A DNA stretch of 64,000 bases from Methylotenera versatilis 7 (lineage in GTDB: Bacteria; Pseudomonadota; Gammaproteobacteria; Burkholderiales; Methylophilaceae). Location: positions 124,001 through 188,000 of the forward strand of contig NZ_JUGF01000001.1 in assembly GCF_000799165.1 (NCBI RefSeq), written 5' to 3'. Below are positions 1 to 64,000 of this stretch, piece after piece. Each line of letters begins with the position of its first letter. The first letter of the stretch is position 1. The translations under genes and the position numbers were made by a program. The notes below the pieces were generated by a model, which worked only from the letters and a program-made list of their open reading frames with translations, ran no database searches and was not told the DNA's origin.

Positions 1-1
1 G

Positions 2-1849
2 CAGTTTTCCAATGATTTAGCTACAAAATTGCAACGTGGTGAACGTATTGAAGACGTTAAAACCGCGCGGCCAGAGATTAAAAGCGCATTGGATAAAGCA
101 GAAACTTTCTTAAGCTTAAGTGCATTTGCCAGCGTGATTTTATCCATCGTCGCCATGTTGCTGGCGAGCATTCCTTTTATCGCGCGCTGCACCGACACCG
201 CCGCTTTGATGCGTTGTTTTGGCGCGAGTAAAGCCAGCATACAAAAGCTCATGTTGTTGCAAAGTACGTTTTTGGCGCTGATTGGCGGACTGTTAGGTTG
301 TTTGCTGGGTTATATTTTGCAGTACGGTTTAGCTTATATTGCGGGCAGATTGTTTTTGGAAGCGTTGCCAGCACCAGACTTTACACCAATATTCATGGGC
401 TTAGCATTGGCGTTTGCAATTCTGTTCAGCATTATGCTGCCACATATTCAAGCTTTAAAAAATGTGCCGATTATGCGTATTTTGCGACATGATTTTGCAG
501 AACAGTCTGTCTCGGTTTGGCTGAAATATGCACCGATTGCGATTGTGGTTGTTTTATTCATGTTCGTGCTGGCCAAAACGCTGCAATTGGCCTTGGTGTT
601 TTTAGCAGGTATCTTGGGTATTTGTTTAGTGGCAGGTTTGCTGGCCTATGGCTTGGCAAAAATGCTTAAAAAGATCAGCCAGCAAGCCACAGATTATTCA
701 AACCAACATTACGCGATCAGTCTTGGGTTCGCCAATTTAAACAGACGCTTAGGTTTATCAATCGCGCAGATTATTGGCTTTAGTTTAGGCGCGATGGTGT
801 TGATGCTATTGATGATGATTAAAACCGATTTAATGCAATCATGGCAGGCTTCGCTGCCAATTGATGCGCCGAATCGTTTTATTATTAATATTCAGCCAGA
901 TCAGGTTGCATCAACAGAAACTTTTCTTCATGGCGTTGGAGTTGTCGCGCCACAGGTATTTCCAATGATTCGCGGCAGGTTAATGGCGATTAACAATCAG
1001 GCGGTTGACCCAAATTCATTTACTGAAGAGCGCGCTAAACGTCTTGCTTCGCGCGAGTTTAATTTATCCAGCGCCGCACAAATGCAAACGGATAATAAGC
1101 TGCTACAAGGCCGCTGGTGGCAACCGAATGAAGCTGGAAAACCGCTTTTATCCTTAGAGCAAGATATTGCGACAGCGCTGAATATTAAGCTTGGTGATAC
1201 GTTAACTTATGACATCGCAGGCAGCAAAATCACGCTGACAGTGACCAGTATCCGTAAAGTGGAATGGGATAGCATGCGCGCTAACTTTTTTGCGGTGACA
1301 CCAGTCGATACGCTTAAAAACTACCCAACCAGTTATATGACAGCGTTTTATCTACCCAAAGACCAAGATAACGCATTGAATCAGTTAGTGCAAAAATTCC
1401 CTAATTTTACGGTGATTGATGTTGCCAATTTAATGAACCAAGTACGCGATATCATGAATAAGTTAGCACTTGCGATTGGTTTTGTTTTTATGTTTTGCTT
1501 AGTGGCAGGTTTAGTGGTTTTATATGCTGCGTTGATTGCTACGTTAGATGCGCGTTTGCGAGAGTCGGCATTGCTACGTGTATTAGGCGCATCGCGCGCG
1601 CAAACTACCATTGCAACGCTCACCGAGTTTGCCAGTATCGGCACGGTGGCAGCAACTGTCGCAATTATGATGGCCACTGGACTCAGTTACTATTTAAGTA
1701 GTTTCGTACTGGATATTCCTTATCAATTTAATATTAGTTTAGCTTTAAGTGTATTTCTGCTGACTTTTGTATTGATTCCTTTTGCTGCATGGCTTGTTAT
1801 CCGCAGGTATTTGAATATACCGCCTAAGCAATTACTCAATAGCATTTGA
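2..1849 (+). CDS. ABC transporter permease, FtsX/YbbP family (5' truncated by window)
   Basis: This is the C-terminal part of a large permease. The frame is open from base 2 and runs to a TGA at 1849, so the true start lies upstream of the window; a TTG at 29 is only an internal codon. Hydrophobic segments group into two FtsX-type blocks, near residues 40-230 and 480-615, with a soluble periplasmic region between them. This matches the YbbP layout, where an 800+ residue permease works with a YbbA-type ATPase in export or lipoprotein/lipid handling. The ATPase would be expected upstream, outside the window. The family is clear, the substrate is not. Confidence 0.85.
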   Translation, partial: QFSNDLATKLQRGERIEDVKTARPEIKSALDKAETFLSLSAFASVILSIVAMLLASIPFIARCTDTAALMRCFGASKASIQKLMLLQSTFLALIGGLLGCLLGYILQYGLAYIAGRLFLEALPAPDFTPIFMGLALAFAILFSIMLPHIQALKNVPIMRILRHDFAEQSVSVWLKYAPIAIVVVLFMFVLAKTLQLALVFLAGILGICLVAGLLAYGLAKMLKKISQQATDYSNQHYAISLGFANLNRRLGLSIAQIIGFSLGAMVLMLLMMIKTDLMQSWQASLPIDAPNRFIINIQPDQVASTETFLHGVGVVAPQVFPMIRGRLMAINNQAVDPNSFTEERAKRLASREFNLSSAAQMQTDNKLLQGRWWQPNEAGKPLLSLEQDIATALNIKLGDTLTYDIAGSKITLTVTSIRKVEWDSMRANFFAVTPVDTLKNYPTSYMTAFYLPKDQDNALNQLVQKFPNFTVIDVANLMNQVRDIMNKLALAIGFVFMFCLVAGLVVLYAALIATLDARLRESALLRVLGASRAQTTIATLTEFASIGTVAATVAIMMATGLSYYLSSFVLDIPYQFNISLALSVFLLTFVLIPFAAWLVIRRYLNIPPKQLLNSI

Positions 1850-1851
1850 GT

Positions 1852-1889
1852 TGGTTGTATACAACCATATTGGTGGTTGTATACAACCA
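1852..1889. promoter_or_regulatory. Twin 16-bp palindromes, candidate activator (UAS) sites
   Basis: Two identical perfect palindromes, TGGTTGTATACAACCA, lie at 1852-1867 and 1874-1889. Their centres are 22 bp apart, about two helical turns. They sit about 116 and 138 bp upstream of the start predicted from the sigma-54 promoter at 1972-1988, the usual place for enhancer sites of NtrC-type activators. The NtrC-type gene at 4512 is the obvious candidate to bind. The core also resembles GntR-type operators, and the pair could fold as a 16-bp RNA stem, so the role is inferred. Confidence 0.65.
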
Positions 1890-1930
1890 ATAAACCAATT
1901 TATAATAGCTGTTTTTCACGGCGATAAAAT

Positions 1931-1943
1931 TTAGCCATTGATT
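1931..1943 (-). promoter_or_regulatory. IHF-like site between UAS and promoter
   Basis: The minus strand reads AATCAATGGCTAA, matching the IHF consensus WATCAANNNNTTR at all but one defined position. It lies about 61 bp upstream of the predicted start, between the twin palindromes and the -24/-12 element, where IHF bends DNA in many sigma-54 promoters. Such sites arise often by chance in AT-rich DNA; the position is what supports it. Confidence 0.45.
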
Positions 1944-1971
1944 TAATTGAAGTTTTTATAACTGTTGATTC

Positions 1972-1988
1972 TGGAACGCGTCTTGCAT
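1972..1988 (+). promoter_or_regulatory. Sigma-54 (-24/-12) promoter for the TonB-dependent receptor
   Basis: TGGAACGCGTCTTGCAT fits the sigma-54 consensus TGGCACGN4TTGCW with one mismatch in the -24 block. The invariant GG (1973-1974) and GC (1985-1986) are separated by exactly 10 bp. Transcription would start near 1998, giving a leader of about 29 nt before the ATG at 2027. No equally good sigma-70 promoter was seen here. Confidence 0.7.
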
Positions 1989-2026
1989 AGTTATGCCAGT
2001 TGTATATTTAAATCTAGGGAGTCAAC

Positions 2027-4477
2027 ATGCAAGCAACACTTAAATCTAAAATAAAATTACAAAGTAAACCAAAATTAACCCTCATTTCTGTCATGATTTC
2101 CTGTGCTTTGCCACAATTGGCGCAAGCAGAAGAGATGGCGCGTACAAGCGCTGAGAAAATTGAAGTGATTTCTACTACGCCATTACCAGGGATTGGGTTG
2201 CCACTTCATAAAGTGCCAGCCAATATTCAAGTGGCTGTACCTCAAGATGTGAATAATCAAACAGGCGTTTCGATTGCCGATTACATGAATAACAATATGC
2301 AAGGTGTTTCCGTTACCGAAATGGGCGGCAATCCTTGGCAGCCTGAAATTAACTTCCGTGGCTACTCTTCATCACCGTTATTAGGCAATGCACAAGGTCT
2401 TTCTACTTATATCGATGGTGTGCGTGTCAATGAACCGTTTGGCGATGTGACGCTCTGGGACAAGATTCCTAGTTTTGCTATCGGCAATATGCAAATGATT
2501 CCTGGATCCAATCCATTGTTTGGTTTAAATACTTTAGGTGGCGCTATTGCTATTCAGACCAAGAATGGTCGTGATAATCAAGGCGCTGCAGTTGAATACG
2601 AGGCTGGCTCATGGGGTCGTCAACGTGCGTTAATTGAATACGGTGGCGTTTCAGAAGATGGTTCCGTTGACTACATGTTTGGCTATCAACATACTACCGA
2701 AAATGGTTGGAGAGATTATTCACCATCGCATGTGAATCAGCTATTTGGTAAAACAGGCTGGCAAAATGAATCTACCAAGTTAGACCTTACCTATATTGGT
2801 ACAGATAATAATTTAATTGGTAATGGCTTTACACCTGAAATTCTGTTGCATGGCAAGCGTGACCAGATTCACACACGCCCAGACTTTACTAATAACTATT
2901 CTCACTTTTTAGCGCTAAATGGTTCACATTTCTTTAATGAAGATACGATGTTCTCAGGTAATGTGTACTATAAAAAATCAAACCGTCACACTAAAAATGG
3001 TGATGCGTGGGAAGGTGACAATGAAGATGGAGACCTGGAAGCGCTATATCCTGGCTATGCTGGGGAATTCGACGATGAAGAATATCTTGGTGCTGTCATG
3101 AACACGACCAAGACCACTCAAGACACATACGGTTTAACTGGTCAGTTTGCTTTTGATCAGGATTGGATGGGTAAAAAGAATCAGTTTATCGTTGGCGCAG
3201 GTTACGACTATACACTCATGCGATTCAAACAGTCAGAGCACGTCAATGTGGCTGGTGAAGAGGATGACGTGTTTGATGATGGATTAGGCGAAAATGTATG
3301 GACACCGTCAAGAAAACCAATTATGAGCGGCCCTGAATTTGAAGATGGCGCAGGCTTGCTTCCCAAACGCCAAACTGTTGGTTTAACCGGTAAACAATAC
3401 ACTGCTCGTCTCTTTGCAACAGACACATTATCGTTAAACGATCAATGGCATTTGAATGCAGGCGCAAGCTGGAATTTCACACGTATTGATAATTCAGACA
3501 CATTACGCGGCGATGATGGTGATTTATCGCTTACTGCTAAAGATAGTTACACACGCCTAAATCCAACAATCGGTCTAACACATACGCCAAGTGAAAGTTT
3601 GACTTTCTATACCTCTTATAGTGAATCAAGCCGTGCACCAACAGCAATTGAGCTAGGTTGCTCTAATCCAGCCAATCCATGTCTATTGCCGGCTGCGATG
3701 GCAGATGACCCTCCACTGAACCAAGTGGTTGCTAAAACCTATGAATTTGGTGGACGTGGCAAGTTAACTGATTCTATCAACTGGAATGCTGGCATTTACC
3801 ATGCCGTGAATCACGACGACATTCAGTTCACTGCATCAAATCAACTATCCGGTGCAGGTTACTACAGAAACATTGGCAGAACTAAACGTCAAGGTCTGGA
3901 TTTTGGTTTGAACGGTAATTTAGAAAAATTCAAATGGGGTGCGTCATATAGTTATGTAAGAGCCACTTATGACACAGAGGTTGAATTTGCTAATGAGTCA
4001 AACTCATCTCACGATGATGGTATTTATACTGCGACTAAAGGTGATTATTTACCATCTATTCCTAAACACCAGATCAAACTGCGTGGCCAATATGCAGTCA
4101 CCCCTGCATGGACAGTCGGTGCGAACGTCATTGGTTATTCAAGCCAGTATGTGTGGGGGAATGAAAACAACAAACACAAGGCAAACTCTGCTAATTGTGA
4201 TGGTGGTGAAGACTGCGCAACCGGTAAAGGCAAAATTAGCGGTTACTTTGTTGTGAACCTGGATACCCAATACAACATTGGTAATGGCTGGAAAGCATTT
4301 GCAAAAGCCACTAATATTTTTGACAAAAACTATTACATCAGTGGTCGTTTAGCTGAAACCGCATTTAACTCTGCCGGCGTATTTGGTGAAGAGGCCAGAA
4401 TGTTAGGTTTGTTGCCTGGTGCTCCACGTGCTGCTTGGTTGGGCTTGCGCTATGAGTTTGCTGCACCAAAAAAATAG
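2027..4477 (+). CDS. TonB-dependent outer-membrane receptor
   Basis: An 816-residue outer-membrane receptor expected to import a bound ligand using TonB-ExbBD energy. A signal peptide covers residues 1 to about 34, ending ALPQLAQA. The plug domain follows (TTPLPGIG near residue 50, then an NFRGYSSSP-type segment), then a C-terminal beta-barrel. Predicted outer loops at about 325-353 and 411-423 are strongly acidic, and two other loops carry paired cysteines (ELGCSNPANPC and NCDGGEDC). Acidic loops could suit a cationic or metal ligand, but that is inference. The start has the SD TAGGGAG. A sigma-54 promoter precedes it and a sigma-54 activator follows after 34 bp. Confidence 0.9.
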   Translation: MQATLKSKIKLQSKPKLTLISVMISCALPQLAQAEEMARTSAEKIEVISTTPLPGIGLPLHKVPANIQVAVPQDVNNQTGVSIADYMNNNMQGVSVTEMGGNPWQPEINFRGYSSSPLLGNAQGLSTYIDGVRVNEPFGDVTLWDKIPSFAIGNMQMIPGSNPLFGLNTLGGAIAIQTKNGRDNQGAAVEYEAGSWGRQRALIEYGGVSEDGSVDYMFGYQHTTENGWRDYSPSHVNQLFGKTGWQNESTKLDLTYIGTDNNLIGNGFTPEILLHGKRDQIHTRPDFTNNYSHFLALNGSHFFNEDTMFSGNVYYKKSNRHTKNGDAWEGDNEDGDLEALYPGYAGEFDDEEYLGAVMNTTKTTQDTYGLTGQFAFDQDWMGKKNQFIVGAGYDYTLMRFKQSEHVNVAGEEDDVFDDGLGENVWTPSRKPIMSGPEFEDGAGLLPKRQTVGLTGKQYTARLFATDTLSLNDQWHLNAGASWNFTRIDNSDTLRGDDGDLSLTAKDSYTRLNPTIGLTHTPSESLTFYTSYSESSRAPTAIELGCSNPANPCLLPAAMADDPPLNQVVAKTYEFGGRGKLTDSINWNAGIYHAVNHDDIQFTASNQLSGAGYYRNIGRTKRQGLDFGLNGNLEKFKWGASYSYVRATYDTEVEFANESNSSHDDGIYTATKGDYLPSIPKHQIKLRGQYAVTPAWTVGANVIGYSSQYVWGNENNKHKANSANCDGGEDCATGKGKISGYFVVNLDTQYNIGNGWKAFAKATNIFDKNYYISGRLAETAFNSAGVFGEEARMLGLLPGAPRAAWLGLRYEFAAPKK

Positions 4478-4511
4478 CCAGAGTCATTTAATGATTAACG
4501 CAGGAGTTTAA

Positions 4512-5951
4512 TTGCTCGCACAACACACTCAATCAAAACCCGCCCATGCAGATTCTGGGCGTGCAGAACAGTCAACGCACTTCAACCAATCTAAAAAAAT
4601 ATTGATTGTAGAAGATGAGGTGCTGTTTGCACGCGCGGTGCAAAAGCGTTTGCAAAAAGCGGGTTTTGAGTGTGAGCATGTTGAAAATTTAGCCGATGCG
4701 CGTGCGATCATTAAGCAGTTCAACGCAGATCTAGTCTTGCTGGATATGCGTTTGCCGGATGGTAATGGTTTAGATTTATTGAGTGAGTTCGTTGCAAAAA
4801 GTATGACGACGATCGTCATGACAGCATATGGCGAAGTTAGCGATGCCGTAACTGCAATGAAGTTAGGCGCAAATGATTACTTAAAAAAACCAATTGATTT
4901 AGAAGAGTTATTATTAGTTGTTCAAAAAAACGAAAAAACCTCAGCGCTTCAAACCAGCTTGGATTATGCGCGGCAACGCAATGCACATTCTAGCGACGGT
5001 ATTGCATTAATTGGTGATAGCCCCGCCACCCAAAGTATTCATATGCAAATTGCGCGTATTGCACAGTTGGGGCATTTGACTGATTCTGTCGCGCCAACGG
5101 TTTTAATTACAGGTGAAACCGGTACAGGGAAAGATGTTGCAGCCCGATTACTGCATGCCTCTGGAACCAATAGTGAAAAGCCTTTTGTACATGTTGACTG
5201 TGCTTCTTTGCCAAACGAATTAATTGAAAGTGAGCTATTCGGCCACGAAAAAGGTGCATTTACCAATGCGATTACTTCAAGACCTGGTTTGATTGAGGCA
5301 GCAGAAGACGGCACGCTGTTTTTGGATGAAATTGGCGAGTTGCCGTTAGCATTGCAAGCGAAGTTATTAAGTGTGCTGGAACGTCGCCGCGTAAGGCGAT
5401 TGGGTTCAACTAAAGAACGTATCGTACCAGCGCGTATTATTGCGGCAACCAACCGCAATTTGCATGAGATGTCGCAAAATGGGCGTTTCCGCTCAGATTT
5501 ATACTATCGCTTAAATGTGATGACGATATCACTTGCGCCTTTGCGTGAGCGCGGTAACGATATATTGCAGTTAGCAAAACATTTTATGCAGTTAACTGAA
5601 AAGCGCTACGGATTAGCGAAACATCAGTTTAGCCAGTCGGCAATCGATGCGATGCAGCTTTACAATTGGCCTGGCAATGTGCGTGAGTTACGTCACCAAA
5701 TTAGCCGCGCCGTATTATTAAGCAGCCAAGCCCAAATTACGGCTAATGATTTAAATTTGCTCGACAGTAAAAATAAAGCTGGTAATGAGCATCATCAACA
5801 ATCCCAATTAACCTTAGATGCAACTGAAAAAAGTATGTTACTGAAGGCTTTAGAGGCTGCACATAACAATGTATCTGAGGCTGCACGCCAATTAGGCATT
5901 ACTCGTATGACTATGCGCTATCGCATGGATAAGCATGGCATTAGCTTTTAA
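4512..5951 (+). CDS. NtrC-family sigma-54-dependent response regulator
   Basis: A 479-residue enhancer-binding protein. A receiver domain (about 28-140) has its phosphoacceptor at D78 (LLDMRLPDGNG) and the KP lysine near 115. The AAA+ domain has Walker A GETGTGKD at 201-208 and Walker B LFLDEIGEL. The sigma-54 contact loop reads GAFTNA (248-253) instead of GAFTGA. A Fis-type HTH ends the protein (about 440-479). The start is TTG at 4512 with GGAG five bases upstream. No histidine kinase is adjacent. It lies 34 bp after the receptor with no clear terminator between, so it is probably cotranscribed and likely controls the receptor promoter. Confidence 0.88.
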   Translation: MLAQHTQSKPAHADSGRAEQSTHFNQSKKILIVEDEVLFARAVQKRLQKAGFECEHVENLADARAIIKQFNADLVLLDMRLPDGNGLDLLSEFVAKSMTTIVMTAYGEVSDAVTAMKLGANDYLKKPIDLEELLLVVQKNEKTSALQTSLDYARQRNAHSSDGIALIGDSPATQSIHMQIARIAQLGHLTDSVAPTVLITGETGTGKDVAARLLHASGTNSEKPFVHVDCASLPNELIESELFGHEKGAFTNAITSRPGLIEAAEDGTLFLDEIGELPLALQAKLLSVLERRRVRRLGSTKERIVPARIIAATNRNLHEMSQNGRFRSDLYYRLNVMTISLAPLRERGNDILQLAKHFMQLTEKRYGLAKHQFSQSAIDAMQLYNWPGNVRELRHQISRAVLLSSQAQITANDLNLLDSKNKAGNEHHQQSQLTLDATEKSMLLKALEAAHNNVSEAARQLGITRMTMRYRMDKHGISF

Positions 5952-6113
5952 AGCTAATCAATTTATCTAGTTAACAATCTTATATTAAGTTTCTGCGCTT
6001 TAGTCAGCTACTTATAGCCAGTCTCTAGACGTACGATTTCTGCATCCCCGCGTGGTATTATTCTAGTCATTTCCAATACTCAAAAATCAGATACAGCGCA
6101 TGGGCAAAATTTT

Positions 6114-7340
6114 ATGAAACTAGGCACTCCTCTTACCGCTTCGGCGACCAAAGTCATGTTGCTGGGTAGCGGCGAACTTGGCAAAGAAGTGATTATTGCA
6201 CTGCAACGCTTTGGGGTAGAAGTGATTGCAGTTGACCGCTATGCCAACGCACCAGGCCACCAAGTAGCACATCGCGCGCATACAATCGATATGACAGATG
6301 CTGTCGCACTTAAGGCATTAATCAAGCAGGAAAATCCTCATTTTATTGTGCCGGAAATCGAAGCATTGAATACCGACGTACTGGCCGACGTTGAGAGCGA
6401 AGGATTGGCAACGGTCATTCCTACGGTTAGAGCTGTACAGCTCACCATGAATCGCGAGGGAATACGGCGTTTGGCGGCAGAAGAGTTGCAGTTACCGGTT
6501 TCACCTTATGCTTTTGCACGAAGCGAAGCCGAATTGCAAGCCGCCATTGACGGGGATGTGCATGCAGGTAAAGCGGGTATTGGTTATCCGTGCTTTATTA
6601 AGCCAACCATGTCTTCCAGCGGGAAAGGTCAATCGCGCATTACACAAGCCAGTGAAGTAAAAGCTGCATGGGATTATGCCGCAACGGGTGGGCGCGTCAA
6701 TCAAGGTGTCGTGATTGTAGAAGGCCAAATTGATTTTGATTATGAAATTACCTTATTAACAGTGCGTGCAAAAAATGCAGCAGGTGAAACACAGACTTAT
6801 TTTTGTGAGCCGATAGGACATCTGCAAAAAAACGGTGATTACGTTGAAAGCTGGCAGCCACAAAAAATGACAGCCAATGCGCTTAAAGCCGCGCAGCATG
6901 TTGCTAAAACCATTACCGATAGTTTGGGTGGGCTTGGCTTATTTGGCGTAGAACTGTTCGTTAAAAACGATCAGGTTTGGTTCAGCGAAGTGAGTCCGCG
7001 CCCACATGACACAGGTATGGTGACGATGTGTTCGCAGCGACTAAGTGAGTTTGAATTGCACGCACGTGCTATTTTGGGCTTGCCTGTTGATGTGAGCATG
7101 AAAGAAGCGGGCGCTAGCGCAGTCATTTATGGTGCAGTGGAAAGTAACAATCTTCAATATGATGGTCTGCAAGCTGCTTTAAATGTGCCTGGTAGTGATG
7201 TGCGCTTGTTTGGCAAGCCAGAGTCATTTGCGCGTCGCCGCATGGGAGTTGCTCTGGCAACTGGTAAAGATACTGACGAAGCGAGAGCACGCGCTAAATT
7301 GGCAGCGAGCTTGGTGAAACCAAGCGCTGCATCGCATTAA
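6114..7340 (+). CDS. purT: Formate-dependent phosphoribosylglycinamide formyltransferase
   Basis: PurT makes formyl-GAR from GAR, formate and ATP in purine synthesis, using free formate instead of formyl-tetrahydrofolate, which suits a cell rich in C1 units. The 408-residue protein shows the N-terminal [11 protein letters not shown] nucleotide-fold motif (about 17-27). An ATP-grasp domain follows, with [15 protein letters not shown] near 161-175 and the metal/ATP site [14 protein letters not shown] near 294-307. The length is usual for the family. An ATG at 6100 is closed by a TGA within five codons, so 6114 is the start; no strong SD is visible. The truncated haemoglobin follows after 22 bp. 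Confidence 0.95.
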
Positions 7341-7362
7341 GTAACGGAAAGTTAAGTAACGA

Positions 7363-7791
7363 ATGTTAGACAAGATACAAGAAGCAGGCAGTAGTAAGTC
7401 CACCTTTTATACCTTGCTCGGTGGCGAGCAAGGTGGTACTGCTGCGATTCGCCTGTTGGTAGAAACATTTTATGACATTATGGATAGCGACCCGAAAGCC
7501 GCGCCAATTCGTGCCATGCATTCGGCTGATTTAACGGCCGCGCGTGAGAAGCTTTTTATGTTTTTAACAGGCTGGACGGGCGGCCCGCAGTTGTACATAG
7601 AGCGTTATGGAAATCCATTTTTGCGGCGTAGACATTTGCCTTTTAGCATCGGTGAAAGTGAACGTGACCAATGGATGTACTGCATGATAAAAGCCATGCA
7701 AACCTTGAAAATGGATGAGGTGTTAATGCAGAAATTGGCCGAGCAATTATATGGTGTAGCGGATTTCATGCGTAATCGCGAGGCAGAATAA
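7363..7791 (+). CDS. Group II truncated haemoglobin
   Basis: A 142-residue haem protein of the 2-on-2 group II (TrHbO) type. Family members bind oxygen or NO and are linked to peroxide or NO detoxification or oxygen delivery. Visible features are the E-F region ending in RRRHLPF, whose His is the expected proximal ligand, the GWTGGPQLY segment, and the G8 tryptophan in ERDQWMYCM that typifies group II. It lies 22 bp after purT with a weak GGAAAG SD and is probably cotranscribed. No partner reductase is nearby. Confidence 0.88.
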   Translation: MLDKIQEAGSSKSTFYTLLGGEQGGTAAIRLLVETFYDIMDSDPKAAPIRAMHSADLTAAREKLFMFLTGWTGGPQLYIERYGNPFLRRRHLPFSIGESERDQWMYCMIKAMQTLKMDEVLMQKLAEQLYGVADFMRNREAE

Positions 7792-7792
7792 A

Positions 7793-7819
7793 CAGAATTA
7801 TTGAAGCAGCCTAATTCTG
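7793..7819 (+). terminator. Hairpin after the haemoglobin gene
   Basis: An 8-bp perfect inverted repeat, CAGAATTA and TAATTCTG, with an 11-nt loop, begins right after the stop codon. No clear T-tract follows, so it may stabilise the 3' end or end transcription only partly. Confidence 0.35.
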
Positions 7820-8221
7820 GTCATTATTGCGGTAACCTACAGAAAAACTGAGAGTTAACTCATTTTAAAAACATAAACTGTCGTAATAAAATAACGGCTC
7901 ACGTCTGTTATTGCTCAAACTCAACAAGTTACAGCCCACCAGACATCTCACACAAATTTCTCAATCATTGGTCAGACACGCTTAATTAGAAGCAGCAGGA
8001 TCAATTATATTCCGCCAGATTTCATTATTTTAGATATACAATTACTTGTATATTAACGAGTTAGACGTATCGTGTAGGAAAGAGCGTGCCCATGTAACCG
8101 TCAGGCGGCCATGAAAATTATTAGCGATGGCTGTTTGTTATATTAAAAAAATCAATTGATCCGATGTTAGCGATTCAACAAGTAGAACTAAAAATAAACG
8201 ACAAAACAAGATGAGGTGATT
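7820..8221. other. Intergenic region upstream of the GGDEF-EAL gene
   Basis: About 400 bp without a convincing gene. It should hold the promoter and leader of the gene at 8222. Several short AT-rich inverted repeats are present (for example AATAAC/GTTATT near 7889-7913). I looked for a GEMM-type c-di-GMP riboswitch and did not find its conserved core. No confident promoter is assigned. Confidence 0.4.
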
Positions 8222-10360
8222 GTGAGAATTTTAGTTGTTGAAAGTGATGAGAGCTCTAGGCAGTTATTGGAAACTGAGTTGACGGCAAAAGGTTATGCCG
8301 TAGTCAGTTTTGACAATAGTTTAAGCGCGCTGCCCTATTTACAAACGCAGGCAGTTGATCTGGTTATTTCAGATAATCCCATGCCTGAAATGGATGGGTA
8401 TGGCTTGTGTCGAGCCATTAAACAAGACCAGAACCTTAAGCATATTCCCATTGTTTTTTATACAGCGACTTATACATCAGAACAACACAAACATTTTGCA
8501 TTGTCACTTGGTGCGGCTAAATACTTGGTAAAACCCATGCTAGTGCCAGAACTAATGGATATGGTTGATGAAGTTCTACGACTCAATCAGCCAGTAGGCT
8601 CATTCAAAAGTCACGATTTAAATCATGAGGATCATCGTAAACTGGATAAACAAGGTGCAGACCTTGTACTTAGTAATTTAGATAAAAAAATCTTGGAGTT
8701 GAGTGAAGAGCGAGAAAAGCTTATCGCAAGTGAGGCGCGATTTAGAGATTTTGCGGAAGCTTCTGCAGACTGGTTTTGGGAATCCGATGAGGATTTAAAA
8801 ATAATTGCAGTAACGGGTGGACCTCAAGGGTTGAGCTTTAACAGTTTGACCGATTTGGCAGAGGCTTGCCATAGTCACAGTTCTAACGAAATGCTAAAAA
8901 CCTTGCAATCACATAAAAGCTTTGCGGATTATGTCGTGCACTGTACCGATGAAATGGGCAAGTTAGTTTATTTACGCATTTCCGGTAAGCCTGTATTTGC
9001 GAAAGATGGCAATTTTATTGGCTACCGTGGTGTTGGGCGAGATGTGAGCGAAGCGATTGCCTTAAATCGCAAAGTGGAGTTTTTAGCCTCGCATGATGAA
9101 TTAACTGGCTTACCCAACCGTAGCATGTTCAGGCAGCGATTAGAGCATGCGGTAACAAAAGCTGCGCGCGAAGGTAATCAGGTTCTACTGTTATTTTTTG
9201 ATTTAGATCATTTTAAAACCGTCAATGATACGCTCGGCCATGAAGTGGGTGACCAATTGCTAATGCTGGCAACCAAGCGTATTACAGAGCGTGTGCGCGC
9301 AACCGATGTGCTGTGTCGATTGGGCGGTGATGAGTTTGTCATGATTATGGAAGGCGCATCACCGCAGGATGGACATCGTTTGGTGCGCGATATCATTGCT
9401 GCATTTGCAACACCGTTTGAGATTCAACAACAAAAAGTACAATGCACAGTAAGTATTGGTGTGAGTGTTTATCCGGATGATACGACTGATGCGCAAACGC
9501 TTTTGGTCTATGCTGATTTAGCCATGTATCGCGCCAAACAAAATGGGCGTAATGATTTCGAGTTCTATACCAGTAATCTGAATTTTATTGCGCATCAATG
9601 GTTGGAAATGGAGCATGGTATCCGCCATGCGCTAATCGCCAGTCAGCTGTTTATTATGTACCAGCCGCAATTAGAAAATACGCACAATCAGTTAATTGGC
9701 ATTGAAGCATTAATCCGCTGGCGTCATCCTGAGCGGGGTCTGATTCCACCATTAGAATTCATTAAAATCGCAGAACAATCTTCATTGATTAATCTGATCG
9801 GTGAATGGGTGTTAGAAGCGACTTGCAAGCAATTGCGTATATGGCTAGATAAGAAATATAAAGTGCCGCGCGTATCGATGAATATTTCAGTCCGCCACTT
9901 ACGTTCAGATAGTTTAATCAAAACATTGAGTACCATCCCGGTTAAATACAATATCGCCCCGGCGATGTTGTGCATTGAAATAACTGAATATGCTTTGCTG
10001 GAAGAAGTGGATGCCGTTAAAAATAATATTCGCTTAATCAAGGATTTGGGTTTTAATATTTCGCTAGATGATTTTGGTATGGGGCATTCATCGCTTTTAT
10101 CGCTAAAACGCTGGGCCGTGGATGAAGTGAAAATAGACCGTTCATTTGTTGAGGACTTGGTCAATCGTGAAGAAGACCGTGTCATTGTTAAAGCGATTAT
10201 TGCGCTGGGCGATGCACTGGGTTTGGATCTGATAGCAGAGGGCGTAGAGAACCAGGAGCAAGCTGATATTCTCATTGCAAGTGGATGTAAAAAAGTACAA
10301 GGCTATTTTTATTCGCCACCATTAGAGCCAAAGGAAATGGAAACTTGGCTTAAAAAGTAG
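8222..10360 (+). CDS. Response regulator with PAS, GGDEF and EAL domains
   Basis: A hybrid cyclic-di-GMP enzyme of about 712 residues. A receiver domain (1-120) has its phosphoacceptor at D51. A short linker helix leads to a PAS domain (about 170-285). The GGDEF domain keeps GGDEF at 368-372 and an RxxD I-site five residues before it (RATD). The EAL domain has EAL at 495-497 plus the DDFG, KIDRSF and AEGVEN motifs. Both halves look catalytically competent, so it may make or break c-di-GMP depending on signal. The start is GTG at 8222, with GAGG five bases upstream; the GTG at 8216 overlaps this SD. No kinase gene is adjacent. Confidence 0.92.
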   Translation: MRILVVESDESSRQLLETELTAKGYAVVSFDNSLSALPYLQTQAVDLVISDNPMPEMDGYGLCRAIKQDQNLKHIPIVFYTATYTSEQHKHFALSLGAAKYLVKPMLVPELMDMVDEVLRLNQPVGSFKSHDLNHEDHRKLDKQGADLVLSNLDKKILELSEEREKLIASEARFRDFAEASADWFWESDEDLKIIAVTGGPQGLSFNSLTDLAEACHSHSSNEMLKTLQSHKSFADYVVHCTDEMGKLVYLRISGKPVFAKDGNFIGYRGVGRDVSEAIALNRKVEFLASHDELTGLPNRSMFRQRLEHAVTKAAREGNQVLLLFFDLDHFKTVNDTLGHEVGDQLLMLATKRITERVRATDVLCRLGGDEFVMIMEGASPQDGHRLVRDIIAAFATPFEIQQQKVQCTVSIGVSVYPDDTTDAQTLLVYADLAMYRAKQNGRNDFEFYTSNLNFIAHQWLEMEHGIRHALIASQLFIMYQPQLENTHNQLIGIEALIRWRHPERGLIPPLEFIKIAEQSSLINLIGEWVLEATCKQLRIWLDKKYKVPRVSMNISVRHLRSDSLIKTLSTIPVKYNIAPAMLCIEITEYALLEEVDAVKNNIRLIKDLGFNISLDDFGMGHSSLLSLKRWAVDEVKIDRSFVEDLVNREEDRVIVKAIIALGDALGLDLIAEGVENQEQADILIASGCKKVQGYFYSPPLEPKEMETWLKK

Positions 10361-10403
10361 TAATGAAATCAGTTTGAAAACTACTTTGAAAATTGATATA
10401 AAA

Positions 10404-10433
10404 AAACAGTTAAGCTTTTAGGCTTAACTGTTT
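10404..10433. terminator. Bidirectional terminator between convergent genes
   Basis: A 12-bp perfect stem, AAACAGTTAAGC paired with GCTTAACTGTTT, with a 6-nt loop. It is flanked by an A-run on the left and T-rich sequence on the right. It lies between the GGDEF-EAL gene (plus) and the rhlE-type helicase (minus), so it can serve both. Confidence 0.75.
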
Positions 10434-10457
10434 AATTTAGCTATTTTTTAAACATGG

Positions 10458-11894
10458 CTATTTTTGAATTGCTCTATTACTGAGCTTTAGCCCACCTAAT
10501 AAAGCGGCCACAGGTGCTTTGTGCAACCTGGCTTGAATCGGCGCAGTGCTGTTATTTGCCTGGTGAACTGTCGGTTCATACGGTTTATCAAACCAAGGGT
10601 CTTTTGAAGGTTTACGCGTGTGTTGGCGTGGTTTAGCATGGCGGTTAGATGCAACGGTATCGTTATCTTGTTGCGGTAAATGATCAGTTGTTCTTTTGCC
10701 ATTTGTTGCGCTGGATTGATGCGTTGTTTTCACAAGGATTTTTGGGTCAACTTGTACTTTTTCAACGCTACGTTTGATCAGCTTCTCAATATCTGCCAGA
10801 TATTTTTCTTCATCTTCACTCACTAAAGAAATGGCGATACCGCTTGCACCTGCACGGCCTGTGCGGCCAATACGATGCACATAATCTTCTGGCGCACTAG
10901 GTATTTCGTAGTTAATCACCATTGGCAAATCGGTAATATCCAAGCCGCGCGCAGCAACATCGGTTGCCACGAGTGCCGTGATTTTTCCCGCTTTAAAAGC
11001 ATCCAATGCTTCAATGCGTTCTTTTTGACTTTTATCGCCATGAATTGCATCAGCTGTGATGCCTTCTTTTTGCAAAGCACGACTTAATTTGCTAGCGGTG
11101 ATTTTAGTTTTAGTGAAAATGATGACTTGTTTGCTGTCCGATTCACTTAATAAGTGAGTCAGCAATGCTTGTTTACTATTTTGTGCAACCAAATATACTT
11201 TTTGCGTCACATTGTCGTTAGTGGCGTTACTACGAGCCACTTCAATCAGTGTTGGGTTGGTTAAAAAGTCATCGGATAATTTTTTAATTTCATTTGAAAA
11301 CGTCGCAGAGAACATCAAGTTTTGACGCTGTTTCGGCAATAAAGCCAAAATACGTTTTAAATCGGGCATAAAACCCATGTCCAACATTCTGTCCGCTTCA
11401 TCCAGCACTAAAATCTGCACTTGCGATAGGTTTAAGGTTTTTTGCTCAACGTGATCAAGCAAGCGTCCAGGCGTTGCGACTAAAACTTCTATGCCCGTTT
11501 TTAAATGCGGAATTTGCGTCTTGATATCTACGCCGCCAAAAACCACTAAACTCTTTAGTGGTGTATGTTTGGCATAAACCTTAATACTTTCTTCTACCTG
11601 AATCGCCAATTCACGCGTTGGTGTTAGCACCAGTGCGCGTATCGGGTGTTTTGCAGGAGAAGTGCTTGTACTTGCAAAAGGCAGTAGTTTTTGCAAAATA
11701 GGCAGCGCAAAAGCCGCCGTTTTGCCGGTACCTGTCTGTGCGCCAGCCATCAAATCCAAGCCTTGCAATGCCAATGGAATTGCTTTGGCTTGGATGGGTG
11801 TCGGTGTAGTGTAGCCAGTTTCGCTCACCGCTTTTAACAGCGGTGCAGCGAGACCTAGCGCATCAAACATAATGGGTTCAATCGTTGTATCCAT
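10458..11894 (-). CDS. rhlE: DEAD-box RNA helicase, RhlE type
   Basis: A 478-residue ATP-dependent RNA helicase. The core shows the Q-motif region, AQTGTGKTAAF (Walker A), PTRELA, TPGRLLDH, VLDEADRMLDMGF (DEAD), SATFS and HRIGRTGRAG. A basic, low-complexity tail (about 385-478) replaces a defined C-terminal domain, as in RhlE proteins that act in ribosome assembly and RNA decay. It starts 13 bp after the stop of the helicase gene at 11908-13731 and shares its strand, so the two form one unit. The symbol is by family; the paralogue could equally claim it. Confidence 0.88.
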   Translation of the reverse strand: MDTTIEPIMFDALGLAAPLLKAVSETGYTTPTPIQAKAIPLALQGLDLMAGAQTGTGKTAAFALPILQKLLPFASTSTSPAKHPIRALVLTPTRELAIQVEESIKVYAKHTPLKSLVVFGGVDIKTQIPHLKTGIEVLVATPGRLLDHVEQKTLNLSQVQILVLDEADRMLDMGFMPDLKRILALLPKQRQNLMFSATFSNEIKKLSDDFLTNPTLIEVARSNATNDNVTQKVYLVAQNSKQALLTHLLSESDSKQVIIFTKTKITASKLSRALQKEGITADAIHGDKSQKERIEALDAFKAGKITALVATDVAARGLDITDLPMVINYEIPSAPEDYVHRIGRTGRAGASGIAISLVSEDEEKYLADIEKLIKRSVEKVQVDPKILVKTTHQSSATNGKRTTDHLPQQDNDTVASNRHAKPRQHTRKPSKDPWFDKPYEPTVHQANNSTAPIQARLHKAPVAALLGGLKLSNRAIQK

Positions 11895-11907
11895 TTAGTT
11901 TGTTTTC

Positions 11908-13731
11908 TTATACAAAACTACGTGGGCGACGTGGTGCAGAATCACCGCCGTTACGTGCCGGACGGTCACCTGTTGGGCGTTGCGGGCGTGGATTACCGAA
12001 TTTTTCGCCAGTATTGTTTCTTGGCGCTACACCGCGTGGAGCATCACCGCGTGGCGTAGAGCGTGAACCTTCACTGCGATTTGGTCTGTCGCCAAAGCTG
12101 CCTTCTGGTTTACGTGCATAAGGTTTAGGCGCGCCTGTTCTATCGCCAGATTTACCGCCGAAACCTTTACTTAATTCGCGTGCGAATTGCATATCGGTAT
12201 CTTTGGTATAGCTACGGCTATTACCATCTACTTCGCGTGGAGTAGATGAGCGGTTGTCGTTGCTGTTAGCAAAACGGTCGCTGTTACGCGCTGGACGCTC
12301 TGAGTTAGAAAACGCAGGCTTATCACCAAAAGCAGGACGGTCGCCAAATGAGCGAGCAGGGCGTGCGCCATCATGTGTACGCTCTTTGTTGCGGTCGTTA
12401 AAGCCGCCACTGCGTGCACCATAGGATTTTTCGCCAGCTGGTTTTTCACCCATTACGCGGTCACCAAATGTGCCTCGGTTGTCGCGTGATTGATAGCCAC
12501 CACGGTCACCTGGTTTGTGTGCAGAGCGTTCGTTGCGGCCACCACGGTCGTTACCACGTCTTGCACCATCTGATTTACCAGAACCAGTGCTAAAACTGCG
12601 TTTTGGTTCGAAGCCTTCCACTACTGCTGCATCTAATTTTTGACCTGTGTACTGCTCGATTTTGCGCAATAAATGGCGATCCATATTCGATGCAAATGAA
12701 ATCGCGATACCTTTATTGTTTGCACGGCCAGTACGACCAATGCGGTGTACGTAATCTTCAGCGAATTTTGGCAGGTCGTAGTTGATTACATGGCTAATGC
12801 CTTGCACATCAATACCGCGTGCTGCAACATCAGTTGCTACTAAAACTTTTACATCACCCTGGCGTAATTTAGTCAAAGTACGGTTACGCGCACCTTGTGT
12901 CATATCGCCGTGTAAAGCAGCTGTTTTATGGCCAGCTGCATATAAGTCTTCTGCTAATACATCTGCATGGCGTTTAGTGCTGGTGAAGATAATGGCTTGG
13001 TTCACGTCTGGTGCAATCAACAAGTGCTCAAGCAGTTTGTTTTTGTGCGTCATGTCGTCTACAAAGTGTAAACGTTGCTCAATATTGGCGTGTTTTTCTT
13101 TTTGACCAGCAACTTGCAACGTGATTGGGTTGGTTAAGAACTGTTTGCCAATATGCATAATGCCATCTAATGTGGCTGAAAATAACAATGTTTGGCGCTC
13201 TTTAGGTAATGCTTCGCAAATGCGTTCTACGTCTGGCATAAAACCCATGTCCAACATGCGGTCGGCTTCGTCCAGTACTAACATTTGCAGACGGCTTAAA
13301 TCGATACGGCCGCGTTCCATATGGTCAATAAAACGGCCGGGTGTAGCGACTAGAATATCTAATGGCTGTGAAAGTAATTTGTTTTGCAATGGGTAAGGCA
13401 TACCACCCACGATACTCACGGTACGGGCACGGATGTATTTACCGTATTTACGCGCAGCTTCGTTAACTTGTGCAGCTAATTCGCGTGTTGGAGTTAATAC
13501 TAAAATACGTGGGCCACGGCTGTTAAGCGCGTGTGGTGTAGCTAATAAGTTTAATGCGGGCAATGTAAATGCCGCTGTTTTACCAGTACCTGTTTGCGCA
13601 GAAGCCATAATGTCACGGCCTTCTAAGGCTGGGGGAATCGCTTGTGCTTGTACAGCTGTTGGAGTGTCGTAACCTGCTTCAAGCACGGCACGTAAAATGG
13701 TTGGGTGTAGATTTAATGAATCAAAAGACAA
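11908..13731 (-). CDS. DEAD-box RNA helicase with long Arg/Gly-rich tail
   Basis: A second RhlE-like helicase, a paralogue of the next gene. The catalytic core fills about residues 1-370, with AQTGTGKTAAF, PTRELA, VLDEADRMLDMGF, FSATLD and HRIGRTGRAN. About 230 further residues are rich in Arg, Gly, Asn, Ser and Asp, with repeats such as FGDR and DRPAR; such tails bind RNA non-specifically. I place the start at a TTG at 13731, which has GGGA seven bases upstream and begins LSFDSLNLHP. A TTG at 13773 would add 14 residues but lacks an SD. A strong promoter at 14024-14051 implies a leader of about 290 nt. Confidence 0.88.
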   Translation of the reverse strand: MSFDSLNLHPTILRAVLEAGYDTPTAVQAQAIPPALEGRDIMASAQTGTGKTAAFTLPALNLLATPHALNSRGPRILVLTPTRELAAQVNEAARKYGKYIRARTVSIVGGMPYPLQNKLLSQPLDILVATPGRFIDHMERGRIDLSRLQMLVLDEADRMLDMGFMPDVERICEALPKERQTLLFSATLDGIMHIGKQFLTNPITLQVAGQKEKHANIEQRLHFVDDMTHKNKLLEHLLIAPDVNQAIIFTSTKRHADVLAEDLYAAGHKTAALHGDMTQGARNRTLTKLRQGDVKVLVATDVAARGIDVQGISHVINYDLPKFAEDYVHRIGRTGRANNKGIAISFASNMDRHLLRKIEQYTGQKLDAAVVEGFEPKRSFSTGSGKSDGARRGNDRGGRNERSAHKPGDRGGYQSRDNRGTFGDRVMGEKPAGEKSYGARSGGFNDRNKERTHDGARPARSFGDRPAFGDKPAFSNSERPARNSDRFANSNDNRSSTPREVDGNSRSYTKDTDMQFARELSKGFGGKSGDRTGAPKPYARKPEGSFGDRPNRSEGSRSTPRGDAPRGVAPRNNTGEKFGNPRPQRPTGDRPARNGGDSAPRRPRSFV

Positions 13732-13892
13732 AATGATGTCCCTTTCTAATAAGTACAAAAAGGGCGCAAGCAATCACATTAATGCTGAAGTTATTTGAAA
13801 ATAACTTGCCAACATAAAACGCGTAAAGCATATATTTATTAAATTAAAATGCTTTTTACCAGCGCACGGGCATAGCCGCTAACCAGTAAAAG

Positions 13893-13926
13893 ATAGATTG
13901 TGTGTAAATTAAATTTACAAATCTAT
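13893..13926 (-). other. Hairpin in the helicase leader
   Basis: ATAGATT, then TGTAAATT, pair with AATTTACA and AATCTAT, with a 3-nt bulge. They form a long, nearly continuous stem in the middle of the untranslated leader of the helicase mRNA. The stem is AU-rich, so its stability would be temperature-sensitive. Confidence 0.4.
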
Positions 13927-14023
13927 ATGATAGTTGCTTCAACATTTCACGAGCAACAATTGGGTCAGGGCAATGAGTCTAAAACTAAACTTTGTATTGC
14001 GAACTTAGCTTTAAGTTGTGCGC

Positions 14024-14051
14024 ATTATAAGCATAAATTTTACTTTGTCAA
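14024..14051 (-). promoter_or_regulatory. Consensus sigma-70 promoter for the helicase operon
   Basis: On the minus strand, TTGACA (14051-14046) and TATAAT (14029-14024) are both perfect hexamers separated by 16 bp. The start would fall near 14017. The next gene on this strand begins at 13731, leaving a leader of about 290 nt. This is the best-matching sigma-70 promoter I saw in the window. Confidence 0.8.
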
Positions 14052-14129
14052 AGGTTATTCGATTTTAATCAGCAGTTAATGGTCGTTTATGTGTTAAAAT
14101 CGCGCCCTTTCAAACCAATGGCTTCATCT

Positions 14130-15950
14130 ATGTCTACACCTAATTCTCGAAATCTGCGTAACGTCGCAATTATTGCCCACGTTGACCATGGTAAAACTAC
14201 CATGGTAGATAAACTTTTACAACAGGCTGGCACGTTTTCTTCTCATCAGCAAGTCACTGAACGTGTGATGGACAGCGGCGATATCGAAAAAGAGCGTGGC
14301 ATCACTATTCTGGCCAAAAATACAGCACTTAACTACGAAGGTACACATATTAACGTAGTGGATACGCCAGGCCATGCCGACTTCGGTGGTGAAGTCGAGC
14401 GTGTATTGGGTATGGTAGATGGTGTTGTGCTATTGGTTGATGCTGTAGAAGGTCCGATGCCGCAAACAAGATTCGTCACTAAAAAAGCGTTGGCGCTTGG
14501 TTTAAAGCCTATCGTCGTTATTAATAAAGTTGACCGTCCAGGTGCGCGTCCTGATTGGGTGATTAACCACACGTTTGACCTGTTTGCCAACCTTGGCGCT
14601 ACAGACGAACAATTGGATTTTCCTGTAGTTTACGCATCTGCATTAAACGGCTTTGCAATGTTAGATATGAAAGCACCATCTGACAATATGCGCGCGTTAT
14701 TTGAAACCATTATTAGCCATGTAGCGCCACCAGCTGGCGACAGCAACGCGCCATTGCAAATGCAAATTTCAGCATTAGATTACTCTACTTACACAGGCCG
14801 TCTTGGCGTTGGCCGTATTACTAACGGTAGAATTAAGCCTGGCCAGTCAGTTACCGTGATGAACGAAGACAAGCAAATTGCTCTTGGTAAAATCAACCAA
14901 GTATTGGGTTTCCGCGGTTTAGAGCGTGTGGCGGTAGAAGAGGCTGAAGCTGGCGATATTGTCATTATTTCTGGTTTGGATGACATTGGTATTGGCTTTA
15001 CCATTTGCGACCGTGAAAATCCAAAAGGCTTGCCGCATTTAGGCGTGGACGAGCCTACTTTGACCATGGATTTTATGGTGAACACTTCACCAATAGCTGG
15101 CACCGAAGGTAAGTTTGTGACCTCGCGTCAGATTCGTGATCGTTTAACGAAAGAGTTATTGGTTAACGTGGCATTGCGTGTTGATGAAACAGAGGACGCA
15201 GATGTGTTTCGTGTTTCAGGCCGTGGTGAGTTGCATCTGACTATTTTGCTAGAGAATATGCGCCGCGAAGGTTTTGAATTGGCGGTAGGTAAGCCAAAAG
15301 TGGTGTACCGCGAAATCAATGGTGAAAAATGTGAACCGTATGAGATTTTAACGGTTGATTTAGAAGATGAACATCAAGGTGCTGCGATGGAGGAGTTAGG
15401 CCGTCGCCGTGGTGAAATGCAAAATATGGAATCTGACGGCAATGGTCGTACACGTCTCGAATATAAAATTCCAGCACGTGGCTTAATTGGCTTTCAGGGC
15501 GAGTTTTTAACCATGACACGCGGTACAGGTTTAATGGCACATATTTTTGATGAATATGCGCCAGTTAAAGCTGATATGCCAGGTCGTCGTAATGGTGTAT
15601 TGATTTCTTCTGAGCATGGTGAAGCTGTAGCTTATGCACTGTGGAAATTACAAGATCGCGGCAAAATGTTTGCAGTTCCTGGCGATAAATTGTACGAAGG
15701 CATGATCATTGGTATTCACAGTCGTGATAACGATTTGATTGTGAACCCGATTAAAGGTAAACAGTTAACAAACGTTCGCTCATCTGGTACCGATGAAGCT
15801 GTGCGCTTGATTACACCAATTGCGTTGACTTTAGAGTCTGCCGTTGAGTTTATTGATGATGATGAGTTGGTTGAAATTACGCCAAAAACTATCCGTATTC
15901 GTAAACGCTATTTGTTAGAGCATGAGCGTAAACGTGCATCGAAAGAATAG
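14130..15950 (+). CDS. typA: Translational GTPase TypA/BipA
   Basis: A ribosome-associated GTPase of the EF-G/LepA superfamily, needed for ribosome assembly and growth at low temperature in other bacteria. It shows [18 protein letters not shown] (G1), the ERGITI G2 block, [12 protein letters not shown] (G3) and [13 protein letters not shown] (G4). EF-G-like domains and the TypA C-terminal domain follow, ending in a basic tail. The start is unclear: ATGs lie at 14079, 14118 and 14130 and none has a good SD. I use 14130 because it begins the usual [14 protein letters not shown]. It is divergent from the helicase operon, which is also often cold-linked. Confidence 0.93.
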
Positions 15951-15971
15951 TTAAGTAACTTTAGAATCATT

Positions 15972-15999
15972 AAAAAAGCCAGCGAAAGCTGGCTTTTTT
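15972..15999. terminator. Bidirectional intrinsic terminator
   Basis: GCCAGC-GAAA-GCTGGC with A6 before and T6 after extends to a 12-bp stem capped by a GAAA tetraloop. It lies between convergent typA and the ABC-F gene. Confidence 0.92.
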
Positions 16000-16027
16000 A
16001 ATGAGCGATGAATTGTTAAAAATTAAT

Positions 16028-17623
16028 TTACTCAACACCCTGACTGGCTAAGTAATCTTCATAGTTCCCCGTAAAGTCGACAATGCCATCGGCTTTAATT
16101 TCAATAATGCGGGTGGCGATAGAGCTGACAAATTCACGATCATGGCTGACAAAAAATAGTGTGCCTTTATATTTATCCAGCGCGGTGTTTAATGCTTCAA
16201 TCGACTCCATATCCATGTGGTTGGTGGGTTCATCCATTAGCATTACATTGGTTCTGCCTAGCATTAATTTGCCATATAGCATGCGGCCTTTTTCGCCGCC
16301 GGATAAGACTTTGACGGATTTTTTAGTGTCGTCTCCGCCGAATAATAAGCGTCCCAGCATGCTACGTACCACTTGGTCGTCGTCACCTGTTTGGCGGTAA
16401 AGCGTCATCCATTCAAATAAATCTTCGCCGTTTTCAAACTCGTATTCGTGGTCTTGTGCAAAATAGCCAATGGTGGCTTTTTCTGCCCACTTCACTTCGC
16501 CATGTTTAGGATGTAAGTCCTTGGCTAAGCAGCGTAAAAAGGTGGTTTTACCGATACCATTTTCACCGATAATGGCCACTTTTTCGCCCGCTTCAAACAT
16601 GAGCTCAACATCATTAAACAAGATTTTATCAAAGCCATGGCTGAGTTTTTTAAGTTCAACAGCATTGCGATGCAGTTTATCGCGCTCATCATATTCAAAG
16701 CGAATAAACGGATATTGACGTGAAGAAGGTTTGAATTCCTCCACCTTGATTTTATCAATCTGTTTAGCGCGGCTGGTGGCTTGTTTGGCTTTAGAAGCAT
16801 TGGCAGAGAAACGGCGCACAAAATCCTGTAAATCTGCAATCTGTTGTTTAGCCTTGGCGTTGTCTTTGGCTTGCTGATTACGGGCAGCAATACTGGCTTC
16901 CATGTAATCATCGTAATTGCCTGGATACATGGCGATTTTACCGTAATCCATATCGCAAGTATGCGTACATACCTGGTTTAAAAAGTGTCTGTCATGCGAA
17001 ATAATCACCATGGTGCAATCGCGATTATTCAGCACGTTTTCTAGCCAGCGAATGGTGTTGATGTCCAGGTTGTTGGTCGGTTCATCCAGCAACAAAATAT
17101 CAGGGTTAGAAAATAGTGCTTGTACCAGTAGTACGCGCAGTTTCCAGCCGGGTGCAACCGCACTCATTGGGCCATTATGTTGCTCAATCGGAATGCCAAC
17201 ACCCAGCAATAGTTCACCGGCGCGCGCTTCGGCTGTGTAACCGTCATATTCTGCAAATACACCTTCTAATTCGGCGGCGTGCATATAGTCGTCTTCTGTC
17301 GCTTCCAGATTGGCGTAAATAGCATCACGCTCCTGCATTGCCGCCCACATTTTCTCATGTCCCATCATCACTACGTCTAGCACACGCTGGTCTTCATAAG
17401 CAAATTGGTCTTGACGCAGAAAGGCCATACGCTCATGGCTGTCAATTGAAATATTGCCGGAAGTTGGTGTTAACTCACCCGCTAATATTTTCATATAAGT
17501 GGATTTTCCGCAGCCATTGGCGCCGATTAAACCATAGCGATTACTATCGCCAAATTTGACGGAGATGTTCTCAAACAGTGGCTTTGCGCCAAATTGCATG
17601 GTGATATTGTTACTAATTAACAC
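16028..17623 (-). CDS. ybiT: ABC-F family ATPase, YbiT type
   Basis: A 531-residue soluble protein with two ABC ATPase domains and no membrane segment. Members of this family act on ribosomes, not in transport. Walker A motifs are GANGCGKST (about 35-43) and GENGIGKTT (about 355-363), each with an [10 protein letters not shown] or [10 protein letters not shown] Walker B. A charged linker (about 245-300) contains the [12 protein letters not shown] and [14 protein letters not shown] stretches. Length and sequence fit E. coli YbiT better than EttA or Uup. It follows the nitroreductase gene by 46 bp on the same strand. Confidence 0.88.
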
Positions 17624-17669
17624 AGTGATACCTTAAAAATAATTGAGAATAAATAATGAAATTTTGTTT

Positions 17670-18272
17670 TTAAAATGTATTGTAAATAAGTACTTCGCTT
17701 AGTTCTAACTGACCAGCACGTTGCGCAGCGGGCTTAATGGCTTTACCCACGGTGATAAACATCACCGGTGTATGGTCGGCAGGCAGGTTAATTAATTTAG
17801 CCACTGCGTCAAAATCAAAGCCGTCCATTGGACAGGTGTCATAGCCCATTTCTTTGGCCGCCAACATAATGGTTTGCGCGGCGATACCGCATGAACGCAT
17901 CGCTTCATCACGCTGAACGCGCTCATTATTTTCATAATAATGCCCAATGGCCGGGAGCAAATGATCTTGTACCGCTTGCGGCGCATTAGCCCAATAGCGG
18001 CTTGGCTGTTTAGCCCACGCCTGTAAGTCGGCAGTTAATATGATGAGCAGGGATGCTTCTTCAATTTGTGCTTGATTCCAGCTCACTGCGCGAATTTGCT
18101 GACGTAAAACAGGGTCAGTCACCACTACAAAACGCCAATGCTGAATATTAAAAGCAGTAGGCGACAATATCGCGAGCGATAGCAATGACTCAATTTCCGC
18201 TTGTGTCATTTTGTGATTGGTATCGTAATGTTTAATCGAGCGGCGGGTTTGTATTGCTTCAATAACGTTCAA
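17670..18272 (-). CDS. Nitroreductase family oxidoreductase
   Basis: An FMN-dependent NAD(P)H oxidoreductase of the nitroreductase fold, about 200 residues. Seen are the N-terminal AIQTRRSIKHYD (the RRS/T FMN contact), LSPTAFNIQHWRFVVV, and the C-terminal GYDTCPMDGFDFDAV. The substrate cannot be told; quinones, nitroaromatics or enoyl compounds are all possible. No ATG is available. TTG codons lie at 18287 and 18272; I prefer 18272 because a GGGG sits 8-9 bases upstream, while 18287 has no SD. Confidence 0.85.
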   Translation of the reverse strand: MNVIEAIQTRRSIKHYDTNHKMTQAEIESLLSLAILSPTAFNIQHWRFVVVTDPVLRQQIRAVSWNQAQIEEASLLIILTADLQAWAKQPSRYWANAPQAVQDHLLPAIGHYYENNERVQRDEAMRSCGIAAQTIMLAAKEMGYDTCPMDGFDFDAVAKLINLPADHTPVMFITVGKAIKPAAQRAGQLELSEVLIYNTF

Positions 18273-18328
18273 AATGCTTAACCCCAAATAATCAATAATA
18301 CTTAAAAATACAATTTAAAAAGTGCTGT

Positions 18329-18841
18329 TTAAATATAGCGTATAGCGGTAATGGTTAATTCCTGGTTGCCGGCTGGCCGCAACCAAATGACCGACTCATC
18401 CAGTTTATGGCCAATTAACGCTTGGCCAAGTGGTGATGTATAGCTGATTTTGTTCGCTTTAATATTCGCTTCATCTTCACCCACAATCGTATATGTATGG
18501 CTATCACCAGCTTCGTCTTCAACCGTAACAGTTGCGCCAAATAGCACGGTTTGGTTGTCTGTATTAGATCGTGCGTCATTGGTTTGGATAATCAATGCAC
18601 TTTCTAAACGTGCTGCAACATACCTTAAATCGCGATTAACCACTGCTAATTGCTGCATTGCCGTTTGGTCATCTTTTTTATTGCTTAAATCTACACGCTG
18701 TTTTTCCAGTGTTTCTGCCAGCATTTCCAGCTGTCGGTAACCATTTGTTGTGACATAGTTGGCGTGCAGGCTCACTGGCCGCTCAGGTACATCGGTACCG
18801 GCATGTTCTAAATCATCTTCTTTAACAAATCCGCGGCTCAT
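18329..18841 (-). CDS. GreA/GreB-family transcript elongation factor-like protein
   Basis: A 170-residue protein with an N-terminal coiled-coil region (about 28-90; YRQLEMLAETLEKQRVDL) and a C-terminal FKBP-like Gre domain (about 95-170; FGATVTVEDEAGDSHTYTIVGEDEA and SPLGQALIGHKLDESV). It resembles the GreB-like proteins that bind the RNA polymerase secondary channel. Whether the coiled-coil tip keeps the two acidic cleavage residues is uncertain, so it may not be a transcript-cleavage factor. It sits downstream of guaA on the same strand. Confidence 0.8.
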   Translation of the reverse strand: MSRGFVKEDDLEHAGTDVPERPVSLHANYVTTNGYRQLEMLAETLEKQRVDLSNKKDDQTAMQQLAVVNRDLRYVAARLESALIIQTNDARSNTDNQTVLFGATVTVEDEAGDSHTYTIVGEDEANIKANKISYTSPLGQALIGHKLDESVIWLRPAGNQELTITAIRYI

Positions 18842-18849
18842 AAAAGTTC

Positions 18850-18883
18850 AAGCCAAGCTTAACAATATTAGTAGGCTTGGCTT
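18850..18883 (-). terminator. Hairpin after guaA
   Basis: AAGCCAAGC and GCTTGGCTT form a 9-bp perfect stem with a 16-nt loop. It lies between guaA and the Gre-like gene. The T-run on the minus-strand side is weak, so termination may be partial. Confidence 0.4.
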
Positions 18884-18948
18884 TTAGGCTTTAATTTTAT
18901 ATTAAAAAACGTAACCTATTGATAAATTTAAAAAATTAAGCAAGTGAC

Positions 18949-20556
18949 TTATTCCCACTCAATGGTCGCAGGTGGTTTTCCAGAAATATCGTAGACCACG
19001 CGGTTAATGCCTCTTACCTCATTAATAATGCGGTTAGACACTTTACCCAATAATGCATAAGGTAATTCTGCCCAGTGCGCAGTCATAAAGTCACTGGTAA
19101 CTACCGCTCTAAGTGCAACAACATAATCATAAGTGCGGCCATCGCCCATCACGCCAACAGACTTAACCGGTAAAAATACCGCAAAAGCCTGGCTGGTGAG
19201 CGCATACCAGCTTTTATCTGTTTTTTCATCGATGGTGTTGCGTAACTCTTCAATGAAAATAGCATCTGCACGACGTAATAAATCGGCGAATTCAGTTTTG
19301 ATTTCGCCTAAAATACGCACGCCCAAACCTGGGCCTGGGAAAGGGTGGCGATACACCATGTCATGCGGTAAGCCAAGCGCCACGCCCAATTCGCGCACTT
19401 CGTCTTTAAATAAATCGCGCAAAGGTTCTAATAATTTCAAGCCCAGCGTTTCAGGTAAGCCACCTACGTTGTGATGGCTTTTAATGGTGACGGCTTTTTT
19501 GGATTTTGCTCCGCCCGATTCGATCACATCCGGGTAAATCGTGCCCTGTGCAAGGAAGGTCGCACCCTTATGACCGCCAGTACCCGCTTTTAGTTTAGCT
19601 GCCTCAGCTTTGAATACCTCAACAAATTCGCGGCCGATAATTTTACGCTTGGCCTCAGGCTCACTGACGCCATTGAGGTGTCCCATAAATTGCGTAGTGG
19701 CATCCACGCGAATGACGTTCACATGTAAACGTCCGGCAAACATATCCATCACCATGTCGCCTTCATTTAAGCGCAGTAATCCGTGGTCTACAAACACGCA
19801 GGTAAGCTGGTCACCAATAGCGCGATGAATTAAAGCCGCAGCGACTGAAGAGTCTACGCCGCCAGATAGACCAAGGATCACTTCTTCATCGCCCACTTGG
19901 GCTTTAATCTTTGCTACAGCTTCCTTGATGTAGTCACCCATAATCCAGTCTGGTTTTACCTGGCAAATTTCCAACACGAAGCGCTCAAGCATGGCTTGCC
20001 CAAGTTTGGTATGCGTCACTTCTGGGTGAAATTGCACACCATAGAATTTGCGCTCTTCATCAGCAAATGCGGCGATTGGTGTTGTTTCGTTGCTGGCAAT
20101 TACTTTAAAGTTGGGCGGTAATTCTGTGACTTTATCGCCATGGCTCATCCACACGTCAATTAAACCATGACCTTGTTCATTGCTACGATCTTGAATGTTA
20201 CGGAAAAGTGCAGAATGGCCACGGGCGCGAATTTCAGCATGACCAAATTCACGTTTAGCACCAGCTTCCACCTTACCACCGAGTTGCTGCGCCATAGTTT
20301 GCATCCCGTAGCAAATACCTAAAACTGGAATGCCCAGTTCAAATACGGCTTGCGGTGCCGTATCTGTATCAGTTTCATAAACACTGGCGTGACTGCCTGA
20401 AAGAATAATGCCGTCTGCATTAAAGCTTTTAACAAAGTCATCGGAAACATCGCAAGGATGAATTTCGCAATACACATGCGCTTCACGCACGCGTCTGGCA
20501 ATCAGTTGCGTTACTTGTGAGCCGAAATCGAGAATGAGGATTTTTGAATGGGACAT
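18949..20556 (-). CDS. guaA: GMP synthase (glutamine-hydrolysing)
   Basis: GuaA converts XMP, glutamine and ATP to GMP. The 535-residue protein has the class I glutamine amidotransferase domain first, with nucleophile Cys in GICYGMQ and the FHPEVTHT triad block near 178-185. The ATP-pyrophosphatase domain follows with the P-loop LSGGVDSS (about 234-241). The C-terminal dimerisation domain ends in KPPATIEWE. It lies about 100 bp downstream of guaB on the same strand, the classic guaBA order. Confidence 0.97.
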
Positions 20557-20578
20557 GGTTAATCAATACTAAAAGTTA

Positions 20579-20613
20579 AGGGCAAATGGTTTTATCAATA
20601 AACCATTCGCCCT
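20579..20613. other. Hairpin in the guaB-guaA spacer
   Basis: AGGGCAAATGGTTT and AAACCATTCGCCCT pair at 13 of 14 positions around a 7-nt loop. On the transcribed (minus) strand no strong T-tract follows. It could act as an attenuator or processing site between guaB and guaA. Confidence 0.45.
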
Positions 20614-20657
20614 AATTTAAATAAATGAATCAATAAAATGCTAGTTAACTGTTTAAA

Positions 20658-22121
<1,464 letters not shown>

Positions 22122-22143
22122 TCATCCTTATTTCCAAAACGAG

Positions 22144-22149
22144 ATTATA
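22144..22149 (-). promoter_or_regulatory. Probable -10 box of the guaB promoter
   Basis: A perfect TATAAT on the minus strand lies about 25 bp before the guaB ATG. No clear -35 hexamer is found at 16-18 bp, so the assignment rests on the -10 box and position. Confidence 0.45.
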
Positions 22150-22366
22150 CCGATTTGCAACACTTATTAAAAGTTGAACCAGCAATTGTGTTAAGAAAGC
22201 TGTTAAAAATCATCCAATCATAGCTAAATTAAGCATAATTCCGTAAACTTAATGCGCATTGCTGGCATGATTTAGTATGGGATATGCTTAACAGGCTCAG
22301 CAAACGACATTCGTTAAAATAAATAAAATAACTAATAAGTTTATAAACCTAAGATTGGGAAAAGAA

Positions 22367-22876
22367 ATGAAATTTGACCATTTAATATTAGCGTTAGCCG
22401 TTTGTATTGCATTGCCAACTTTAGGCCATGCGGAGCTTTATAAATGGAAGGACAAAAATGGGCAAACGCAATATACCGATACGCCACCGCCTTCTAATAT
22501 CAAGATTGAAAATATGAGTGGTAAAAAAATCCATAGCCCAACAGGTAAGGAGCCATTATCTGCTGTCCCAAATCCGGAGTCCGTACCAGTAAGTGTGTCG
22601 CCGCCGCAAATGCCAACAGTAAGTGCGGAAGATGCTGCAGCAAAAATACGTCAAGAAAATGCTGAGAGAGAAAAGCAAAACAAGCAAGAAAAAGAAGCAC
22701 AAGCAAAGCTTAAAGAAGAAAACTGTAAGGCAGCAAAAGCTAATCTCCAATCGTATGCACAAGGCGGACGTGTATACAAAATGAATGAGAAAGGTGAGCG
22801 AGAGTATTTGGATGATGCGGGATTAAAACAAGGTGCTGATAAAGCGCGCAGCGAAGTGGCGCAATATTGTAATTAA
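22367..22876 (+). CDS. Secreted DUF4124-domain protein
   Basis: A 169-residue exported protein of unknown function. A signal peptide (1 to about 22, ending LGHA) is followed by the DUF4124 motif ELYKWKDKNGQTQYTDTPPP. A Lys/Glu-rich helical stretch (about 85-130) and a C-terminal segment with RVYKMNEKGEREYLDD follow. The SD-like GGGAAAAG precedes the ATG at 22367; a TTG at 22355 would only extend the signal peptide. DUF4124 proteins are common in Beta- and Gammaproteobacteria, with no settled role. Confidence 0.8.
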   Translation: MKFDHLILALAVCIALPTLGHAELYKWKDKNGQTQYTDTPPPSNIKIENMSGKKIHSPTGKEPLSAVPNPESVPVSVSPPQMPTVSAEDAAAKIRQENAEREKQNKQEKEAQAKLKEENCKAAKANLQSYAQGGRVYKMNEKGEREYLDDAGLKQGADKARSEVAQYCN

Positions 22877-22939
22877 TTTAGAAATCTTAAAAAAATAACT
22901 AATGCAGTGTTGATGCACTAGTTATTGCTTGATTTGTAT

Positions 22940-23039
22940 TTAGCTAACAGACGTCCCATATCTATAGTAGTTAGCAGGCCCACTATTCCTAAAGAAGTTA
23001 AGGCGTAGTGGGCTTTGCAGAGCGCTAACTGGCAGCTAA
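22940..23039. repeat. Nested inverted repeats between convergent genes
   Basis: Three inverted repeats share one centre: TTAGCT/AGCTAA (22940-22945/23034-23039), GTTAGC/GCTAAC (22970-22975/23024-23029) and GCCCACTA/TAGTGGGC (22978-22985/23006-23013). Together they allow a long branched cruciform or RNA fold. It lies between the DUF4124 gene and the convergent cupin gene. Confidence 0.5.
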
Positions 23040-23048
23040 GATATTAAA

Positions 23049-23075
23049 GGGGCGAGTTGTTTTGCAACTGGCTCC
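23049..23075 (-). terminator. Hairpin after the cupin gene
   Basis: GGGGCGAGTTG pairs with CAACTGGCTCC at all but one position (one G-T wobble, one mismatch) around a 5-nt loop, just after the cupin stop. On the minus strand a short CCCCTTTAAT follows. Termination is likely but the U-run is weak. Confidence 0.45.
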
Positions 23076-23088
23076 TGATATTGTAGCC

Positions 23089-23529
23089 TTAGAACTGTTT
23101 ACGTTGTCCGCAGGCGAATGCTGTACCACTTGTGTCGGATGAGAAGGTGATTGTTGAGCCTTTTGGAAAGAATAAAACGTCGCCTGGCTCGCCTTTCACT
23201 TTTTGCTTGCCATCAGAAAAGTAAATGTGACCTTCTAGAATGACTTTTGCATCGTCGTAATCATAGTTGTACACCAGTGATTGACCCTTTTCGATTTTGA
23301 ACAAACCGCACCAAATTGGAGCAGCTGGGCTGCTGCTTCCCACAATATCCTGAAAGTAAGCGTTAACGCCTGGTTCGTTCATAGAAGCGATTGGCTGACT
23401 TTTAGGGTTTTTGAAAAACTGAAGGCTTTTGCTTCCTTCTGGAACTGTGACGCCATGCGCAAATGATAAAGCAGAAAATAGTGCGATACCGGCTACAGTT
23501 AAAGACTTTGCTATTGATAACTTATTCAT
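23089..23529 (-). CDS. Periplasmic cupin-fold protein
   Basis: A 146-residue exported protein with a signal peptide (1 to about 24, ending SFAHG). A single cupin-like domain follows. The core VILEGHIYFSDGKQKVKGEPGDVLFFPKGSTITF matches the second cupin motif region (G-D-x-x-x-x-P-x-G). The usual metal-binding HxH of motif 1 is not evident, so it may bind a ligand rather than catalyse. The SD is GAGG before the ATG at 23529. It is divergent from the HTH-PAS regulator at 23761, with twin palindromes between them. Confidence 0.72.
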   Translation of the reverse strand: MNKLSIAKSLTVAGIALFSALSFAHGVTVPEGSKSLQFFKNPKSQPIASMNEPGVNAYFQDIVGSSSPAAPIWCGLFKIEKGQSLVYNYDYDDAKVILEGHIYFSDGKQKVKGEPGDVLFFPKGSTITFSSDTSGTAFACGQRKQF

Positions 23530-23635
23530 AACGATGCTCCTCTAAAAGATAATTTAAATGCCTTAAAAGCCAGCTTAATTAGTGCGGTGACACATGTTTA
23601 GCGATAAATTAGGACATTGGTGATATTTATACAGG

Positions 23636-23675
23636 GTAATTTATTACTTGTAAAGTAATAAATTACTTATTAAGT
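23636..23675. promoter_or_regulatory. Twin ACTT-N3-AAGT operators in a divergent promoter region
   Basis: ACTTGTAAAGT (23646-23656) and ACTTATTAAGT (23665-23675) are palindromes 19 bp apart. The first is the centre of a larger perfect repeat, two 14-bp arms around GTA at 23636-23666. They lie between the cupin gene (minus) and the HTH-PAS gene (plus). This fits a dimeric regulator acting on both promoters, and the neighbouring HTH protein is the first candidate. Confidence 0.6.
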
Positions 23676-23760
23676 GATAATATGGCTGAACTATTTTATT
23701 TGGATAGTGTTTTATATTTATAATCATCTGAATTAATTAAAAGAATTGAGCTTAAGCAGT

Positions 23761-25185
23761 ATGTCAAAAAGTAATAGTAAAAATGGTTTCTCTGAACGTT
23801 TGGCGGTGTTAATGCAGCAAAAGCAATTAACTTTTGCACAAATAGCAAACGCAGTTGGTAAATCCGCTCCCTCTGTACATCGATGGGCAAATGGAGGCGA
23901 AATTGATTATGAAAACTTAAGAGTACTAGCCAATTTTCTAGAGGTTAACTGGATTTGGCTTCGCTATGGGGATGATGCTATTCAAAGCATTCAAGATGTA
24001 GTTCAGGGGCAACGTCAAAGCGCGATGACAGATATAAGAAGAAAGTATCTGACTGACATTATGGAAAGCGAAGCGCGCATGAAGTTGACGCTTGAAATGG
24101 CCGGGGTTGTCTCTTGGGAGTGGAATGTATTAACTGGCTCAATAACCTTTAGTGACAATGCAAAGCAGGTTTTCGGTGTAGAACCTGAACAAATAAGAGC
24201 GAAGTTATTGCCTTTTGAAGAGATGCTGCTTGAAGATTTGATTGATCAGTTTGATGTTGCAACGCCACCCAACTGGGATTTTAGCTTAAATGATTCTAAA
24301 ACTAACGAAGAGCGCTGGTTCAACTCTAGAGGCATGCTTGTTAGGGACTCTATGCAAAGACCATCAAAATTGATGGCAATTAGTGCGGATATCACAGATA
24401 GAAAGCGTGCTGAAAAGGCGCTGGAATTTAGCGATCTTATGATGAGAAACATGATTGATATTATTCCGGTAGGTTTATGTGGGGCAGATAAAGATGGGCA
24501 CATACATCTTTTAAATCCAGAAGTGAAAAGGATTTGGGGCGGTGAAAGATATGTGGATCTGGATAAATACGGTGAGTACAAAGGCTGGAAAGAAGCGGAT
24601 GGGAATGAACTAGGAGCTGAAGGTTGGGCTTTGGCGCGCGCGGTGAAGCACGGAGAGATTGTTGCTAAAGAAACTGTCAATATCCAAGCGTTTGATGGAG
24701 AGAAAAGAACTATCGTTATGTATGCAATGCCGTTGTTAGATGCGGATAAACAAATTGTCGGTGCGATAGAGGTTAACCAAGATATTACCGACGCTAAGAA
24801 TTTAGAGCGCACTTATAAAATAGGCCTGCAAAATTGGGACGCTATTTTTTCTCAGGAAAGCTATGGCGTGATGGTGCTAAAAGGATCGAATCGCATTGAG
24901 GCTGTTAATAAAAAAATAGCGGAAATTTGCGGTAAAAATGAAGCTGAAATTTTAAAACGTGGATTAGAAATAATTTTTGGAGATGATACCTGCCAGCGAA
25001 TCAGCGATCTTTTAAGCAAATTTAAAAAAGGAGTGGTTAGCACGCATAGGCTAACAGCTGAGGTGAAAAAACACTCATCAACCAGCAAGGCGTACACATT
25101 ATTAGCTGGCGAGATTCTTGTGTTTGTGGATGCGCGAGATGAGAGTCGACTGAAAGCGACGGTGCTGATGTTGGATAGTTTTTAG
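23761..25185 (+). CDS. XRE-like HTH protein with PAS sensor domains
   Basis: A regulator of about 474 residues. An N-terminal lambda-repressor-like HTH (about 8-60; TFAQIANAVGKSAPSVHRWANGG) is followed by a PAS domain (about 100-215; VSWEWNVLTGSITFSDNAKQVFG). A second PAS follows (about 220-345; IIPVGLCGADKDGHIHLLNPE) and a third, divergent one (about 350-470). There is no kinase, GGDEF or other output domain, so DNA binding is the likely output and PAS the sensor. The start is ATG at 23761; a TTG at 23746 is less likely. The twin operators just upstream suggest autoregulation and control of the cupin gene. The sensed signal is unknown. Confidence 0.75.
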   Translation: MSKSNSKNGFSERLAVLMQQKQLTFAQIANAVGKSAPSVHRWANGGEIDYENLRVLANFLEVNWIWLRYGDDAIQSIQDVVQGQRQSAMTDIRRKYLTDIMESEARMKLTLEMAGVVSWEWNVLTGSITFSDNAKQVFGVEPEQIRAKLLPFEEMLLEDLIDQFDVATPPNWDFSLNDSKTNEERWFNSRGMLVRDSMQRPSKLMAISADITDRKRAEKALEFSDLMMRNMIDIIPVGLCGADKDGHIHLLNPEVKRIWGGERYVDLDKYGEYKGWKEADGNELGAEGWALARAVKHGEIVAKETVNIQAFDGEKRTIVMYAMPLLDADKQIVGAIEVNQDITDAKNLERTYKIGLQNWDAIFSQESYGVMVLKGSNRIEAVNKKIAEICGKNEAEILKRGLEIIFGDDTCQRISDLLSKFKKGVVSTHRLTAEVKKHSSTSKAYTLLAGEILVFVDARDESRLKATVLMLDSF

Positions 25186-25219
25186 TAACAGGACTGAAAA
25201 TGCTTTCTTGTTTGTTTCA

Positions 25220-25507
25220 TTATTTTTTATCGGTTGCACGCTTTCTACGCAAAGCTTTAGGGTCCGCAATTAATGGGCGATATATTTCGATTCTATCCAA
25301 GTGCCGAATATGAGCGTTTAACTTGGCAATCTTGCCAAAAACGCCCACCTTGTGCATATTTAAATCAATTTCTGGGAATTTTTGTAAGATACCTGAAGCG
25401 TGAATTGCTGCTTCAATGCTAGATTGTTGTGGCACTTGTACCGGGATAATCAGTTGATTATCCGATAGCGCATAAGCAACTTCTACAGTAATTAATGCAT
25501 CATCCAT
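25220..25507 (-). CDS. rnfH: RnfH family protein
   Basis: A 95-residue protein with a ubiquitin-like fold (UPF0125). It shows ITVEVAYALSDNQLIIPVQVP, the GVFGKIAKLNAHIRHLDRIEIYRPL core typical of the family, and a basic tail (DPKALRRKRATDKK). The function is not established; the name comes from some rnf clusters. It follows ratA by 25 bp on the same strand, the conserved ratA-rnfH pair. Confidence 0.88.
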   Translation of the reverse strand: MDDALITVEVAYALSDNQLIIPVQVPQQSSIEAAIHASGILQKFPEIDLNMHKVGVFGKIAKLNAHIRHLDRIEIYRPLIADPKALRRKRATDKK

Positions 25508-25532
25508 ATTTAACTTAACGTATTAGAATGCG

Positions 25533-25970
25533 CTATTTTGTTGCATATACCTTGTCGGCTCTGGCGACAAAACCATCCACAAAAGTATTAGCGATATGGC
25601 TGAATACAGGTGCGATTATTTTCTCTAACAAGTTATTTGCAAACTCATAATTTAATCTAAATTCAATTTTGCAGGCGTCTGGCCGCAACTCAATAAATTG
25701 CCAATGGCCGTCTAATTGTTTAAACGGGCCATCTTTTAATTTGATATCCATGTGGTGTGGAAATTGTTTCAGGTTTTGCGTGGTAAATTTTTGTTTTAAA
25801 CCATGATAATTAATATGCAAAGTCGCACTAGTGCTTGTTTCCGTACGCTCCAGTAAATCAACCCCACCGCACCAAGGTAAAAATTTAGGATAATCTTCAA
25901 CTGCATCCACCAGCGCATACATTTGTGCTGCGGAGTGCATTACTAAAACAGTTTTTTCAACCTTATTCAT
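25533..25970 (-). CDS. ratA: RatA family START-domain protein
   Basis: A 145-residue SRPBCC (START/polyketide-cyclase) protein of the RatA/YfjG family. Typical parts are the N-terminal MNKVEKTVLVMHSAAQMYALVDAVEDYPKFLPWC and the C-terminal NLLEKIIAPVFSHIANTFVDGFVARA. E. coli RatA was reported to hinder ribosomal subunit joining; relatives (Coq10) bind quinones, so either role is possible. It is divergent from smpB, as in many Proteobacteria. Confidence 0.9.
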   Translation of the reverse strand: MNKVEKTVLVMHSAAQMYALVDAVEDYPKFLPWCGGVDLLERTETSTSATLHINYHGLKQKFTTQNLKQFPHHMDIKLKDGPFKQLDGHWQFIELRPDACKIEFRLNYEFANNLLEKIIAPVFSHIANTFVDGFVARADKVYATK

Positions 25971-26049
25971 TCAGATTTTTTCTATTAGTCAGTTAGTCAA
26001 ACTAGCGTAAAATACCATTTTAAGTCATAAATACGCCAATATTAGTAAT

Positions 26050-26499
26050 ATGAGCATTGCCCAAAATAAAAAAGCCTTTTTTGATTATTTTATCGAAGAT
26101 AAATACGAAGCGGGGATTGTGCTGGAAGGCTGGGAAGTAAAAGCTATCCGCGACAATCGTGTCAACCTGAAAGAGGCCTATGTCATTATTCAACGTGGTG
26201 AAATTTACATCATTGGCTGCCATGTCACGCCATTGGGGGCCGCTTCTACACATGTTCGGCCAGATGCAATCAGAACGCGAAAGTTATTGTTACATGATGC
26301 GGAAATCATCAAGCTGATTGAAAAAGTAGATCGCGCAGGCTACACGATTGTGCCACTGGATATGCATTTTTCCAAAGGCCGCGTAAAAGTACAGATTGGC
26401 TTAGCCAAAGGTAAAAAGCAGCACGACAAGCGCGATACCGAAAAAACCAGAGATTGGGAGCGCGAAAAAGGCCGCATTATGCGCGCGCATAATAAATAG
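26050..26499 (+). CDS. smpB: SsrA-binding protein SmpB
   Basis: SmpB binds tmRNA and brings it to stalled ribosomes. The 149-residue protein has the usual opening [32 protein letters not shown]. The C-terminal basic tail ([23 protein letters not shown]) enters the mRNA channel. tmRNA is encoded about 100 bp downstream on the same strand. A TAAAAT box near 26010 may be its promoter. Confidence 0.97.
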
Positions 26500-26580
26500 T
26501 TTTTGAACAATTTCAAGAATCCGGAATCAATAGAATACTGTTCAATAATAAGTTGCAAGGCTAATCAAACCAAATCAGCG

Positions 26581-26586
26581 TATAAT
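26581..26586 (+). promoter_or_regulatory. -10 box of the ssrA promoter
   Basis: A perfect TATAAT lies 13 bp before the first base of mature tmRNA. A TTGCAA at 26553-26558 is too far (22 bp) to be a standard -35, so that element is not assigned. Confidence 0.55.
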
Positions 26587-26599
26587 TGAATTCTGTTTT

Positions 26600-26966
26600 G
26601 GGGCTGACCAGGTTTCGACGTGGGTTACAAAGCAGTGCAGGGCATACCGAGGCTCAGATTACCTCGTAAATACAGCTGAAACAAGTATAGTCGCAAACGA
26701 CGAAACTTACGCTCTAGCAGCTTAGTCCTGCTAGACGCTGCACCATCTCTCCCGTGGGGTGGGTGGCCTTAAAACCATCGCAGCGTCATATACACGGGAT
26801 ACGTGAAGTGTTGGGTTACTTAGCACCTCATTAACCTTAAGGTAGCTCGCGTGCAAACTGCTTGTCTGTTGGTGTGTTGCACGTTAAATTAAACAACAAG
26901 GCTAAGTATGTAGAACTGTCTGTGGAGGATTTGCGGACGCGGGTTCGATTCCCGCCAGCTCCACCA
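26600..26966 (+). ncRNA. ssrA: Transfer-messenger RNA
   Basis: tmRNA rescues stalled ribosomes and adds a degradation tag. The 5' end GGGGCUGA and 3' end AGCUCCACCA pair as an alanine-type acceptor stem; CCA is encoded. The T-arm GGTTCGATTCCC lies just before the 3' end. The tag reading frame, at 26693-26725 with its TAG stop, encodes ANDETYALAA, close to the ANDENYALAA family. The length of 367 nt is normal. Confidence 0.97.
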
Positions 26967-26972
26967 ATAAAT

Positions 26973-27002
26973 AAAAAAGCCACTCTTTTGAGTGGCTTTT
27001 TT
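26973..27002. terminator. Terminator after ssrA (bidirectional)
   Basis: GCCACTC-TTTT-GAGTGGC with A6 before and T6 after. It terminates ssrA and, in the other direction, trhO, whose stop codon is directly adjacent. Confidence 0.93.
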
Positions 27003-27003
27003 A

Positions 27004-27960
27004 TTATGACTTTTGTTTTTCACCAATATGCGTTTGGCCACGCTTTTTAGCTAAAATCACTTGCTTCTGCCTTTCGGTCAAACTGGCGCGCTTTTCTTCG
27101 CTAATCGTGTTGTAGCAATATGGACACGAGATGCCAGGCGTATATTCTGCGCTCTCCATTTCAGCAGGAGAGAGTGGGTGGCGACAGGCATAGCATTGGT
27201 CAAACTCACCCACTTCCAAGTTGTGTTTAACTGCTACGCGCTGGTCAAATACAAAGCATTCACCTTGCCATAGGCTTTGCGCTTCTGGCACGGTTTCCAA
27301 ATATTTTAAAATGCCGCCTTGCAGGTGATACACTTCTTCAAAGCCTTGATCCATCATGTAGCTACTGGCTTTTTCGCAACGAATGCCGCCCGTACAAAAC
27401 ATGGCGACTTTTTTGTGTTTGGTTTTATCTAGGTTTTTTGCCACGTACTCAGGAAACTCCCGAAACGTGGTGGTTTTTGGGTCAACTGCACCTTTAAAAG
27501 TACCAATGTCAACCTCGTAATCATTGCGCGTGTCGATTAAAATCACGTCTGGGTCACTGATTAACGCATTCCAATCTTGTGGTTTTACATAAGTGCCGAC
27601 TAGCTTGGTTGGGCTAACGCCTGCAACGCCAAGCGTCACAATCTCTTTTTTCAGTTTTACTTTCATGCGGTAAAACGGATGTTCATCAGCAAAAGACTCT
27701 TTATGTTCTAAATCGCTAAAGCAGCCATTGAAAATGTGATCCTCACGCAAAAATTTAAGTACTGCGTTAATGTCATTTGGCAGTCCGGCAATCGTGCCGT
27801 TAATGCCTTCAGCAGCTAATAATATCGTGCCTTTAATATGATGTGCTTCGCAGGCGGCATGAATAGGGACTTGAAGAGCGGTGTAGTTAGGCAGGCTAAC
27901 GAATTTATACAGCGCAGCAGTCAGATATTTTGCTTGGATATTGGGTTTTATTTCAGGCAT
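27004..27960 (-). CDS. trhO: tRNA uridine(34) hydroxylase, rhodanese family
   Basis: TrhO (YceA) makes 5-hydroxyuridine at tRNA position 34. The protein of about 318 residues shows the N-terminal ferredoxin-like part ([29 protein letters not shown]). The rhodanese domain has active-site Cys in [16 protein letters not shown] Cys-rich tail (QCYACRHPL and SCPYCYN) probably binds zinc. I use ATG at 27960; a TTG at 27975 is possible, and neither has a strong SD. It is convergent with ssrA. Confidence 0.9.
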
Positions 27961-28008
27961 GGCAATGCTTAACAATTACTAAAAAAGCTATTTTAACACC
28001 TACAATAA

Positions 28009-28695
28009 TTAAGCAGAAACATTGGTGTTGCAAATAAGTATTTCGCCGTTGCCATTACACGCTAAATCGCCGGCATAACGCTGTACACGCAGATTTTTAA
28101 GTGCATTAAATGGCGTATTGAATGCGCTAAACGATTTGAAAAGTAAGGTTAAAAATGGCAGGGTGTGTGTGCCGCAGTCTTGAATCGTGGCAAGTAAGCT
28201 AGGTACTTTGGTCAGCAAAATTGTGCCGCGTTTCATGGCGAATCCAATGTTGCTCCCTATGTTGCCATAAATGCCGATTGTGCCGGCAATCATGCGACTG
28301 CCGCAATAATCACCAGCGTCGCCTGCAATTAAAATCAAGCCGCGCCGCATTTGATCGCCAACGCGGTCATTAGCATTGCCATGGCAAATGATATTGCCGC
28401 CACGCATATTTGCACCTAAAAAATCGCCACAGTCGCCTTCAATGGTGATTTGCCCACTTGTCATTTTATGGCCAATATAATCCAGTTGATGGTGCGTTTT
28501 TTTGAAAATAATATGATTGGCATCTGTTCCTGAAACATCAAAGCAATCGGCAATTTTTGGTGAGTTTTTAGTGTTAAGTAAGCTTAAATTTTCAATTTGA
28601 GCAACTGTTAAGTTAGCTAAGTTATTCGGCGTTAAACGGCGACAATCAACGTTGTGTGCTGAATTTGATTTAGACGTGAATGTCAGTGCAGTCAT
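28009..28695 (-). CDS. fhcC: Formyltransferase/hydrolase complex subunit C
   Basis: FhcC, homologous to FwdC/FmdC and the glutamate synthase gamma-type helix, is a structural subunit of the complex that turns formyl-tetrahydromethanopterin into formate. The 228-residue protein shows repeated G-x-x-x-G units (GDCGDFLGANMRGGNI, GDQMRRGLILIAGDAGDYCGSRM, GNIGSNIGFAMKRGTILL) that form a beta-helix. Its ATG overlaps the fhcD stop in an ATGA, indicating translational coupling. It is last in the fhcBADC cluster. Confidence 0.92.
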   Translation of the reverse strand: MTALTFTSKSNSAHNVDCRRLTPNNLANLTVAQIENLSLLNTKNSPKIADCFDVSGTDANHIIFKKTHHQLDYIGHKMTSGQITIEGDCGDFLGANMRGGNIICHGNANDRVGDQMRRGLILIAGDAGDYCGSRMIAGTIGIYGNIGSNIGFAMKRGTILLTKVPSLLATIQDCGTHTLPFLTLLFKSFSAFNTPFNALKNLRVQRYAGDLACNGNGEILICNTNVSA

Positions 28696-29600
28696 GATGA
28701 AGCGCTACCCATAATTTCATGTAATTTGAAATGATGCGGTCCCAGCTTTCCGCCATAATTGCCTGCGGAAATGCGCTTTACGCCGCTGGACTCACCTAAA
28801 TCGCAAATAGCTTGGATGCCCACGCGCATGGATGTAGCGATGTCATCAAATGTTAGGCCATCAATCACAATTTCCATTACGCTTTCAATGTTGTCACTTA
28901 ATTCACTATTCACTAAACCTTTTAATGTCGGGCAAAATGCATCATTGGTTGAGGCGAACATTTTTGGGTATTTGCTGCCAACTTTAGAGCCAGAACGCAC
29001 CACACCACCAGGAAATGGCATGATGACATTGGGCACTTGTTTCATGGCTTCAATCGCGGTTTCTGCTGCGTGCAAAGCGGCGGGTTGTGAAGTGGCTAAA
29101 ATTAAAAAGTTACCGCCACCAATCGCGCGCACCATACCAGTGGTTTCTTCAGTGAGAAATTCGCCGTCCATCACTGGAATGCGCCAATATCTTTTGCCAT
29201 TAATTAGTTTGGAGGTTTGATAGCCATCGCCAAAGTAGCGCAAATTTTTACCTAAACTGATTTGATCGTCCGATTCAATACCTGCAAAAGCGGCTGCGGT
29301 CGGGCAGGTGAGAATACATTGACCCATACGGGTTTCCAGCTGTTGCATCAACACTTTGCTGCCCATGGCGAACATCAAAATACTAATACCTGGCCTGCCA
29401 TCTGGTGTTTCATCTGCTGATAATTCACGCTCAATACCAGCTTCAACGCCGCAGCCAATTACACTGGTAGCAAATCCGGTCATGGCGTTGGCTGCGTGGT
29501 AAGCCCACTTGTGGTTTTGCGCGGTAATGAGTACACGCGTGCCACGCATATTAAAGGCCTCGGCAAAGGTGTCATCAATTTTAATAGAGTTAATAATCAT
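28692..29600 (-). CDS. fhcD: Formylmethanofuran:tetrahydromethanopterin formyltransferase
   Basis: FhcD (Ftr homologue) moves the formyl group between tetrahydromethanopterin and the methanofuran-like cofactor. About 302 residues, starting MIINSIKIDDTFAEAFNMRGTRVLITAQN, as usual for Ftr. The ATG at 29600 lies 13 bp after the fhcA stop; upstream in-frame codons would overlap fhcA and add residues not seen in the family. FPGGVVRSGSKVGSKYP and SAGNYGGKLGPHHF are recognisable conserved stretches. Confidence 0.94.
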   Translation of the reverse strand: MIINSIKIDDTFAEAFNMRGTRVLITAQNHKWAYHAANAMTGFATSVIGCGVEAGIERELSADETPDGRPGISILMFAMGSKVLMQQLETRMGQCILTCPTAAAFAGIESDDQISLGKNLRYFGDGYQTSKLINGKRYWRIPVMDGEFLTEETTGMVRAIGGGNFLILATSQPAALHAAETAIEAMKQVPNVIMPFPGGVVRSGSKVGSKYPKMFASTNDAFCPTLKGLVNSELSDNIESVMEIVIDGLTFDDIATSMRVGIQAICDLGESSGVKRISAGNYGGKLGPHHFKLHEIMGSASS

Positions 29601-29613
29601 GGTTGTTGCGTGA

Positions 29614-31275
29614 TTAATTCGTATGATTGATGATGCCGCCGCGACCATCTTCGGCGATTTCATCATTCGATATCTTAAAGTTATCTAATTGAATCGTATG
29701 GTATTTATCGAAATATTGTTTTAAGCCTTGCTCTACACCAATATCAAATGCAGGTTTTGCGGTATGGGTTTTACCCCAAACCACTTTGACTACTTTGCCA
29801 TCTTTTACAACCAGTTCACCATCTTTGAATACGTAGTCAGGCTTGGCAAACATAGCTTCGCGGTCAGATTGGTCGGTGTAAATGGTAATGTCTGCCGCGG
29901 CACCAGCACCTAAATGTCCGCGATCGTTTAGGCCGATTAGTTTGGCGGCGCCTGCACGCGTCATAATGGCAATTTCATACAGGCTATATTCGCGATTTAA
30001 ACTGGTTAAGTTGCTCATGGCTTGCGCATCCAAATTCAGTTTGGCAAAAGCATCGTTTCGGAAACTCTTATCCATCAGCAAGCGAATCAAATGTGGATAG
30101 CTGGTAAATGGTGCGCCGTTTGGATGGTCGGTGGTTAAAAAGATGCGCCAGGGATCTTCAACTGATAGGAAAATTTCCAAGCCAATTGCCCATTGCAGTG
30201 CGTTAACATAGTTTTGATCTCGATATTTAAATGGCACTACGCCACAGCCTGCATCGCATTCAATATCCATAATCACCGATTTTTTAGGGTTCGCGAGTTT
30301 TGCGTTTAAGTGCTGCATCATACTATCGCCAGAAGCCGTGACAGTTTGGCCGAATAGAATTTGCCCAACATCAGCGGTGATATGTTTATTCCTATTCAGC
30401 GCTTCTGAAATCTGAGCAGCGGCGGATGAAAATTTCTTGTCACCTTCTGTGCCGTAGCTGTGAAATTGAATATGTGTCAAATGCATGGGTACACCGTCAG
30501 ATGCGCCCATGGTATTAAGTGTGGTTTCAAAGTTACCGGCGGCGCCCAAATTATTGCAATGTACGTGCAAAGGTTTAGCGATGCCTAAATCATGCACGGC
30601 GCGGCTTAAACTTTTTAGAATTTGGCGTGGTGAAATTTGATAGTGGCTGTGATTTTCATCCAAATCTAATCGGCGTTGATTGAATTTAAAGGCCGAAATT
30701 CCACCAGGATTAACCACTTTAATGCCGATTGCCTGTGTCGCATGTAGTGTCCAGGCCACATAGTCGTTAATCGCCTTTTGATCGGCGTTGCTACTTAATA
30801 GACGCAAAAAGTAGTCATCATTACCCAGCATGGCATAGCCGCCTTTATCTATCATCGGCGTGTCGGCCATTTCCAGATGTGCCTGACGGGCGTTAATCGG
30901 CAAAATCGCCGGCTCGAAAGCGGCGGTATAACCCATTTCGATATATCTAAAACCAGTGTCACTGGTGTTGGGAGTTGCATGATGACTGCAGTTTGGCGTG
31001 CAGATATGCGCCTCAGGCTCGCTATAATTCTTTGTTTCCTGAAATTCAGGCAACATCATGCGCGCAATATTGACCTTGCCGCCGCCAATATGGCTGTGCA
31101 TGTCAATTGCGCCAGCCATCACGATTTTTCCAGCTAAATCAAAAGTTTGGCTTATTTTTTCATGACTGGCTGGTTTGGCAATAATTTTGCCGTTGCGAAT
31201 GTAAATGTCCTGAACCACGCCATCTGCGCCCATGACTGGGCAATAAATTCTGCCGTTTTTTAAATGCGTAATCAC
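29614..31275 (-). CDS. fhcA: Formyltransferase/hydrolase complex subunit A (amidohydrolase)
   Basis: FhcA is the subunit that hydrolyses the formyl group to formate. The 553-residue amidohydrolase has the metal-binding HSH in AIDMHSHIGGGKVNIARM near residue 60. Further metal/active-site blocks are HVHCNNLG (about 230) and TTDHPNGAPF (about 390). The start is GTG at 31275 within TAGTG, overlapping the fhcB stop by one base, so translation is probably coupled. Confidence 0.95.
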   Translation of the reverse strand: MITHLKNGRIYCPVMGADGVVQDIYIRNGKIIAKPASHEKISQTFDLAGKIVMAGAIDMHSHIGGGKVNIARMMLPEFQETKNYSEPEAHICTPNCSHHATPNTSDTGFRYIEMGYTAAFEPAILPINARQAHLEMADTPMIDKGGYAMLGNDDYFLRLLSSNADQKAINDYVAWTLHATQAIGIKVVNPGGISAFKFNQRRLDLDENHSHYQISPRQILKSLSRAVHDLGIAKPLHVHCNNLGAAGNFETTLNTMGASDGVPMHLTHIQFHSYGTEGDKKFSSAAAQISEALNRNKHITADVGQILFGQTVTASGDSMMQHLNAKLANPKKSVIMDIECDAGCGVVPFKYRDQNYVNALQWAIGLEIFLSVEDPWRIFLTTDHPNGAPFTSYPHLIRLLMDKSFRNDAFAKLNLDAQAMSNLTSLNREYSLYEIAIMTRAGAAKLIGLNDRGHLGAGAAADITIYTDQSDREAMFAKPDYVFKDGELVVKDGKVVKVVWGKTHTAKPAFDIGVEQGLKQYFDKYHTIQLDNFKISNDEIAEDGRGGIINHTN

Positions 31276-32525
31276 TAAAGCAAACCCTCAATCTGGCGTG
31301 CAATTTCACTTAATGTCGGTAAATTATTTTCGCGTATTTTTTTTAATGGCAGAATCACAGCCGAATCCACTCTAAATAATGTGCCGCTGCAATCTAATCC
31401 CGGCGTGGTTACAGGGATAAATACATCAGGGGTTTGTTCGAATTTTGTATTGGCATTGCCTAAAACAATCAACGGATGCTTTGTTTTTTCTGGCAATTTT
31501 TTAGCATTAAAACTATTAATCCAAACTAACGCATCGTGTTCGATGTTGTCATTGTTCAGACTGAAACCACTTAACCAAGTGCTTGCATTGTTCGCAGATG
31601 TATCGCCATCGCTGCCACCCAATGATAAGCCTGCTGCGCGACCTGTGCGGTTGCTATCATTTTGATTAAGTAAAGTCACTGTTTCAGTAATGCTTTGAAT
31701 CGTGAGTGCTGCATGCGGAAAATCTAGGTCTTTCGCAATCCAAGCCAGCACAGCATATTTGGCTTGTCTCAATTTATCAGCTACTGCGATTAAATCACTT
31801 ATTTGGATGCCTGCTACGTTTTGCGCTTTAAGGTTTTTACCCATGATTAAAGCGCGTAATACCGCTAATATTTCAGGCAAATCAGATTTGCTGCAATTGA
31901 CTGATTCTGGCTGTCTGCCATCTGGTGAAATGCCTGCTTTAGTATTGAGATTTTCACCAATATAAATCACTTCACGTTTACCAGAATCCGTAAACATGGC
32001 ATCTGATTTTTGATTGTTTAACCAAACAAAACGCTCAAAAAATCGCGTGTTGTGGGAAATAATATCGGTGCCAATACACACAATTACATCCGCGCGATTC
32101 TTCACTTCAGTCAGTGTGGTCGTTTGCCAGCCGGAACTTTGCAACACTGCCATATTACGCGCCATACTTTGTGCATTGATGTGTTGTAAGTTGCCATTGG
32201 TTTTGTTGGCAAGATTATAAATGGCACGAAAGCCCTGCACGTCGGTACTTAAACCTGCAAATAAAGGATTTTTGCTGGCTTTTAATAAACTTGCGGCGTG
32301 TGAAATCGCTTGTTTTAAGGTGGTCGATTCACCATTGATTTTTGGTGAGTCATCACTTAAAGCTTGCTCAAAAAACTGAATGCTTTTTGGGCAAGCTGTA
32401 TTTAAAACACGGATGCGTGATTGCTTAATCTCAACTGACACATTGTCGCACAACAAGCCACAAGCAGGGCAGGTGACGATTGTCGTGCTGGGGTTATTTG
32501 GTGCATTGTCTTGCGTTATTTCCAT
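31275..32525 (-). CDS. fhcB: Formyltransferase/hydrolase complex subunit B
   Basis: FhcB is homologous to the molybdopterin-type FwdB/FmdB subunit but in methylotrophs works in a hydrolytic complex. About 416 residues. The N-terminus keeps a CPACGLLC pattern (C-x2-C-x3-C) and a later Cys in NTACPKS, the layout used for a 4Fe-4S cluster in the formate-dehydrogenase family. ATG at 32525 is chosen; a TTG at 32543 is less likely. It is first in the cluster, divergent from the DUF2721 gene. Confidence 0.92.
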   Translation of the reverse strand: MEITQDNAPNNPSTTIVTCPACGLLCDNVSVEIKQSRIRVLNTACPKSIQFFEQALSDDSPKINGESTTLKQAISHAASLLKASKNPLFAGLSTDVQGFRAIYNLANKTNGNLQHINAQSMARNMAVLQSSGWQTTTLTEVKNRADVIVCIGTDIISHNTRFFERFVWLNNQKSDAMFTDSGKREVIYIGENLNTKAGISPDGRQPESVNCSKSDLPEILAVLRALIMGKNLKAQNVAGIQISDLIAVADKLRQAKYAVLAWIAKDLDFPHAALTIQSITETVTLLNQNDSNRTGRAAGLSLGGSDGDTSANNASTWLSGFSLNNDNIEHDALVWINSFNAKKLPEKTKHPLIVLGNANTKFEQTPDVFIPVTTPGLDCSGTLFRVDSAVILPLKKIRENNLPTLSEIARQIEGLL

Positions 32526-32621
32526 GACGAGATTTTGCCACAATTCGTGCTAGTCATGCTTTTAACTTTCAGGTGATACCGTTAAAATGGGTTCAATCTA
32601 TTATTCTGATCGCAAAATCGC

Positions 32622-33086
32622 ATGCAAATTATTACCGAAAATTTAACCAACGTTGCACATGTGATTCAACTAGCCGTTGCACCTGTATTCTTACTAACTG
32701 GCATCGGTGCCGTTTTGAGTGTGCTGACAGGCCGACTTGGTCGAATAGTCGACCGTTATAGAGTGCTTAACGAAGCGGAGATCGCACTGCCGCAAAACAA
32801 ATTAAGCGAGTTATCCATATTGTCCGTTCGCGCATCGTGGGTGCATTGGGCAATCACGTTGTGCACCGCATCTGCCTTATTTGTTTCGCTGGTCATTGGC
32901 GCTTTATTTGTAGGTGCAGTGGTTCACATTGACCCATCACGGATCGTTTCAATTTTATTTATTGTTACCATGGCAAGCTTGATTATTGGCTTAGGTTGTT
33001 TTCTGCGTGAGATATCGTTGTCGGTACATATTTTTGATGTGAATAAAGGCAATGCTCGAAAATCACCGAAAAATTTAAAGAACTAA
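32622..33086 (+). CDS. DUF2721 membrane protein
   Basis: A 154-residue inner-membrane protein. Three hydrophobic segments lie at about 10-38, 78-105 and 112-132. The first leads into GRLGRIVDRYRVL, a DUF2721 hallmark. No function is known for the family. It is divergent from fhcB with a 96-bp spacer, and a terminator follows. Confidence 0.8.
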   Translation: MQIITENLTNVAHVIQLAVAPVFLLTGIGAVLSVLTGRLGRIVDRYRVLNEAEIALPQNKLSELSILSVRASWVHWAITLCTASALFVSLVIGALFVGAVVHIDPSRIVSILFIVTMASLIIGLGCFLREISLSVHIFDVNKGNARKSPKNLKN

Positions 33087-33109
33087 AAATTAAATTAAGT
33101 GAATTAAAT

Positions 33110-33136
33110 AAAAAAGAGGCTATAGCCTCTTTTTTA
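33110..33136. terminator. Bidirectional intrinsic terminator
   Basis: AAAAAAGAGGC-TATA-GCCTCTTTTTT is a perfect stem with a 4-nt loop between the DUF2721 gene and the convergent small secreted-protein gene. Confidence 0.9.
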
Positions 33137-33155
33137 TTTAACAGAAATCCAGTAG

Positions 33156-33461
33156 TTACTTTCTACCACATTTTGCTGGCTTGGCAGACTCAATCTCTTT
33201 CACTACGCCTTTTTTGTGCTCAACTTCAACACATGAGCCCACAACCAACGGACCGTGATCATTGTCGATTTTTGTTTTATCCGTTACTTCAACCTGCTGG
33301 CCACTCACAACCCAAATGCCAGGGTTTTCAGTTGGGCGGCTTTCAATAGTGCCATAAAACTCTTCATCGGCAAAAGCTGGGCTACTTAATGCAAAGCAGC
33401 TGATAGCAATGAACAAGCTCGATTTTAATGAAAAAAGTGGATTGGTTTTTGCAGTATTCAT
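33156..33461 (-). CDS. Small secreted protein, OB-like/DUF5666-like
   Basis: A 101-residue exported protein with a signal peptide (1 to about 31, ending SPAFA). The mature part of about 70 residues (FYGTIESRPTENPGIWVVSGQQVEVTDKTKID) resembles the short beta-rich DUF5666-type repeat. It ends in a basic stretch with one of its two cysteines (KPAKCGRK). The function is unknown. An SD-like AGGAGA lies before the ATG at 33461. It is convergent with the DUF2721 gene. Confidence 0.7.
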   Translation of the reverse strand: MNTAKTNPLFSLKSSLFIAISCFALSSPAFADEEFYGTIESRPTENPGIWVVSGQQVEVTDKTKIDNDHGPLVVGSCVEVEHKKGVVKEIESAKPAKCGRK

Positions 33462-33685
33462 ATCATTCTCCTAAATTTAAGCGGGGAATCAGTTTTAATT
33501 TTGAAACTGAAGTGTGATATGAATGTTAGTCAGCATTGCTGATGCTGCGTATAGGATAGATGTGGATTGTGATGTAGGAATTGATGAAGTAATAAAGCAA
33601 GTCGGAAATGACAAATAGATAAGCATGTTTTTAAGATTAATCATTCGCAAAACTTTTTTATAATGCGGCATTGTTTTTTTGTGGT
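33462..33685. other. Intergenic region upstream of ndk
   Basis: About 220 bp of AT-rich spacer between divergent genes. I see no convincing gene; a 68-codon minus-strand frame at 33495-33701 has no SD and no domain. Promoters for both flanking genes should lie here and just to the right. Confidence 0.4.
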
Positions 33686-33713
33686 TTATCAAATCCGTCA
33701 AAAATGCTAAAAT
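33686..33713 (+). promoter_or_regulatory. Possible ndk promoter
   Basis: TTATCA (33686-33691) and TAAAAT (33708-33713) are separated by 16 bp, each matching the sigma-70 hexamer at four or five positions. Transcription would start near 33720, about 60 bases before the ndk ATG. Confidence 0.45.
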
Positions 33714-33782
33714 CTACGCCTTTCTAAGTAGTTATTTTAATTATTTATTTTTGGAAAACTTTTTTAATTATTGGAGTACAGA

Positions 33783-34187
33783 ATGGCAGTAGAACGCACC
33801 CTTAGCATTATCAAACCAGACGCAGTAGCAAAAAACGTAATTGGCCAGATTTATACGCGTTTTGAAAACGCTGGTTTAAAAATTGTTGAAGCCAAAATGG
33901 TTCAATTGACTAAAGCTGAGGCTGAAGGTTTTTACGCTGTGCACGCAGCACGTCCATTTTTCAACGATTTAGTTAAATTCATGATTTCTGGTCCTGTGAT
34001 GATTCAAGCGTTAGAAGGCGAAGGCGCTGTATTGAAAAACCGTGATTTAATGGGCGCAACAAATCCTAAAGAAGCCGCTGCTGGTACGATTCGCGCTGAT
34101 TTTGCTGAAAGCATTGATGCAAATGCAGTGCATGGTTCAGACTCTGCAGAGAATGCGGCCATCGAAATTAAATACTTCTTCGGCTAA
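33783..34187 (+). CDS. ndk: Nucleoside diphosphate kinase
   Basis: Ndk balances nucleoside triphosphate pools by phosphotransfer through a His. The 134-residue protein has [15 protein letters not shown] at its start. The active-site block [16 protein letters not shown] holds the catalytic His near residue 117. The start is ATG at 33783 with TTGGAG nine bases upstream. It heads the ndk-rlmN-pilF-rodZ-ispG-hisS neighbourhood typical of Beta- and Gammaproteobacteria. Confidence 0.97.
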
Positions 34188-34334
34188 ATAATTCAATCTT
34201 CGTCATTATGCTGCGTTGCGAATAAAAGATAATTTCCTTACATACTTTCATGTGTGTCTCGCTATTATTTTTTATTCACTCTTGACCTAATTTAGAAGTT
34301 TGAATTCTTTGAACATAAGAAAAGGTTTAACTAA

Positions 34335-35453
34335 TTGATTAATTTATTGAATTTTAATCAACCGCAACTCGCCGATTACTTTGCAAGTATCGGTGAGAAA
34401 CCTTTTCGCGCCAAGCAGTTGATGCGCTGGATGCATCATTTTGGTGTGCACGATTTTGCGCAGATGACGGATATTGCCAAAAGTTTGCGTGAGAAGTTAG
34501 CCGTTAATTCTGAAATTGTTTTGCCGAATGTGCAGTTGGAACAGGTATCCAACGACGGCACACGCAAGTGGTTAATCGGTACGGATGACCTTAAAACCGG
34601 TGCGGCCAGCAGTGTTGAAACGGTATTTATTCCTGAAGATGACCGTGGTACTTTGTGCATCTCCAGCCAGGTGGGTTGTGCGCTGGCTTGTACGTTTTGC
34701 AGTACAGGCGCGCAGGGTTTTAACCGCAATTTAAGTGTGTCGGAAATTATCGGCCAGTTGGCGATTGCCAATAAGTCACTACGCAGTGAATCTGGATACG
34801 ATTTGCTTTCTGCTAATGACCGCATCATTTCAAATGTGGTGATGATGGGCATGGGCGAGCCGCTGACGAACTACGATAATGTTGTCACCGCCATGCAGAT
34901 CATGCTGGATGACAGTGCCTATGGTTTAAGTCGCCGTCGCGTCACGCTTTCCACATCTGGCATTGTGCCTGCAATGGATAGGTTAAAAGAAGATTGTCCT
35001 GTGGCATTGGCCGTTTCATTACATGCGCCTAATGATGCCTTGCGTGATGTGATTGTGCCAATCAATAAAAAATACCCGATTAAAGAACTGATGGCAGCTT
35101 GTAATCGCTATTTAGAAAAAGCGCCGCGTGATTTTGTAACATTTGAATATGTGATGCTGGACGGTGTGAATGATACGGTCGAGCATGCGCATCAATTGCT
35201 GGATGTGATTAAAACTGTGCCGTGCAAGCTGAATTTGATTCCGTTTAATCCGTTTCCAAATAGTGGATACGAAACCTCAAAGCCTAGTCATATTCGCGTG
35301 TTTCGTGATATTTTAATGCAGGCGGGTTATATCGTAACCGTGCGCAAAACGCGCGGCGATGATATTGACGCGGCTTGCGGGCAGTTGGCGGGCAAGGTGT
35401 TAGATAAAACGAAGCGGTCACTTAAAAATATTCCAATAGAGGTGGTTGCATGA
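34335..35453 (+). CDS. rlmN: 23S rRNA/tRNA adenine-C2 methyltransferase
   Basis: RlmN is a radical-SAM enzyme that methylates A2503 of 23S rRNA and A37 of some tRNAs. The 372-residue protein shows the cluster motif [11 protein letters not shown] (C-x3-C-x2-C), GMGEPL, and [16 protein letters not shown] with the catalytic Cys near the end. The start appears to be TTG at 34335 with AAAGG upstream. The last codons overlap pilF by four bases (ATGA). Confidence 0.96.
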
Positions 35454-36241
35454 TGGTGAATTTAATCAAGATTAGAAGTTCGATGAAAATGTTTGTGCTT
35501 GGATTGCTAATGATCTTGCCGCTTGCTGCTTGTGTCACAAACCCACAAACCAGTAATCAAGGTATTTATAGCGAAACTGCCATTACTGAACGCGCGCGCG
35601 CGCACAGTGATTTAGCTGCCGCCTATTTGCAGCAGAATAAATATGAAATCGCACTGAATGAATTTACAATCGCCACGCAAATCGACCCTGCTTATTCACC
35701 AGCCTATAATGGACTGGCTTTAGTGCAATCGGCTTTGGGTGAAGATGCTAAAGCCGATGCTAACTTCAAAAAAGCGATCCAGCTTAAGCCTAACAGTTCA
35801 GAATCACATAACAATTATGGTAGTTTTTTATGTGCCAGAAAGCGTTATGATGAATCGATCATTCATTTTCTGGAAGCAGTAAAAAACCCGCTTTATACAA
35901 CGCCGAATCTGGCGTATGCCAATGCTGGTATTTGTTCCGCGCGTAAAAACGATATTAAAAATGCTGAGCTTTATTTGAACAAGGCCTTGCAGATACAACC
36001 ATTAACTTATTCTGCTGCTTATCAGTTGGCAGATATCCAATTTAAACGCGGAGATGTAGTTACAGCAAAATCTACCTTACAAAATGTTCTGGTAGCTGCA
36101 CCAAGCCCTGAATCATTATGGTTGGGCATTAAAATTGAGCGTGTTTTAGGTGGGCGAGATAATGAGGCCAGTTATGCATTGCAGTTGCGCCAACAGTACC
36201 CAAACTCTGAACAAACTAGCTTATTATTAAGCGGTCAATAA
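35450..36241 (+). CDS. pilF: Type IV pilus biogenesis lipoprotein PilF/PilW
   Basis: A 263-residue TPR lipoprotein that helps insert the PilQ secretin in the outer membrane. The signal peptide ends in the lipobox LAAC, making C28 the lipidated residue. Tandem TPR units fill about 45-215 ([36 protein letters not shown]). It overlaps rlmN by ATGA. Its place between rlmN and rodZ is the usual one for pilF. Confidence 0.92.
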
Positions 36242-36281
36242 TCATTTGCTAAACTCAGAGCGATAAATATAGGGCGATAAT

Positions 36282-37295
36282 ATGGCACGTAAAAATACCG
36301 ATAATGTAGATGTGAAGCAAGCACCTGAACAGGCTAACGTAAGCGAAAACTTAGCATCATCTACTGCTGACGCTAATCAGGCGGAATACTTGGCTTATTC
36401 ACGTTCGCGTTGCGGTGGCGCGTTACGAATCGCGCGTGAAAAGCAAGGCTTGTCATTAAATGATGTAACGAGCCGGCTTAAGATCAGCAATAAACAGATT
36501 GAAGCGATTGAGGCGGATAATTTTACGGCTTTGCCTGAATCAACGATTGTGAAGGGATTTATTCGCAATTATGCCAAATTGCTTAAGCTGGATGCCGGAC
36601 CTCTATTGGATGCTTATAACGTATTGGTGCCAAGTAAAGAACCATTGGCTTTTACGATTAAACCTAGTTCCACCATGAAAGTGGGTGGATATAAAAAACC
36701 TAAAACAGGACGTTATATTGTATTCAGTGTGTTGCTGGCATTAGCATTGGCAACATGGCTTTTTTATCAGCATTACATTGAAAAACCTAGCCCAACTGCA
36801 CCTATAGCCGGCACAGAAAAATTAGAACCTTTGCCGGAACAAGCCTTACCAGCGGTGGAGCGAATGGAGCAATCCACTGAGATTGCATTGCCACCAGCGA
36901 CTGTTGATTCTCTGAATGCGCCACAGTCTACGAATTCGCCCGACTCTTTAAATGCGCCTCAAGCGGCATTAACACCGAACTCTTCTGCTACAGCTAATGC
37001 ACAGTTAATGCTAAATCCTAACGCGGCATCAGCCAGTACGCCAGTCGTTGACCAAAGGGGGACTCGCTTGGAGCTTGCAGCTAGTCAGGAAACCTGGGTG
37101 AGTGTTGTGGATGCCAAAGGCAAACAGGTGTATAGCAAAATCATTTTTGCCGGTGGACGCGAAACGGTCGAGGCTAAAACTCCTTTAGAATTGGTGATTG
37201 GCAACGCGATTGGCACTACTTTGATGGTGAACGGAAAGTCTGTTGATCTGGCTCCGCATACGCGTGTAAATGTAGCGCGGCTTAAATTAGAATAA
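36282..37295 (+). CDS. rodZ: Cell-shape protein RodZ
   Basis: RodZ links MreB to the elongation machinery. The 337-residue protein has a cytoplasmic HTH (about 45-105; GGALRIAREKQGLSLNDVTSRLKIS). One transmembrane segment lies at about 145-164, followed by a Pro/Ala/Asn-rich periplasmic linker (about 175-245). The C-terminal DUF4115 domain contains ETWVSVVDAKGKQVYS. This architecture is diagnostic. Confidence 0.93.
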   Translation: MARKNTDNVDVKQAPEQANVSENLASSTADANQAEYLAYSRSRCGGALRIAREKQGLSLNDVTSRLKISNKQIEAIEADNFTALPESTIVKGFIRNYAKLLKLDAGPLLDAYNVLVPSKEPLAFTIKPSSTMKVGGYKKPKTGRYIVFSVLLALALATWLFYQHYIEKPSPTAPIAGTEKLEPLPEQALPAVERMEQSTEIALPPATVDSLNAPQSTNSPDSLNAPQAALTPNSSATANAQLMLNPNAASASTPVVDQRGTRLELAASQETWVSVVDAKGKQVYSKIIFAGGRETVEAKTPLELVIGNAIGTTLMVNGKSVDLAPHTRVNVARLKLE

Positions 37296-37331
37296 CTTTT
37301 TAGAATTATTGGAATTGTAGAGTCGTTATTC

Positions 37332-38612
37332 ATGCGTAGAAACACCCGTCAAGTCATGGTAGGCGATGTGCCAGTAGGCGGTGGCTTGTATGGCACAATT
37401 GCTTCTCCGGTTGTCGTGCAAAGCATGACCAACACTGATACTGCCGATGCACAAGCCACTATCCAGCAGGTGTTTGAGTTGTGGCAAGCGGGTAGTGAGG
37501 TCGTACGCATTACGGTTAACTCGCCCGAAGCTGCAGCACAAGTCGGCAATATTCGCGCCGGTTTGGATGCACTCGGTTGCAATGTGCCTTTGGTCGGTGA
37601 CTTTCATTATAACGGTCACAAATTACTAGCCGCTTATCCTGATTGTGCAAAAAGTTTAGCTAAATATCGTATTAATCCAGGTAATGTAGGTAAAGGCAGT
37701 AAGCGTGACGAGCAATTCGCTGCCATGATTGAAGCCGCTATTCATTACAAAAAATCGGTGCGAATTGGTGTTAACTGGGGCAGCCTAGATCAAGCAAAAA
37801 TGGCGCAGATGATGGATGATAACGCCAAGCTTGCGGAGCCATTATCTTCAGACGCCTTAATGCGTGAGGCATTGATACAATCTGCTTTAGAAAGTGCGCA
37901 ACAGGCGGTTGATATTGGTTTAGACCCTAATCAGATAATCATTTCCTGTAAAGTCAGCAATGTACAGGATTTGGTTAAGGTGTATGCCGATTTAGCAACT
38001 CGCTGTGATTATCCTTTGCATCTGGGTTTAACCGAAGCTGGCATGGGTTCCAAAGGCATTGTCGCTTCTACAGCGGCATTGGCATTATTGTTGCAACAAG
38101 GCATTGGCGATACGATTCGCGTCAGTTTGACACCAGAACCAAACGAATCCCGAACAAAAGAAGTCGTTGTTGCACAAGAGATTCTACAAACCATGGGCAT
38201 CCGCTCATTCACGCCTTTAGTCACGGCTTGTCCAGGTTGTGGCCGTACCACTTCAACCTATTTCCAGGAGTTAGCCATGCAAATTCAGAGCTATTTGCGT
38301 GTGCAAATGCCTGTTTGGCGCAGCGCATATCCAGGCGTGGAAGATATGAGCGTTGCTGTGATGGGTTGTGTGGTGAATGGGCCAGGTGAATCCAAACTGG
38401 CTAATATAGGCATTAGCTTGCCAGGTACTGGCGAAACACCAGTCGCACCGGTATTCGTAGATGGTGAAAAAACAGTCACTTTGAAAGGTGATCATATTGC
38501 CGAAGAGTTTCAGGCGATTGTAGAAGATTATGTACAGAAAAACTATGCTGAAGGCGGAAAACTACGCGTCGCAGTTATCCAAAAAACCATTCCTATTCAA
38601 TCCATCAGCTAA
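37332..38612 (+). CDS. ispG: 4-hydroxy-3-methylbut-2-enyl diphosphate synthase
   Basis: IspG (GcpE) forms HMBPP in the MEP isoprenoid pathway. The 426-residue protein opens [16 protein letters not shown]. The 4Fe-4S cysteines are in ACPGCGRT and [26 protein letters not shown] is the usual N-terminal TIM-barrel strand. It lies 36 bp after rodZ. Confidence 0.97.
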
Positions 38613-38657
38613 GTAACGGCTGTACCTTTCTAATATAAATCCTGTTCTAATATAATC

Positions 38658-39932
38658 GTGTCTAATACCAAATCTACCAATACCAAATTTCAAAGCGTCA
38701 AAGGCTTCTACGATATTCTGCCTGAGGCGACACCGCTGTGGTTTAAGCTGGAGGACACCGCAAGGCATATATTAAGTCAATATGGCTATAATAATATTCG
38801 CATGCCCTTGGTCGAACCAACCGATTTATTTGTGCGTTCAGTCGGTGAGCATACCGATATTGTTGAAAAAGAGATGTACGCGTGGGAAGATAAACTGAAT
38901 GGTGACAAGCTGACGTTGCGTCCAGAGGGGACTGCAGGCTGCGTGCGTGCGGTTGTTGAACATAATTTGACATATAACGGCCCACAACGTTTGTGGTATT
39001 CAGGCCCTATGTTCAGGCATGAGAATGTGCAAAAAGGCCGTCAACGCCAGTTTCACCAAATTGGCGTAGAAGCTTTTGGCTTTGATGGCCCGGATGTGGA
39101 TGCTGAACAGATCGTTTTGCTGGCAAGATTGTGGCGCGAGTTAGGCATTGCTGATGTTGAGTTGCAGATCAATAGTATTGGCGATGCGGCAGAGCGCGCC
39201 GAATATCGCCAAACTTTAATTGCCTATTTTGAGCAACATTTGGATGTGCTTGATGAAGATGCAAAACGCCGTTTACACACGAATCCAATGCGCATTTTAG
39301 ATACAAAAAATCCGCGCATGCAGGCGATGTGCGAAGCGGCACCTAAACTCATGGATTGTTTAGGTGAAGCAAGTCGAACCCATTTTGAAAGATTGTGTCA
39401 TTTACTAAACGATGCAGGTATTGTTTTTATCATTAATCATCGCTTGGTAAGAGGCTTGGATTATTACAATCGTACAGTATTTGAATGGGTGACCACTAAG
39501 TTGGGTGCACAAGGAACGATTGCTGGTGGTGGACGTTATGACGCTTTAGTCGAGCGTTTAGGCGGTAATCCAACACCTGCATGCGGTTTCGGTATCGGTT
39601 TAGAGCGCGTGTTTTTGTTGATGCAGGAATATGGTGTGACCGCCACGAATTCACCAGATATTTATTTGGTTAACGTGGGCGACTTAGCTGAAAAACAGGC
39701 ATTTATGACGGCTGAAGCCTTACGCAGCTTTGGTCTGAGCGTAGTATTACATGCGGGTGGCGGCAGTTTTAAATCACAAATGAAAAAAGCCGATAGAAGC
39801 GGCGCGCACTTTGCGGCAATTATCGGTGATGATGAAGCTGCAGCAAATGAAATATCATTAAAGCCCTTATTACAAGCGGGTGAACAAAAACGTTGTAAAC
39901 TAAGCGAAGTGGTTAATTTTCTGCGGAGCTAG
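38658..39932 (+). CDS. hisS: Histidyl-tRNA synthetase
   Basis: HisRS charges tRNA-His. The 424-residue class II synthetase shows motif 2 ([22 protein letters not shown]) and the histidine-specific blocks [14 protein letters not shown] and [14 protein letters not shown]. The C-terminal anticodon domain follows. The start is GTG at 38658; an in-frame TAA at 38631 and no other start codon before the conserved FQSVKGF leave it as the only choice. A TATAAT ends one base before the GTG, which is unusual. Confidence 0.95.
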
Positions 39933-39962
39933 ACAAAACTAGCCGCTAATGAGAGGACTAAT

Positions 39963-40730
39963 ATGACCGATAGCAAGCTAAAAGAAAATAAACAGTTTTC
40001 AACTGCTATTATTGTGCTGGGTTTGTTGTTGGCGATTGGCATGGCAAGTGCTGCATTCATATTGGGTGTACAAGCCAAACGTGCGGTTTCAGGTCAACAG
40101 TCCATTACAGTAAAAGGTTTAGCAGAAAAGCCAATCAAGGCTGATAGCGCAGAATGGACAATCACTGTTGGCGTGACGCAGCCTACCCAAGCAGCAGCGT
40201 TAGAAAGTCTGGCGACAGAACGCAAAGTGGTCGAAGCGTTTTTAGTCAAACAAGGTTTCGCTAGCGAAACTTGGTCGGCAGATGTTGAGACAATCGGCCC
40301 GCATTATGAGGAAGTCTTTGTAAAAGACATCCCGCGCCAAGTGCAGAATGGTTTTGATGCTTATCAGAACATTCGTGTCACTAGCCAGGATTTAACTAAG
40401 ATTGCCGCTGCAAATAAGGCGTTTCTGCAATTGCGTGCAGAAAATCATCCTGTTACAGCCCAATCACCGAATTATTTAGTTGGTAATTTAGAAGCCATTA
40501 AAATGTCATTGATTGCAGATGCCACTAAAAATGCGCGCAGCCGTGCCACAGAGTTTGTTAAACAAGATGGCGTAAAAGTAGGTGTAATGAAATCAGCTAG
40601 CCAGGGCGCGTTTTACATACTGCCTGTAGGCGGTGATGCAGGCGATGATAGCTATGGCGGAGTTTACGACAAATCAACAATCGACAAAATTGCGCGCGTT
40701 GTGGTGACGATTGTTTACAACATTGAATAA
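39963..40730 (+). CDS. SIMPL (DUF541) domain protein
   Basis: A 255-residue protein with an N-terminal membrane anchor (about 16-36; IIVLGLLLAIGMASAAFILG) and a periplasmic SIMPL/DUF541 domain (SITVKGLAEKPIKADSAEWTITVGV). E. coli YggE, a relative, is linked to oxidative stress, but the mechanism is unknown. The SD GAGAGGA precedes the ATG. The two ABC ATPase genes follow after 3 bp, so all three are probably cotranscribed. Confidence 0.85.
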   Translation: MTDSKLKENKQFSTAIIVLGLLLAIGMASAAFILGVQAKRAVSGQQSITVKGLAEKPIKADSAEWTITVGVTQPTQAAALESLATERKVVEAFLVKQGFASETWSADVETIGPHYEEVFVKDIPRQVQNGFDAYQNIRVTSQDLTKIAAANKAFLQLRAENHPVTAQSPNYLVGNLEAIKMSLIADATKNARSRATEFVKQDGVKVGVMKSASQGAFYILPVGGDAGDDSYGGVYDKSTIDKIARVVVTIVYNIE

Positions 40731-40733
40731 ACC

Positions 40734-41570
40734 ATGGCCGAAATTCTAAATATCAGCAATTTAACTATCACGCCAAAAAATGAGCCTAATCGGTTTTTGG
40801 TTAAAGATGCAAGTTTGAGCTTATTGGCTGGTAAAACTACCTGTATCGTGGGTGAGTCTGGCAGTGGCAAAAGCTTAACGGCCTTGAGTATTATGGGTTT
40901 GCTTTCTAAACAACTGCAGTCAACGGGTAGTGTTATATTTAAAGGTCAAGATATTGCAACGCTGGATAATAAAGCCTTGCAAAAAGTCCGCGGCGCTAAA
41001 ATCGGCATGATTTTTCAAGAGCCGATGACTTCACTTAACCCTGTTTTGACGGTCGGTTATCAAATTGGCGAATCACTCACGGCACATTTAGGCCTTAAAG
41101 GCTCTGGCTTAAAATTGCGCGTTGAAAGTTTATTGCAGCAAGTCGGTATCCCAATGGAGCGTGCCAATAGCTACCCTGATGAATTGTCAGGCGGGCAGCG
41201 TCAACGCGTGATGATTGCGACGAGCATTGCCTGCGAGCCAGCATTGTTAATTGCAGATGAGCCTACAACTGCGCTGGATATGACGGTGCAAGCGCAAATT
41301 TTGCATTTATTAGATGAGCTCAAAACACGCATGAATATGGCGATGTTGTTTATCACACACGATTTTGGCGTGGTGGCGGATATTGCCGACGATGTGATTG
41401 TGATGTTTAGAGGCGAGATTGTTGAAACCGGCACAAAAAAACAAATTTTAGAAAAGCCGCAACATCCATATACCAAAGCTTTGCTGGCCTGCGTGCCTGA
41501 TTACGAAGGCAGGAAACAACTTAAACCCATTGATTACGCTTGGTTAAAAGATAGCAAGGTTGCTGCATGA
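40734..41570 (+). CDS. Oligopeptide-type ABC transporter ATPase (OppD/DppD-like)
   Basis: A 278-residue ATPase with Walker A GESGSGKS, the Q-loop IFQEPMTSLNPVLTVG (the OppD-type signature), the ABC signature LSGGQRQRVMIA and Walker B LLIADEPTTALD. A peptide-family C-terminal segment (QHPYTKALLACVPD) supports nickel/peptide-type transport. No permease or binding protein is in the window; partners must lie elsewhere, or the pair resembles a split YejF. It overlaps the next gene by ATGA. Confidence 0.85.
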   Translation: MAEILNISNLTITPKNEPNRFLVKDASLSLLAGKTTCIVGESGSGKSLTALSIMGLLSKQLQSTGSVIFKGQDIATLDNKALQKVRGAKIGMIFQEPMTSLNPVLTVGYQIGESLTAHLGLKGSGLKLRVESLLQQVGIPMERANSYPDELSGGQRQRVMIATSIACEPALLIADEPTTALDMTVQAQILHLLDELKTRMNMAMLFITHDFGVVADIADDVIVMFRGEIVETGTKKQILEKPQHPYTKALLACVPDYEGRKQLKPIDYAWLKDSKVAA

Positions 41571-42379
41571 GTAATACGGATGCCGGCAACATTATCTTGC
41601 AAGCCAATCATTTGGTGAAAACTTACATACAAAGCAGCGGGCGTTTTGGCTTTGGAAAAGCACAAGTTAGGGCGCTGGATGATGTCAGTATTGCGCTTAA
41701 AGAAGGTTCTACACTTGCGATAGTAGGTGAATCTGGTTCTGGTAAATCCACCTTGGCGCGTTGTCTGTTACAATTGCAACCTGTGGACAGCGGTGAAGTG
41801 CTGTTTCAAGGGCAAAATTTAGCCAAATTAGATGCGCAATCACTTAGAGCCGTTCGTAAGAATTTACAAATGGTGTTTCAAGATCCTTTTGCCTCGCTTA
41901 ATCCCCGCATGCACGTTGGTGAAATTGTCGGTGAGGGTTTGCTGATTCATGGTTTGGGTAGTGTGGCCGAGCAAAAAAATAAAGTGTATCAAATGCTGGA
42001 GCGTGTTGGCTTAAAGGCAAATGATGCACTGAAATACCCCCATCAGTTTTCTGGTGGACAACGACAGCGTATTGGTATCGCGCGCGCATTAGTGCTAGAG
42101 CCAAAAATAGTTGTGTGTGATGAGCCAGTATCTGCATTAGATGTGTCGGTGCAAGCGCAAATTTTGTTGTTATTAAAAGAATTGCAAGTTGAGATGAACT
42201 TGAGTTATTTGTTTATCAGTCACGATTTAAGAGTAGTGCGTCACATTGCTGATGAAATGGTCGTGATGCATAAAGGTAAAATTGTAGAGCAGGGCAATGT
42301 AGTGGAAATTTACAACTCACCGCAGCAGCCTTATACACAGCAGTTATTAAGTGCGATTCCAGGCCGAAAAGCGGCCTAG
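41567..42379 (+). CDS. Oligopeptide-type ABC transporter ATPase (OppF/DppF-like)
   Basis: A 270-residue partner ATPase. It has Walker A GESGSGKST, the Q-loop VFQDPFASLNPRMHVG, the signature FSGGQRQRIGIARAL and Walker B KIVVCDEPVSALDVS. The PYTQQLLSAIPG tail is typical of OppF/DppF. The start ATG overlaps the stop of the preceding ATPase gene, so the two form a heterodimer-type pair under translational coupling. The transported substrate cannot be told. Confidence 0.85.
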   Translation: MSNTDAGNIILQANHLVKTYIQSSGRFGFGKAQVRALDDVSIALKEGSTLAIVGESGSGKSTLARCLLQLQPVDSGEVLFQGQNLAKLDAQSLRAVRKNLQMVFQDPFASLNPRMHVGEIVGEGLLIHGLGSVAEQKNKVYQMLERVGLKANDALKYPHQFSGGQRQRIGIARALVLEPKIVVCDEPVSALDVSVQAQILLLLKELQVEMNLSYLFISHDLRVVRHIADEMVVMHKGKIVEQGNVVEIYNSPQQPYTQQLLSAIPGRKAA

Positions 42380-42430
42380 TTTAGTTAAAAGGTATTTGGA
42401 AGCAAATTAGTTATTAAGAGAGAAAGAGTA

Positions 42431-43057
42431 ATGGCATACGATTTAGAAGAGCAAGAACAGTTAGATGAATTTAAAGCTTGGTGGAAAAAGAGTGGGAAAT
42501 TAATCTCTAATTTAATACTGGTAGTATTGCTGGCCTATGCTGGATGGCAAGGTTATCATTATTTTCAAGCTAAAAAATCGGTTGAAGCATCTACTTTATA
42601 TCAAACCCTGGTTACCACAGATACAAGCAAATTAGCCGATATTCAAGCGCAAGCGACAAAATTAACGGCAGATTATGCTGGTACGCCCTATGCTGGACGA
42701 GCAGCAATTTATGCGGCAAAAGTGAATATTGCCGCAAACGATCACAAAAATGCTAAAACTCAGCTTGAGTGGGCGGCTAAAAATGCCAAAGAAAGTACAA
42801 CCAAAGCAATAGCCAGTTTGCAGTTGGCTGGTATTTTGTTTGAAGAGAAAAGCTATGATGCTGCGCTGAAATTGTTGTCAAGTGACAGCGACAAAGGCTT
42901 TGTAGGGCTAAAGGAAGATTTAAAGGGTGATATTTACATGGCCCAAGGTAAAAAAACAGAGGCTAAAAAAGCTTATGAAACAGCTTTAATTGAGCTAGAT
43001 TCTCAAGGTAGATTGTCGCAATATACGCGTCAAAAACTTGAATCACTTGGCGTTTAA
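42431..43057 (+). CDS. yfgM: YfgM-type membrane-anchored TPR protein
   Basis: A 208-residue protein with a short acidic N-tail (AYDLEEQEQLDEFKAWWKKSGK), one transmembrane helix (about 25-43) and a TPR-like periplasmic domain. YfgM associates with SecYEG and PpiD and helps hand over exported proteins. The yfgM-bamB-der order is conserved. The stop is 15 bp before the bamB ATG. Confidence 0.9.
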   Translation: MAYDLEEQEQLDEFKAWWKKSGKLISNLILVVLLAYAGWQGYHYFQAKKSVEASTLYQTLVTTDTSKLADIQAQATKLTADYAGTPYAGRAAIYAAKVNIAANDHKNAKTQLEWAAKNAKESTTKAIASLQLAGILFEEKSYDAALKLLSSDSDKGFVGLKEDLKGDIYMAQGKKTEAKKAYETALIELDSQGRLSQYTRQKLESLGV

Positions 43058-43072
43058 TTGCTGGCCTACACA

Positions 43073-44248
43073 ATGCGTAAATCCATTTTTAAATACAGTT
43101 TAATTCTTAGTTTGGCATTCTTAAGCGCTTGTAGTGTGTTGACAGAGTTCCGTTCCGACCTTGCTGATAAGGTATTCGGTCGTGAGCCGGCCAATCCACC
43201 AGCTGAACTGGAAGATTTTAAAGCGACTTATGTGGCTAAAATTGATTGGTCCGCCAAAGCTGGCGTTACGGACAAGTATGACTACACGCCAGCCAGGGAT
43301 TCCGATGCCGTTTATGTCGCTAATACCAAAGGCGAGATTGCTAAGTTTGATGCAGCCAGCGGCCGTGAATTATGGCGTATGAGTATTGGTGAGCCTATTA
43401 GTGGTGGTGTTGGTGTAGGTGGTGGAGTTGTGATGGTGGGCAGCAATAAAGGCTATGTGCATGCGGTAGATACGGCAGGCAAGTTTTTATGGAAAGCCAA
43501 AGTTTCCAGCGAAATATTAAGTGTGCCGCGTTATTTCGATGGCATGGTGATTGCGCGATCTGGTGACAACCGTATCTATGGATTGGATGCCACAGATGGC
43601 AGCCGTAAATGGGTTTATGAACGCATTACGCCGGCATTATCATTACGCAGTAGCGTTGGTTTTGTCGTAGATGCGGGCGCAGTTTATGCTGGTTTTGCCG
43701 GTGGGAAATTAGTTGCCATACGCGCAGATACTGGTAAGATTTTATGGGAAGCGACCATCGCACAGCCTAAAGGCGTGACAGAAATTGAGCGAATTGCTGA
43801 TATAACCAGCTTGCCTTTTATTGATGGCAGCGTGATTTATGCGGTTGCATATCAAGGAAAGATAGCGGCAGTGGATCGCGCAACTGGCAAAGTGCTCTGG
43901 AATCGCGATATTTCTAGCTACTCAGGCTTAAGTGCCGAAGATGCAAAAATATTTGTTTCGCATACATTAGGTTCTGTTTACTCACTGGATTACACCAGTG
44001 GTAAAACCTTTTGGCGGCAAGGTGCCTTGTCTAATCGCCGCCTGACAGCACCATTGCCAATGGGCAGTTTAATTGCCGTTGGCGATTTGGAAGGCTATAT
44101 CCATTTTTTAAGTCGAGATGATGGTAATTTTTCTGCCCGAATTAAAGTTGATAGCAACCCTGTCATGTCTCTTATTCCTGGTTCCAATACTTCGCAATTA
44201 ATTGCAGAAACACGCGGCGGTGGCGTTTACGCCATCAGTGTAAAATAG
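43073..44248 (+). CDS. bamB: Outer-membrane assembly lipoprotein BamB
   Basis: BamB is a beta-propeller lipoprotein that binds BamA in the outer-membrane assembly complex. The lipobox LSAC puts the lipidated Cys at residue 20. Repeats such as [23 protein letters not shown] and [16 protein letters not shown] mark propeller blades. I use ATG at 43073; a TTG at 43058, directly after the yfgM stop, would lengthen the signal peptide without an SD. Confidence 0.95.
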
Positions 44249-44261
44249 TCGCCTCAAAAAT

Positions 44262-45692
44262 ATGTTACCTACCATTGTATTAGTCGGTCGACCTAACGTT
44301 GGCAAATCTACCCTTTTTAATCGCATGACTAAAAGTCGTGATGCTTTGGTGGCTGATTTGCCCGGCCTGACACGTGATAGACACTACGGTCGCGGCATTG
44401 GTGCAAGTAAGCCTTATTTGGTGATCGATACTGGTGGTTTTGAACCCACAGCCGAAAGCGGTATTTTAAAAGAAATGGCGCGCCAGACATTGTTGGCGAT
44501 AGATGAAGCGGATATCGTCATTTTTCTGGTGGATGGTCGCGCGGGTATGACGCCACAAGAGTTTATTATTGCTGATAAATTACGTAAATCTCAACGCCCT
44601 GTATTGTTGGCCGTGAATAAAACTGAAGGCATGAATAAAGCAGTGGTTTCGGCTGACTTTCATGAGCTAGGTTTGGGCGATCCACTGTCAATATCCTCTG
44701 CGCATGGCGAAGGCGTGAAAGATTTGGTGGAGTTAGCGTTAGAGAGTTTTCCAGAGCACGATTTTGAAGAAGCTAGAACCAATCTTAACAAACCTAAAAT
44801 CGCCATTGTCGGTCGCCCAAACGTAGGTAAATCAACACTGGTTAATGCTTTGTTAGGCGAGGAGCGCGTAATTGCGTTTGATGAACCTGGTACGACGCGT
44901 GATTCAATTGAAATTGATTTAGAAAAAAATGGTAAAACTTATACCATTATTGATACTGCAGGCGTTCGTAAGCGTGGCCGCGTATTTGAAGCCATTGAGA
45001 AGTTCTCGGTTGTTAAAACCATGCAGGCGATTGAAGACGCCAATGTAGCGATTCTGGTGGTGGATGCGCAAGAAGGCATCACCGAGCAAGATGCACACGT
45101 AGCAGCATACATATTAGATGCTGGTCGTGCACTGGTCGTTGCGGTGAATAAGTGGGATGGCTTGCCGGAAGACGAGCGTGAATTCATCAAAAAAGAGATT
45201 GACCGTAAATTAGTGTTTTTAGATTTTGCCAAATTTCACTATATTTCAGCGTTAAGAAAAAAAGGCTTACCTGAATTATTCACATCAGTGGATGGTGCGT
45301 TTAAAGCGGCAATGGTCAAGCTAGCTACGCCGCAACTTACCCGCGTTTTAATTGATGCCATCGCGCAACATCAGCCACCGGTTAGTCGTGGTACAAGGCC
45401 TAAATTGAAATATGCGCATCAGGGCGGCATGAACCCGCCGATTGTGGTGGTGCATGGCACCCATGTAGATGATATTAAAGACAGCTATAAACGCTATTTA
45501 GAAGGCGTTTATCGCAAGACTTTTCAGCTTACTGGTACGCCATTGCGCGTACAGTTTAAGCAGGGCGACAACCCATTTGCAGAGCCAGAAAAGCGTAAAG
45601 CAGGTGAAGGTATTGTGAGTATGCGTCGCCGCAAAACTGCGCAACGTGCAGAGCTTAAAGCTAAGAAGGATATTGAAGATAAGAAGCGTTAA
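44262..45692 (+). CDS. der: Ribosome assembly GTPase Der (EngA)
   Basis: Der is an essential double GTPase for 50S subunit maturation. The 476-residue protein has two G domains, each with GRPNVGKST (about 8-16 and 184-192), DTGG or DTAG G3 motifs, and NKTE/NKWD G4 motifs. A KH-like C-terminal domain ([24 protein letters not shown]) and a basic tail follow. It lies 13 bp after bamB. Confidence 0.97.
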
Positions 45693-45707
45693 TTTATTTT
45701 GGCCATG

Positions 45708-45740
45708 CTAATCTGGTAATCCTTACGCTTACCAAATTAG
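45708..45740. terminator. Hairpin between convergent der and bamD
   Basis: CTAATCTGGTAA pairs with TTACCAAATTAG at 11 of 12 positions around a 9-nt loop. No long T-tract flanks it, so termination is plausible but not certain. Confidence 0.4.
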
Positions 45741-45800
45741 TGTAAAGCCAGTTAAATTAATTAAGGTTTGCTCTTAAATTAAGCATAAATACTAGCCGTT

Positions 45801-46628
45801 TTAATACATGCTTTCCCAAAACTTCCACCAAACGCGCTCGTCATTAGTTACTTTACCTAATATCATCGGATTTTCTGGATAGTTGGTTTTCAGTATACGT
45901 AGCGTATCTTCTTTCAAGTCCGTTAAATCCATGTAGTCGTAGGCACTAATGCTGATAACCAGCGCTTCTTCAACTGAAGTTGAGTTTGGGTAATATTCCA
46001 GCACATATTTGGCACGATTTAATGCCGCTAAATAGGCTGTGCGGTTCATGTAATAACGCGCAACATGCAACTCATGCTGGGCAAGCGTGTTGACCAAATA
46101 AACCATGCGCTGCGTTGCATCTTTGTAATAACGGCTTTTGGGGAAGCGTTCAACTAATTCTTTTAATGCAGCAAAAGATACTTTGAGCGTTTTAGGGTCG
46201 CGGTCGCTGATTTCCTGAGCGGTATATTTTTCAATCACGCCACGCTCATTAAAGCTGGCCAGACCTTTTATGTAATAAGCATAATCTACATTAGGATGAT
46301 TCGGATGTAATTTAATAAAACGATCAGCTGCTGCGACAGTAGAAACTGGATCTTGCTTTTTATAATACGCATAAGCAATTTCTAATTGTGCTTGTGTCGC
46401 GTACTTTCCATGTGGAAAGCGAGATTCTAGAATTTGAAAATAGCGTAAGGCCTGATCATAATCTTTATCGAGCATTTTCTGCTCGCCTTCTGCATAGATG
46501 CGGTCAGCTTGCCAGCCTTTTGTATCATCTAATTCGGTAGGGTCACCAAAAATGGCGCAGCTGGTTAATACTAAAGGCAGCAATAAAGCCGCAATGGATT
46601 TGAATAAAAGCGGTAAAATACGTTTCAC
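45801..46628 (-). CDS. bamD: Outer-membrane assembly lipoprotein BamD
   Basis: BamD is the essential TPR lipoprotein of the BAM complex. The 275-residue protein has the lipobox LTSC (Cys at 24) and TPR units such as ALRYFQILESRFPHGKYATQAQLEIAYAYYK. The ending RVWWKFWESMY is Trp-rich. It is divergent from rluD with 57 bp between, a conserved arrangement. Confidence 0.95.
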   Translation of the reverse strand: MKRILPLLFKSIAALLLPLVLTSCAIFGDPTELDDTKGWQADRIYAEGEQKMLDKDYDQALRYFQILESRFPHGKYATQAQLEIAYAYYKKQDPVSTVAAADRFIKLHPNHPNVDYAYYIKGLASFNERGVIEKYTAQEISDRDPKTLKVSFAALKELVERFPKSRYYKDATQRMVYLVNTLAQHELHVARYYMNRTAYLAALNRAKYVLEYYPNSTSVEEALVISISAYDYMDLTDLKEDTLRILKTNYPENPMILGKVTNDERVWWKFWESMY

Positions 46629-46685
46629 AATTTAAAACCTACAATCAATTTAAGTTTTATTATAACTTAAGCTGTTAAGAAACTG

Positions 46686-47792
46686 ATGCCAAAAAAAGAG
46701 TTACAACACAACATACCTGATAATCGTTTAGATACCCCTGTGGAAATGCTGAATGTTCCGATGAGTTTAGGCGGCGAACGACTGGATATTGCTTTGCAAC
46801 AAATGCTGCCCGCACATTCACGCTCGCGCCTACAAACCTGGATTAAAGCAGGTTTGGTCACATTAAACGGTGAAGCGGCTACACCTAAAACCAAAGTGTG
46901 GGGCGGCGAACAAGTGTGCGTTGTAATACAAGCCAATGTGCAAGAGCAGGCCTTTTTGCCAGAAAACATTCCGCTGAATATTGTGTATGAAGATGACACG
47001 ATTTTAGTGATTAACAAACCTGCTGGTTTGGTCGTACACCCAGCTGCGGGTAACTGGAGTGGAACACTTTTAAATGCGCTGTTATACCATTTGCCGCAAT
47101 TGAAAGATGTGCCACGCGCAGGCATCGTACATCGATTAGATAAAGATACCAGCGGCTTGCTGGTTGTTGCTAAAACACTAGAGGCACAGACTAGCTTGGT
47201 ACGCCAGTTGCAGGCACGTACGGTTAAGCGAGAGTATCGTGCAATCGTTTGGGGGCAACTGTGGCGCAATGGCACTATCAATCAGCCGATTGGTCGCCAT
47301 TCGCATGCGCGAACAAAAATGGCGATTTCGCGTACAGGCAAGCCCGCTGTTACACATTACGAAGTGCTAGAGCGTTTTGGCGTGCATACTTATTTGCGCT
47401 GCCAGCTTGAAACCGGCCGCACGCATCAAATTCGTGTGCATATGCAGTTTTTAAAAGCGCCTATGTTGGGTGACCCTGTTTACGGAATCGGTAATATTAT
47501 TCCGCACAAATTCATGACACAAACATTACGCGATGCGGTGAGCGGTTTTAATCGTCAGGCACTACACGCGGTAAAACTTGGTCTAATTCATCCTAAAACA
47601 GACACCTTTATGGAATGGCAGATTGAGTTGGCGGACGATATGAAGGTTTTGCTGGAAGCGATGCGTCATGAAGATGCGCCACTTGATGATGAAGAATCAT
47701 TTGATTTTAGTTATCAAGACGGGGATTATTATGAAGGTGAAGCCGATGATGATTTTGAGGACTTGGATGACGACGAGTTGGAAGATGAGTAA
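46686..47792 (+). CDS. rluD: 23S rRNA pseudouridine synthase RluD
   Basis: RluD makes pseudouridines at helix 69 of 23S rRNA. The 368-residue protein has an N-terminal S4 domain (about 18-80) and the catalytic GIVHRLDKDTSGLLVVAK with its Asp near 152. The RTHQIRVH block follows. The last ~35 residues form a strongly acidic tail (DDEESFDF to DDDELEDE) that I do not expect in typical RluD. Confidence 0.94.
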   Translation: MPKKELQHNIPDNRLDTPVEMLNVPMSLGGERLDIALQQMLPAHSRSRLQTWIKAGLVTLNGEAATPKTKVWGGEQVCVVIQANVQEQAFLPENIPLNIVYEDDTILVINKPAGLVVHPAAGNWSGTLLNALLYHLPQLKDVPRAGIVHRLDKDTSGLLVVAKTLEAQTSLVRQLQARTVKREYRAIVWGQLWRNGTINQPIGRHSHARTKMAISRTGKPAVTHYEVLERFGVHTYLRCQLETGRTHQIRVHMQFLKAPMLGDPVYGIGNIIPHKFMTQTLRDAVSGFNRQALHAVKLGLIHPKTDTFMEWQIELADDMKVLLEAMRHEDAPLDDEESFDFSYQDGDYYEGEADDDFEDLDDDELEDE

Positions 47793-47839
47793 GTAATCTA
47801 GGCAGTACTTAGAATTTAAAGCCATTAAAACTTAAGACG

Positions 47840-48604
47840 ATGCTTAAAACTAGTGATTTTATTATTCCTGATTGGCCAGCTCCGGTCAATATACATGCCC
47901 TGCAAACCACGCGGCAAGGAGGCATTAGCTTGGCCCCGTATGACAGTCTTAATTTAGGCAGTCATGTGCAAGATGATCTTATCCATGTTGCACATAATCG
48001 CCAGTTATTAAGCCAGTTTGTACCGTCTGAGCCAGTTTGGCTGAATCAGGTTCATGGCATAAACGTAGTGGATGCTGCGAATACCGACTGTGTGCCAAAT
48101 GCAGATGCCAGTTTTACTACGCGTCACAATGCCGTATGCGTAACTATGACAGCCGATTGTTTGCCCATATTGTTATGTGATAAAGCTGGCACTGTAGTCG
48201 CAAGCGTTCATGCCGGTTGGCGGAGCCTTTGTGACGGTGTGATAGAGGCGACAGTGCAAAAAATGCCGGCAGATGCTGATCAGTTAATGGCTTGGCTAGG
48301 CCCGGCGATTGGCCCGCAAGCGTTTGAAGTAGGCAGTGAAGTAAGAGCACAGTTTCTAGCAAAAGACGCACAGGCCGAAATTGCATTTAAACCACAACTT
48401 GCATCTGAATCAAACAGTGGCGATAAATGGTTAGCCGATATCTATACACTTGCCGCGCAACGCCTTAATAATATAGGCGTCAAACAGATTTACGGCGGCG
48501 GCCAGCAAGAAACCTTCTGTACTTTTACCGATGAGCAACGTTTTTTCTCGTTCCGTCGCGACAATCTGACGGGTCGCATGGCGACACTTATCTGGATAAC
48601 CTAG
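47840..48604 (+). CDS. pgeF: Peptidoglycan editing factor PgeF (YfiH family)
   Basis: A 254-residue laccase-fold protein. YfiH/PgeF removes wrongly placed serine from peptidoglycan precursors; other family members act as purine-nucleoside or polyphenol enzymes. Metal-binding blocks are LNQVHGINVV, TADCLPILL and VHAGWRSLCDG, with GPAIGPQAFEVG and ETFCTFTDEQRFFSFRRD near the end. It sits 47 bp after rluD, as in many Proteobacteria. Confidence 0.92.
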   Translation: MLKTSDFIIPDWPAPVNIHALQTTRQGGISLAPYDSLNLGSHVQDDLIHVAHNRQLLSQFVPSEPVWLNQVHGINVVDAANTDCVPNADASFTTRHNAVCVTMTADCLPILLCDKAGTVVASVHAGWRSLCDGVIEATVQKMPADADQLMAWLGPAIGPQAFEVGSEVRAQFLAKDAQAEIAFKPQLASESNSGDKWLADIYTLAAQRLNNIGVKQIYGGGQQETFCTFTDEQRFFSFRRDNLTGRMATLIWIT

Positions 48605-48671
48605 TTTCTGATTAACTTAGAAAAATCACTGATTTTCACGTATTAACTGGTTTTCAATCATGATGTAAGCT

Positions 48672-48692
48672 TAATGCAATAAAGTTGCATTA
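48672..48692. promoter_or_regulatory. 21-bp inverted repeat upstream of the ZIP transporter
   Basis: TAATGCAA-N5-TTGCATTA is a perfect 8-bp inverted repeat. It lies about 40 bp upstream of a TATAAT (48733-48738) and about 76 bp before the ATG at 48768. This placement suits a regulator of the transporter promoter. It does not match the Fur or Zur boxes I know, so the binding protein is unknown. Confidence 0.5.
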
Positions 48693-48767
48693 TTGAGCAT
48701 TGCGGAATAGCAGTTAAAACAGTGTCTTACGCTATAATGCCGTTTATTCTTGAATCTATAAGTCCGC

Positions 48768-49661
48768 ATGACTATTCCTGACCTTTCCGTTTTACTTTGG
48801 ATATTATTATTTAGCTTGCTTGGCGGCGTATTGAGTGTCGCTGGCGCTGCATTAGTCGCACTCAACATCAGTAAATCTACGGTTCCTATGCTGATTAGCT
48901 ACGCAATTGGCGCGATGCTGGGCGCAGTCTTCTTAGAAATTCTGCCTGAAGCCATTGAAGTCGCGACTAGCCCAAAACATATCACCGTGACGGTTTTGCT
49001 GGGTATATTGCTATTTTTTGCTTTAGAAAAGTTAGTCATTTGGCGGCATTGTCATGGTGACCATTGCGAAGTACATGCGGTACATACTGCGGATGATTGC
49101 CCCAATGCCGAAATGCAGACGGAAACGACATCTGCGCCAGCAACAAAATATAAAGCAGTCACAATAAAGCAGCCTTCTATTACGGCGCACCATCATCACA
49201 CGCAACATGATCATGGCCGTAGTGGTTTAATGATTATGATTGGCGATACCTTTCATAATTTTGTAGATGGTATTTTGATTGCATCTGCTTTTATGGTGGA
49301 TATAAAAGTTGGCATTGTGACGGCTATCGCCATCATTGCGCATGAAATTCCGCAAGAAGTGGGCGACTTTCTAATTCTATTGCATTCTGGCTATAGCAAA
49401 AAACAAGCTTTTATTTTTAACTTAGTCTCCAGCTTGGCAACTGTAGTTGGCGGGGTTGTCGCTTATTTTGCCTTAACCCACGTGCAAAGTTGGATTCCTA
49501 CCATTTTAGGTTTAGCTGCTGCCAGCATGCTTTACGTGGCTGTCGCCGATTTAATCCCCAGCTTGCACAAGCGCACCGAATTACGCGCCACTATTTCGCA
49601 ACTTGTCCTGATTGCCTGCGGCGTCGCATCCATTTGGCTGGTTGGCTACTTTTTAGAATAA
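48768..49661 (+). CDS. ZIP family divalent metal transporter
   Basis: A 297-residue inner-membrane protein of the ZIP family, likely importing Zn2+ or other divalent ions. About eight hydrophobic segments are visible. A His-rich cytoplasmic loop (about 142-150; [10 protein letters not shown]) follows segment III. The metal-site helices read [13 protein letters not shown] and [13 protein letters not shown], whose His/Asn/Glu pattern is the ZIP signature. The start is ATG at 48768, shortly after a TATAAT box. Confidence 0.9.
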
Positions 49662-49683
49662 AACTATTGATGAAAACAAACGT

Positions 49684-51033
49684 ATGAAAACATCTGCATT
49701 AACATCCACACCAAAAGTTGGTTTTGTATCACTTGGCTGCCCTAAAGCAGGCTCTGATGCCGAGCGCATACTGACTCAATTGCGCGCAGAAGGCTATGAG
49801 ATTTCAGCGAGTTATGAAGACTCGGATTTAGTCGTCGTGAATACCTGTGGCTTTATTGATTCTGCCGTACAGGAATCTTTAGATGCGATTGGTGAGGCGA
49901 TTCATAAAAATGGCAAAGTGATTGTGACCGGCTGCTTGGGTGCAAAAAAAGGTGTGGTAGAAGCAGCGCATCCGAGTGTTTTAGCCGTCACAGGCCCGCA
50001 CGCACTTGAAGAAGTAATGACGCATGTGCATCATAATCTGCCAAAATTACACGATCCATACACGGATTTAGTGCCGCCTCAAGGCGTGCGTTTAACGCCT
50101 AGTCACTATGCTTATTTGAAAATTTCTGAGGGCTGTAATCATAGATGCAGCTTCTGCATTATTCCCAGCATGCGTGGCGATTTAGTGAGCCGCCCAATCG
50201 GTGATGTGCTAAATGAAGCAGAAAACCTTGTTAATGCAGGTGTTTCAGAGATGTTGGTCATTTCGCAGGATACTAGTGCTTATGGCGTTGATGTGAAATA
50301 TCGCCCAGGCTTTTGGAATGGACGCCCAGTAAAAACGCGTATGACAGAGTTATGTGGTGCGTTAAGTGAGCTAGGTATTTGGACGCGTTTACATTATGTA
50401 TATCCATATCCACATGTGGATGAAGTGATTCCATTAATGGCTGATGGCCTAATTTTGCCGTATTTGGATGTGCCATTTCAACACGCCAGTCCACGTATCT
50501 TAAAAGCCATGAAGCGTCCTGCACATGCCGAAAATAACTTGGCACGCATTAAAGCCTGGCGCGAAATCTGCCCAGATATTACCGTACGCAGTACATTTAT
50601 TGCAGGTTTCCCAGGCGAGACAGAAGATGATTTCAAAATGCTGCTCGACTTTTTAGAAGCGGCTCAATTAGACAGGGTAGGTTGCTTTACCTATTCAGCA
50701 GTGGATGGTGCAAAAGCCAATGAATTGCCAGACCACGTGCCGCAAGAGGTAAAAGAAGAACGCCTGGCACGATTCATGGAGGTGCAAGAGCGTATCAGCG
50801 CGGCAAAATTGCAGGCTAAAATTGGCAGTATGCAAACGGTTTTAGTGGATGAGATTAACGAGCTAGAAGACGGTAGTTTTGAGGCGATAGGGCGTACAAA
50901 AGCAGATGCACCAGAGATTGATGGTGTAGTGTATTTAGAGGATGCCGAAGGATTAACGCCTGGTGATTTTGTAGAGGTTGAGATTTATAGTGCGGATGGA
51001 CATGATTTATGGGGTGGGCCACCAAGAGATTAA
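49684..51033 (+). CDS. rimO: Ribosomal protein S12 methylthiotransferase
   Basis: RimO is a radical-SAM enzyme that adds a methylthio group to Asp of ribosomal protein S12. The 449-residue protein has the N-terminal UPF0004 domain with cluster cysteines ([26 protein letters not shown]). The radical-SAM motif [17 protein letters not shown] follows, and then a TRAM domain (about 375-445). The C-terminal HDLWGGP is typical of RimO, not MiaB. Confidence 0.95.
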
Positions 51034-51036
51034 GTG

Positions 51037-51627
51037 ATGGAATCAGAAGCTCAATCAATCACCGAGTTGGAAAATGCCAGGAATCTTGCTTTACAAAAAT
51101 ATGGACGTAATGTTTACAATTTTGGTCTTTTAGAGTCATGGCTGAAAGTGTTGGTTTCACGGGCTGAAATCTCAGGCCATGTAAGCGAACTTCCAGAGAT
51201 ATTAAATCGACAATCAGAGGCTATACGTAATAAGACGATGGGGCAAGTAATTAAGCAATTCGTCGAAAAAATTGACCCTGATTATGTACCTCTTAATAAA
51301 GAGCCCTTAGAAGTAAAAGATTTATATATATCTCATACTTTTAACTTAGAGATTGATAATGATGAGTTCCAAGAAAAGAAATTGATATTGGAAGCCATAT
51401 CTAAAGATCGTAATGAATTAATTCACCATTTTCATGAGCGTTTTAAATTTGATTCAATTCAAAATTGTCAGAAGGCTATTAAATTTCTTGATTTGCAGCG
51501 AGAAGAGTGTTGGCCGTATTTTGAAGAAATTCGGAATTTACTAAGAGTCTACGGCGAAGGTATGAAAGAAGTTGCTGAGATGATGAATTCTGAACAGTTT
51601 TTGAATGCCATTGTTGATGCTAATTAG
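51037..51627 (+). CDS. Hypothetical protein with HEPN-like Rx4H motif
   Basis: A 196-residue helical protein with no signal or membrane segment. I do not recognise a named family. Residues 125-130 read RNELIH, matching the HEPN RNase pattern R-(N/D/H)-x3-H. A helix-rich N-terminus (GRNVYNFGLLESWLKVLV) precedes it, as HEPN four-helix folds require. That suggests an RNase-type or defence-related role, but a single motif is weak proof. The ATG at 51037 lies just after the rimO stop with no SD of its own, so it may be read through from rimO. The codon use looks more AT-rich than its neighbours. Confidence 0.6.
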   Translation: MESEAQSITELENARNLALQKYGRNVYNFGLLESWLKVLVSRAEISGHVSELPEILNRQSEAIRNKTMGQVIKQFVEKIDPDYVPLNKEPLEVKDLYISHTFNLEIDNDEFQEKKLILEAISKDRNELIHHFHERFKFDSIQNCQKAIKFLDLQREECWPYFEEIRNLLRVYGEGMKEVAEMMNSEQFLNAIVDAN

Positions 51628-51665
51628 TCTGGTTTCGGACCGAGTAATCGTGTTACATGCTGTAA

Positions 51666-52040
51666 TCAAACTACGTTAAATAAATCCGGCAATATCGGTG
51701 CTGGTCTTTGGCTATCTGCACGATCTTCTAAAAAATCAAAAGTAAGCGGGCAGCGGGTTGGTTTTTTTGCAGCTTTGCGACGTTTGGGTGTGGTGGCTTG
51801 TAAATCAATATACGGTGTTTGGCTAATGCGGATATAGCCTGATGCAGCTAATTTTTGTGCTGTGGTTTCAAATAGGCTTAGTGGATTGTCAATGTTTTGC
51901 AGAGTGACAATCTCGTCAGCAACTCCTTTTGATTTGGTGACTTTTAGTACGTTGTACATCACCAATTTGGCCGCAGTTTGTTTGCCGTAAATTTCGCCTG
52001 TTTGTATCTGCAAGGTCACTCCAAATGGGCTATAGAACAT
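51666..52040 (-). CDS. Hypothetical protein
   Basis: A 124-residue protein I do not recognise. The first ~80 residues look globular (LQIQTGEIYGKQTAAKLVMYNVLKVTKSKGVADEIVTL). A basic linker follows (TPKRRKAAKKPTRCP, about 84-98) and then a short acidic/proline end (FLEDRADSQRPAPILPDLFNVV). There is no signal peptide or membrane segment. The basic linker could contact nucleic acid. It is convergent with the HEPN-like gene and divergent from the dioxygenase-like gene. Confidence 0.55.
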   Translation of the reverse strand: MFYSPFGVTLQIQTGEIYGKQTAAKLVMYNVLKVTKSKGVADEIVTLQNIDNPLSLFETTAQKLAASGYIRISQTPYIDLQATTPKRRKAAKKPTRCPLTFDFLEDRADSQRPAPILPDLFNVV

Positions 52041-52118
52041 TCATTAAAAATAATAGTACAATTATTGGCAATTATAAAGCAATTAACCAGTTGATTAAGC
52101 AAATTAATGGACGTGATT

Positions 52119-52907
52119 ATGCATGCTGAATTTAAAAAAAATGGTTATGTGTATATTAAAAACTTTTTCTCTCAGGCTGAGGTTGATGCGCTGGTTGCTG
52201 ATATTAAAGAGGCGTCTGCGACTAAGTCAGGGAAGGATGTTTTAGATAAGGGTGATTTAAAGTTTCATGCATTAATTATGCATCGTAGCGAAAAATTACG
52301 TGCTTTTATCTCGCAGTCCAAAATCATCGACTTTTTAAAACAATTTGCAGGTCCTGATATTTGGGTGAGATGGGATCAGGCTGTAGAAAAAAAACCGGGT
52401 GCTGGTACTTTTCCTTGGCATCAAGATAATCAGTACAGCCAATTGAAAGACCAGCACTTTCAATTTTGGATTTCATTGACAACGATGACGGCAGATAATG
52501 GTGGTTTGTGGGTTGTGCCGGGAAGTCATAAAGGTATGTTGAAATATGATGTAGATGATAACCACGTTTCATACAACGGAGATGTGAGCAAGGCTGAGTT
52601 TATTTCGGCTGAGCCCGGCGATGTTGTTTTGTTTTCATCCTTTCTATTGCATTCCACAACACCCAACATTACGCAGAACAGCCGCTGGGCATATGTCATT
52701 GAGTATATGCAAATGGATAGTATTGACCCATACATTGATGCGCCATATTTAGTTGTGGCTAAAGATGGGCAATCACATTTGGAGTATTTAGATAGGTTGC
52801 CAAGTGAAAATGACTGGGTAAATCGCTGGAAATATTGGGATATGAAGCACAAAGTTAAACAACAAATTAAGACCAGTTTAGCTGCAATTAAAAATACAGT
52901 TTTTTAA
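52119..52907 (+). CDS. Phytanoyl-CoA dioxygenase (PhyH) family protein
   Basis: A Fe(II)/2-oxoglutarate-dependent oxygenase of about 262 residues. The metal site is visible as the HxD of PWHQDNQYSQL and a distal His in LLHSTTPNITQNSRWAYVIEY, whose Arg would hold 2-oxoglutarate. PhyH proteins hydroxylate varied small molecules; the substrate here is unknown. I prefer ATG at 52119, preceded by GGACGTG; the ATG at 52107 lacks an SD. It is convergent with acrR. Confidence 0.85.
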   Translation: MHAEFKKNGYVYIKNFFSQAEVDALVADIKEASATKSGKDVLDKGDLKFHALIMHRSEKLRAFISQSKIIDFLKQFAGPDIWVRWDQAVEKKPGAGTFPWHQDNQYSQLKDQHFQFWISLTTMTADNGGLWVVPGSHKGMLKYDVDDNHVSYNGDVSKAEFISAEPGDVVLFSSFLLHSTTPNITQNSRWAYVIEYMQMDSIDPYIDAPYLVVAKDGQSHLEYLDRLPSENDWVNRWKYWDMKHKVKQQIKTSLAAIKNTVF

Positions 52908-52929
52908 AAGACAGTTCTTAAGTCTTGTT

Positions 52930-53568
52930 TTAAAGCTTAATCTGTTTGCGTCGTAAATTAATGTGCGATTGAATTAATTCTTTTGCTTGATGGCGGAATC
53001 GGCTACCGTCAGCATCTTTTACCCACATATGTAATAAGCCGCTAAAAAACAAGTGTGTATCTAACGCCAATGCATGTGGTGTATGGTTTGGCGCTAAAAT
53101 ATTCTGCGCCTGTGCACGTTCGTATGCGAGTTGAATTTTTTCTGTAATATTCGAGCAATTGTTTAAGATTTGCTGTAGCACGGTGGCAAATTCATCTACA
53201 TATTCACACTTAATCATCATGATTTCATAAATCTGACGCATTTCAATGTTTTCATTGAGTCCATTGATGGTGACGCACATGCTGTTTTCAATTTGAGTGA
53301 GCGCGTCAACATCGTCCGCTAGGTTGGCGATTGCGAGTGTATCATCCATGCGGTCGATTAAAGGTAAAATAACCCGATCACGCATAGCATTGAAAATTTC
53401 AGTTTTATTTTTAAAATGCCAATATACGGCACCACGAGTGACCTCGGCTTGTAACGCAATGTGCTCAAGCGTAGTGCGACTTACCCCGCGTTTTAAAAAA
53501 ACCTCCTTGGCCGCGTCAATAATACGTTGCCTTGTAAGTTCTGCATCTTCTTTCGTTTTTCTTACCAT
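52930..53568 (-). CDS. acrR: TetR-family repressor AcrR
   Basis: A 212-residue TetR regulator, similar to AcrR/TtgR of RND pumps. The N-terminal HTH (about 10-60; TLEHIALQAEVTRGAVYWHFKNK) is textbook, followed by a helical ligand domain. It is divergent from the acrA gene, and an AcrR-like operator lies on that promoter at 53679-53702, so it very likely represses the pump. Confidence 0.92.
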   Translation of the reverse strand: MVRKTKEDAELTRQRIIDAAKEVFLKRGVSRTTLEHIALQAEVTRGAVYWHFKNKTEIFNAMRDRVILPLIDRMDDTLAIANLADDVDALTQIENSMCVTINGLNENIEMRQIYEIMMIKCEYVDEFATVLQQILNNCSNITEKIQLAYERAQAQNILAPNHTPHALALDTHLFFSGLLHMWVKDADGSRFRHQAKELIQSHINLRRKQIKL

Positions 53569-53632
53569 AATTTAAGCACTTAATTCTGATCTAACATTTA
53601 TTTAAAATATTTACATGTTTGGTTTGTTGCTC

Positions 53633-53647
53633 GGAGTTCAACTCCGT
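53633..53647. promoter_or_regulatory. Perfect 15-bp palindrome in the acrR-acrA spacer
   Basis: CGGAGTT-C-AACTCCG, seven-base arms around one base. It is unlike the AcrR-type operator to its right and stands out as G/C-rich in AT-rich DNA. It lies closer to acrR and may be a second operator. Confidence 0.4.
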
Positions 53648-53676
53648 GTCTATATAACGATTTAGTTAAAAAATAG

Positions 53677-53704
53677 TTTACATACATTCTTGTTTGTATA
53701 TAAT
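53677..53704 (+). promoter_or_regulatory. acrA promoter with overlapping AcrR-type operator
   Basis: TTTACA (53677-53682) and TATAAT (53699-53704) are separated by 16 bp. An inverted repeat, TACATACA and TGTATATA (53679-53686 and 53695-53702, one mismatch), covers the promoter. It resembles the known AcrR operator (TACATACA-N8-TGTATGTA). A bound repressor would block RNA polymerase directly. Confidence 0.72.
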
Positions 53705-53805
53705 ATACAACAAATATGATTATAAATAAATAACTATTATCATTACCAATATCATGGTTAATTATTAATTGTGATAAAAATTACTTTAAACAGGGCTCTT
53801 AAATC

Positions 53806-55047
53806 ATGCTTTTTTTGCCGCAACAAAATAACTTAAAACCAAAACACTTAAAAAAACAAAATTTTTCACGCGCCAGCTTAATTGTTATGGCAGTTGTAGC
53901 CATCGCTTTACAGAGCTGCGGCAAAAAAGAAGATGTCGCCGCCAGTGCGCCGCCTGCAATGCCAGTTAGTTATGTCAGTGTACAGCCTACCAATGTGCCA
54001 ATGAGTGTGGAAGCAGTTGCGCAAACTGAAGGCGCCAGAGAGGTTGAGGTTAGGCCGCGTGTGGGCGGTATCATCCTAAAGAAAATGTTTGAAGAAGGCG
54101 AATCAGTAAAGGCTGGTCAAGTGCTGTTTATTATTGATCCGGTACCATTTCAAATTGCATTGGCACAAGCCAAAGCACAAGCGGCAGGTCAAGGCGCGCG
54201 TATTACGCAAACCTCACGTGAGTCGAATCGTTTGAAAGAGTTGCTTGAAACTCAATCAGTGAGTCAGCGTGAGTATGACAATGCAACATCAGACGCAAGT
54301 ATTTCTCAGGCAGATATGTTGCAGGCACAGGCAAATATTAAAGAAGCGGAGTTGAATCTTTCTTATACGCAAGTAACGGCACCTGTTTCTGGCATCGCTG
54401 GCCGTTTCCAGTTCTCCGAAGGGGCATTGGTTGCTGCAAACACTAGTTTGCTGACGACTATTGTTCAGTTGTCACCCATTTGGGCGCGTTTTAGTTTGTC
54501 TGCATCAGAACTTGCCAGTTTGGGTGGGCATGTTAATTCAAGCAGTGTGACGGACGTGACTTTGATATTGCCTAATGGTAGTGAGTATGCACAAAAAGGT
54601 AAGCTTAATTTTACCGCAAATCAAATTGATCCAACTTTAGGCACACAGGAGCTGCGCGCGACTTTTAATAACGACGATAAAGCGTTGTTGCCAGGTCAGT
54701 TTGTTCGCGCTCGTGTGACGACTGGTGAGCGTGAAGGGGTGTTTTTGGTGCCGCAGGCTGCCGTGCTATCAGGGGATCTAGGCAAGTTTGTTTATGTGGC
54801 TAATGCCAAAAATGAAGCGACCCCAACGCCTGTAACTGTGGGTGCGTGGCATGGTAAGGATTGGATTATCTTGGATGGTTTAAAGGCTAACGATAAAGTG
54901 ATTGTTGATAATTTGATCAAATTACGCCCTGGAGCAGTAGTGCAACCGAAAATTTTTGTTCAGCCTACTCAATCAACTCAAGAACCTGCTGCTATAGATA
55001 AGTCGACCTCTAAGTCTACGACTAAATCTAAAGTAAAAGTTGGTTAA
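53806..55047 (+). CDS. acrA: RND efflux periplasmic adaptor subunit
   Basis: The membrane-fusion protein that joins the inner-membrane pump to the outer-membrane channel. The 413-residue protein has a signal sequence with lipobox LQSC (Cys at 38). Then follow the barrel-sandwich hybrid (about 75-110 and 175-215; REVEVRPRVGGIILKKMFEEGESVKAGQVLF), an alpha-hairpin between them, and beta-barrel and MP domains. The C-terminus is Ser/Thr/Lys-rich. It is first in the acrA-acrB-oprM operon. No strong SD precedes the ATG. Confidence 0.93.
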   Translation: MLFLPQQNNLKPKHLKKQNFSRASLIVMAVVAIALQSCGKKEDVAASAPPAMPVSYVSVQPTNVPMSVEAVAQTEGAREVEVRPRVGGIILKKMFEEGESVKAGQVLFIIDPVPFQIALAQAKAQAAGQGARITQTSRESNRLKELLETQSVSQREYDNATSDASISQADMLQAQANIKEAELNLSYTQVTAPVSGIAGRFQFSEGALVAANTSLLTTIVQLSPIWARFSLSASELASLGGHVNSSSVTDVTLILPNGSEYAQKGKLNFTANQIDPTLGTQELRATFNNDDKALLPGQFVRARVTTGEREGVFLVPQAAVLSGDLGKFVYVANAKNEATPTPVTVGAWHGKDWIILDGLKANDKVIVDNLIKLRPGAVVQPKIFVQPTQSTQEPAAIDKSTSKSTTKSKVKVG

Positions 55048-55071
55048 TCAAACATCTGAGCACATAAAACC

Positions 55072-58000
55072 ATGACCAAATTTTTTATCACAAGGCCTAT
55101 TTTTGCCTCAGTTCTGTCCATCATTATTGTATTGGCAGGTTTAGCTGCTGCGCTTAAATTGCCGATTGCGCAATACCCGCAGATTGCACCGCCGACAGTA
55201 CTGATTACTGCAACCTATCCCGGTGCCAGTGCAGAAACGCTATCTAAAACCGTTGCAGCGCCGATTGAAGAGCAGTTGAGTGGCGTTGAGGGTTTGCTGT
55301 ACTTTAACTCTAGCGCTGACTCCAGCGGCACATTAACGATTACTGCTACTTTTGAAATCGGCACTGATGTGAATCAGGCAACATTTAACGTGAGCAATCG
55401 CGTTAATATTGCATTGCCACGCTTGCCTGATGAGGTGCGTCGCACTGGTTTGGTCGTACAAAAGCGTTCAAACGACATTCTGCTTGTGGTGATGTTGACC
55501 GATAAGCAAAAGAAATATGATCCGCTGTATTTAAGCAACTACGGTACGCTTAATGTATTAGATGAACTTAAACGTATTAACGGTGTGGGCGATGCGATTA
55601 TTTTCGGTGCACAAGATTACTCTATGCGTATCTGGTTAAAACCAGACCGCATGGCGCAATTGGGTGTGACGACTACTGATATTGCAAATGCAATTCAATC
55701 GCAGAATAACCAGTATGCGGCAGGTAAAATCGGTCAGGAGCCATCACCTGATTCGCAGCAGTTGATTTATACCGTTACCGCTAAAGGCCGCTTAATTGAC
55801 CCGAGTGAGTTTGGCAGTATCATTATTCGCGCAGATGGTCCACGTGGTGTGCTTTATTTAAAAGATGTTGCACGAGTTGAGTTAGGTTCGCAAACCTATA
55901 ACGTGCGTACTGCGCTAGATGGTTTGCCGGGTGTAGGTATCCCTATTTTCTTGCAAACAGGTGCCAATGCGCTTGATACAGCACAAGCTGTTAAAGACAA
56001 AATGAATGAGCTGAAACTACGCTTTCCAGAAGGCGTAGATTGGGAAACGCCTTATGACACCAGCGACTTTGTTAAATCATCAATATCGGAAGTGCTTAAA
56101 ACGCTGGCTGAGGCTCTAGTCTTAGTTGTGTTAGTGGTGTATGTGTTCTTACAAAGCTGGCGTGCGACTTTAATTCCGTTGATTGCGGTCCCGATTTCAT
56201 TAATTGGTACGTTTGCAGGTTTATGGATATTTGGCTTTTCTATTAATACGTTAACGCTATTTGCCATGGTGCTTTCAATTGGTATCGTGGTTGATGATGC
56301 GATTGTGGTGCTAGAAAACGTTGAGCGACTGATGGCAGAAGAGAAGCTGTCACCGATTAAAGCTGCAATTAAATCCATGGAGCAGGTTTCAGGCGCTGTG
56401 GTGGCGATTGTGCTGGTGCTGTGCGCAGTATTCGTCCCAGTAGCATTCTTGGGCGGTATTGCGGGTGAAATGTATCGCCAATTCGCGGTTACTGTCGCCG
56501 TGGCAGTGGTCATTTCAGGTGTTGTTGCCTTAACATTAACGCCTGCATTGTGTGCAATCTTGCTGAAATCTGTACATGAAGAATCTAAATTCTTTAAACC
56601 GTTTAACCGTGGTTTTGGGAAGTTAACGAATTTTTATACGAGTACGGTTAATCTAACTTTGCATCATAGAATTATTGGCACCATTGTATTCGTTGGCATT
56701 ATTGCGCTGGTTGCGATATTACTTAGAACTGTGCCAGGTAGTTTTGTGCCGGCAGAAGATCAAGGTTATGTCGTTACTGCGGTGATTATGCCGGATGGGG
56801 CAACTTTGAGTCGTACCACTAAAACCACGGAAGCAGTGCGTACTGAAATTGCCAAAGACCCTGCTGTCGCGACTGAGTTTGCAGTCTATGGTTTTGACTT
56901 GATTGGTGGCGGCAACAAAACCAATGCAGCTACCATGTTTGTGCGTATGACCGATTGGGATAAGCGCACAACGACGGCGGATGACATTGTCGGTAAGTTA
57001 TTTGGCATTGGTATGCAACAGCCAGATGGCATGGCTATTGCGTTTAATCCACCGGCAATTCGTGGTTTAGGTAGTTCAGGTGGTTTTGAGTTGTATTTGC
57101 AAAGTCGTGGCGATGCAGATCCGTTGCGTTTATCAGCTGTCGTTAATAACTTTATGGATGCCTTGCGCAAAGAGCAACGTTTAACTGGTATTAACTCATT
57201 TTTCCGCCCAACTGTGCCGCAACTATTTGTGGAAGTCGATGAAGCAAAAGCGATTTCGCAAGGTGTGCCAGTAGCAGACATTTATGCGACGCTGCAAAGT
57301 ACGATGGGTTCTTTATATGTGAATGACTTCAATAAGTCTGGCCGTACTTATCGCGTGCAATTGCAAGCAGAGGCTGAATATCGCATGAAAGCAGAAGATT
57401 TAGGCAAAGTATATGTACGTTCTAATACTGGGAAAATGGTGCCTTTATCCGCATTAAGTAGAGTAAGCAGTATCGTTGGTGCTGAGCAACTAGAGCGTTA
57501 CAACGGCTTGCTTTCTGCCAAAGTGATGGGTAGTGGCGCTGCAGGTGTGAGCTCTGGTGACGCGATTAAAATGGTTGAAAAAATCGCTGCGGAAAACTTG
57601 CCTGAGAACTATCAAATTGCATGGACAGGTCAAGCCTATCAAGAAAAACGGACTGGCTCTGCTGCGGTTCTAGCTTTTGGTTTTGCCATCATTATGGTGT
57701 TCTTGATTCTTGCAGCACAATTTGAAACCTGGGCGTTGCCTCTGGCTGTTATTATGGCGGTGCCGTTTGCCTTGGCTGGTGCTCTGCTAGCTGTGCTGGT
57801 GCGCGGTATGCCAAATGATATTTACTTCCAAATCGGACTCATTACGTTGGTTGGATTGGCAGCGAAAAATGCGATTCTGATTGTGGAGTTCGCCAGCCAG
57901 AAAATGGAAGAGGGTATGCCTGTGATGGAAGCTGCGATTGAAGCCGCACGTTTAAGGTTTAGACCAATCGTGATGACATCGATGGCGTTTGTACTAGGTA

Positions 58001-58200
58001 TCGTACCATTGGTTATCGCTACTGGCGCGGGTGCTGCAGCGCGACGTAGTATGGGTACCGGCGTGTTTGGCGGCATGATGTTAGCGACATTTGTGGCGAC
58101 GATATTTATTCCGCTATTCTTTACATGGTTAAGTAATACGCATGTAGATAGGAAACATCATGACAAAGGCTTGGTGGATCACTCTAAGGAAACCGCTTGA
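55072..58200 (+). CDS. acrB: RND efflux pump, HAE1 family (AcrB-like)
   Basis: The proton-driven inner-membrane multidrug transporter. The 1042-residue length is usual. Twelve transmembrane helices are expected; helix IV carries GIVVDDAIVVLENVER with the paired Asp residues of the proton relay. The pore and funnel regions are recognisable (AEDQGYVVTAVIMPDGATLSRT). GLITLVGLAAKNAILIVEFA is helix X with the relay Lys. Substrates are probably hydrophobic drugs or solvents. Confidence 0.96.
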   Translation: MTKFFITRPIFASVLSIIIVLAGLAAALKLPIAQYPQIAPPTVLITATYPGASAETLSKTVAAPIEEQLSGVEGLLYFNSSADSSGTLTITATFEIGTDVNQATFNVSNRVNIALPRLPDEVRRTGLVVQKRSNDILLVVMLTDKQKKYDPLYLSNYGTLNVLDELKRINGVGDAIIFGAQDYSMRIWLKPDRMAQLGVTTTDIANAIQSQNNQYAAGKIGQEPSPDSQQLIYTVTAKGRLIDPSEFGSIIIRADGPRGVLYLKDVARVELGSQTYNVRTALDGLPGVGIPIFLQTGANALDTAQAVKDKMNELKLRFPEGVDWETPYDTSDFVKSSISEVLKTLAEALVLVVLVVYVFLQSWRATLIPLIAVPISLIGTFAGLWIFGFSINTLTLFAMVLSIGIVVDDAIVVLENVERLMAEEKLSPIKAAIKSMEQVSGAVVAIVLVLCAVFVPVAFLGGIAGEMYRQFAVTVAVAVVISGVVALTLTPALCAILLKSVHEESKFFKPFNRGFGKLTNFYTSTVNLTLHHRIIGTIVFVGIIALVAILLRTVPGSFVPAEDQGYVVTAVIMPDGATLSRTTKTTEAVRTEIAKDPAVATEFAVYGFDLIGGGNKTNAATMFVRMTDWDKRTTTADDIVGKLFGIGMQQPDGMAIAFNPPAIRGLGSSGGFELYLQSRGDADPLRLSAVVNNFMDALRKEQRLTGINSFFRPTVPQLFVEVDEAKAISQGVPVADIYATLQSTMGSLYVNDFNKSGRTYRVQLQAEAEYRMKAEDLGKVYVRSNTGKMVPLSALSRVSSIVGAEQLERYNGLLSAKVMGSGAAGVSSGDAIKMVEKIAAENLPENYQIAWTGQAYQEKRTGSAAVLAFGFAIIMVFLILAAQFETWALPLAVIMAVPFALAGALLAVLVRGMPNDIYFQIGLITLVGLAAKNAILIVEFASQKMEEGMPVMEAAIEAARLRFRPIVMTSMAFVLGIVPLVIATGAGAAARRSMGTGVFGGMMLATFVATIFIPLFFTWLSNTHVDRKHHDKGLVDHSKETA

Positions 58201-58227
58201 TACATTACAAAAAAATCAAATAACATC

Positions 58228-58254
58228 AATAAGGCTTCATTAATAAGCCTTATT
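58228..58254. other. Hairpin between acrB and oprM
   Basis: AATAAGGCTT and AAGCCTTATT form a perfect 10-bp stem with a 7-nt loop in the 85-bp spacer. It lacks a T-run, so it may slow or process the operon transcript rather than end it. Confidence 0.5.
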
Positions 58255-58285
58255 AATTAAGTATAAAAATTAGGTAAAAATCTGT

Positions 58286-59761
58286 ATGAAAAAACTAAGT
58301 TTATTGTTACTACTGCTTTTGGCTTCATGCAAAATGTTGGGGCCAGATTATCAGCGCAGCGAGGCGAATTTGCCTGCGGCATATAGCGAAGCAGAGGCGG
58401 GTTCTAATGCTGCGGAAAATTTAACGAAGCAGTGGTGGAAACATTACCAGGATGCAAAATTGAATGAGCTGATTGAGTTAAGTTTAAAAAACAATACTGA
58501 TATTCAATTAGCGGTAGCGCGTATTGAAGAAGCCGATGCCAGCATGCGCGAAGTGGGTGCATCATTGTTTCCTGAAGTGAATTTGTCTGGCAGTGCGGCG
58601 CGTTCAAAAGTAACAGAGTTAGGTGCTAACCCAGTATCGATTTCCCCAATTCGAAACAATTATACAATTGGTGTTAACACTAATTATGAGATAGATTTTT
58701 GGGGCAAAATCAGACGCGCTAAAGAAGCCGCAGCGGCAACTGCATTGGCTACACGCTATTCAAAAGAAACCGTTGAACTTTCACTGATTGGATTAGTAAG
58801 TAGTAACTATTTGCAATTACGCGGTATTGAGGCGCAAATTGCAGTGACAAAAGATAGTTTGCGTAGCCGTACAGAATCATTGGGCTTAACACAACGTCGT
58901 CTTGCTGGAGGTATTGCAAGCAGCTTGGAAGTCAGTCAGGCAGAAGTGGCTGTGACCAATTTAGATGCGCAGTTAATCGAATTAAACCGTTTGCGGGCAT
59001 TAAGCGTGCATCAATTAGCCGTGTTAACGGGGGTGCTGGATTTAAAATTAGATAATGATGTTAATCAGGCTGATATTCGCTCATTGCCTTTGCCGCCAGT
59101 ACCGCCTGCAGGCTTGCCATCTGCATTACTTGAAAATCGTCCAGATATTCGCCAGGCAGAACAAGCGTTAATTGCTCAAAATGCTCAAATCGGTGTTGCC
59201 AAGGCTGCCTTGTATCCTAGTATTAGCTTAACCGGCAGTTTTGGCGGTGAGAGTTTAGAGTTAGGCGATATATTGAAGTCTGGTGCGCGTATTTGGTCGC
59301 TTGGATTGGGGTTAGACTTACCTATTTTTGACTCAGGCAGACGTAATGCGCGAGTTGATCAAGCAACTGCGCGACAAAAGCAAGCATTAGCGCAATATCA
59401 AACAGCGATTCAAGGCGCGTTTAGAGAGGTGAATGATGCGCTGGTAACAAGGCGTCTAAACGTAGAGCGTGAACAAAGTTTAGCTTCAAGCGAGGCTTCA
59501 GCTAAAAAAGCGCTTACTGTTGCTGAAAATCGCTATAAAGCAGGCTATTCGGCTTATTTAGAAGTGCTGGATGCGCAACGCGTACACAATGATGCGGCTT
59601 TGGCAAAAGTACAAGCTAGGCAGGCGAGTAGTTTAGCAACAGTTGAGTTATTTAAAGCCTTGGGCGGTGATTGGCGTGGTGCTGAGCAGGTGGATGCTAA
59701 CAATCCTACTGCTCCGGATAGTTCTGTTTCAAGTGATAAGGCTGAAACATCACCTCAATAA
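58286..59761 (+). CDS. oprM: RND efflux outer-membrane channel (OprM/TolC-like lipoprotein)
   Basis: The outer-membrane factor of the pump, of the NodT family. The 491-residue protein has a lipobox LLASC (Cys at 15) and then MLGPDYQRSE, the usual start. Two OEP repeats (about 50-245 and 280-460) form the trimeric channel, with YEIDFWGKIRRAKEAA and ENRPDIRQAEQALIAQNAQIGVAKAALYPSISL as landmarks. Its stop lies 4 bp from the stop of the convergent gene at 59766. Confidence 0.93.
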   Translation: MKKLSLLLLLLLASCKMLGPDYQRSEANLPAAYSEAEAGSNAAENLTKQWWKHYQDAKLNELIELSLKNNTDIQLAVARIEEADASMREVGASLFPEVNLSGSAARSKVTELGANPVSISPIRNNYTIGVNTNYEIDFWGKIRRAKEAAAATALATRYSKETVELSLIGLVSSNYLQLRGIEAQIAVTKDSLRSRTESLGLTQRRLAGGIASSLEVSQAEVAVTNLDAQLIELNRLRALSVHQLAVLTGVLDLKLDNDVNQADIRSLPLPPVPPAGLPSALLENRPDIRQAEQALIAQNAQIGVAKAALYPSISLTGSFGGESLELGDILKSGARIWSLGLGLDLPIFDSGRRNARVDQATARQKQALAQYQTAIQGAFREVNDALVTRRLNVEREQSLASSEASAKKALTVAENRYKAGYSAYLEVLDAQRVHNDAALAKVQARQASSLATVELFKALGGDWRGAEQVDANNPTAPDSSVSSDKAETSPQ

Positions 59762-59765
59762 AAGA

Positions 59766-61433
59766 CTAAAACGGAAAAGCGACTTTGACCCAATCGTCGC
59801 GTGATTCAATCGGCTCACCCAATCTGGCATGTTTGGGTGAGCCGGAAATATTGATCGCATAAGATGTGTTAGGTCGGTAATTGATTTTTGGCAATATCAA
59901 TGTCGATATACTAGACAAGCCTTCTTCAATGGGTAAATAAACACCTGCAAACAGACTGGTTTCAATCAATGCTGATTGACTTGTTTGTATGGTTTCTGAC
60001 ACCGTATCGGCAAAAGATTCGCCATGATGTAACTGCCGTAATTGCACCCAGTTCGGATGGCGCGACAGAATTTCGATGCCAACTTTAAACTGATTGCCAG
60101 TGGTTGATTTCACACTTCTGATAATCCCAATCACAATTTCACTTGGATCTTCATCCATCATCAAGCCGATTAACTTATCCGGCCTGGCCAGAATATTGGC
60201 ATATTTATTGACTCTGGTACCCAAACCGTGCGGACTTTCATCCGTCACAATCCAGGTATCAAGTGACCCACTGTTGAGACCTAGGCCAGAGGATTGTGTC
60301 AAAACAGTATGACCACGCAATCGTTCATCAAACGATCTGCCATCACGCGATAATCGTAAGCCGCTACTGATTTGATTGGCTTGTAACACTTGATTGCAGA
60401 TATTCGAAACGCCTGCATTGACTTTGGCCGTTTTTGAAGTTGCATGGCGTTCTTCTTTGCGGCGTTGTCTCACATAATGCGTTTTAGTCCACTCTGCCAG
60501 CATGATATTTAATGTGCTGTTTAATTTTTTTACATTATCGATTTTTGCAAATTTTAAACTATCCGGAATTTCCCCGCGATCCGTCACTGTAATGGCAATG
60601 GTAATTTGTTTTTCTAACTCATCTAATTCCCAATAACGGCATTGCTCATTGGCTTCAAAATTGCGCATACGCTTGGCAGCGATGTCTTTTTCCAGGTCAA
60701 TATAAAACAGGTATTGTTCAGGCGTGTCATTTTTACTGATATGCGCACGCGTTAACCAAGTCGTTAACACGCGGTAAACAATGTCTACTTGTTGCTTATT
60801 CAAATTGGTTTGTACCAATTGCCCCAGCATGCATATTTGAACAAAATAAGCAGATAGGGTGGTCGGTGGCGATAGTTTGAACAGTTCAATCGGACTATTT
60901 AATAATGCCTGTTGGCTGGCAATACGGTACAGCATATAAATTTGAATCCACATTTTTGTCGGTGGGTTCGCTTGCGTCAGCATGCGCCACTTCATCATGT
61001 TCATTGCGGCAAAAATCGCTCTGGCAATGATGATAATCTGCATATTCCCTTCTAATTTAAACTTGCTGGGATTTATTACTTTTTCAATGATTTTAAGGTG
61101 GGCGATATACGATTGGCGGCAGTAGTTATAGCAAGTTTCTGAAATGTTCACTTCCAGCTCTGGCTTCAGGTTTTCTACTTGCGCAAATTGAGATGATATT
61201 TTTTCTAAGTGCGGAAAATTAAGCTCTTCAAGTGTAATCATTAAATCGAGCAGAGCGTGATAATCCGTCGATTCATTGGATTGCATCTGCGCGATAATGA
61301 CAGCAAGCTGTTGATAGCTAAACTTTAATGCGGCAAGACTTTCCATCTCCGCAATATCATCCACCCAAGCAAATTGAGTGTGCATTTTTTTGCTATGAGC
61401 GAGACTAAATAATTGTTCGATAATATTTTTCAT
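59766..61433 (-). CDS. Uncharacterised protein with split PilZ-like signature
   Basis: A 555-residue cytoplasmic protein I do not recognise by name. Residues 1-320 are mostly helical with no clear domain. Near the C-terminal half, RKEER (325-329) matches the RxxxR of PilZ c-di-GMP receptors. DESPHG (398-403) matches the D/NxSxxG motif. In standard PilZ these are about 25-35 residues apart; here 73, implying an insertion. If real, the protein would sense c-di-GMP, like the GGDEF-EAL protein at 8222. There is no signal peptide or membrane segment. It ends 4 bp from oprM and faces gltX. Confidence 0.62.
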   Translation of the reverse strand: MKNIIEQLFSLAHSKKMHTQFAWVDDIAEMESLAALKFSYQQLAVIIAQMQSNESTDYHALLDLMITLEELNFPHLEKISSQFAQVENLKPELEVNISETCYNYCRQSYIAHLKIIEKVINPSKFKLEGNMQIIIIARAIFAAMNMMKWRMLTQANPPTKMWIQIYMLYRIASQQALLNSPIELFKLSPPTTLSAYFVQICMLGQLVQTNLNKQQVDIVYRVLTTWLTRAHISKNDTPEQYLFYIDLEKDIAAKRMRNFEANEQCRYWELDELEKQITIAITVTDRGEIPDSLKFAKIDNVKKLNSTLNIMLAEWTKTHYVRQRRKEERHATSKTAKVNAGVSNICNQVLQANQISSGLRLSRDGRSFDERLRGHTVLTQSSGLGLNSGSLDTWIVTDESPHGLGTRVNKYANILARPDKLIGLMMDEDPSEIVIGIIRSVKSTTGNQFKVGIEILSRHPNWVQLRQLHHGESFADTVSETIQTSQSALIETSLFAGVYLPIEEGLSSISTLILPKINYRPNTSYAINISGSPKHARLGEPIESRDDWVKVAFPF

Positions 61434-61623
61434 TTAGCTTACAAAAAGTTAAATATATATTGTTACAGCATTATTCTCATATATTTAGTTAAAATATAAT
61501 TATAAATAATTGAATAATCAATAGTTATTTTTAAATTAATCATTCAAACTGCGTAAACAAGCAGTCAAAATAAGCCATTAAGCGCATGGTAGAATAGCGT
61601 TTTCCAATAAAACGATTTAACAC
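61434..61623. other. AT-rich divergent spacer upstream of gltX
   Basis: 190 bp, very AT-rich from about 61441 to 61550, between the PilZ-like gene and gltX. A TAGAAT near 61591 could be the -10 of gltX. No further structure is assigned. Confidence 0.4.
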
Positions 61624-63018
61624 ATGAACGTTCGTACTCGATTTGCCCCTAGCCCCACTGGTTTTTTACATATTGGCGGCGCACGCACCGCACTATTTTC
61701 TTGGGCTTATGCTAAAAAAAATGCAGGCCGATTTATATTGCGTATCGAGGATACCGATGTAGAGCGCAGTACGCCAGAAGCGGTGCAAGCGATTTTGGAT
61801 GGTATGCATTGGCTGGGTTTGGATTACGATGAGGGTCCGTTTTATCAGATGCAACGCATGGATACTTATAAAAAAGTGATTCAAGGCATGCTGGACAAGG
61901 GTGCGGCGTACTACTGTTATAGCAGTAAAGATGAGCTGGAAGTTTTGCGTGAAAGCCAAATGCAGCAAGGTTTAAAGCCACGTTATGACGGAAAATGGCG
62001 CCCAGAAAGCGGTAAAAACTTGCCCGCTATTCCAGCGAATATTTCACCGGTGGTGCGTTTTAAGAACCCACAAACCGGTGTTGTGGCTTGGGATGATTTG
62101 GTTAAGGGCAGAATCGAAATCGCTAATAGCGAATTGGATGATTTGATTATTGCCCGTGCCGATGGCACGCCTACTTACAATTTTTGTGTGGTGGTAGATG
62201 ATTTTGAAATGGGCATCACGCAAGTGATTCGCGGTGATGACCATGTAAACAATACACCGCGTCAAATCAATATGCTCAATGCTTTGGGGGCAACGGTTCC
62301 GCAATATGCACATTTGTCGATGATATTGGGCGATGATGGTCAAAAACTTTCCAAGCGGCATGGCGCTGTCAGCGTGATGCAATATCATGAGGATGGCTAT
62401 TTGAAAGAGGCCGTTCTAAATTATCTTGCACGTCTTGGCTGGAGCCACGGTGATGCGGAAATTTTTAATATGCAACAGTTTTGCGAATGGTTTGATTTGG
62501 ATCATATTACGCCATCAGCTGCGCAATTTAATACCGAAAAACTCAATTGGTTGAATGCACATTACATCAAAGAATCCAGTTTGGATGCGCTTTCTGCCGA
62601 CATTACAAACCGCTTGGCAAAGATGAGTGTTAAGGTTGCAGCTTCTCCAGATTTAAAAGCGGTACTGAATTTATATCGCGAACGTGCCAATAACTTGAAT
62701 CAATTAGCTGCGGATATTGCTTATTTTTACGCCTTGCCAGAGGCAAGTGCAGCAGATGTTGAAAAACATATCACAGCTGAGATTCAACCAGTGATTAAAG
62801 CCTTAGTTGAAAAGTTATTAACAATTGAATGGACAGCGGAAGCGATTCATCATGCAATCAATACCGTTGTGACCGAAAACCAACTTAAGTTTCCTAAAGT
62901 AGCCATGCCATTGCGCGTGATGTTGACGGGCATTGCGCAATCGCCCAGTATCGATCAAGTGATGGCCTTATTAGGTCAAAAAGAGACATTGGTCAGAATA
63001 AATAGCTATTTAGCATAG
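61624..63018 (+). CDS. gltX: Glutamyl-tRNA synthetase
   Basis: GluRS charges tRNA-Glu. The 464-residue class I synthetase opens NVRTRFAPSPTGFLHIGGARTALFSW, holding the HIGH-type motif (HIGG). The KMSKS-type motif is KLSKRHG near 243. The glutamate-binding residues and the four-helix anticodon domain follow. The length is normal for non-discriminating or discriminating GluRS, which cannot be told apart by eye. Confidence 0.96.
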   Translation: MNVRTRFAPSPTGFLHIGGARTALFSWAYAKKNAGRFILRIEDTDVERSTPEAVQAILDGMHWLGLDYDEGPFYQMQRMDTYKKVIQGMLDKGAAYYCYSSKDELEVLRESQMQQGLKPRYDGKWRPESGKNLPAIPANISPVVRFKNPQTGVVAWDDLVKGRIEIANSELDDLIIARADGTPTYNFCVVVDDFEMGITQVIRGDDHVNNTPRQINMLNALGATVPQYAHLSMILGDDGQKLSKRHGAVSVMQYHEDGYLKEAVLNYLARLGWSHGDAEIFNMQQFCEWFDLDHITPSAAQFNTEKLNWLNAHYIKESSLDALSADITNRLAKMSVKVAASPDLKAVLNLYRERANNLNQLAADIAYFYALPEASAADVEKHITAEIQPVIKALVEKLLTIEWTAEAIHHAINTVVTENQLKFPKVAMPLRVMLTGIAQSPSIDQVMALLGQKETLVRINSYLA

Positions 63019-63180
63019 GTGGTTTTGTTAGAAGTCGATTTTAAAGTTGTTCAGATATTATTCCAAAGGCTATAGAGCGCTGCTTATTAAAGTTAATGTG
63101 AAAATATCCGCAAAATTGTGAGATTTTGCTATTGAAAAGCGAACAAAAAGCCACAATACTACTCATACGCGTGGCAGTTT

Positions 63181-63200
63181 TAGCTTTTTCACAAAAGCTA
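63181..63200 (+). other. Hairpin in the hfq leader
   Basis: TAGCTTTT-TCAC-AAAAGCTA is a perfect 8-bp stem about 20 bases upstream of the hfq SD (AAAGGAG). It could influence translation or be an A/U-rich site bound by Hfq itself. Confidence 0.4.
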
Positions 63201-63233
63201 CTCCAACATTATTACAACTAAAAGGAGCACAAT

Positions 63234-63473
63234 ATGAATAACAAAGGACAAATGCTGCAGGATCCATTCTTAAATGCCCTCAGAAAAGAGCATGTACAAG
63301 TATCTATCTATCTGGTTAATGGTATTAAATTACAAGGCCAGGTAGATTCGTTTGATCAATATGTGATTTTACTAAAAAATACTGTGACTCAAATGGTATA
63401 CAAACATGCGATTTCGACCATTGTGCCAGCGCGCGCAGTGAGTATGGCGCTATCAGGCGAAGCGGAAGAGTAA
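63234..63473 (+). CDS. hfq: RNA chaperone Hfq
   Basis: Hfq is the hexameric Sm-like chaperone for small RNAs. The 79-residue protein has Sm1 ([22 protein letters not shown]) and Sm2 ([12 protein letters not shown]) and a very short C-terminal tail, as in many Betaproteobacteria. The SD AAAGGAG precedes the ATG. hflX follows immediately. Confidence 0.98.
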
Positions 63474-63476
63474 GGT

Positions 63477-64000
63477 TTGGCAATTAGACCTTCCGGTTAC
63501 GGCGAAAATACCCTAGCAAACCCAACGACTTTAACAACGCCATCAGATGGTGGTGTTGTTTTAGTGAGTATAGATTTTGGTGAGCCAGATTATGCAGAAA
63601 GTCTGCATGAGCTGCGTCAATTAGTCATTTCTGCAAAAATGCAAGTGCGTGCTACGCTTGAAGGTAAGCGGAGTATTCCAGATGCGAAATTGTTTATTGG
63701 TAGTGGGAAAGCCGATGAGTTAAAGCAGATATTAGAAGCCAGTGAGACAAATTTGGTGGCTTTTAACCATGACTTAAGTCCTTCACAACAACGGAATCTT
63801 GAGCGCTTCCTGCAAGCCAAAGTGCTTGATAGAACAGGCCTGATTCTAGATATCTTTGCGCAGCGCGCGCAAAGTCATGAAGGTAAGTTGCAGATTGAGC
63901 TGGCCCAGCTAGAGCATTTATCTACCAGGCTGGTACGCGGCTGGACACACTTGGAACGGCAAAAAGGCGGTATTGGCGTGCGTGGTGGCCCGGGTGAGAC
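63477..64000 (+). CDS. hflX: GTPase HflX (3' truncated by window)
   Basis: The first ~174 codons of HflX, a ribosome-splitting GTPase. The frame starts at TTG 63477, 3 bp after the hfq stop and 6 bp after GGAAGAG; no ATG is nearby. Landmarks are ATLEGKRSIPDAKLFIGSGK, FNHDLSPSQQRNLERFL, the RTGLILDIFAQRAQSHEGKLQIELAQLEHL block, and GGIGVRGGPGE at the window end. The G domain lies beyond the window. Confidence 0.93.
   Translation, partial: MAIRPSGYGENTLANPTTLTTPSDGGVVLVSIDFGEPDYAESLHELRQLVISAKMQVRATLEGKRSIPDAKLFIGSGKADELKQILEASETNLVAFNHDLSPSQQRNLERFLQAKVLDRTGLILDIFAQRAQSHEGKLQIELAQLEHLSTRLVRGWTHLERQKGGIGVRGGPGE

Follow-up and report, generated by a model that had tools for sequence, protein, structure and literature searches.

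The LuxO-Qrr circuit of vibrios depends on an NtrC-type response regulator working via sigma-54, and HrpR/HrpS are found in the sigma-54-dependent hrpL system of Pseudomonas syringae. The sigma-54-dependent promoter of P. syringae hrpL is described in the available part of PMC5263251. In Flavobacteriia, promoter predictions called unconfirmed in the accessible text place TonB (COG0810) under sigma-54 control (PMC12316311). The fecIR genes of E. coli are described as transcribed by sigma-70 under Fur, and the terms sigma54, RpoN and NtrC do not occur in the main text of that review of FecI/FecR/FecA signalling (PMC9249621). Lanthanome components described in methylotrophs include LanPepSY, LutH, and LanA, with lutH expression repressed by La (PMC12482762, PMC11845868, PMC7391723); in M. 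flagellatus, LanPepSY binds lanthanides (PMC12482762, PMC11845868). The lanthanide regulators MxbDM and PedS2/PedR2 act on dehydrogenase genes according to the available portions of PMC7391723, and those of all three papers name no sigma-54 regulator of lanthanide receptors and binding proteins; a figure legend on methanol-dehydrogenase gene clusters lists a gene for a GAF-type sigma-54 regulator (PMC11845868). Methylotenera mobilis JLW8 is reported to lack the classical methanol dehydrogenase and to have grown on methanol with La (PMC4109929). Literature drawn largely from outside subscription journals yielded no published sigma-54/FecI regulator or Methylophilaceae metal regulator; nearest to sigma-54/FecI control were the accessible parts of PMC12316311 (TonB in Flavobacteriia) and PMC5263251 (hrpL).

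The locus described here lies in a 64,000-nt stretch of DNA (the window) and, with a probability of roughly three in four, acts as the control hub for a sigma-54 regulon through which Methylophilaceae scavenge scarce metals or metallophores by TonB-dependent uptake, partly via FecI cascades; this reading is drawn from sequence analysis. Its first gene (2027..4477, + strand), preceded by a Shine-Dalgarno-like TAGGGA (2015..2020, +), encodes a TonB-dependent receptor (TBDR) of 816 aa with Plug and barrel domains, and no STN signalling domain was reported in the domain scan. Among NCBIfam models, this receptor comes closest to siderophore, heme, and B12 types, with every score below cut-off, and no PDB sequence matched it at E ≤ 0.001. 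The activator gene (4512..5951, +) begins 34 bp past the receptor stop, with a TTG start and a Shine-Dalgarno AGGAG at 4502..4506 (+). Its 479-aa product contains REC, Sigma54_activat, AAA lid, and Fis-type helix-turn-helix (HTH) domains, all above Pfam gathering scores, so that the pairing of a receptor with an NtrC-type activator proposed in an earlier sequence-only reading is borne out by the domains of both proteins.

The receiver domain (residues 30–137; 4599..4922, +) carries the phospho-acceptor D78 together with T104 and K126, none of which varies among the 40 aligned proteins. In the AAA+ sigma-54 interaction domain (residues 167–339; 5010..5528, +) the GAFTGA loop reads GAFTNA, the fifth position being N in 15, S in 14, and G in 11 of the 40 aligned activators; Walker A and B motifs are kept, as in the NtrC class. 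Within the Fis-type DNA-binding HTH (residues 435–474; 5814..5933, +), the segment TRM.MRYRM is almost invariant in the 40 proteins. The activator fell below the cut-offs of the named NCBIfam equivalogs for NtrC (362.6 vs 558.6), AtoC (376.2 vs 714), and the PEP-CTERM response regulator (361.4 vs 502.6), and of LuxO, to which it is related in sequence (322.8 bits vs 800; PDB 5ep0). The genome encodes RpoN. The sequence-only reading had remarked on the lack of a kinase nearby, and Pfam detected no histidine-kinase domain in 25 ORFs of the window, comprising five ORFs in 1–16 kb and 20 of the 29 ORFs of at least 230 aa in 16–64 kb. One ORF (23746–25185) has PAS domains only.

Upstream of the receptor gene, sequence search confirmed two mutually identical 16-bp palindromes, TGGTTGTATACAACCA, with centres 22 bp apart (1852..1867 and 1874..1889, without strand); these are predicted upstream enhancer sites, aligned with counterparts in relatives. 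No third copy occurs in the 64,000-nt window at up to three mismatches, and at least two matches of this relaxed kind (≤3 mismatches) were seen in 8 of 100 shuffles. A predicted -24/-12 sigma-54 promoter, TGGAACGCGTCTTGCA (1972..1987, +), differs from consensus at one position and would give a transcript start at about 1998. An IHF-like site, AATCAATGGCTAA (1931..1943, - strand), likewise has one mismatch. Both elements are present as originally read, and both are at chance level when taken alone: the window holds 19 matches to -24/-12 at up to two mismatches where 16.8 are expected, so a match by itself is uninformative, and 37% of shuffled versions of the 177-bp intergenic region also reached an IHF-like match. 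Consensus scans, not being significant, were dropped as sole support for either element, and conservation was used instead. When the window was aligned with seven relatives, 10 of 16 and 13 of 16 bases were invariant in palindromes 1 and 2, as were TTGAT (1938–1942) at the core of the IHF-like site and GG...TTGC of the -24/-12 element; this conservation makes the latter two elements credible. The distance from the second palindrome to the start of the -24/-12-like element is 98 bp here, and from the last palindrome it is 98–101 bp in 19 of 32 relatives (68–114 overall), with tandem palindromes spaced in clusters of 18–24, 31–32, and 42 bp.

The activator has a match (E ≤ 1e-130) in 103 of 187 family genomes, its own included. 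Conservation of the palindromes beside orthologues of both genes, a check fixed in advance by the sequence-only reading, was found: tandem copies lie upstream in 34 of 38 usable activator loci, as counted with a matrix trained on those same loci, after two contig-edge loci (G062, G051) were dropped; the G065 activator, for which an opposite-strand ORF had been picked, was likewise left out of counts. A -24/-12-like element accompanies 32 of the 34. The four loci lacking the sites are G054 (a receptor fragment), G070 (a split receptor), and G056 and the second G130 locus, where the activator has no adjoining receptor. A palindrome with at most one mismatch was found in 60 of the 103 genomes with the activator (43 had none) vs 6 of the 84 without it (Fisher p = 2.8e-14, kinship ignored); the reversed pattern was found in 3 of 187 family genomes. 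The palindrome stays at the activator where the receptor or upstream neighbour differs.

The same sites are found well beyond this operon. The organism's own genome has nine palindrome sites at up to two mismatches and none of the reversed pattern, while a relaxed pattern at up to two mismatches gave only 79 against 31. A palindrome lies upstream of all four FecI genes found there by an independent probe, the matched stretch starting about 150–350 bp from it and a -24/-12-like element (2–3 mismatches) lying 87–131 bp past it. Two further FecI operons with tandem sites bring the total to six; since these were found via the palindrome, only the 4/4 figure is unbiased. In the target operons the gene order is FecI, FecR, TBDR. 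Sigma-70 r2/r4 and FecR domains scored above cut-off (L086), the STN domain of the operon TBDR was a weak match (L091; 19.7 vs 28.4 bits), and the FecI equivalog score was 167 against a cut-off of 260. For family-wide scans of FecI, LanPepSY-like, and beta-propeller upstreams, a matrix trained on TBDR loci only was used. Palindromes preceded 26 of 80 FecI genes (54 lacked the site; reversed matrix 0), concentrated among the 20 closest to the organism's own FecI (15 of 20, then 5, 2, and 4 of 20). A -24/-12-like element was present in 20 of the 26 upstreams with a palindrome vs 1 of the 54 without (search windows 91 and 80 bp), and a stricter promoter pattern, sought at the right spacing, matched 19 of 34 TBDR upstreams and 14 of 26 for FecI, compared with none or one at each of four wrong spacings. 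Among 31 further palindrome loci reviewed, several had no uptake target. Three intragenic sites (C1:816992, C1:1406982, C2:653640) were rejected as regulatory and treated as chance, and C3:86773 and C1:1186013 in the organism's own genome are without explanation.

Beyond FecI operons, palindromes in this genome precede a LanPepSY-like gene (with tandem sites), a YncE-like beta-propeller gene, and a structured-RNA gene. Across the family, they were found upstream of 32 of 43 LanPepSY-like genes and 21 of 30 beta-propeller genes, with the reversed matrix giving 0 in each case. Among upstreams with a palindrome, only 6 of 32 for LanPepSY and 0 of 21 for the propeller had a correctly spaced -24/-12 element (row L415 of this comparison is probably an RNA promoter), and many LanPepSY promoters are sigma-70-like, as judged by eye. 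LanPepSY is an exported protein of about 19 kDa with two PepSY domains, and the proteins assigned here fit this description: relatives are 176–214 aa, with two PepSY stretches in all four scanned with Pfam, and the organism's own copy has 175 aa, its PepSY pair seen by alignment only and its NCBIfam PepSY score below cut-off. The LanPepSY-like gene of the genome presumed to be M. mobilis JLW8 (G123) has the site; the LanPepSY genes of the presumed M. flagellatus genome and of three other tested genomes of its genus do not. Several PQQ alcohol-dehydrogenase genes are present in the organism's own genome, but they were rejected as direct targets, no site ≥12 being found at seven loci (XoxF and MxaF pooled); one weak match (10.3) lies past the 3' end of two of these genes.

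The structured RNA has 95.8% of cells paired, and 11 of 27 pairs are changed on both sides, as expected of compensatory pairs; none of 500 shuffles was as high on either measure, with the alignment fitted to the model. GG-N10-GC is found upstream of 12 of 12 RNA loci and the palindrome at 11 of 12. No Rfam family was found across the RNA at gathering score. Its pairing with the receptor leader (TCCTAG) was unsupported, being found in 3 of 35 TBDR leaders only. The sequence-only reading had described a self-contained circuit. Its activator-type sigma-54 layout before the receptor-activator operon holds, but the circuit is not self-contained, because equal sites precede FecI/FecR/TBDR operons and LanPepSY-like, beta-propeller, and structured-RNA genes.

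It is very unlikely that the operon is strictly local and autoregulated, with sites elsewhere due to chance or to another regulator. The perfect paired copies in this genome are indeed at the activator locus, but the independent FecI probe (4/4) and the matrix matches on three gene classes against none for the reversed matrix argue otherwise. The palindrome could instead be bound by a different regulator, such as one of GntR type, with the sigma-54 activator merely adjoining; the palindrome's core resembles known GntR-type operators of the form TTGTATACAA. The sigma-70-like appearance of many LanPepSY promoters is consistent with this, as is a site ≥12 in five of nine propeller upstreams from genomes without a detected activator (G126, G145, G149, G165, and G170, which are 79–88% complete; the G149 site may be an RNA promoter). 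We consider it improbable, as the palindrome tracks the activator across genomes and keeps its place there despite a changed receptor or upstream neighbour, phased tandem copies precede -24/-12-like elements by about 100 bp at TBDR loci, and such elements also follow the sites at FecI and RNA genes.

Within a metal-scavenging regulon, lanthanide is the most likely nutrient, favoured because the set includes a LanPepSY-like protein and the genome has several PQQ alcohol-dehydrogenase genes. A near rival is an iron-siderophore programme, in which the substrate of the LanPepSY-like and propeller proteins would be iron or several metals. FecI/FecR/FecA systems are described as classically carrying ferric carriers (PMC9249621), six such operons are found in this genome, and the receptor's nearest models, although below cut-off, are of siderophore, heme, and B12 types. 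Against it, 32 of 43 relatives of a lanthanide-binding protein have the site upstream, and we regard the iron reading as a serious possibility that falls short of an even chance.

Weighing against the regulon reading are the scarcity of clear -24/-12 elements at LanPepSY and propeller genes, the missing site at LanPepSY in the presumed M. flagellatus genome, and the sites at propellers of genomes in which no activator was detected. Under the regulon reading, an unlinked kinase would phosphorylate the receiver domain under metal scarcity, and the activator would bind the tandem TGGYTRTWWAYARCCA palindromes that lie some 100 bp ahead of -24/-12 promoters, perhaps assisted by DNA bending of the IHF type. 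Sigma-54 polymerase would then transcribe the receptor gene followed by the activator gene; judged from this gene order, autoactivation and positive feedback are plausible. The same sites, with their promoter-like elements, would switch on FecI/FecR/FecA-type operons, and sigma-54 would thereby license a second, ligand-specific layer of ECF sigma factors; sites of this kind also accompany the LanPepSY-like periplasmic protein, the beta-propeller, and the structured RNA gene. More tentatively, and at somewhat under even odds, the response regulator may act as master switch for lanthanide acquisition in Methylophilaceae, placing metal uptake at the outer membrane under a two-tier cascade from sigma-54 to ECF factors. 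Lanthanide scarcity would then induce receptors, a bank of FecI-type ECF sigma systems, a PepSY protein that binds lanthanides, and a new small structured RNA.

Like LuxO, the activator appears to drive small structured RNAs together with protein genes; it differs in scoring below the LuxO cut-off, in having TonB receptors and FecI operons as targets, and in an RNA with no Rfam family at gathering score. As with hrpL, a sigma-54 promoter before an ECF sigma gene suggests a sigma cascade, but the cascade here would involve several FecI-type sigmas accompanied by FecR and TBDR proteins, and the activator has a receiver domain and is encoded directly behind a receptor gene. The target operons share the FecI, FecR, TBDR order of FecI/FecR/FecA signalling. 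A sigma-54 link to TonB-dependent uptake was suggested earlier for Flavobacteriia, but in another phylum and for TonB itself, and the text available names neither an activator nor a site (PMC12316311). The lanthanome of methylotrophs likewise combines a receptor with a two-PepSY periplasmic protein, but the accessible parts of its descriptions name no sigma-54 control of receptors (PMC12482762, PMC11845868, PMC7391723), the ligand here is putative, and the site is absent at the LanPepSY gene of the presumed M. flagellatus genome.

This work bears on how methylotrophs sense lanthanides or competing metals and regulate their uptake: it offers a candidate for the regulator, a defined DNA site, a list of targets, and a new RNA. 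The reported growth of JLW8 on methanol with La, together with the site at the LanPepSY-like gene of its presumed genome, would make the question testable in one strain. A sigma-54 layer above FecI systems, if true, would change the reading of such operons elsewhere.

The control region proposed by the sequence-only reading is present in the window as claimed. The window (C2:124001–188000 of its genome) opens within an FtsX-like permease gene, whose stop at 1849 directly precedes two identical palindromes (1852–1867 and 1874–1889), followed by an IHF-like match (1931–1943), a -24/-12 element (1972–1987), a TonB-dependent receptor gene recognized by sequence and domains (2027–4477), and the gene for a response regulator (4512–5951), the putative activator. 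The domains of the latter include an intact receiver, Walker motifs, and a Fis-type HTH. Across 40 aligned activator proteins, the phospho-acceptor Asp and the receiver Thr and Lys are the same residue in 40/40, and the fifth position of the GAFTGA loop (residue 252 of the window's protein) varies among N (15), S (14), and G (11). No histidine kinase domain was found among 25 window ORFs scanned with Pfam. Farther along, 23746–25185 encodes a 479-aa PAS-domain protein with no recognised output domain (Pfam, E ≤ 1e-6).

Each taken alone, the -24/-12 and IHF matches are no better than chance; unlike these single matches, conservation across the family places the control region above chance. The activator was matched in 103/187 family genomes, and 40 activator loci were fetched from 39 of these, of which 38 were usable. 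With a palindrome matrix trained on the same activator/receptor loci that it then scored, at least two palindromes were found upstream of the receptor in 34/38 loci (reversed matrix, 0/38), and 32 of those 34 have a -24/-12-like element 60–140 bp beyond the palindromes; in 10 of these 32 the -12 is TTGA, and in one TTGT, in place of TTGC. The proposed reading of promoter and activator is right as far as sequence tells. When the window was aligned with seven relatives, 10/16 and 13/16 bases of the two palindromes were invariant, as were TTGAT of the IHF core and GG...TTGC. The palindrome (at most one mismatch) occurs in 60/103 genomes with the activator vs 6/84 without it (p=2.8e-14, kinship not corrected for); completeness of those six is 74–90%. 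At L295 (G070:C20), where the palindrome-like sites have 3 mismatches, the receptor gene that follows them is broken into two separate frames. A second activator paralogue (L292, G130:C1:1283537) has neither palindromes nor receptor beside it; its adjoining genes look arsenic-related by eye.

The receptor slot itself is unstable. In a receptor tree covering 36 genomes, one clade (support 1.0) holds 11 "type A" receptors, that of the window among them; in the activator tree the same 11 genomes are scattered, the largest pure clade being 3. Two or more receptor types swap at window 2027–4477 and the orthologous slots while the activator stays; the regulatory shell is retained, and ligand specificity presumably changes with the receptor.

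The description of this circuit as self-contained was wrong, as the same sites precede FecI operons, a gene for a LanPepSY-like periplasmic protein, a YncE-like propeller gene, and a structured RNA; the sites appear to form a regulon beyond a single locus. In the window's own genome (G000; 2.50 Mb, contigs C1–C3), sites at C2:17052, 292930, 628898, and 659760 lie upstream of 4/4 FecI genes found by an independent FecI probe, each with a -24/-12-like element 2–3 mismatches from consensus. Tandem sites also precede two more FecI-FecR operons (C2:636446 and C1:156336), which are not unbiased support because the palindrome led to them; a weak sigma-70 match lies at C1:963909. The LanPepSY-like gene (C3:114280) has two sites upstream and the propeller gene one (C1:918213). 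A near-perfect lone palindrome at C3:86773 (L088:3774) lies between glyA and, by eye, a phosphohexomutase-like gene, with no clear target.

Across the family, a matrix trained solely on receptor loci matched the upstream regions of 32/43 LanPepSY-like genes (the 30 best-matching loci, the own one among them, and 13 selected by genus; 116 genomes gave a match), of 21/30 propeller genes (the best 30, out of 168 genomes that gave one), and of 26/80 FecI genes (top 80 matches, own excluded); the reversed matrix matched 0 in each set. The FecI matches cluster in the genes closest to own FecI (15, 5, 2, and 4 per successive twenty). Propeller sites occur in 16/21 genomes with the activator and 5/9 without a detected activator; the latter weigh against a strict link between site and activator, although these five genomes are 79–88% complete and missing assembly may account for the absence. 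The 31 loci around further palindromes include more FecI operons (second class), a TonB gene, a Plug-domain receptor, and, by eye, further receptors; several have no uptake gene in view (e.g., L127, L134, L312, L313, L314, L321).

The RNA candidate (G000:C3:114851–114966, minus strand; L368:2352–2467, minus) follows the own LanPepSY-like gene and is read back toward the 3' end of that gene, between a predicted sigma-54-type promoter and a terminator hairpin. Trained on 7 copies, a covariance model recovered 12 distinct copies, those 7 among them, from the 55 loci searched; in 51 other sources its best hit had E 0.95 and was not convincing. No Rfam family reached gathering score over the RNA in 6 loci. 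Changes on both sides occur in 11/27 pairs and 95.8% of cells pair, and 0/500 shuffles reached either value (slid partners, 34–48%), although aligning the copies to the model itself biases these figures toward the structure. The own copy folds with z -7.5, terminator counted in. GG-N10-GC stands directly before the RNA in 12/12 copies (promoters read from printed flanks), and a palindrome (score ≥9) lies 104–166 bp upstream in 11/12 (reversed matrix, 0/12); the unbiased count is lower, 7/8, because four loci (L139, L145, L149, L315) were fetched for the palindrome. The copy in G142 (L149) has no LanPepSY gene within its 3-kb locus and neighbours a gene that is MocR-like by eye.

LanPepSY, a 19-kDa protein with two PepSY domains, binds lanthanide in M. 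flagellatus (PMC12482762; PMC11845868), which argues for lanthanides as the ligand, and FecI operons argue for iron carriers (PMC9249621). A simple lanthanide story is weakened because own PQQ-dehydrogenase genes have no site scoring at least 12 and because a -24/-12 element at the right spacing was found in only 6/32 LanPepSY and 0/21 propeller upstreams. It is weakened also by the lack of a LanPepSY site in the four genomes tested out of six of one genus (G069, which we take to be M. flagellatus, G068, G071, and G072). By eye, propeller upstreams conserve TTGC, but with AG instead of GG at -24. In LanPepSY upstreams, the palindrome is closely followed on its downstream side by a recurrent ATGTAA-N6/8-TGTAA repeat and then by AATCAA-N4-YTA, which is IHF-like.

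The sites, spacing, gene content, co-occurrence, and RNA structure are observed; in the mechanism inferred, the activator, phosphorylated in response to a signal, would bind the palindromes, drive sigma-54-dependent transcription, and feed back on its own expression. E. coli fecIR is controlled by sigma-70 and Fur (PMC9249621). The terms sigma54, RpoN, and NtrC are absent from the main text of that FecI review (PMC9249621), and a sigma-54 survey proposed TonB as a target in Flavobacteriia but called this unconfirmed (PMC12316311); within the literature searched, a sigma-54 layer above FecI operons looks new. The locus would represent sigma-54 response-regulator control on the scale of a metal-scavenging regulon spanning the family.
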